Below are positions 1-24,700 of a stretch of DNA of 24,700 nt, one piece after another. This DNA is from a virus, in IMG/VR virus record IMGVR_UViG_3300007539_000202, positions 1-24,700 of that record; one strand, 5' to 3'. The notes below the pieces were generated by a model. The model was not told the origin of the DNA and searched no databases. It saw only the letters and a list, made by a program, of their open reading frames with translations. The position numbers and the translations under genes were made by a program. The first letter of the stretch is position 1, and the number at the start of each line of letters is the position of its first letter.

Positions 1-19
1 AGCTACTACATTTTCCAAA

Positions 20-664
20 ATGATTCTTAATTTAAGAGATGAGAATGTTTTAGATGAACTAGCAAATGAAATGGGAAATCAATATCGAGGTGTAATGCAG
101 GAAGCTCGTGATTATGGAATGACTTATCCTAGTTATAAAGTTGAAGAATTCAACACTATAGGGGATATGGCACATAATGGTATCCTAAATTTAATGGCAT
201 TTGCTGAACAACACAAACCAGAATTAGCAGGTAAACTTAAATCACTAGTAAATGACGTAACGGAAGTTATTTATGATGATATGGAAGAGTTTGATACTCA
301 ACCTAGAATTAGTGTTAAAGAAACTATTAAGGAGCAAGTAGAAGAAATGGTTAAGGGTGCTGTAAAAGTATTTAAAAAAGAAGGAGGTGCTCTAGGAGTA
401 AAAGCCCTAGAAGATGGGTTAAGTATTGACACTAAAAAAGCTAAAGCCCTTCTTAAAACTATGATTAAAAGAGATTTAGTTTTCTTACATAGAGATGGGG
501 ATTATATTCTTAAAGAAGGACATGGTTTAACAGCTAGTGATATCAAAGTAATAGAAAAAACTATTGATAATTCATCGGACGCTAAATTAACAGATATTCT
601 TAAATTTATTGTTTCTTCTAATATTAAACAAACTAAAAGACAAGATTTATCTAAAGGTAAATAA
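20..664 (+). CDS. hypothetical protein, 214 aa, mostly helical
   Basis: I do not recognise this protein. It is acidic and helix-rich in the first 100 residues. Residues about 130-165 (GLSIDTKKAKALLKTMIKRD, then LVFLHRDGDYIL) read like a small winged-helix unit: a helix, a turn, a Lys-rich helix and a beta-hairpin. That is only a pattern impression. The ATG at 20 is the first in the window, but the frame is open to the left edge (codons GCT ACT ACA TTT TCC AAA precede it), so the true start could lie outside and the protein may be N-terminally incomplete. No Shine-Dalgarno sequence precedes the ATG. The stop overlaps the start of the next small gene by one base (TAATG), suggesting coupled translation. 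Confidence 0.7.
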   Translation: MILNLRDENVLDELANEMGNQYRGVMQEARDYGMTYPSYKVEEFNTIGDMAHNGILNLMAFAEQHKPELAGKLKSLVNDVTEVIYDDMEEFDTQPRISVKETIKEQVEEMVKGAVKVFKKEGGALGVKALEDGLSIDTKKAKALLKTMIKRDLVFLHRDGDYILKEGHGLTASDIKVIEKTIDNSSDAKLTDILKFIVSSNIKQTKRQDLSKGK

Positions 665-744
665 TGATTAGTCAGGCTCTTACTATAGTAGGAGGAATAG
701 TAGTTACAGTAATATTAATTACATATTTATTACTTAAAAAATAA
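664..744 (+). CDS. 26-residue single-span membrane peptide
   Basis: A very short gene starts in a TAATG overlap with the preceding stop codon. Its product begins MISQALTIVGGIVVTVILIT and ends YLLLKK. About 19 consecutive hydrophobic residues are followed by two lysines, the pattern of a one-pass inner-membrane peptide with a cytoplasmic positive end. Supporting evidence is the start/stop overlap, a layout this phage uses at four other junctions, and the clean hydrophobic profile. Phage peptides of this kind include holin-like, antiholin and superinfection-related proteins, but nothing here decides the function. The short length makes chance possible. Confidence 0.5.
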   Translation: MISQALTIVGGIVVTVILITYLLLKK

Positions 745-750
745 TTTCTT

Positions 751-761
751 AATATTTATGT
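751..761 (+). promoter_or_regulatory. degenerate late-promoter-like box before the GNAT gene
   Basis: The sequence AATATTTATGT matches 8 of 11 positions of TATATTTATAA, the box found in front of several late genes of this window. It lies 17 bases before the GTG start of the acetyltransferase gene. The match is imperfect and the surroundings are AT-rich, so this is a weak call. Confidence 0.25.
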
Positions 762-777
762 CCACACATGTATTTTA

Positions 778-1101
778 GTGGAACACGAAATAATAAGAAT
801 AAATACCCATTTCCAAGATCTAATTGGATGGATAGCAGTAATTGAAGGTATTACTGTTGGGCATGTCTTTATGCAAATCCAAAAAGACAATAAAATAAAA
901 TTCTTAGACGCTTGGGTTCATGAAGATTATAGACGTAGAGGTATTTACAGATCTTTATGGGATACACGATGGGAATATGTTAATAACACATATTCCGATA
1001 AAATAATTTATGCATGGTGTTTACCCATGTCCCTTCCACTTTTACAAGAAAAAGGATTTACTGAAGGTGACACTTGCGTGTACGTTGAAAAGAAAATTTA
1101 A
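778..1101 (+). CDS. GNAT-family N-acetyltransferase
   Basis: This small (107 aa) protein has the GNAT fold signature. Residues 18-33 form a beta-hairpin (WIAVIEG, then VGHVFMQI). Residues 40-48 form the strand leading to the acetyl-CoA site (FLDAWVHEDY). The pyrophosphate-binding loop is YRRRGIYRSLW at 51-61, the R-x-x-G-x form of the family. The C-terminal half (YAWCLPMSLPLLQEKGF) matches the strand and helix before the final hairpin. It would transfer an acetyl group from acetyl-CoA to an unknown amine substrate, probably in the cytoplasm. At 107 residues it is short for the family (often 140-170), so it may be a minimal phage version. The start is taken as GTG because in-frame sequence upstream has no ATG before the stop at 742-744; ATT codons upstream are possible alternatives. 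Confidence 0.75.
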   Translation: MEHEIIRINTHFQDLIGWIAVIEGITVGHVFMQIQKDNKIKFLDAWVHEDYRRRGIYRSLWDTRWEYVNNTYSDKIIYAWCLPMSLPLLQEKGFTEGDTCVYVEKKI

Positions 1102-1102
1102 A

Positions 1103-1140
1103 GGCTTCCTCGGAGTTGCTTGGCTTCCTCAGAGTTGCTT
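1103..1140 (+). repeat. two tandem copies of a 19-bp GC-rich repeat
   Basis: GGCTTCCTCGGAGTTGCTT (1103-1121) is followed with no gap by GGCTTCCTCAGAGTTGCTT (1122-1140); the copies differ at one base. Each copy is 53-58% GC in a genome of roughly 30% GC. The array begins two bases after the acetyltransferase stop and ends three bases before a TATATTTA promoter-like element. An operator or activator site for the DUF932 gene is a reasonable guess. Confidence 0.8.
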
Positions 1141-1150
1141 CGTATATTTA
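1120..1150 (+). promoter_or_regulatory. Bacteroidota-type promoter candidate for the DUF932 gene
   Basis: TTG at 1120-1122, formed across the junction of the two 19-bp repeats, is followed after 20 bases by TATATTTA at 1143-1150. The Bacteroidota housekeeping promoter consensus is a TTG near -33 and TAnnTTTG near -7, so seven of eight -7 positions match at a normal spacing. Transcription would start near 1157, about 27 bases before the ATG at 1184. The same -7 element also resembles the phage late box (8 of 11), so the class of promoter is uncertain. Confidence 0.35.
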
Positions 1151-1183
1151 CGTCATTGTTAAAATGATTAAATAGTAAATGTT

Positions 1184-1969
1184 ATGGAATTTTTAAGTAA
1201 AAACGATTTGAGAAGTTTAGTGCCTTCAGTGTTTAGTAAAGCTCCTTCAGAGGGCCTTTCAGAAAAGTATGTTCATATTCCTACTGAGGATGTATTGGAT
1301 GATCTAGAAACACTAGGTTGGAAACCTGTTAAAGCTCAACAAATTAAGGTTCGTAAGAGTAGTAAAAACACTTGTAAACACTTCATCACACTCCAAAATC
1401 CAGATATTCAAATTACTGGTAATGATGGTGATATAGTTTTTCCTCAAGTATTACTTATTAACTCACATGATGGTAAATCATCATTCCAATTCCGAGTTGG
1501 ATTATTTAGATTAGTTTGTTCTAATGGATTAGTTATTTCTACTGAAGATTTTGGTAGTATGAAAATTCGACATATTCATTACAATTTTGAAGAATTACAA
1601 AATACCATTAATGGTATTATGGAACAACTTCCATTAACAGTTGATTCAATGAATAAAATGAAAGAAATTAAATTGGATCAAGATCAATTAATTGAATTTG
1701 CTCAAAAAGCTGTTTCAACCCGCTTTTCAGAAGATAAGTTAAAAGCGATTACTATTGATTATAAAGAATTACTTGAACCAACTCGTAATGAAGATGCTGA
1801 TGGTTCGCTTTGGTCAACATTTAATTTACTTCAAGAAAAAGTAATTCATGGGATGTTTGAGTATAATTACGGAGTTAAAACCCGTAAAGTTCGTAAAATT
1901 AAGAACTTCGCTCAAAATCAAAAAGTTAACCAAGAATTATTCAATATGGCACTTGAGTATGTAAGTTAA
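1184..1969 (+). CDS. DUF932 family phage/plasmid-like protein
   Basis: The 261-residue protein matches the DUF932 family found in phages and plasmids. Characteristic segments are KYVHIPTEDVLDDLETLGWKPV-like sequence at 29-49, FPQVLLINSHDGKSSFQFRV at 86-105 followed by GLFRLVCSNGLVI, and KIRHIHYN at 127-134. The NSHDG/RLVCSNGL pair is the strongest marker. The family's biochemical role is not established as far as I know; it sits in replication or accessory regions of mobile elements and is presumably cytoplasmic. The gene is a single unit with its own promoter-like region and repeats upstream and a strong terminator downstream, unlike the tightly coupled structural operons that follow. This suggests separate, perhaps early or middle, expression. 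The C-terminal 60 residues are basic (KTRKVRKIKNF), which would suit nucleic-acid binding, but that is inference. Confidence 0.8.
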   Translation: MEFLSKNDLRSLVPSVFSKAPSEGLSEKYVHIPTEDVLDDLETLGWKPVKAQQIKVRKSSKNTCKHFITLQNPDIQITGNDGDIVFPQVLLINSHDGKSSFQFRVGLFRLVCSNGLVISTEDFGSMKIRHIHYNFEELQNTINGIMEQLPLTVDSMNKMKEIKLDQDQLIEFAQKAVSTRFSEDKLKAITIDYKELLEPTRNEDADGSLWSTFNLLQEKVIHGMFEYNYGVKTRKVRKIKNFAQNQKVNQELFNMALEYVS

Positions 1970-1984
1970 TTATTTAATTAGATT

Positions 1985-2012
1985 AATACCCCCTATATTG
2001 GGGGTATTTTTC
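1985..2012 (+). terminator. intrinsic terminator after the DUF932 gene
   Basis: A perfect 9-bp stem (AATACCCCC at 1985-1993 with GGGGGTATT at 2000-2008) encloses a six-base loop, TATATT, and runs into a short T tract (2007-2011). It is the only strong GC-stem hairpin with a T run I find in the window. It separates the accessory genes from the LamG/late region and is followed almost immediately by a late-type promoter box. Confidence 0.85.
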
Positions 2013-2023
2013 TATATTTATAA
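2013..2023 (+). promoter_or_regulatory. late promoter box TATATTTATAA before the LamG gene
   Basis: TATATTTATAA ends 8 bases before the ATG at 2032 and directly follows a terminator, exactly where a new transcription unit must begin. The right half (TATAAAAA) is one base from the T4 late promoter TATAAATA. Reading by a gp55-type sigma factor would start transcription only a few bases before the ATG. Confidence 0.55.
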
Positions 2024-2031
2024 AAAAAAAC

Positions 2032-3063
2032 ATGTCCACATATACTCCGGAACAGTTAAGAGAAGGAATAAATATTACTTCATTAAGTGGCTCAAAAACT
2101 CTTCAGTTTGTTAACCCAAGTAGAGGTTCATCTTATTTTTTTGTTGAGCAAAATACTAATAAAAATTCGGATGGTTCATATAATATAAATATTATTGATT
2201 ATACTTCGGGTTCATTTAGTAATTTTACTAATATAGTTGAAAATGGAATAGTACAGAATAAATTTAAATTTGGAGTTGTAGTCCCTTCAGAAAATTCCTC
2301 TGTAATATTTACCCCTACTTCGGGATCGGAAAGTGGGAATATTAAATTAAGGGGTACTGGTAATTATACTTGTAGGTTATCTCCCTCTGAAAGTATTGTT
2401 ACGGATAGTCTAATTTTCAGAGCTGATGCATCGGATTTATTTAGTTATTCAGGAACTGGTACTACATGGATTGATGTAGTTAATGGTAATAATGGAACTA
2501 TTAATAATGGAACAGCTTATACTGCATCTCAGGATGGATATTTTTTGTTTGATGGGGTGGATGATCAGGTTGATTTTGGTAATCCCACGATCTTTGAGTC
2601 TTATCCATTATCAATAGATGTATGGTTTTATGCTGATACTACAGACTCAAAAAATGATGGTATTATTACAAAAGGAACAACTCGTGGATCACAAAGTGAA
2701 AGAGATTTCGACATTTTTGGTAATGGGACTAATTTACTTTTTGTTATAAGTAATGGTACATCCTATATAGTTAATATTTCAAGTACCTATCCTGCTTTAG
2801 GGCAATGGCATCATTTAGTTTGTATGTGGGATGGAACTACTAATTTAAATGGTGCTAAAATGTATTTAAATGGTAGTTTATTTGCTCAAGGAACAGCAAC
2901 TAATACAAATTTTGCTACAGGAAAGGATATATTTGTGGGAGGCAACAGGTCAGGATTTTTTCTAGATGGAAGAATCTCCGCAATAAAGATGTATAATAAA
3001 ACATTAAGTGCAGCGGAGGCATTACAAAATTATAACGCAACAAAAGATAGATATGGACTCTAG
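2032..3063 (+). CDS. LamG/concanavalin-like lectin domain protein, tail adhesin candidate
   Basis: Residues about 124-335 form a laminin-G-like (concanavalin A-type) jelly roll. Its hallmarks are SLIFRADASD and a GTGTTWIDVVNGNNGTINNG-like stretch at 125-160, FDGVDDQVDFG at 173-183, the strand LSIDVWFYAD at 193-202, the QWHHLVCMWDG strand near 262, MYLNGSLFAQG and the closing DGRISAIKMYNKTLSAAE. Residues 1-120 are Ser/Asn/Gly-rich beta-type sequence without a recognised fold. Such domains bind glycans and are common in tail-fibre and other surface proteins of phages from polysaccharide-coated hosts, so a receptor- or capsule-binding role on the virion is likely but inferred. There is no signal peptide. 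It is the first gene after a terminator and late box, and it overlaps the next gene, its probable partner. Confidence 0.8.
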   Translation: MSTYTPEQLREGINITSLSGSKTLQFVNPSRGSSYFFVEQNTNKNSDGSYNINIIDYTSGSFSNFTNIVENGIVQNKFKFGVVVPSENSSVIFTPTSGSESGNIKLRGTGNYTCRLSPSESIVTDSLIFRADASDLFSYSGTGTTWIDVVNGNNGTINNGTAYTASQDGYFLFDGVDDQVDFGNPTIFESYPLSIDVWFYADTTDSKNDGIITKGTTRGSQSERDFDIFGNGTNLLFVISNGTSYIVNISSTYPALGQWHHLVCMWDGTTNLNGAKMYLNGSLFAQGTATNTNFATGKDIFVGGNRSGFFLDGRISAIKMYNKTLSAAEALQNYNATKDRYGL

Positions 3064-3298
3064 AACTTATGTAATAGTAAATACATCTGATTTAATATTA
3101 CTTAATTATGATCAGTTATTAACAACAAGTATCGAAACAACAATACAGAACGTTAGTGGAGATAAAGCAATTGTAAAATATACTGGAGATATACCTAGTA
3201 CAATTAGTTCTCTGAGTGAAAAAACATTATATACACACGAGGAAATAATTCCTATTGTAGAAAGTAGTGAGTGGAAATCCGAACCTAGTCCTCCTTAA
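3053..3298 (+). CDS. small protein coupled to the LamG gene, 81 aa
   Basis: The frame is open from 3008, but I prefer the ATG at 3053 (MDSRTYVIVNTSDLILLNYD). The 15 extra upstream residues lie wholly inside the LamG gene and look like a shadow, while MDSRTYVIVNTSDL begins a regular beta-strand. With this start the overlap with the LamG gene is 11 bases. The product is a mixed alpha/beta protein ending SEWKSEPSPP. Short proteins starting with a YVIVN-type strand next to lectin-like fibre genes occur in marine myoviruses in my recollection. A fibre accessory or chaperone-like role is possible, unproven. Confidence 0.6.
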   Translation: MDSRTYVIVNTSDLILLNYDQLLTTSIETTIQNVSGDKAIVKYTGDIPSTISSLSEKTLYTHEEIIPIVESSEWKSEPSPP

Positions 3299-3328
3299 AT
3301 ATACTAATTAATTATTTAATATTAACTT

Positions 3329-3514
3329 ATGGCTCAAGAAGTAAAAGATCGAATGGATCTAATTAATCAATTAGCGGACCTAGCTAATATGAAAGATGAT
3401 TTATGGAAATATCATCCTGATAATCCTAAAAAAATAAATATAGCACAAGAATATGCTAAAATTTGTGTTGAAATAGCTGGTATAGAGGGGGAATTAGCAT
3501 CTTTACATTCTTAA
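3329..3514 (+). CDS. hypothetical small helical protein, 61 aa
   Basis: This acidic all-helical protein has two predicted helices: residues 3-27, with the motif DRMDLINQLADLANMKDDLW, and residues 38-60, IAQEYAKICVEIAGIEGEL. They are joined by a KYHPDNPKK turn, consistent with a helical hairpin. I do not know its function. The pattern DLWKYHPDNP followed by a helix recurs, to my memory, in small open reading frames of marine T4-like phages. It has no Shine-Dalgarno sequence, and the next gene begins 12 bases after its stop. Confidence 0.6.
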   Translation: MAQEVKDRMDLINQLADLANMKDDLWKYHPDNPKKINIAQEYAKICVEIAGIEGELASLHS

Positions 3515-3515
3515 G

Positions 3516-3524
3516 TATTTATAA
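3516..3524 (+). promoter_or_regulatory. late-type box TATTTATAA overlapping a gene start
   Basis: TATTTATAA ends two bases before the ATG at 3527. Read as TATAAATA (3520-3527) it is a perfect T4 late box, but then transcription would begin inside the annotated gene. Either the gene starts later, the box is fortuitous, or the gene is expressed from upstream. Confidence 0.35.
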
Positions 3525-3526
3525 AT

Positions 3527-3964
3527 ATGAACCTATCCCGTATTTTTTCTTTGTTTTCTAATAATGAGGATTTAGATGGTACTCCAATTAATTTAACTTC
3601 GTATGAGGATTTTACTGCCACACCTGTTTTTTGGGTAGCTATGTTTAGAAAACTTATTAATAGTTATAAAAACTTAGGGAATGACTTTATGATGAATATG
3701 GTAAAAGATAATAATTCTTTGGATTCTGATGATATGATAAGAGCTTATGAATTTTTAACTTTTACAAGAGCACATAACTATATAGAAAATATAGATTTAG
3801 AAGACTCAATACATAGAGAAGCTTTATTAAGATATAGAGGGGATTTGATGGATATAGCATTATATGATTCCCTTTTATTTTTTGAAAGTATGGAAGAATA
3901 TGAAAAGTGCTTAACTCTTAAAAAAATTATTGACTTCTATAAAAGTTCTCTACAAAAAACGTGA
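3527..3964 (+). CDS. hypothetical protein, 145 aa
   Basis: I do not recognise this acidic, helix-rich protein. It begins MNLSRIFSLFSNNEDLDG, has an aromatic segment FTATPVFWVAMFRKLINSY around residues 29-47, and a Glu/Asp-rich C-terminal half (ALYDSLLFFESMEEYEKCLT). There is no signal peptide or convincing membrane span. The first ATG is nearly fused to the late-type box just upstream, which makes the start doubtful; the only candidate internal ATGs would remove a large part of the conserved-looking N-terminus. About 100 bases without a gene follow, so it closes this group of genes. Confidence 0.6.
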   Translation: MNLSRIFSLFSNNEDLDGTPINLTSYEDFTATPVFWVAMFRKLINSYKNLGNDFMMNMVKDNNSLDSDDMIRAYEFLTFTRAHNYIENIDLEDSIHREALLRYRGDLMDIALYDSLLFFESMEEYEKCLTLKKIIDFYKSSLQKT

Positions 3965-4065
3965 TTCCCCCAAATATTTTTCGTACCTTCAGAACATGTT
4001 AATGAAACATGATAACTTATAGAAAAAAATAGGTGTTAAAGGTTTCAAAATTATAAAATTAAACT

Positions 4066-4275
4066 ATGAGAAATAGAGAGTACTTCTTTCGCAAACTGCA
4101 GTCTATTCAGACTAAATTAACAATTATCAATAATATGGTGTCTACTAATACTAATCCTAGAGATATCAAAAATGAACTAGGTAATATTAATGATATTGTA
4201 GAGGATATTGCTACCCAGCTTGAACGTGAACCCTTAGATGGTAGAGAACTTAATAATACTTCTAATTTACGTTAA
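4066..4275 (+). CDS. conserved small myovirus protein, 69 aa
   Basis: A short helical protein starts MRNREYFFRKLQSIQTKLTI and ends with a Glu-Arg-Glu-Pro motif (QLEREPLDG). I recall small proteins with the same opening (MR-x-REY) and the same EREP ending from cyanophages and other marine T4-like phages, where their function is unknown. It is probably a helical hairpin or coiled-coil protein. It lies three bases before the HD-domain gene, so the two are almost certainly co-transcribed. A weak TACCTTCA element about 75 bases upstream might serve as its promoter. Confidence 0.65.
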   Translation: MRNREYFFRKLQSIQTKLTIINNMVSTNTNPRDIKNELGNINDIVEDIATQLEREPLDGRELNNTSNLR

Positions 4276-4278
4276 TAT

Positions 4279-5034
4279 ATGAGTTTAACAGCAGAACAGA
4301 TTCAGTCTAATTGGATTGAATTTCTAGGTAATATCGAAAAATATATTACAGGAGAACGTAAGCAAAAATTACTTGATTTTTATAAAAAATATGAGGAAAG
4401 GATTTCACTTATGCCCGCGGCTCATAAAAAAGAATATCATAATTCATTTCCAGGCGGATATGTTGATCATGTAAATCGTGTTGTTAATGCATCATTAAAA
4501 ATTTATGATGTATGGTGTGAATTCGAAATGGATAGATCTACATTTACTATTGAAGAATTAGTATTCTCAGCTATTAATCATGATCTAGGTAAAATGGGTG
4601 ATGAAAATAACGCTTCATACATCCCCCAGACTGATAAGTGGAGACGTGAAAAACTAGGTGAAGAATATATGTTTAATAAAGAAGTACCCTTTTCATCTGT
4701 TCCAGATAGAGGGTTATTTATGTTACAGTCTCATGGGGTTTCTTATTCATTTAATGAAATGTTAGCTATCCAAACCCATGATGGTTTATATGATGATGCT
4801 AATGCTAAATATTTAAAAGTATTTATGCCAGAACAAAAACCACGTACCAGTTTACCTTATATTCTACACCAGGCTGATTTAATGGCTGCTCGGATAGAAT
4901 TTGAGAAAGAATGGTTACCCAAATTCAAATCCTCTACTCCTCCCCCACCCACTAAACCTAATACTTCAGCAAAGAAAAAAGCTTTATCATCTGTTAGTAG
5001 TTCGGGTTTAAAAAATATGTTAGATAATTTATGA
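4279..5034 (+). CDS. HD-domain metal-dependent phosphohydrolase
   Basis: The 251-residue protein carries the metal ligands of an HD hydrolase: H64 in GGYVDHV, H101-D102 in INHDLGK, H167-D168 in AIQTHDG, and D200 in LHQADLMAARIE. HD enzymes hydrolyse phosphate esters of nucleotides or cyclic nucleotides using divalent metals; the substrate is not shown by the sequence. An insert of about 45 residues between HD and the second His-Asp (about 105-160) is rich in charged and aromatic residues. After residue 215 there is a flexible tail with SSTPPPPTKP and a Lys/Ser-rich end, apparently not part of the catalytic domain. Similar genes are common in T4-like marine phages. Its stop overlaps the next start (ATGA), indicating coupling with the membrane-anchored protein that follows. 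Confidence 0.8.
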   Translation: MSLTAEQIQSNWIEFLGNIEKYITGERKQKLLDFYKKYEERISLMPAAHKKEYHNSFPGGYVDHVNRVVNASLKIYDVWCEFEMDRSTFTIEELVFSAINHDLGKMGDENNASYIPQTDKWRREKLGEEYMFNKEVPFSSVPDRGLFMLQSHGVSYSFNEMLAIQTHDGLYDDANAKYLKVFMPEQKPRTSLPYILHQADLMAARIEFEKEWLPKFKSSTPPPPTKPNTSAKKKALSSVSSSGLKNMLDNL

Positions 5035-5342
5035 TAAGTTATATTATAATAGGAATATTAGTAATTTTATTAGGGGTATTAGGATATGCTACACTTAATT
5101 TATTACGTAAAAATGAAACCGCAGAAGACCTTATTATAGGTTATTTAGGTTATTTAGAAAGGTTATCGCAAGTTATTGAATTAACAGATGAAAAGTTAAA
5201 AAAAATAGACAATAAAGGTTCATTTAAATCAGACGATGAAATAGGTTTTTTCTTTAATCAGGTTATGGAATTACAAAAAATTCTAAACGAATTTAATATC
5301 AAAACCTTAGAACAAGATGGACCGGATAATAGCCAAACATAA
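5031..5342 (+). CDS. membrane-anchored protein with coiled-coil tail, 103 aa
   Basis: Residues 2-25 (MISYIIIGILVILLGVLGYA) form a single hydrophobic span, followed by LLRKNE, placing the acidic, heptad-like remainder (EDLIIGYLGYLERLSQVIEL and beyond) in the cytoplasm. I cannot assign a function. It begins in an ATGA overlap with the HD hydrolase gene and its end overlaps the sigma factor gene by 26 bases, so the three genes form a tight translationally linked set. A membrane-tethered partner of the hydrolase or of the sigma factor is conceivable. Confidence 0.65.
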   Translation: MISYIIIGILVILLGVLGYATLNLLRKNETAEDLIIGYLGYLERLSQVIELTDEKLKKIDNKGSFKSDDEIGFFFNQVMELQKILNEFNIKTLEQDGPDNSQT

Positions 5343-6087
5343 AGCCCAAAAACAAAAAAGAAGATATTTTACTAAGGATACTGAAGATGCAATAGTTAGA
5401 TATAATAGGAGTAATAATCCGAAGGAAAGAAGTGACATTTATGAGGGTTATATTCATTGGCCCTTTTATAAACTTACGGAGAATATAATCCATACCTTTA
5501 AATTTTACAATACTGATGTTGAAGATTTAGAAGATTTGCAACATGAGATTATAACTTTTCTTCTTTCTAAAATTCACCTTTTTGATCCTTCTAAAGGAGC
5601 TAAGGCATATTCTTACTTTGGTACTATTGTAAAAAGATATCTTATAGTTTATAATGAAAAAAATTATAAAAAGTTAATTAGTAATTATTCATTAAGTAAA
5701 AATGATGATATGGATAATGAGGAGACAAATACTATTACATCTCACCCCAAAATGCGTTATGAATTAGATTTAGAATGGGGAGATTTATCTTTTAATGGTT
5801 ATACTCAAAAAGATAGATTATCATTATTTATGGATTATTACATTGATTATTGCTCCGATAATTTACATAATTTATTTCCTAAAGCAGAAGATGCCAGAGT
5901 AGCTGATTGTATATTAGAATTATTTAGAAAAAGAGATAATATAGATGTATTTAATAAAAAAGCATTATACATTTATATTAGAGAAATGATGGATGTTAAG
6001 ACTCCTCAAATCACTAAAAATGCTAAAATACTATATTCTATTTTTGACGAAAAATATGAACAATTTAATAAATTAGGGGGATTTTAG
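5317..6087 (+). CDS. gp55: gp55-like late-transcription sigma factor
   Basis: Residues about 45-115 match sigma-70 region 2: VEDLEDLQHEIITFLLSKIH followed by LFDPSKGAKAYSYFGTIVKR. DLQHE corresponds to the D-L-x-Q-E core helix and FDPSKGAKAYSYF to the FDPxxGxxFxTYA promoter-melting segment. The protein (256 aa) is larger than T4 gp55 (185 aa) and far shorter than a host sigma-70, as expected for a phage late sigma factor that works with a sliding-clamp coactivator. The N-terminus is basic (KHKAQKQKRRYF). The C-terminal 130 residues have no recognised region 4. It would direct host RNA polymerase to late promoters; the TATTTATAA boxes in this window are its natural candidates. It overlaps the preceding gene by 26 bases. 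Confidence 0.8.
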   Translation: MDRIIAKHKAQKQKRRYFTKDTEDAIVRYNRSNNPKERSDIYEGYIHWPFYKLTENIIHTFKFYNTDVEDLEDLQHEIITFLLSKIHLFDPSKGAKAYSYFGTIVKRYLIVYNEKNYKKLISNYSLSKNDDMDNEETNTITSHPKMRYELDLEWGDLSFNGYTQKDRLSLFMDYYIDYCSDNLHNLFPKAEDARVADCILELFRKRDNIDVFNKKALYIYIREMMDVKTPQITKNAKILYSIFDEKYEQFNKLGGF

Positions 6088-6104
6088 TAATATTTTATTT
6101 CTAG

Positions 6105-6115
6105 TATATTTATAA
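6105..6115 (+). promoter_or_regulatory. late promoter box TATATTTATAA before the baseplate operon
   Basis: TATATTTATAA is preceded by AG and ends five bases before the ATG at 6121, in a 33-base gap between the sigma factor gene and the baseplate gene run. It is identical to the boxes at 2013 and 21583. A start about six bases downstream would coincide with the A of the ATG. Confidence 0.5.
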
Positions 6116-6120
6116 GAAAA

Positions 6121-6477
6121 ATGGGGTTGCTAGATTCTATTATATTTAAAGATAAGAAGTTCTCCGATTTACTAGAGGAAATCTATGATCTTCAACAACA
6201 AAAAAATACCCAAGTAACGGCTTTAATACAAGAGTTAAAACCCTTAGTACAAGAAATAGGGGATGCTACCTTAATAGTTCCACTAATTAAAGAATATTTA
6301 GAGATAAGTATTAAAAATAATGAACAACTAGTCAAGATGGCTGGTATAGTACAAAGAACTTTACAATCTAGTACATCAGGGGACGAATTTGGTTTATCTG
6401 ATGAAGAAAAAGAACAATTACTAAATGGTTTAGAGGGTACTATAAAAGAACTAACTCAGGGAAATGGCAAGGAGTAG
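6121..6477 (+). CDS. hypothetical helical protein at the head of the baseplate operon, 118 aa
   Basis: The acidic, all-helical protein begins MGLLDSIIFKDKKFSDLLEE and has long amphipathic helices (IYDLQQQKNTQVTALIQEL; LIVPLIKEYLEISIKNNEQL), with a Gly/Asn-rich end. I do not recognise a family name. I recall similar proteins (starting M-x-LLD, with LIKEYLEI) just before spike-type genes of marine T4-like phages. It overlaps the spike gene by 14 bases, so a baseplate hub, assembly or chaperone role is plausible. It follows a late-type box directly, with no Shine-Dalgarno sequence. Confidence 0.65.
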   Translation: MGLLDSIIFKDKKFSDLLEEIYDLQQQKNTQVTALIQELKPLVQEIGDATLIVPLIKEYLEISIKNNEQLVKMAGIVQRTLQSSTSGDEFGLSDEEKEQLLNGLEGTIKELTQGNGKE

Positions 6478-7714
6478 AACAGGATTATCATATTTAAAAC
6501 CAAATACTACTACTACCCAATCACCAGTAGGTATATTTCCAGCTAGGGTAGAATTTGTTTTACTGGATAATGAAACGGATAAAACTAAATTTAAAAATCT
6601 AGGAGAATGGTCAGGTATTGGTTCAATTCTATTTTCCAGAATAAAAGAAAATAATAGAGGTCTTAATAATAAAACCGTAGCTAAACCTTTATTTTCAAAT
6701 CTTAAGAATTACCCCCTGATTAATGAATTAGTTTATATTATAGCTTTACCAAATGCTGATATTCAAATAGACCCAAATGATGTAAGTTTTTACTATTTTC
6801 AATCTGTCAACGTATGGAATAGTAGTCATCATAATGCCATACCTAATGCTCTATCTGATCTTTCTATTCCTGAATCCCAAACAATGGATTATCTTCAAGT
6901 AGAAGGAGGCACAGTAAGAAGAGTTACTGATGAAGGTACAGAAATAAATTTAGGTAATACATTCATAGAAAGACTTAGTGTAAAAAACACTCAAGCTTTT
7001 GAAGGGGATATAATACATGAAGGTAGGTGGGGTCAATCCTTAAGATTTGGTTCTACTGTTACTGATTCTAATATATTTAACCCATGGTCCATAGCAGGTA
7101 CGAATGGGGATCCTATTACTATTCTAAGGAATAATCAACATGATGATGGTAAAGATCCATGGATACCCCAGGTTGAAGATATTAATAAAGATGAAAGTAG
7201 CATTTATTTAACTTCTACCCAAAAAATCCCAATTGATGTTGCATCTAATAGATATAAATCATATGATAGTGGATTAGAACCTCAAGACCCTAAAACATAT
7301 TCTAATTCTCAAATTATATTAAATGCTGGTAGATTATTATTTAATGCTTATGACGATAGTATTTTATTAGCTTCTAATGATTCTATTAACTTAAATACCC
7401 AGGAATCAGTAAATATAGATGCTGTAGAGGGTCTATCTGTTTCCGTAGGAAATCAATCAGAAATATTATTAGGAAGTAATGATTTTTCAGTTATAGAACC
7501 TGTAATATTAGGTGATAAATTTTTAGCGGATATAGAAAACCTTGCTAATATACTAATATCACTTGGAAATAATTTTGAACTTAATCCTATGTTAACTTCA
7601 GAAGAAACAGCCAATGCAGATTTATTAACTATAGGGGGAGATATAAGAGATGCGGCACAGACTATATTAAATAATATAGAAAATTATAAATCTAAAGTAA
7701 CCTTTTCTAAATAA
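6464..7714 (+). CDS. gp5/gpV-like baseplate central spike protein
   Basis: Residues about 22-130 look like the OB-fold of phage spike proteins: GIFPARVEFVLLD, then KPLFSNLKNYPLINELVYII followed by ALP, and SFYYFQSVNVWNSSHHNAIP. Residues 170-222 include AFEGDIIHEGRWGQSLRFGS and DPITILRN, a beta-rich segment I recall from marine T4-like virion proteins. Residues 283-345 consist of short alternating strands (SQIILNAGRLLFNAYDDSIL, LLASNDSINLNTQESVNIDA), the pattern of the triple-stranded beta-helix spike in gp5 and gpV. The C-terminus is helical. The protein would trimerise as the membrane-piercing tip under the tail tube. I see no lysozyme domain, unlike T4 gp5. It overlaps its neighbours on both sides (14 bases; TAATG) and stands upstream of gp25 and gp6 as V stands before W and J in P2. 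The assignment rests on pattern and order. Confidence 0.6.
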   Translation: MARSRTGLSYLKPNTTTTQSPVGIFPARVEFVLLDNETDKTKFKNLGEWSGIGSILFSRIKENNRGLNNKTVAKPLFSNLKNYPLINELVYIIALPNADIQIDPNDVSFYYFQSVNVWNSSHHNAIPNALSDLSIPESQTMDYLQVEGGTVRRVTDEGTEINLGNTFIERLSVKNTQAFEGDIIHEGRWGQSLRFGSTVTDSNIFNPWSIAGTNGDPITILRNNQHDDGKDPWIPQVEDINKDESSIYLTSTQKIPIDVASNRYKSYDSGLEPQDPKTYSNSQIILNAGRLLFNAYDDSILLASNDSINLNTQESVNIDAVEGLSVSVGNQSEILLGSNDFSVIEPVILGDKFLADIENLANILISLGNNFELNPMLTSEETANADLLTIGGDIRDAAQTILNNIENYKSKVTFSK

Positions 7715-10308
7715 TGAGTTTTAAATCTCTTACAGCCAGACTTCTTAAATTAGCTAGGGATCAGGTATTTAAGCTTGATGATATAGCTATTAGACAAGGT
7801 ATTCAATGGGCAGATAATACTTTAGATGTTTTTGAAAGAAAAATCGAATCCAAAATAGGATTTGATATTCCAATACCATGGACATTAGAAGGACTATTTG
7901 CTAGTAAATTAATAGCTTTAAGTAATAAAGCTCAAGAAAAATTAGTTGAACGGTCTAAAGTTAAAGAAGATGAAAGGGAAGAACGAAAAGCCGAACGTAA
8001 TGAGTTAGAAACTTCCCGTAGTAGTAGACATACTCAGGCTTTAGCTGATATTAAAGCGGAATATAGAGCCGAACTCAAAAGAATAGATGAATTAACTAAT
8101 AGATCTACTTTTAGTACTATTATAAGATTTTTACCCCCACCTGATGTAACTACTATAGTAATATTGGGTCAACCCCGAACTGTAATAGAAGATATCAAAC
8201 CTTATACTAAAGAATTTGATGGTGATTTAAAAGATGCTATTGTAAACGGAGATTATAGAGAATTAATAGCTCAAGGTGCTGATCGCATTGATATAACTGC
8301 AATTGATGCAGGTTTTTTTTCTTTGGGACAGGGAAAAACAAAAAGAACTATAGTTGGTGATGATGGTGTTATAGATCCTGGAGATTATGGTTTTGAATTA
8401 GTAGAAGTTAAAGAAAATAAAAAAGGTTTAGATCGTGTCATATCCTTTGAAGAAGAAACAAGATTACGTAGAGCTGCTTTATATAAATATCAAGCTGGTT
8501 TAAGAGAAGAAAATAAAATATATGCCGCGGAAAGAGAACAATTTAGAAAAGAGGATAGACAAAAGAAAGAAGATGAAAGGAAACAAAAAAGAGAAAATAG
8601 AGGAAAAAGGGATAGAGAAAAAAGAGAAAAATTAACCCCCGAAGAAAGAGAACAAAGAAGGCAAGATAGAAAGGATGCAAGAAATACAGAAAGAGATGAT
8701 AGAAAGGATAGAAGAGATGATAATAAAGAGGAAAGAAAGGAAAAAAGAGATAATAAAAAGAAAGATAGGGATCAAAGAAAAAATGATAATAAACAAAGAA
8801 GAGATGATAATGAACGAAGAAGAAAAAATAATCGTAAATTATTAGATGATGCTAGAGAAGCTAGAGATCTTGAAGAAGCAGAATTTGATAGAGATCTAGA
8901 ACAAGCTATAGAAGAATTAGATTTTAGAGTTGAAATAGGTCAAATTACAGAAGCCCAGAAAAGAGAAATTTTAAGGGATATTAGAGAAGAAGAAAAAGTA
9001 GATGTAAATAACGCTAGGGATAAAATTAGAGAAGTTAAAGCGGGCAATAGACAATCCAATAAAGCTTTTAGAAATCAGAAAAAAGAACAAAAAAATAGAG
9101 GAGCTAGAAAAGATCGTGATCCCTTATTTGATACTTCTATGCTAAAAGATCCCGCATTTGTAAGATCCGTTTATGAACAAACTTATCAATTTTTACCTCA
9201 ACAAGATAAAGATGCATTAGCTATAACCTTAGCTGAATATCAAACTGTTCTTAATAAAACTGTTAAATCCCTAAGCATTATTCAGAGTTCTATTATTTCA
9301 GTACAAGGGATTTTGAACATTTTAAGTAAAACAGGGACAACATTAGGTGTAGTAAGTGATTCTGTAGAAACAGCTACTAGACTTATTACTACCTTAGCTA
9401 TACCTACGGGGGCACCTATAGGAGTAGGATTACCTTTAAATATTATAACTCAATTAGCCCAAACTTTAGATCAATTAATAACCCAATCTGAAAAAGTAAA
9501 TGGAGCTTCAGATTTAATAGCTGATGCAACTCCTCCTATAGCTCAAAAATTAGAGGGTACTCTACAAGTTGTAAATACTCTTTTAGATGTAATTACTATA
9601 ATATTTGATTTAGTAATCTTTATAAATTATATAGCACAATCGGGAGCAACTTCTTTAGAAGAAATTAGAAATGGATTAAGTCAAGAATTAAATAATGCAC
9701 TGGCACAATCAGGTGACTCAAGCAACATAGGACAAAATGTAAGTGAGGAAGAAGACTTATTGGCAAGATTAGCTCCTAATTCTAATGATCCATTATTTTA
9801 TAAAGGTTTTAGACTTACTTTACAATATGTAACTAATGATGGAGAACTTACCCAAACTAGAGTTTTAGGTGTAAATGAAACTAATGGGGTATCATTAGCT
9901 ACAGAACTTTCATTTACTAATTCCCCTGAGGTATTAGTTCAGGAAATGCAGTTCCAAATAGATAATTATAATTTGATTTTTGTAAATGATCCTAATATTT
10001 CTATTGAAGATCAGCTAGATACAATAGATTTAGAAAATTTAGAAGGATTCCAAACTATTATTCCTTCTACTGATATAGAAGATATAGAAGTTGATTTGCC
10101 AGGTTTACCCCCACGTTTTACTGCTAAACAAATTAGACAATTAAAACGTAAGGATAGAAGAAGTGATAGAAAAGAAAGAAGAGAAGCTAGACAAGCTGGA
10201 GAAATAACTAGAAGAGAAGCTCGTAAAGATAGAAAACAAGATAGAAAAGAAAGAAAACAACAATCTAAAAATAGAAGAAGAAATAGAATACGTAAAAAAG
10301 AAAGATAA
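7714..10308 (+). CDS. large basic coiled-coil structural protein beside the spike
   Basis: I do not recognise a family for this 864-residue protein. Residues 1-130 are helical, with a Lys/Glu-rich stretch. Residues 271-375 are an extreme run of Arg, Lys, Glu, Asp, Asn and Gln with almost no hydrophobic residues (for example RKEDRQKKEDERKQKRENRG), expected to be one long charged helix. Residues 513-590 and 618-643 are hydrophobic (LLDVITIIFDLVIFINYIAQ). Residues 690-790 look beta-rich, and residues 804-864 are again almost purely Arg/Lys/Glu/Asp. Length, long helices and hydrophobic patches would suit a tape-measure-like or tube-interior protein, but its position between spike and gp25 differs from the classic tape-measure site. 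It starts in a TAATG overlap with the spike gene. Confidence 0.7.
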   Translation: MSFKSLTARLLKLARDQVFKLDDIAIRQGIQWADNTLDVFERKIESKIGFDIPIPWTLEGLFASKLIALSNKAQEKLVERSKVKEDEREERKAERNELETSRSSRHTQALADIKAEYRAELKRIDELTNRSTFSTIIRFLPPPDVTTIVILGQPRTVIEDIKPYTKEFDGDLKDAIVNGDYRELIAQGADRIDITAIDAGFFSLGQGKTKRTIVGDDGVIDPGDYGFELVEVKENKKGLDRVISFEEETRLRRAALYKYQAGLREENKIYAAEREQFRKEDRQKKEDERKQKRENRGKRDREKREKLTPEEREQRRQDRKDARNTERDDRKDRRDDNKEERKEKRDNKKKDRDQRKNDNKQRRDDNERRRKNNRKLLDDAREARDLEEAEFDRDLEQAIEELDFRVEIGQITEAQKREILRDIREEEKVDVNNARDKIREVKAGNRQSNKAFRNQKKEQKNRGARKDRDPLFDTSMLKDPAFVRSVYEQTYQFLPQQDKDALAITLAEYQTVLNKTVKSLSIIQSSIISVQGILNILSKTGTTLGVVSDSVETATRLITTLAIPTGAPIGVGLPLNIITQLAQTLDQLITQSEKVNGASDLIADATPPIAQKLEGTLQVVNTLLDVITIIFDLVIFINYIAQSGATSLEEIRNGLSQELNNALAQSGDSSNIGQNVSEEEDLLARLAPNSNDPLFYKGFRLTLQYVTNDGELTQTRVLGVNETNGVSLATELSFTNSPEVLVQEMQFQIDNYNLIFVNDPNISIEDQLDTIDLENLEGFQTIIPSTDIEDIEVDLPGLPPRFTAKQIRQLKRKDRRSDRKERREARQAGEITRREARKDRKQDRKERKQQSKNRRRNRIRKKER
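8521..8850 (+). other. purine-rich strand tract encoding the charged helix
   Basis: For about 330 bases the + strand is made mostly of A and G (AGAAAAGAGGATAGACAAAA and similar), as a by-product of AGA, AAA, GAA, GAT and AAT codons. The final part of the same gene (10120-10300) shows a second, shorter tract. Within each tract many short imperfect repeats of AGAGATAA/AGAAAAGA type occur. Confidence 0.7.
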
Positions 10309-10326
10309 TAATTTTTAATATTGTAG

Positions 10327-10335
10327 TATTTATAA
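10327..10335 (+). promoter_or_regulatory. late promoter box TATTTATAA before the gp25-gp6 genes
   Basis: AGTATTTATAAC lies in the 38-base gap after the basic coiled-coil gene. The nine-base core ends 11 bases before the ATG at 10347. A leader of about five bases is predicted if transcription begins six bases after the box. Confidence 0.5.
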
Positions 10336-10346
10336 CAAATAATAAG

Positions 10347-10670
10347 ATGAAAGTAGAAAAACTAAAAGAAATAATTAAAGAAGCTACTAGAGAGGTTATA
10401 CATGAGGAGTTGAAAGAGATTTTATTAGAAGCTGTAAAGGGTAGATCTTCAACCCCCATTACAGAAAATAGAATCACGGCACAACCATCCGAAGGAGTAA
10501 AAAATAATTTAAGAAGTTCATACTTAGATATTTTAGGAGAAACAGCTCAAACTATGACTACTAATAACCTCCAGGGAACTTTTAGACCTCAACCAGGTAT
10601 AGATTCTGCTAATGGTACTTTACCCCCGGGGCAAGTATCTTTAGAACAAATTGGATCTTTTATAAAATAG
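10347..10670 (+). CDS. hypothetical protein, 107 aa, helical N-terminus
   Basis: The first 33 residues form an amphipathic, strongly charged helix (MKVEKLKEIIKEATREVIHE, then ELKEILLEAV). The rest is Pro/Gly/Ser/Thr-rich and probably extended, ending LPPGQVSLEQIGSFIK. I do not recognise the family. Small proteins opening with a K/E-rich I-I-K-E helix are frequent in marine T4-like phages in my recollection. It is the first gene after a late-type box and stands three bases before gp25, so a role in baseplate wedge assembly is plausible. No Shine-Dalgarno sequence precedes it. Confidence 0.65.
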   Translation: MKVEKLKEIIKEATREVIHEELKEILLEAVKGRSSTPITENRITAQPSEGVKNNLRSSYLDILGETAQTMTTNNLQGTFRPQPGIDSANGTLPPGQVSLEQIGSFIK

Positions 10671-10673
10671 AAT

Positions 10674-11078
10674 ATGGCTACTATAGTTCCAAAACAATCA
10701 CCCCTTGATATAAGCCAAAGGACAGGAATAGGATTTAGTTTTCCTATTAATGGTCCTGCTGTCTTTAATACTACTTACCAAACTAGGGATCAAATAAAGG
10801 CTAATTTACTTAATTATTTATTAACTAATCAAGGTGAAAGAGTATTTAATCCTGATTTTGGGGCAGATCTTAGAATTTTATTATTTGATTTTAACGGAGA
10901 TGCACAGCAAGGATTAAGAGATATTTTACAATCTAAAATTTCAGAATTATTTCCTACTGTTAAAATACAACAATACCAATTAAAAAGAGATGAGGATATT
11001 AATACTATCCAATTATCTATAGTTTATTCAATTCAGGATTTTGGAATATCGGATTCAATAGACATTAATTTAACATAA
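10674..11078 (+). CDS. gp25: baseplate wedge protein gp25 (gpW/gp25 family)
   Basis: At 134 residues the protein has nearly the length of T4 gp25 (132 aa). Family features are the N-terminal DISQRTGIGFSFPI segment (12-25), the helix IKANLLNYLLTNQGERVFNP (41-60) with the diagnostic GERVFNPDFGADLR (54-67), and the C-terminal strand-rich part ending DSIDINLT. gp25 joins the inner baseplate to the tail sheath and helps initiate sheath assembly, together with gp6 and gp53 in T4. Despite the family's historic lysozyme-like name no enzymatic role is implied. The stop overlaps the gp6 start (TAATG), and the pair corresponds to W-J of phage P2. Confidence 0.92.
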   Translation: MATIVPKQSPLDISQRTGIGFSFPINGPAVFNTTYQTRDQIKANLLNYLLTNQGERVFNPDFGADLRILLFDFNGDAQQGLRDILQSKISELFPTVKIQQYQLKRDEDINTIQLSIVYSIQDFGISDSIDINLT

Positions 11079-12943
11079 TGGCAGAATTAAAAAGAGACAT
11101 AAGATATATAAATAAAGATTTTAATAGTTTAAGAAATAGACTAATAGAGTATACTAAAACCTATTTCCCCAACACTTTTAATGATTTTTCTCCCTCTTCT
11201 ACGGGAATGTTATTTATGGAAATGGCAGCGTATGTAGGGGATGTATTATCTTTTTACATAGACAACCAAATTCAAGAAACTTATATTCAAAGAGCTAGAC
11301 AAACTAGTAATATCTTTAATTTAGCATATCTTTTAGGATATAGACCTAAGGTAACTACTGCTGCATCTGTGGATATAGATTTTTTCCAACAACTTCCTGC
11401 TAAAACAGTAAATGGAGTTAGAGTACCAGATTTTGATTATGCTTTAAATATACCAGCAAATACTGTTGTATCAAGTTTTATAGATTCGAATATAGAATTT
11501 ATTATAGAAGATAGTATTGATTTTACTGTTTCTTCCTCTTTAGATCCTACTGAAATTACTGTGTATCAAGTTTCTAATACCCAACCAGAATTTTTTCTAT
11601 TAAAGAAAACACGAAAAGCTATATCTTCTACTATTAATACTGTTAATTTTAGTTTTTCCTCTCCTGAAAAATTTGCTACTAGAACTATTAATAATAATAA
11701 TATTATAGGGATATTAGATATATTTGATAGTGATGGAAATGAATATTTTGAAGTTCCAAATTTAGCACAAGAATCAGTTTTTGATTCTATAAAAAATACC
11801 AACCCTAATGATCCTAATGTTTCTGCGGATAATACTACAAGCCATTTATTAAAATTAAAAAAAGTCCAAAGAAGATTTACTACTAGATTTTTAGATAGAG
11901 AAAACTTGCAAATAGAATTTGGAGCAGGTACTACAGCAGATAATGATGAAGAAATAGTTCCTAATCCTAATAATGTAGGTTTAGGATTACCTTTTCAACA
12001 AGATAAACTAACCACTGCATTTTCTCCTACTAATTTTGTATTCTCAGATACTTATGGGATAGCACCTTCTAATACTACATTAACAGTAAGATATTTAACA
12101 GGTGGAGGGGTAGGTGCTAATACTCCTGCTAATACCTTAACTAATTTAAATAAAGATGGAATAGTATTTAGAACTCCCACTTCTTTAAGTAATGTAGCTT
12201 TAGCTAATAATATTTTTAATTCATTAGCTACTAATAATAGATTAGCTGCCGATGGTGGATCAGATGGAGATACTATAGAAGAGGTAAGACAAAATGCTCT
12301 AGGTAATTTCCAAAACCAATTAAGAACTGTTACACCCCAAGATTATTTAATTAGAGCTCTTTCTATGCCTCCTAATTTTGGAACTATATCTAAAGCATAT
12401 GCCATACCAACTCAGATATCAAATCTTAACCCTGGGGAAACACCAACAGTATTAGATTTATATGTTTTATCCCAAGATAGCAATGGTCATTTAACTAATG
12501 CTTCTCTTGGTTTAAAAAAGAATCTAAGAACATACTTATCCGAATATAGAATGGCAGGAGATTCAGTTAGAATAAAAAATGCATTTATTATTAACATAGC
12601 GGTGGAATTTGATGTTGTTGCGAGACCTAATTTTAATAATGATCAAGTCTTAACTAATTGTGCAAGTTCTTTAAGATCATTTTTTAATCGGGATAATTTT
12701 GAAATAAATGAACCTATTTTAATTACTGATGTAAATACTTTACTATCTAATGTTAGTGGGGTCCAAACAGTTAAAAACATACGAATAACCAATGAATCAG
12801 GTGGAGATAGAGGTTATAGTGATTATTCCTATGACATAGAAGGAGCTACTATAGATCAAGTAGTTTACCCATCTTTAGATCCAATGATTTTTGAAGTGAA
12901 ATATCCTAATCAAGATATTAGAGGAAGAGTAGTACCATTATAA
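11078..12943 (+). CDS. gp6: baseplate wedge protein gp6 (gpJ family)
   Basis: The 621-residue protein (T4 gp6 is 660 aa) belongs to the gp6/gpJ baseplate family. The N-terminal segment DIRYINKDFNSLRNRLIEYT and the following TGMLFMEMAAYVGDVLSFYI (about 43-62) with RARQTSNIFNLAYLLGYRPK are typical. The GDTIEEVRQNALGNFQNQLR segment and RTVTPQDYLIRALSMP (about 404-432) form the conserved central gpJ motif, and the C-terminal third has the alternating strands and helices of the gp6 dimerisation region. gp6 dimers form the continuous inner ring that drives the baseplate shape change at infection. It is coupled to gp25 by TAATG and followed after 13 bases by the next gene. All expected parts are present; I see no truncation. 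Confidence 0.92.
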   Translation: MAELKRDIRYINKDFNSLRNRLIEYTKTYFPNTFNDFSPSSTGMLFMEMAAYVGDVLSFYIDNQIQETYIQRARQTSNIFNLAYLLGYRPKVTTAASVDIDFFQQLPAKTVNGVRVPDFDYALNIPANTVVSSFIDSNIEFIIEDSIDFTVSSSLDPTEITVYQVSNTQPEFFLLKKTRKAISSTINTVNFSFSSPEKFATRTINNNNIIGILDIFDSDGNEYFEVPNLAQESVFDSIKNTNPNDPNVSADNTTSHLLKLKKVQRRFTTRFLDRENLQIEFGAGTTADNDEEIVPNPNNVGLGLPFQQDKLTTAFSPTNFVFSDTYGIAPSNTTLTVRYLTGGGVGANTPANTLTNLNKDGIVFRTPTSLSNVALANNIFNSLATNNRLAADGGSDGDTIEEVRQNALGNFQNQLRTVTPQDYLIRALSMPPNFGTISKAYAIPTQISNLNPGETPTVLDLYVLSQDSNGHLTNASLGLKKNLRTYLSEYRMAGDSVRIKNAFIINIAVEFDVVARPNFNNDQVLTNCASSLRSFFNRDNFEINEPILITDVNTLLSNVSGVQTVKNIRITNESGGDRGYSDYSYDIEGATIDQVVYPSLDPMIFEVKYPNQDIRGRVVPL

Positions 12944-12956
12944 AATAATTATAACC

Positions 12957-13400
12957 ATGCCTATACCAGATACAGTACAATTAAGAACCTATATTCCCAT
13001 TTCTAATTATGATTCATCCCAATTACCTCAACCGGAACCTAATACAGGAAATTTTTTAGAAAATAGTTTCGATAAAACTAATTTAGATTTAGAAAATAGT
13101 GCTCCTGCTGGGGGTCCTATTAATGATCCAAATTCTAATTTTGTACATTATTATACACCTTCTAGACCTTATGTGGATACACCTCAAGGTGCAACTAGAG
13201 GAGAGGGAGCTTTACAAACCACCCCAGGGCAAACTAATCTGGATGTGGAAAATCCATTTCCTAATGGGGGGCCTATTAATGTACCCTATACTACTAGGAT
13301 AGGTAGTCAATTTGCTGGTTTCACCACTACTCACCCCCATACTCCACTAAATACCTATGCTGATTCATTTAACCCAATCCCCCCTGGAATATTAATATAA
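12957..13400 (+). CDS. Pro/Asn-rich protein with an internal duplication, 147 aa
   Basis: This low-complexity protein is rich in Pro, Asn, Thr and Gly with few helices predicted. It contains two copies of one unit: TNLDLENSAPAGGPINDP at 41-58 and TNLDVENPFPNGGPINVP at 93-110, 52 residues apart. The sequences between and after the repeats are also related in style (Tyr/Pro-rich: YTPSRPYVDTPQG). I recognise no family. Its place between gp6 and a DNRLRE-like protein, and the extended composition, suggest a peripheral linker in the baseplate or fibre network. Reading another frame in this stretch gives a hydrophobic 67-residue shadow at 13099-13302, which I do not accept. Confidence 0.7.
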   Translation: MPIPDTVQLRTYIPISNYDSSQLPQPEPNTGNFLENSFDKTNLDLENSAPAGGPINDPNSNFVHYYTPSRPYVDTPQGATRGEGALQTTPGQTNLDVENPFPNGGPINVPYTTRIGSQFAGFTTTHPHTPLNTYADSFNPIPPGILI

Positions 13401-13404
13401 TATT

Positions 13405-14556
13405 ATGGCTATTTATAAATTATTTCCTACTAAAGATGCTACTTTATATTCGGGATTTCCTAATATGAATACCGGGTTAGATTCTATAATTGAGACCACT
13501 ACAGATTTCTTTAGTACTAGAACGCAAGCAGAATCTGGAGAAATAGGGCCTAACCCTGAAGCTTCTAGATTTTTAGTACAATTTGATCTTAACGAAATTA
13601 ATAATGTAATTAATAATATAGCTAATGGAGTATCAACCACATCTTTTTTAAAAGTATATTCAGCTAATGCCAGGGGATTAACATCAGATACTACACTTTT
13701 AGTTAATGCTGTGGGTCAAAATTGGAATATGGGGTCAGGGATTTATCTTGCTGATCCTACAGTTAGAAATGGATGTAGTTGGAATGCAAGACTATCTGAA
13801 GGTAATGGGACTTGGGATACAGATAACCCTACCTCGGGGATAACAGGCTCCTATTCAGGTTCAGATAATCAAGGAGGAGGAGCATGGTACACAGCAAGTG
13901 CTATAACCCCACAAAACTCTCAATCTTTTGATTATTATAGCAGTCTTGATTTAAATGTGGATGTAACCCAAATTGTTAATAACTGGGGTTCTTCTTTATT
14001 TACTAATTATGGGTTTATAGTAAGACAAGAGGAATCCCAAGAATTTATTGATGATGTTAATTCTCGAACGGAATTAAAATTCTTTTCTAGAGATACTAAT
14101 ACAATTTATCCACCTCAACTAGAAATTAAATGGCATGATGCAATATGGAGTACAGGTTCTTCTACTAATGTTGAATTAACTACTAATGAAGCATTAATAT
14201 CTATACCAAATAATAAAAATGAATACTACCCAGAAGAAATAGCCAAATTTAGAATAAATGCTATAGAAAAATACCCAGTTAGAACATATTTAACTGCATC
14301 ATCTTATACTAATAACTTTTTCTTACCTTCTGCTTCTTCTTTATATGCCATTAAAGATAGTAAAACAAATGAGTACGTAATAGATTTTGATTCTCAATTT
14401 ACTAAAATAGGTGCAGATGAAGAATCTTCATTTTTTAAGGTTTATATGAATGGGTTGGAACCTGAAAGATATTATACTGTTTTAGTTCAAACTACTATAG
14501 ATGGTGAAACTAAAATATTTGATCAAGATTTAAATTTTAAAGTAATAGAAGGATGA
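13405..14556 (+). CDS. DNRLRE/CBM96-like beta-sandwich virion protein
   Basis: The N-terminal part (about 1-250) resembles the DNRLRE/CBM96 type of beta-sandwich: PTKDATLYSGFPNMNTGLDS at 8-27, RFLVQFDLNEIN at 55-66, a WNARLSEGNGTWDT stretch, and VDVTQIVNNWGSSLFTNYGF followed by IVRQEES. The conserved order (Asp-Ala-Thr at the start, N-x-G loop, FDL strand, W-rich centre, V-T-x-I-V-N-x-W) is what I rely on. Residues 256-383 look like one or two immunoglobulin-like domains (EEIAKFRINAIEKYPVRTYL; RYYTVLVQTTIDGETKIFDQ). Such domains bind carbohydrate or serve as spacers in surface proteins; here a baseplate-periphery or fibre role is inferred from position. Its stop overlaps the next start (ATGA). 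A TATTTATAA box at 13410-13418 is made by its own codons 3-5. Confidence 0.65.
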   Translation: MAIYKLFPTKDATLYSGFPNMNTGLDSIIETTTDFFSTRTQAESGEIGPNPEASRFLVQFDLNEINNVINNIANGVSTTSFLKVYSANARGLTSDTTLLVNAVGQNWNMGSGIYLADPTVRNGCSWNARLSEGNGTWDTDNPTSGITGSYSGSDNQGGGAWYTASAITPQNSQSFDYYSSLDLNVDVTQIVNNWGSSLFTNYGFIVRQEESQEFIDDVNSRTELKFFSRDTNTIYPPQLEIKWHDAIWSTGSSTNVELTTNEALISIPNNKNEYYPEEIAKFRINAIEKYPVRTYLTASSYTNNFFLPSASSLYAIKDSKTNEYVIDFDSQFTKIGADEESSFFKVYMNGLEPERYYTVLVQTTIDGETKIFDQDLNFKVIEG

Positions 14557-15038
14557 GTCAACAAAATGTAGGATTTACTAGACAAGTTTTTAATAAACAA
14601 CAATTCAATCAAACTGTTGATACTGAATTTTCTCAATTGGTAAGTGTCCCTGATGAAACTTTTTTTGATATAAATTTGGCTAATGTAGAAGATTTTTTTA
14701 CGTTGTACCAAAATTTCTTTTTAGATATACCAAAATTGGGAGATGTTAATTCACATGAATTTATTATTAAACAATCTACAGAATATGTAGGGTTTGAAGA
14801 ACAAAATGAAACTATACAAGCTTTACTTGATGAAATAACTGAGTTAAGAGAACAAAATTTGGAAATTAGAAGACAAAATTTAGATTTAGTACAACAGTTT
14901 TCTACTGGGGTGATAACAACAGATAGACAAGAATTAGCTACGGGGGCTAGTATAGCAGGAGTTAGGTCTACTTCCGCCATATCAAGTGGAGGAAATTTAA
15001 CTACTGGAGGAAGTAGTACTGGATATAGTGGGGGTTAA
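14553..15038 (+). CDS. coiled-coil baseplate-region protein, 161 aa
   Basis: The N-terminal half (residues 1-70) contains Phe-rich segments (ETFFDINLANVEDFFTLYQN, FFLDIPKLGD). Residues about 78-118 form a coiled coil (ETIQALLDEITELREQNLEI, RRQNLDLVQQF). Residues 136-161 are Gly/Ser/Thr-rich and flexible. I recognise no family, though its size and the pattern of globular head, coiled coil and flexible tail would suit a small adaptor between the wedge and a fibre. It overlaps the preceding gene by four bases (ATGA) and is followed after 16 bases by the giant gene. The AGAAGG immediately before its ATG is too close to serve as a Shine-Dalgarno site. Confidence 0.65.
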   Translation: MSQQNVGFTRQVFNKQQFNQTVDTEFSQLVSVPDETFFDINLANVEDFFTLYQNFFLDIPKLGDVNSHEFIIKQSTEYVGFEEQNETIQALLDEITELREQNLEIRRQNLDLVQQFSTGVITTDRQELATGASIAGVRSTSAISSGGNLTTGGSSTGYSGG

Positions 15039-15054
15039 TATTAAATAAATTATA

Positions 15055-18000
15055 ATGGGAGCTATTTTATATACCGAAGGAGGATTATTACAACGTCTTG
15101 ATGGTAGGCCATATATAGGAAGTTATCACATAATGCCAGATGGTACCCCTATGGCTGGGGCAACACATACTGGTAATGATGAAATCCTACAATATGATCC
15201 TAGTAGGGCTCGTGTTTCAGAAGTTAATCCTGCTAATTTTACAGCTCAGGGGTTTGGTTTAGCGGACCAAACTGTTATCGCTAGTTCGGAAATAGAATCA
15301 TTTTTCGACCCCCTAGTAGATAGGATAGAGTTTTTTATTTATGATATTTCTAAAACTTTAGTTTTATTTGATGATGATTTTAGGGAGTATAGAATAGAAA
15401 ATAATATAAGTACTGACCCTAATGAAATAGATGAAATTATTCTTCAACCCCAAGTTGATGCAGTTAGAAATGGATTTGATAGGGGATCTCTATTTACAGT
15501 TTATAATTTTATTACTTCCGAAATAAGTGATGTTTTTATATCCGAAATATCACCTGATAGAACAGAAATTAGATTACAATCTAATGTTCTAACTAGTGAA
15601 GATATAAGAGAAGAGGTTTCTTCATTAAAAAGTAAAATAGATGGTCTAAATTACTTTGATGAACTCTATCTTAATTTTGGAAATAATGATTATTTTATAG
15701 CTGTAAACATACAGTTAGATAACACTACATCTCCTACTTCATTCTTAGTAAAACTATATACCCCTCTTCGTGATGATATTACTACTAAAACAGAAGTAGA
15801 ATTAGTAAGTAAGGTAGCCGAAACTCAAGCGTTTGAAGTTGATTTCCCTGACATAACAATACCAATAGATAATAGTATTAGGATTAAGGGACCTAATACA
15901 AATTTAAAAATTAAAGATAGGGTAAATAATTCTTCGGAATATAAAAATTTAACTTCTTTAACAACTTCTTCTTTCACTGCTTCTCTAGATCAAGCTAGTT
16001 ATTTACTTAATCAAACTGGAGTACCTCTCCACCCTAGCTATTCTATAGTTGATTATAGTGATTTTGTTCACTTTTCTTCTGCTAAAAAAAGATTAGAAAA
16101 TTTTTACTACAAAGTAGGCCAAATAGAATCTAATCAAAATTCTATAAATAATTTAAGACTTATTACTGGATCATCTTCTGGTTCTTCTACTACTCTTACT
16201 TCTCTTAAAATATTTGAAGATAGAATAACAGAAACTATTAGAAATTTTGATGGGTTTGAATATTTCTTATACTATAATAGTAGTTCAGATGCTTATCCTA
16301 AATTAAATGATAGTGCTCCTTATAGATTACAATCTACAGGTAGTGCTGAGGTATTAACTTGGTTAGGTAGTGATATAGTAGGTAGTGCTAATTATGGAGG
16401 AGCTTTATTAAATGCCTCTAGATTTGATGAAGATAACCCAAGTAACTTAAAATATACTATTCCTGAATTTATAAGAGAAAATTCTAGTAATAATAATTAC
16501 TTAGAATTTGTAAATTTAGTAGGACAACATTTTGATGAATTATGGTTATACATTAAAGCTATAACGGATAAACTTAAAGCATCAAATAATTTAGAAACTG
16601 GAGTACCCCCCGAATTAGTTGAGGAAACACTTAAATCTTTTGGGTATGATGTTTATGGTAATAATTTTGATAACAATGATATTTTTACCAGTTTAATAGG
16701 TATAAATGAATCCGGATCGTATTTTACTGAAACTAATCAAGAATTAATTACTACCGCTATATCGGCAAGTAATACACCTATTCCTATAAATGATGTAAGT
16801 AAAGAAATCTATAAAAGATTATATCATAATCTGGTTTATTTAGCTAAGAAAAAAGGTACAGTCTCAGGTTTAAGAAGTTTAATTAATATTTGGGGTTTAC
16901 CAGATACTGTATTAAGAATAAATGAATTTGGGGGTAAAGATAAAGTAAATGTTAATGATTGGGACTTATATAGAAGAATATATAATAAAGAATTAATATC
17001 TACAGGAAGTGGAAACCAATTTACTACATTTTTTGCAAATAAAGGAACACCCGACACTGGACTTAATTCTGATTGGGGGGTAGATCCTAATGTCCCTAGA
17101 ACAGTTGAATTTAGATTCAAATCAAGAATTAATCCAAACACTCTCCCTAACTGTACAGGTTTTATAAACACACCAATAAGAGAAGAATTATTTAGATTAT
17201 CAGATACTGATGTTGTAGGCTCTACAGCCTCCTCATCCGTAGCAATTACACTAGAGTATTTTGGATCAGGATCAGTAACAGGCTCATTTTCGGGTAGTAC
17301 CTTTGACCCTAATAATCAATATGCGGATCTAACATTATATATAAGTGGTTCAACACAATACTATTCATCATCTATTAATCTACCATTCTACAATCAGGAT
17401 TGGTGGAACGTAATGCTACAATATGATAGTGGTTCTAATAAATTTAACCTTAATACTGGGGATAAAATTTACAATGGTAATGATGGAACTCAATTAGGTT
17501 TTACTGGAAGCACATCTATAACAGTTCCCGCGTATGTAGATACATTAGGATATCGTAATGCTAATAACGCCATCTCCGGTAATGGGGGAACAAACCAACA
17601 TTTCGGCATCGGAAAGAGCGGATCTCTAAAATTCTCAGGATCATTTCAAGAACATAGATACTGGACAAACCTTTTATCGGAAGAAGCATTTCATAATCAT
17701 ATTATGGATCCTTTATCGATTGAGACAGGATATTTAACAGGATCCCTCTCACCCGCAGAAACTCTTGCATTTAGAACTAGAGAAGGAGAAGATTGGTCAA
17801 TAACGGGTTCTCTTACAAATCCTGAATATCAATCTATTCACCCAAAAGTAATAGGATCCTTTACCCCAACCTCATCTTTTACTTCTAGAGGTAATGATAC
17901 AAACCTATATAATGTAAATGGGTTATATCAAGCAAATAGGGAAACTCAATTCTTAAACCAACCTAATTTAGGTATTAAAAATAGAGTGAATGATAAAATA

Positions 18001-21000
18001 CGTGTTGTTGATAATGTAGTTTATGAAAGTACTTTATCATCACTTAGATCAATTCAACAAAATTATGAGGTTTCTCAATCATTTACAGAAGATAATAATT
18101 TATTAGAAGTTGCATTTTCACCCCAGGATGAAATAAATGATGATATCATCCACGAATTAGGGTTTAATAATAACATTACTGAACAATTAGCTGACCCACG
18201 AAACTTATCTTCATCTCTGGAATATTACGACGGGTTAAGAGATATAGCTCTAAGATACTTTGAAAAGTATGTCAAAGATAATGCTAATGATTACTATAGA
18301 TTAATTAAATATATAGATAATTCTTTATTTAAAGCTATTAAAAACTATGTACCTGCCAGAACTTCGGTTTCTACCGGTATAGTAGTTAAACAACACTTAT
18401 TAGAAAGAAATAGAGTAAGACCTCCTCAAGTTAACATAAATACTACTATAGCTAAAACCCCTGAAACAGGTTCAGCTGTAAATGGAATATCACCAACAGG
18501 TAATAATAGCCAATTATCTTTTCAGGATATATCACTAGAGGGATCTATCAAATCTCAACCAAGAGGATTTATAACAGGTTCTCCTATTCAAGTGTTTACA
18601 GGGGGAACTGGTGGTTCATTTGAGAAATTTAATTCCATTCATTTCCACCCTTATGGTACTTCTGGTAGTGGTCCTACTGAAAGATTTGGTTTTGATATTT
18701 CTCAATCCTTTATAGAAACTGTTTCTACTCTATCAGGTAGTGTAAATACTTTAATAAGTAACCAAGATGAATTTTATAATGGGGAATTTGAGGGGGCTCA
18801 TATTATAATAACAACCCAATCACTAAATCCACATTGTAAACAGTTTTTGAATATTAACTTACAACAGGGAGTATTAGAACATGAATATGATAGATTTGTT
18901 TATACGAACAATACTTGTTCATTAGCTAAATTTAATGATGTAAAAACAGCACCTAGAAGTGGAGAAATATTTTTATTTAGAAATTCTAGCAATTTAAATA
19001 ATATAGAAAAAATAAAAATTTCTCATACTACTAAAGGTGGAGTGGATCTATCCAATATATTACCTACAGTAGATAGATTTACATTTGATTTTGATGGTAA
19101 TAATAAAGTAGTTAATGTAGACTTTGATTATGGGGGTGGATCTTATACTACGTTTAATGTAACATCACCTTTATTTACTTATGATTCTACTAACTTTAGT
19201 TCTAACTTTGTTTCATATCCTTTTACAGGATCAAAAACAGGAAGTCATGAAACTATTACAGTTAATTGGGATGGGAGCAAATTAGTAAGAGGAGGTTTCC
19301 CACAAGCTGCCATTGGGTATAATACCCAGGAAATTATAGTTTCTGACTATCAAGTAGAAAGTGATAGTCATAATTTATTTGATAATAGTTCCGGTATATA
19401 TACATGCCCCTTAACTAATAATAAATTCTTATCAGTTACTAGTTCTCTTAGCAACTTTACTATTAATTGGACTAATAATGTATCATATTCTATTGATACA
19501 GATGTACAATTTAGAGTTAAAAATCTTTCCACAGGTGAGGAATTAGATTCTTTAGGGGGTTTTCAATTAACAATTAACCAAACCTCCAGTGTAGGGCAAG
19601 CATATTCGGGTACAGAACAAAGAGCCCTTCTTACCCCTTCTCAAGCAATAAGAAGTGGGGATCAAGTAGCATTAGTAGCACGATTAAATACAGCCTTTAC
19701 TCCATTCCAAGCAATAATACCTGGACAATCTGCTGCAGCAAATATTACAGCATCTTTTTCATTTAGTAATGCCTCATTTGCTATAAGTGAATCTATAGTA
19801 ACCGATAATGATCCAATTTCTACTATAACAGCTATCGAACCCGGATATTTAACAAACAATACGGATTTTGAAAGAGCTTTTGATTGTCAACCTTTATTAA
19901 ATAATTCAATAGAAAATAGGAACTCTACAACATATCAAGATGTAGATTACTCAACGGGTTTACTAACTCCTACTAATGTAATTTTTATAACTAATAATAA
20001 TGCTGTTCCTTCACAAACCCCTGATTCTAATTATACACAACAGTCTAGAATTTTACCTAGATACGAGGGTTCAAGGTTACAAGCCCTAAATATTAATACT
20101 TATACTGGACCAGGTGTTTTACTTAAGGATGGCACAACATGGGGAGGTGACATATCATTTGGAAAAACTCCAGTTATACAAAGAGTAAAACCATTTTTCA
20201 GTTATTTCCAATTATTAGTACCTACTTCACCTGAACTAGAAAATGCCACACAGGTTAAACTAGCATATTTAATAGATTCTGAGGGTAATGCTTTCAAACC
20301 CCTTTTAAATTCACCTACTTTTTTCAATGTTGAAGGAACGTTTGAAAGTGGTGATAGGGTAGATATAGCATTAGAGGATACTTTACAAACAGATGATCAA
20401 TCCTTAGTAAATGCCGCAGTAGGAATTAACTTGGATAACTTTAACACCTCAGCTAATGTTCTATATGGGGCTAGAAGAGTAGATCCTATTTTAACTACAC
20501 AAAAAGTATCCATTAATGATGTATCTAATGTTAATGATGCTTTTGTATCTTCTTTAACTTTTGAAGGAATAGGAGGAGAACCTACTAATTATGGGTTATT
20601 CGCTAATGGTAGTCAAACAGTTACTCTTTCTAATAGTAGTAATGTTGTAGGAGGTACAGGAGTAACTTTTTTCCCTCCTACGGTAGATGGCGCAGGAGGA
20701 TTTGATACTAACACTGGCATTTATACTTTCCCTAGCAATCCTATTAGCAGTAATAAGATTAAATTTGGTTGTATTATTTCATGTTATATAAGATCTATAT
20801 ATAACCTTAATCCAAGTTATTATAGTTATTATAGCCAATTTAATATAGCTAAACTCCAACTTATACGAGAGAGAGCATCTGTAGAAACAATATTAGGTGA
20901 AGAAACAATAAAATATTCTGTAACTAATAATGGTACTGAGTTGTTACAGTTTAAAGGATTTGAATCTAGCTTTATTGAATGTAGATCTACTGATAAAATC

Positions 21001-21567
21001 TTTATGAGAATTTTAATTCTTAATCCTGCATTTGAGGTGGAATTAAGAGGTCAGGCTATTAGTGGTACACCTTTATTATTTCCTGAAATTACAATACAAA
21101 ATAAATTTTTTGAAACGGGTAGTAATTTTACACCTATCTTAACAGCTTCGGTTTCTATGTCACAATTCTTTGACATTAGCCAACAACTACCTATACCTGG
21201 TAGTACTTTTAAACCTATTAATGAAAACTTTTCATTTAAAGTTGGGGATGAATTAAGATTTGAAGGTAGTGAAAATTTAGTACATAAAATATATGATGTC
21301 AATCTAGAAACAGAAGGAGATGCTTCGGGTAGTTATATCTTAAATGTGCATCCTGAGGTACCTTCAAATGTAAACATAAATCAATTTTTATTAAGAAGAT
21401 ATAATTCTGATGGAACTTCAGTATTAATAGATTTAGTTCCTCCTTCTGCATCATTTGCCACTACTAAAGGGGTTATGAAAAATACTTTAATATCAGAAGA
21501 ATTAGGGAAAAATATAGATCTTATAGTTTCAGATCTAGTCAAAGAAGGAGTTTTAAATAATAAATAG
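15055..21567 (+). CDS. giant composite baseplate protein with gpI/gp7-like core and lectin-like modules
   Basis: This single frame encodes 2170 residues. Residues 1-60 are a Gly-rich N-terminus. Residues about 475-625 have the pattern of the P2 gpI/T4 gp7 wedge core: a helix VGQHFDELWLYIKAITDKL, then YKRLYHNLVYLAKKKGTVSG with the KGT motif at 600-602, and LRSLINIWGLPDTVLRINEF. Residues about 680-885 are a LamG-like jelly roll (PRTVEFRFKSRINPN; WWNVMLQYDSGSNKFNLNTG; FSGSFQEHRYWTNLL). Residues 960-1125 are helical and end in NYVPARTSVSTGIVVKQHLL followed by ERN, a segment I recall from marine phage virion proteins. The C-terminal 1000 residues are Ser/Asn/Thr-rich beta sequence with two C1q-like stretches (FDNSSGIYTCP near 1441; FDTNTGIYTFP near 1884). 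In T4, gp7 (1032 aa) is the outer wedge scaffold; this version is twice that size. A wedge protein that also carries receptor-binding modules is my inference. Confidence 0.7.
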   Translation: MGAILYTEGGLLQRLDGRPYIGSYHIMPDGTPMAGATHTGNDEILQYDPSRARVSEVNPANFTAQGFGLADQTVIASSEIESFFDPLVDRIEFFIYDISKTLVLFDDDFREYRIENNISTDPNEIDEIILQPQVDAVRNGFDRGSLFTVYNFITSEISDVFISEISPDRTEIRLQSNVLTSEDIREEVSSLKSKIDGLNYFDELYLNFGNNDYFIAVNIQLDNTTSPTSFLVKLYTPLRDDITTKTEVELVSKVAETQAFEVDFPDITIPIDNSIRIKGPNTNLKIKDRVNNSSEYKNLTSLTTSSFTASLDQASYLLNQTGVPLHPSYSIVDYSDFVHFSSAKKRLENFYYKVGQIESNQNSINNLRLITGSSSGSSTTLTSLKIFEDRITETIRNFDGFEYFLYYNSSSDAYPKLNDSAPYRLQSTGSAEVLTWLGSDIVGSANYGGALLNASRFDEDNPSNLKYTIPEFIRENSSNNNYLEFVNLVGQHFDELWLYIKAITDKLKASNNLETGVPPELVEETLKSFGYDVYGNNFDNNDIFTSLIGINESGSYFTETNQELITTAISASNTPIPINDVSKEIYKRLYHNLVYLAKKKGTVSGLRSLINIWGLPDTVLRINEFGGKDKVNVNDWDLYRRIYNKELISTGSGNQFTTFFANKGTPDTGLNSDWGVDPNVPRTVEFRFKSRINPNTLPNCTGFINTPIREELFRLSDTDVVGSTASSSVAITLEYFGSGSVTGSFSGSTFDPNNQYADLTLYISGSTQYYSSSINLPFYNQDWWNVMLQYDSGSNKFNLNTGDKIYNGNDGTQLGFTGSTSITVPAYVDTLGYRNANNAISGNGGTNQHFGIGKSGSLKFSGSFQEHRYWTNLLSEEAFHNHIMDPLSIETGYLTGSLSPAETLAFRTREGEDWSITGSLTNPEYQSIHPKVIGSFTPTSSFTSRGNDTNLYNVNGLYQANRETQFLNQPNLGIKNRVNDKIRVVDNVVYESTLSSLRSIQQNYEVSQSFTEDNNLLEVAFSPQDEINDDIIHELGFNNNITEQLADPRNLSSSLEYYDGLRDIALRYFEKYVKDNANDYYRLIKYIDNSLFKAIKNYVPARTSVSTGIVVKQHLLERNRVRPPQVNINTTIAKTPETGSAVNGISPTGNNSQLSFQDISLEGSIKSQPRGFITGSPIQVFTGGTGGSFEKFNSIHFHPYGTSGSGPTERFGFDISQSFIETVSTLSGSVNTLISNQDEFYNGEFEGAHIIITTQSLNPHCKQFLNINLQQGVLEHEYDRFVYTNNTCSLAKFNDVKTAPRSGEIFLFRNSSNLNNIEKIKISHTTKGGVDLSNILPTVDRFTFDFDGNNKVVNVDFDYGGGSYTTFNVTSPLFTYDSTNFSSNFVSYPFTGSKTGSHETITVNWDGSKLVRGGFPQAAIGYNTQEIIVSDYQVESDSHNLFDNSSGIYTCPLTNNKFLSVTSSLSNFTINWTNNVSYSIDTDVQFRVKNLSTGEELDSLGGFQLTINQTSSVGQAYSGTEQRALLTPSQAIRSGDQVALVARLNTAFTPFQAIIPGQSAAANITASFSFSNASFAISESIVTDNDPISTITAIEPGYLTNNTDFERAFDCQPLLNNSIENRNSTTYQDVDYSTGLLTPTNVIFITNNNAVPSQTPDSNYTQQSRILPRYEGSRLQALNINTYTGPGVLLKDGTTWGGDISFGKTPVIQRVKPFFSYFQLLVPTSPELENATQVKLAYLIDSEGNAFKPLLNSPTFFNVEGTFESGDRVDIALEDTLQTDDQSLVNAAVGINLDNFNTSANVLYGARRVDPILTTQKVSINDVSNVNDAFVSSLTFEGIGGEPTNYGLFANGSQTVTLSNSSNVVGGTGVTFFPPTVDGAGGFDTNTGIYTFPSNPISSNKIKFGCIISCYIRSIYNLNPSYYSYYSQFNIAKLQLIRERASVETILGEETIKYSVTNNGTELLQFKGFESSFIECRSTDKIFMRILILNPAFEVELRGQAISGTPLLFPEITIQNKFFETGSNFTPILTASVSMSQFFDISQQLPIPGSTFKPINENFSFKVGDELRFEGSENLVHKIYDVNLETEGDASGSYILNVHPEVPSNVNINQFLLRRYNSDGTSVLIDLVPPSASFATTKGVMKNTLISEELGKNIDLIVSDLVKEGVLNNK
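17221..17880 (+). other. compositionally distinct LamG-like segment inside the giant gene
   Basis: A hand count gives 244 G+C in 660 bases (37%), against 26% in six flanking 60-base rows (16501, 16561, 16801, 16861, 18061, 18901). Codon choice shifts too, with CCC, GCC, TCC, GGC and CGG appearing. The segment coincides with most of the LamG-like domain (residues about 723-942), with no frame disruption, consistent with acquisition by recombination. Confidence 0.6.
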
Positions 21568-21582
21568 GAAAATTTAACTTAA

Positions 21583-21596
21583 TATATTTATAAATA
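21583..21596 (+). promoter_or_regulatory. late promoter box TATATTTATAAATA before the virion trio
   Basis: TATATTTATAAATA contains both the local consensus TATATTTATAA and a perfect T4 late box, TATAAATA (21589-21596). It lies in the 37-base gap after the giant gene, eight bases before the ATG at 21605. It is the best late promoter candidate in the window. Confidence 0.6.
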
Positions 21597-21604
21597 AAAT
21601 AAAA

Positions 21605-22285
21605 ATGGGATATTTAAATAATCAGATAGTTACAGTGGATGCTATCCTTACTAAAAAAGGAAGAGAACTGTTAGCTAGAAACGATGGTTCTTTTCAAATT
21701 ACACAGTTTGCGGTTGCGGATGATGAAATAGATTATACACTTTATAATCCAAATCACCCCTCGGGTTCTACTTTTTATGGTGAGGCTATTGATAATATGC
21801 CTTTACTGGAAGCCTTTCCTGATGACACACAAATAATGAAATATAAATTAGCTACTCTTCCCAGGGGTACTGCTAAATTACCTGTATTAGATTTAGGATT
21901 TGCTGCTGTTACTTTAAAACAAGGAGCTGCATTAGCTATAACTCCCCAAACACTTAACTTTTTAGGCGCAGCGCAAGCAAATGAAACATCAGGTTATTCT
22001 TGTACTATAGCCGATGCTAGGGTACTTAATACTTTCACAGGCATAGGTATTGATACAGCTGCAGCACAAACCCAAAATGCTAGTGTAGTTAACCGAACTT
22101 TAGGAACTAATGTTTCCCAAACTGTAATAGGTTCACAGATTAACCTTAGAGCCACAACAGTAAATACTTTATTTGGAGAAACTGCTGCTGTAGGAGCACA
22201 AATTAGAACTACTCTTACATTTGTAGGACTAGATTCAGGTGCTAGATTAACTATTCCATTAACAATAACAAAAACTAACGTATAA
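21605..22285 (+). CDS. conserved virion-type protein of marine T4-like phages, 226 aa
   Basis: The N-terminal half has a distinctive motif set: NQIVTVDAILTKKGRELLAR (6-25) and QITQFAVADDEIDYTLYNPN (31-50), followed by MPLLEAFPDDTQIMKYKLAT. I recall this TKKGRELLAR/FAxADDEIDY arrangement from structural proteins of marine myoviruses; the exact role is unknown to me. The C-terminal half (from about 100) is Ala/Thr/Val-rich, likely an immunoglobulin-like or jelly-roll domain (AALAITPQTLNFLGAAQANE; GSQINLRATTVNTLFG). No signal peptide or membrane segment is seen, so it is taken as a cytoplasmically made particle protein. It follows the best late box and is coupled by TAATG to the next gene, a member of a paralogous pair. 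Confidence 0.7.
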   Translation: MGYLNNQIVTVDAILTKKGRELLARNDGSFQITQFAVADDEIDYTLYNPNHPSGSTFYGEAIDNMPLLEAFPDDTQIMKYKLATLPRGTAKLPVLDLGFAAVTLKQGAALAITPQTLNFLGAAQANETSGYSCTIADARVLNTFTGIGIDTAAAQTQNASVVNRTLGTNVSQTVIGSQINLRATTVNTLFGETAAVGAQIRTTLTFVGLDSGARLTIPLTITKTNV

Positions 22286-23304
22286 TGAGTTTTAAAAGAT
22301 TTGACACTGAAGATATAGTAGTTAGTAGTGATTCAATTACTGGTCCTGCTTGGTCCACAGGTAATCCTACGTTAACTTCATTTTTTTCCTCTTCAATCCA
22401 GAAAAATGGATCTTCAGGAGATTTTTACCTAAGTGTATATCAAGTAGATCCTGCAACATCTTCTTCACTTGCAGATGTACAATTTGATATAGCCTATGCG
22501 GATATTAAAGGTAGTGGATCTGTTTATTATAATCCATTAGTAGTAGGTAAATCACCTTCTTTATCCAATTTTGGGCAATATAGATCTTTAATATTAGAAG
22601 ATGAAAATGCTAATTTTATTTTTGGTAGTGGTACTAATACTTTAACAGCTGATAACTTTTTTGCAATATCTGTTGAAAGAGCTAGATATAAAGAATCACT
22701 ATTCCCCGAAACATTTAATTTATCTTTATCAGGTTCAGATGGATTTGGTAAAATTAATTTAACTAATGACTCTAAGGATATATTAGTTAATACATTTTTA
22801 GGATCTACTAGAGTACTTCAAGTAGTATCGGGTTCTAATGGTAATGCAGTAGGCACAGATGGATTCGTAGCAGGTAGTGGTTCTTATGGTTTATTTTTCC
22901 CAGATATAGGAACTATATTACTTAATCCCCACGCTATATCACAGTCTATTCATGTGGATGCCAATAGAACTAATAACTCAGATGGTTTAAATAATCAAAT
23001 TTTATATGATGCTATTAGATTAGGGGGTAACTTCCAATTAAATTCTCAAGAAACTATTTCATCTGATTTTGTTTTTGCTAGACTTAGAAATGGCGAATTT
23101 AATTATTCTGAAAATCCATCATTTATATCAGGTTCAACTGGAGAAGTAATTTATTCTAATTTTATAAACCAACCTCAAGTTTATATTACTACAGTGGGAA
23201 TGTATAATGATGCTAATGAATTATTAGCCGTATCTAAATTATCTAGACCTTTATTAAAAGACTTTACTAAAGAAGCATTAATTAGGGTTAAATTAGATTT
23301 TTAA
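22285..23304 (+). CDS. virion-type protein, first of a tandem paralogous pair, 339 aa
   Basis: The protein starts MSFKRFDTEDIVVSSDSITG and ends with a conserved module: YITTVGMYNDANELLAVSKL around residues 300-319, then SRPLLKDFTKEALIRVKLDF. The next gene has the same opening and closing modules, so the two are duplicates with different middles. The middle is beta-rich with Ser/Gly repeats (SGSGSYGLFF; FQSPFGSG-like loops) and a FFAISVERARYKESLFPETF segment. I recall the ITTVGMYN/LLAV-x-KL ending from structural proteins of marine phages; precise function is unknown. A trimeric fibre or decoration protein whose central part varies is a plausible reading. It begins in a TAATG overlap with the preceding gene, and five bases separate it from its paralogue. 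Confidence 0.7.
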   Translation: MSFKRFDTEDIVVSSDSITGPAWSTGNPTLTSFFSSSIQKNGSSGDFYLSVYQVDPATSSSLADVQFDIAYADIKGSGSVYYNPLVVGKSPSLSNFGQYRSLILEDENANFIFGSGTNTLTADNFFAISVERARYKESLFPETFNLSLSGSDGFGKINLTNDSKDILVNTFLGSTRVLQVVSGSNGNAVGTDGFVAGSGSYGLFFPDIGTILLNPHAISQSIHVDANRTNNSDGLNNQILYDAIRLGGNFQLNSQETISSDFVFARLRNGEFNYSENPSFISGSTGEVIYSNFINQPQVYITTVGMYNDANELLAVSKLSRPLLKDFTKEALIRVKLDF

Positions 23305-23309
23305 GGTGA

Positions 23310-24272
23310 ATGAGTTCCTTCAAACAATTCAATGCAAAGGATGTTGTAATATCACCCTTTAAAGTCAATAAAAGTTTTACTTTTAGGGGAACCTCTGAAT
23401 TTACAAAATCTAATGTAGGAATAGATAGATTTATAGGTAAAAATTCTGCACCTACTAATAATATACTGCAAGAAGCCACAACAGGTCAGATATCATTAGT
23501 TCCAGAAAGATTATTATATAAATCAATTGAACAGCTTTATTATTCTAATTTTTTATTAGATGCCTCAGGTAGTAATGCTACAACTGCTTCTTTTAATCCT
23601 GATTTAACTATAACAGGGCCAGGAGCTACTACTAATTATTATAATTATTTATCTTCTGATTTAGTACCTAGAAGAGAATTTCCCACTCAATCCGATGCTA
23701 GAATAGGAGTAATATCAATACCTTCTAAAGTATTTGGAGAGTATATCAAACCTGGTACTTTTCGATATGAAGAGGATAGCACTATAATGACCGATGACGG
23801 AGAGGGGAATTTGTTTGATCAAGATGGAAATCAATTAGGTAATATTATATATGAACATGGATTAGCTATTGTTACAGTAGAAAGTGAAGATGCATATGAT
23901 TCTTTATATGGTGTAGCAGTTTATGGAACAGATTTATATGGTGAATCACCAGGATTTGATGCTTTTATGACGGGATCTAATGTCACGTGTTCCTTTGAAA
24001 GTACCTTAACGTTAAATGAAGCACAATACGCTGCTAGGATAACAGAAAATGAATATCAATTTTCCCTTAATCCTACTATTATAAAAGGTAATGATGTAAA
24101 TTCTGATACTTATTATGATTTTGCCACTGGTTCTTATTTCACTCCTTATATTACTACCGTAGGAATGTATAATAACAAATATGATTTATTAGCAGTTGCT
24201 AAACTTGCTAAACCTCTCCCCGTATCCCAATTTACGGATACAACAATAATGGTTAACTTAGATATGTTTTAA
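23310..24272 (+). CDS. virion-type protein, second of a tandem paralogous pair, 320 aa
   Basis: The opening (MSSFKQFNAKDVVISPFKVN) and ending (YITTVGMYNNKYDLLAVAKL near 280-299, then AKPLPVSQFTDTTIMVNLDM) parallel the upstream gene, while the middle has diverged. The middle contains an acidic loop ETGEGN-type turn (DSTIMTDDGEGNLFDQDGNQ) and repeated SLYGVAVYGTDLYGES sequence of beta-hairpin character. It is presumably assembled into the same structure as its paralogue. The ATG is preceded by TAAGGTGA, the most Shine-Dalgarno-like stretch at any start in the window, though it sits too close to the ATG to be ideal. Its stop overlaps the nuclease gene by one base (TAATG). Confidence 0.7.
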   Translation: MSSFKQFNAKDVVISPFKVNKSFTFRGTSEFTKSNVGIDRFIGKNSAPTNNILQEATTGQISLVPERLLYKSIEQLYYSNFLLDASGSNATTASFNPDLTITGPGATTNYYNYLSSDLVPRREFPTQSDARIGVISIPSKVFGEYIKPGTFRYEEDSTIMTDDGEGNLFDQDGNQLGNIIYEHGLAIVTVESEDAYDSLYGVAVYGTDLYGESPGFDAFMTGSNVTCSFESTLTLNEAQYAARITENEYQFSLNPTIIKGNDVNSDTYYDFATGSYFTPYITTVGMYNNKYDLLAVAKLAKPLPVSQFTDTTIMVNLDMF

Positions 24273-24694
24273 TGAATTGGACTTATGAAGGGAATGAAAT
24301 AATAGATATTTCACAATTTCCCGAAAATACATTTGGTTTTATTTATGAGGTAACCCATGTACCTACAGGTAAAAAGTATATTGGCAAAAAACAGTTATTT
24401 TTTAATAAAAAACTACCTCCACTTAAGGGATATAAAAGATGGAGAAAAGTAGTAAAAGAGGGTAATTGGAAAACCTATTTTGGCTCCCATGATTATATAA
24501 AAGGGCTAATTAAAGAAAATAAACAAGAAGAATTTAAACGTGAAATTATACAAATTTGCTATAGTAAAAAGGAACTTACATATAGTGAAACAAAATTTCA
24601 AATGATGTTTGAAGTCCTAGAAAATCCTTCGTATATTAATAGCAACATACTGGGGAAATTCTTTAGATCCGATCTAGAGAATTATAAAGACTAA
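24272..24694 (+). CDS. GIY-YIG-type nuclease
   Basis: The 140-residue protein has a GIY-YIG signature in slightly altered form: GFIYEV (22-27) and KKYIGKK (34-40), separated by 9 residues. Then come the basic segment GYKRWRKV (53-60), NWKTYFGSHDYIK, an Arg/Lys helix FKREIIQICYSKKEL, and YSETKFQMMFEVLE with E106 in the place of the catalytic glutamate. These nucleases cut DNA through a metal-bound active site; in T4-like phages several are free-standing homing endonucleases of the Seg type, and related small ones sit near terminase genes. Here the gene starts in a TAATG overlap with a virion gene, unusual for a recent invader. An ATG at 24696 opens what may be the next gene, cut off by the window edge. 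Confidence 0.75.
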   Translation: MNWTYEGNEIIDISQFPENTFGFIYEVTHVPTGKKYIGKKQLFFNKKLPPLKGYKRWRKVVKEGNWKTYFGSHDYIKGLIKENKQEEFKREIIQICYSKKELTYSETKFQMMFEVLENPSYINSNILGKFFRSDLENYKD

Positions 24695-24700
24695 TATGAT

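Follow-up and report, generated by a model that had tools for sequence, protein, structure and literature searches.

A 2170-residue composite protein in the baseplate gene cluster of an aquatic viral contig, a probable wedge subunit with exchangeable recognition-type domains

The wedge subunits of contractile tails are regarded as conserved and invariant, and host range is assigned to separate fibres; the locus described here raises the question of whether one gene may combine a wedge scaffold with domains of the recognition type. The window, which is the whole analysed stretch of 24,700 nucleotides from IMG/VR record IMGVR_UViG_3300007539_000202, contains a reading frame (15055..21567, + strand, as are all features given below) that is unbroken from ATG through stop and encodes a composite baseplate wedge-like protein of 2170 amino acids, as the initial annotation had described, with stops occurring throughout the opposite strand. 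The same frame is open, in full or partial length, in 25 IMG/VR loci, and at least 599 contig stretches were found by a core profile search to carry relatives of the protein, so that an assembly artefact can be discounted. Hundreds of aquatic viral contigs contain full-length or split relatives; in many of them the same content is encoded by two or three genes, the C-terminal half being one or two separate genes, as might be expected if a read-through fusion or mis-assembly had joined adjacent genes here. This artefact reading is rejected as next to impossible, since at least 28 complete fused relatives come from independent contigs and purifying selection acts along the entire gene. The split-gene versions, together with the LamG-free relatives and the cassette exchange described below, were absent from the initial annotation. 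Neither the protein nor its alignments gave a match in Pfam, PHROG or PDB sequence searches, and a literature search returned no virion proteomics (sought for immuto and Mel-JY01) or binding data for the family.

The gene is located in a baseplate cluster, as had been proposed, downstream of a gp25-like baseplate wedge/sheath-initiator protein (10674..11078; PF04965 over its cut-off) and a gp6/gpJ-like baseplate wedge protein identified by homology (11078..12943), which is the position downstream of gp25/W and gp6/J that is typical of gpI-type genes. Two to three genes intervene between gp6 and the 2170-residue gene, and the order gp25-gp6-(147)-383-161-WEDGE-226-339-320 is fixed family-wide, genes 226, 339 and 320 being present wherever the contigs of the relatives extend that far. 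The protein is probably a 'Tri2'-like protein in the gpI/gp7 position, the third core subunit of the baseplate wedge in the contractile tail of an aquatic myophage, with exchangeable putative binding domains attached to it, and would serve as such in a large group of mostly uncultured aquatic myophages. Its scaffold would comprise approximately residues 51–640 and 941–1135 and, within the wedge heterotrimer, would pack against two copies of the gp6-like protein.

The first part of this putative scaffold is an N-terminal beta/helical region (residues 51–440; 15205..16374), which is present in all relatives reaching it, including the LamG-free ones, followed by a conserved, gpI-like helical core (residues 441–640; 16375..16974) with dN/dS of 0.04–0.13. 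The core resumes after the LamG insert with a conserved region ending in ...VPAR... (residues 941–1135; 17875..18459); this part was also considered as an equivalent of the gpI C-terminal helix and was rejected, as the alignment around the VPAR motif has no statistical support and is a visual hint at most. The helical core contains a segment (residues 584–627; 16804..16935) reading KR...KGT...GLP..LRINEFGG, in which KKKGT (residues 598–602) and GLPDTVLRINEF (residues 614–625) are located as the initial annotation had placed them. No other part of the protein family is as invariant as this segment, in which K600 and G601 are unchanged among about 104 sequences; it is modelled as helices at 578–591, 593–598 and 603–612 and a strand at 621–625, i.e., the helix-turn-helix plus strand arrangement of the KR...KGT type. 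A profile of the core matched a 14-phage gpI profile in hhalign with a score of 28.4 (P 0.0015) and with the KGT residues in exact register, and this score was reached by none of 300 column shuffles (maximum 25.9). The match spans 34–44 columns only, and hhalign's own probability for it is weak (8–16%). Against a profile of ackermannvirus/cyanophage wedge proteins, the core scored 26.4 at the same KGT place, which was reached by none of 150 shuffles.

The proposed gpI/gp7-like core has thus a local, significant counterpart in gpI, but its gp7 half finds no sequence match, as hhalign against T4 gp7 gave P values of 0.4–0.75, and the Pfam model Tail_P2_I (PF09684) has no match over its curated cut-off in the window or in 17 viral records. 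When PF09684 and PF23786 were searched over the relatives, a single sub-threshold match was obtained, in LR756508 (Tail_P2_I, 12.7 bits where the cut-off is 20.6, in the corresponding region), and none in the IMG/VR relatives; with a shallow set of gpI sequences (Neff 1), hhalign gave nothing significant. The best 50 PDB fold matches, crowded by LamG matches, contain neither gp7 nor any other wedge protein, and a cyanophage 'baseplate wedge initiator' is found at rank 42 of a BFVD fold search (E 1.8e-3; the region aligned is not given). A distant relationship of the scaffold to known baseplate wedge proteins is partly supported by these comparisons. The protein could instead be a fibre-type or VrlC/A511-gp106-like protein at the baseplate periphery, with a KGT resemblance that arose by convergence and with the true gpI encoded by a different, small gene. 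The shortness of the gpI match and the unrecognised T4 gp7 are in line with such a reading, as is the proposal of VrlC as a gp7 substitute in pelagi- and cyanomyophages (PMC7029224); it is nevertheless quite unlikely, as the highly invariant KGT segment aligns independently to two wedge families at the same place, and the ten other window genes tested against gpI and the wedge profile all scored 18.0 or less, a ceiling that also holds for ten other modules of the 2170-residue protein against gpI.

A core wedge subunit of this kind would carry its putative binding domains in two places, the first of which is an inserted region that interrupts the scaffold midway (residues 641–940; 16975..17874). 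Residues 681–885 of this region (17095..17709) are predicted by AlphaFold2 and Foldseek to form an all-beta, LamG/ConA-like jelly roll, in agreement with the LamG domain initially annotated, and the best PDB matches are LamG/LNS/pentraxin/CBM40 domains, with a Foldseek probability of 1.00 and TMt of 0.43–0.58 to single-domain chains of neurexin LNS, agrin, pentraxin and CBM40. The AlphaFold2 models are of moderate quality (mean pLDDT 65 and 63, pTM 0.37–0.38) and were built from an alignment that left out three phage-collection rows; the Pfam laminin G model has no match in the protein. The insert is missing in gp109 of Flavobacterium phage immuto and in one environmental relative (L021/L022), in which the core modules lie 4–28 residues apart. 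The insertion of a predicted LamG fold within a conserved scaffold region is supported.

The second place is the C-terminal half, where two putative C1q/TNF-like jelly rolls alternate with conserved modules. A conserved linker module, which is the end of gene 1 in the split versions (residues 1166–1300; 18550..18954), is followed by variable cassette 1 (residues 1301–1585; 18955..19809), a conserved module containing the gene 2/gene 3 boundary of the three-gene version (residues 1586–1790; 19810..20424), variable cassette 2 (residues 1871–2012; 20665..21090) and a conserved C-terminal module with a helix at its end (residues 2013–2170; 21091..21564). Both cassettes are beta-rich and exchanged, and each contains one copy of the motif FDxx[ST]GIYTxP, FDNSSGIYTCP at residue 1442 and FDTNTGIYTFP at residue 1883; the two motifs are real, and a looser form never occurs in shuffled family sequences. 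The C1q-like nature claimed for these modules is backed by fold matches to C1q, CD40L, APRIL and TRAIL (probability 1.00, TMt 0.50–0.58; aligned ranges not given), but the model has a mean pLDDT of 63 and the Pfam C1q/TNF models have no match in the protein. Cassette 2 is modelled better than cassette 1, with pLDDT of about 73–91 over most of its length. C1q/TNF-like folds are assigned to this half less securely than the LamG fold to the insert.

The main new result is that related phages swap the LamG region, and likewise the two variable stretches of the C-terminal half, independently of the core. Between the window and the relative L001, the LamG regions share 95% amino acid identity with pS of 0.09, whereas pS in the flanks is 0.43 and 0.40 (Fisher 1e-11). 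The core data reject the LamG clade (AU 3e-66), and the LamG data reject the core clade (AU 6e-81); in a set of 84 relatives, the correlation is 0.89 between the two core halves and 0.70–0.72 between these halves and LamG. In L003, otherwise the nearest relative, the N-terminal part, core and LamG are 91–96% identical to the window, and cassettes 1 and 2 are replaced (34–52%). This exchange demonstrates independent inheritance rather than ligand binding, and it fits host-recognition cassettes on the wedge subunit, with glycans as putative ligand. As related phages swap lectin- and C1q-like domains as cassettes, changes in how a phage attaches to bacteria may evolve within a baseplate gene and not solely in separate tail fibres. 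A stronger form of this view, in which the wedge subunit itself is the main receptor-binding protein, host range changes via LamG/C1q-like cassette swaps and contact acts directly on the sheath-releasing subunit with no intervening fibre, appears rather doubtful.

It is likewise somewhat unlikely that the LamG and C1q-like domains have a structural role, clamping separate fibres or spikes to the wedge and being exchanged to match fibres rather than host. A precedent for such docking is XM1 gp17, a gp7 orthologue that binds host-binding tail spikes via an internal loop and its C-terminus (PMC10457771), and fibre-like partners probably exist, since proteins of 955 and 722 amino acids belonging to the g339 family are encoded downstream of the wedge gene in Mel-JY01. 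However, genes 226, 339 and 320 vary with overall divergence rather than with the LamG or cassette types, being 95–96% identical in L003 despite its replaced cassettes, so that an exchange partner would need to be encoded elsewhere. The initial statement that binding domains sit on the wedge 'rather than on separate fibres' went too far, since there may be short fibre-like genes further downstream.

In the proposed core wedge subunit, the LamG and C1q-like domains would probably contact the cell surface, with glycans as the likeliest ligand, and this contact may be relayed to the wedge to trigger sheath contraction, while cassette swaps would alter the recognition target and leave the scaffold untouched. 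XM1 gp17 (PMC10457771) and the Vp4 wedge protein Gp119 (PMC11406892) are precedents for such a wedge subunit. A widespread family of aquatic phages appears to carry exchangeable domains of the surface-recognition type in the wedge polypeptide itself. Should binding be confirmed, contact would lead to contraction through a single protein, host range could be predicted from metagenomic contigs, and a family of several hundred contigs or more that Pfam, PHROGs and PDB miss would receive an annotation.

P2 gpI, the R2 pyocin protein PA0619 (the solved gpI homologue) and XM1 gp17 are likewise encoded downstream of gp25/W and gp6/J, and the first two share the KR...KGT helix-turn-helix-strand segment with the present protein. 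These proteins have 176–242 residues and bind separate fibres or spikes, whereas the 2170-residue protein has predicted jelly rolls in its own chain and, unlike P2 gpI-type proteins, stays under the Tail_P2_I cut-off. T4 gp7, also a large multi-domain wedge protein following gp6 in the baseplate cluster, is about half the size (1032 residues), as initially noted, but it has other extra domains, is immediately adjacent to gp6 and shows no detectable sequence similarity. Flavobacterium phage immuto gp109 and gp108 are truly homologous to the scaffold and to part of the C-terminal half; they are two genes without the LamG region, and downstream of them lie separate genes annotated as tail fibre and spike. 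The wedge protein Gp119 of Bacillus phage Vp4 contains carbohydrate-binding modules (CBMs) and decorates host cells (PMC11406892), and is thus, like the present protein, a wedge protein with carbohydrate-binding-type folds, with binding seen for Gp119 and folds predicted here; its folds are of the CBM16 type, it is a different wedge subunit (BW3) from Herelleviridae, and its Deep-Blue homologue has no CBMs. Unidentified structural proteins with ConA and YHYH domains have been described in pelagi- and cyanomyophages (PMC7029224). Composite wedge proteins also follow gp25-gp6 in cyanophages (P-SSM2 gp7, 5195 residues; S-RIM14, 6198 residues; ACG-2014d, 6817 residues); their KGT-type segment (KGI in P-SSM2) matches PF23786 below its cut-off, they possess a YHYH domain, and sequence homology to the 2170-residue protein was found only at the KGT segment. 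The ACG-2014d protein carries LamG domains far downstream of its core, whereas LamG is located inside the core here. The rarity suggested by the initial annotation is weakened by these proteins of 5195–6817 residues at the gp7 position, one of those tested having LamG domains; annotations of giant wedge proteins next to gp6 already exist for cyanophages, and the 2170-residue protein is a variant among such giants.

The gene at 15055-21567 (plus strand) is an unbroken open frame of 2170 residues in the window, which is an entire IMG/VR record of 24.7 kb with a GC content of 31%. On its 5' side are gp25, which exceeds the PF04965 cut-off, and a protein resembling gp6/gpJ. The latter hits PHROG baseplate wedge, falls slightly short of the Baseplate_J cut-off and is 46% identical to the protein annotated as baseplate wedge in Flavobacterium phage immuto. 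Between gp6 and the wedge gene are three further genes (12957-15038) encoding 147, 383 and 161 aa, of which those of 383 and 161 aa are retained in most of the family and have no match to wedge profiles. As far as the contigs extend, the family gene order is, with few exceptions, gp25-gp6-(147)-383-161-WEDGE-226-339-320-nadS.

The two scaffold halves (residues 441-640 and 941-1135) are the best-conserved parts of the N-terminal half, with median pairwise identities of 0.58 and 0.56 against 0.41 for the LamG region, and are the most constrained (dN/dS 0.04-0.13), while R588, K600, G601, G614, P616 and L620 are 100% conserved in about 104 sequences. Against a profile built from 14 diverse gpI proteins, the core scores 28.4 (P 0.0015) with the alignment exactly on the KGT segment, a score reached by none of 300 column-shuffled profiles (maximum 25.9; reversed profile 14.9), and ten other modules of the protein and ten other genes of the window score at most 18.0. 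A second, independent profile, comprising an ackermannvirus wedge subunit and three cyanophage gp7-position proteins, matches the core at the same KGT (26.4; 0/150 shuffles reach this score) and is itself aligned with gpI there (P 0.013). In this region the R2 pyocin wedge subunit PA0619, whose structure is solved, has KRNAVATSFVLHQRKGT, and the window protein has KRLYHNLVYLAKKKGT. The gpI/gp7-like wedge core proposed in the initial annotation is partly supported, by a local profile match to gpI; T4 gp7 shows no sequence match to the wedge protein. T4 gp7 is the orthologue of the gpI-like XM1 gp17 (PMC10457771), but gives no sequence signal with the gpI profile either (P 0.34), so that its missing match is weak evidence against the wedge reading. 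The protein probably works like a gpI/gp7 wedge subunit, but is assigned neither to PF09684 nor to T4 gp7.

The LamG domain of the initial annotation is supported by a predicted model (69 sequences, pLDDT 65) with nine strands between residues 683 and 870, whose top Foldseek matches are LamG, LNS, agrin, pentraxin and CBM40 domains. This region is missing from immuto gp109 and two further relatives (L021 and L022), where the core modules are joined by 4 and 28 residues, and is thus dispensable for the scaffold.

In the C-terminal half, conserved modules (residues 1166-1300, 1586-1790 and 2013-2170) alternate with variable cassettes 1 and 2 (1301-1585 and 1871-2012). Its model (17 sequences, pLDDT 63) is beta-rich, with Foldseek matches including TNF/C1q jelly rolls (probability 1.00, TMt 0.50-0.58 at this pLDDT) and a cyanophage short-fibre binding domain. 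The KKKGT and FDxx[ST]GIYTxP positions annotated initially agree with the translated frame to within one residue. The latter motif is present in both cassettes in close relatives only, with even a loose version of it restricted to 7 of 135 family ORFs, and is thus a property of the cassette type and not of the whole family.

The C-terminal half is fused in 28 of 66 complete genes, forms one or two separate downstream genes in 24, and was not found for 14 within the contig stretch examined. In the three-gene version, such as locus L149 (1188+336+469 aa), every variable cassette has its own gene. The pair gp109/gp108 of immuto represents another split form, and gp108 (L027 17749-18960), homologous to wedge-protein residues 1610-1679, is therefore probably a baseplate protein wrongly deposited as 'putative nucleic acid binding protein'. 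Complete wedge proteins are between 1124 and 3032 aa long; this excludes L189 (4804-10853), in which the gene is broken inside the LamG part into two overlapping frames, through either a sequencing error or a genuine split.

The LamG and C-terminal cassettes are exchangeable between relatives. In the nearest relative, L003, gp25, gp6 and other flanking genes share 89-98% identity with the window, and the N-terminal part, core and LamG 91-96%, against 34-52% for cassette 1 and 47% for cassette 2. Cassette 1 is 90-92% identical in relatives L001, L002 and L006, where the N-terminal part is 66%. LamG is 53% identical in L004 and L002 between flanks of 83-86%, and 80% in L008 with an N-terminal part of 32% and a core of 48-59%. 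At synonymous sites, LamG differs from L001 by a pS of 0.09 against 0.40-0.43 for the core (Fisher 1e-11), and cassette 1 likewise stands out in L004 (Fisher 6e-11). The same pattern appears away from the window, where L212 is 75% identical to L157 and L153 in the N-terminal part, 76-79% in the core and 36-37% in LamG. Family-wide, identities of the core halves correlate at 0.89 across the insert, but at only 0.70-0.72 with LamG. Core and LamG trees conflict (p-AU 3e-66 and 6e-81). Because the clades were picked with the identities already in view, these p-values cannot be taken at face value, yet the effect size is very large.

The core profile search confirmed at least 599 contig stretches in IMG/VR. 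The nearest isolates are Flavobacterium phage immuto, Microcystis phage Mel-JY01 and the uncultured 484-kb phage LR756508, and a Winogradskyella MAG contig (L241) carries the same gene cluster with a wedge frame of 2172 aa. The occurrence of L241 in a Bacteroidota MAG is a weak hint to the host; together with the nearest isolates, it makes a Bacteroidota host plausible. Downstream, immuto has four genes with open frames of 574, 597, 213 and 1054 aa (L027 20698-29600) between its g320 homologue and the NAD-synthetase-like gene, three of them annotated as tail fibre or spike. The window (compared over 23310-24694) and most relatives lack genes between these two neighbours, and any fibre genes could be elsewhere in the genome. 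Four successive Mel-JY01 proteins (L028 18423-25592), with open frames of 358, 357, 955 and 722 aa, match the profile of neighbour family g339, suggesting that fibre-like proteins use g339 as an anchor domain. The 140-aa gene at 24272-24694 hits homing endonuclease PHROGs as well as PHROG 447 (NAD synthetase), and its Mel-JY01 counterpart is annotated as GIY-YIG; the NAD synthetase name is doubtful.

The analysis shows that the gene belongs to the baseplate cluster and carries a gpI-like segment, that its LamG insert is removable, and that LamG and the C-terminal cassettes are exchangeable. The protein would be present in six copies per baseplate, with its LamG and C1q-like domains oriented toward the cell, where they may bind a ligand, probably a surface glycan, and cell contact would be relayed to the wedge. 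XM1 gp17 carries one spike set on an internal loop and another on its C-terminus (PMC10457771), an arrangement that the internal and C-terminal extra domains of the window protein may resemble.

Phage Vp4 already offers a tested example of a wedge protein that bears carbohydrate-binding folds (PMC11406892), and domain shuffling is established for phage receptor-binding and baseplate proteins (PMC10684548). Giant gp7-position composites occur in P-SSM2 (gp7, 5195 aa; L239 1-15588), ACG-2014d (6817 aa; L240 1-20454) and S-RIM14 (6198 aa). The first two follow gp6, have a KGT/KGI segment matching PF23786 under its cut-off and contain a YHYH domain, and ACG-2014d also has two Laminin_G_3 domains (E 2e-17); ConA and YHYH domains were seen earlier in pelagi- and cyanomyophage structural proteins (PMC7029224). 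As far as the literature consulted shows, three things are new: the family itself, the LamG insert inside the scaffold, and the finding that cassettes are exchanged independently within a wedge-type gene.
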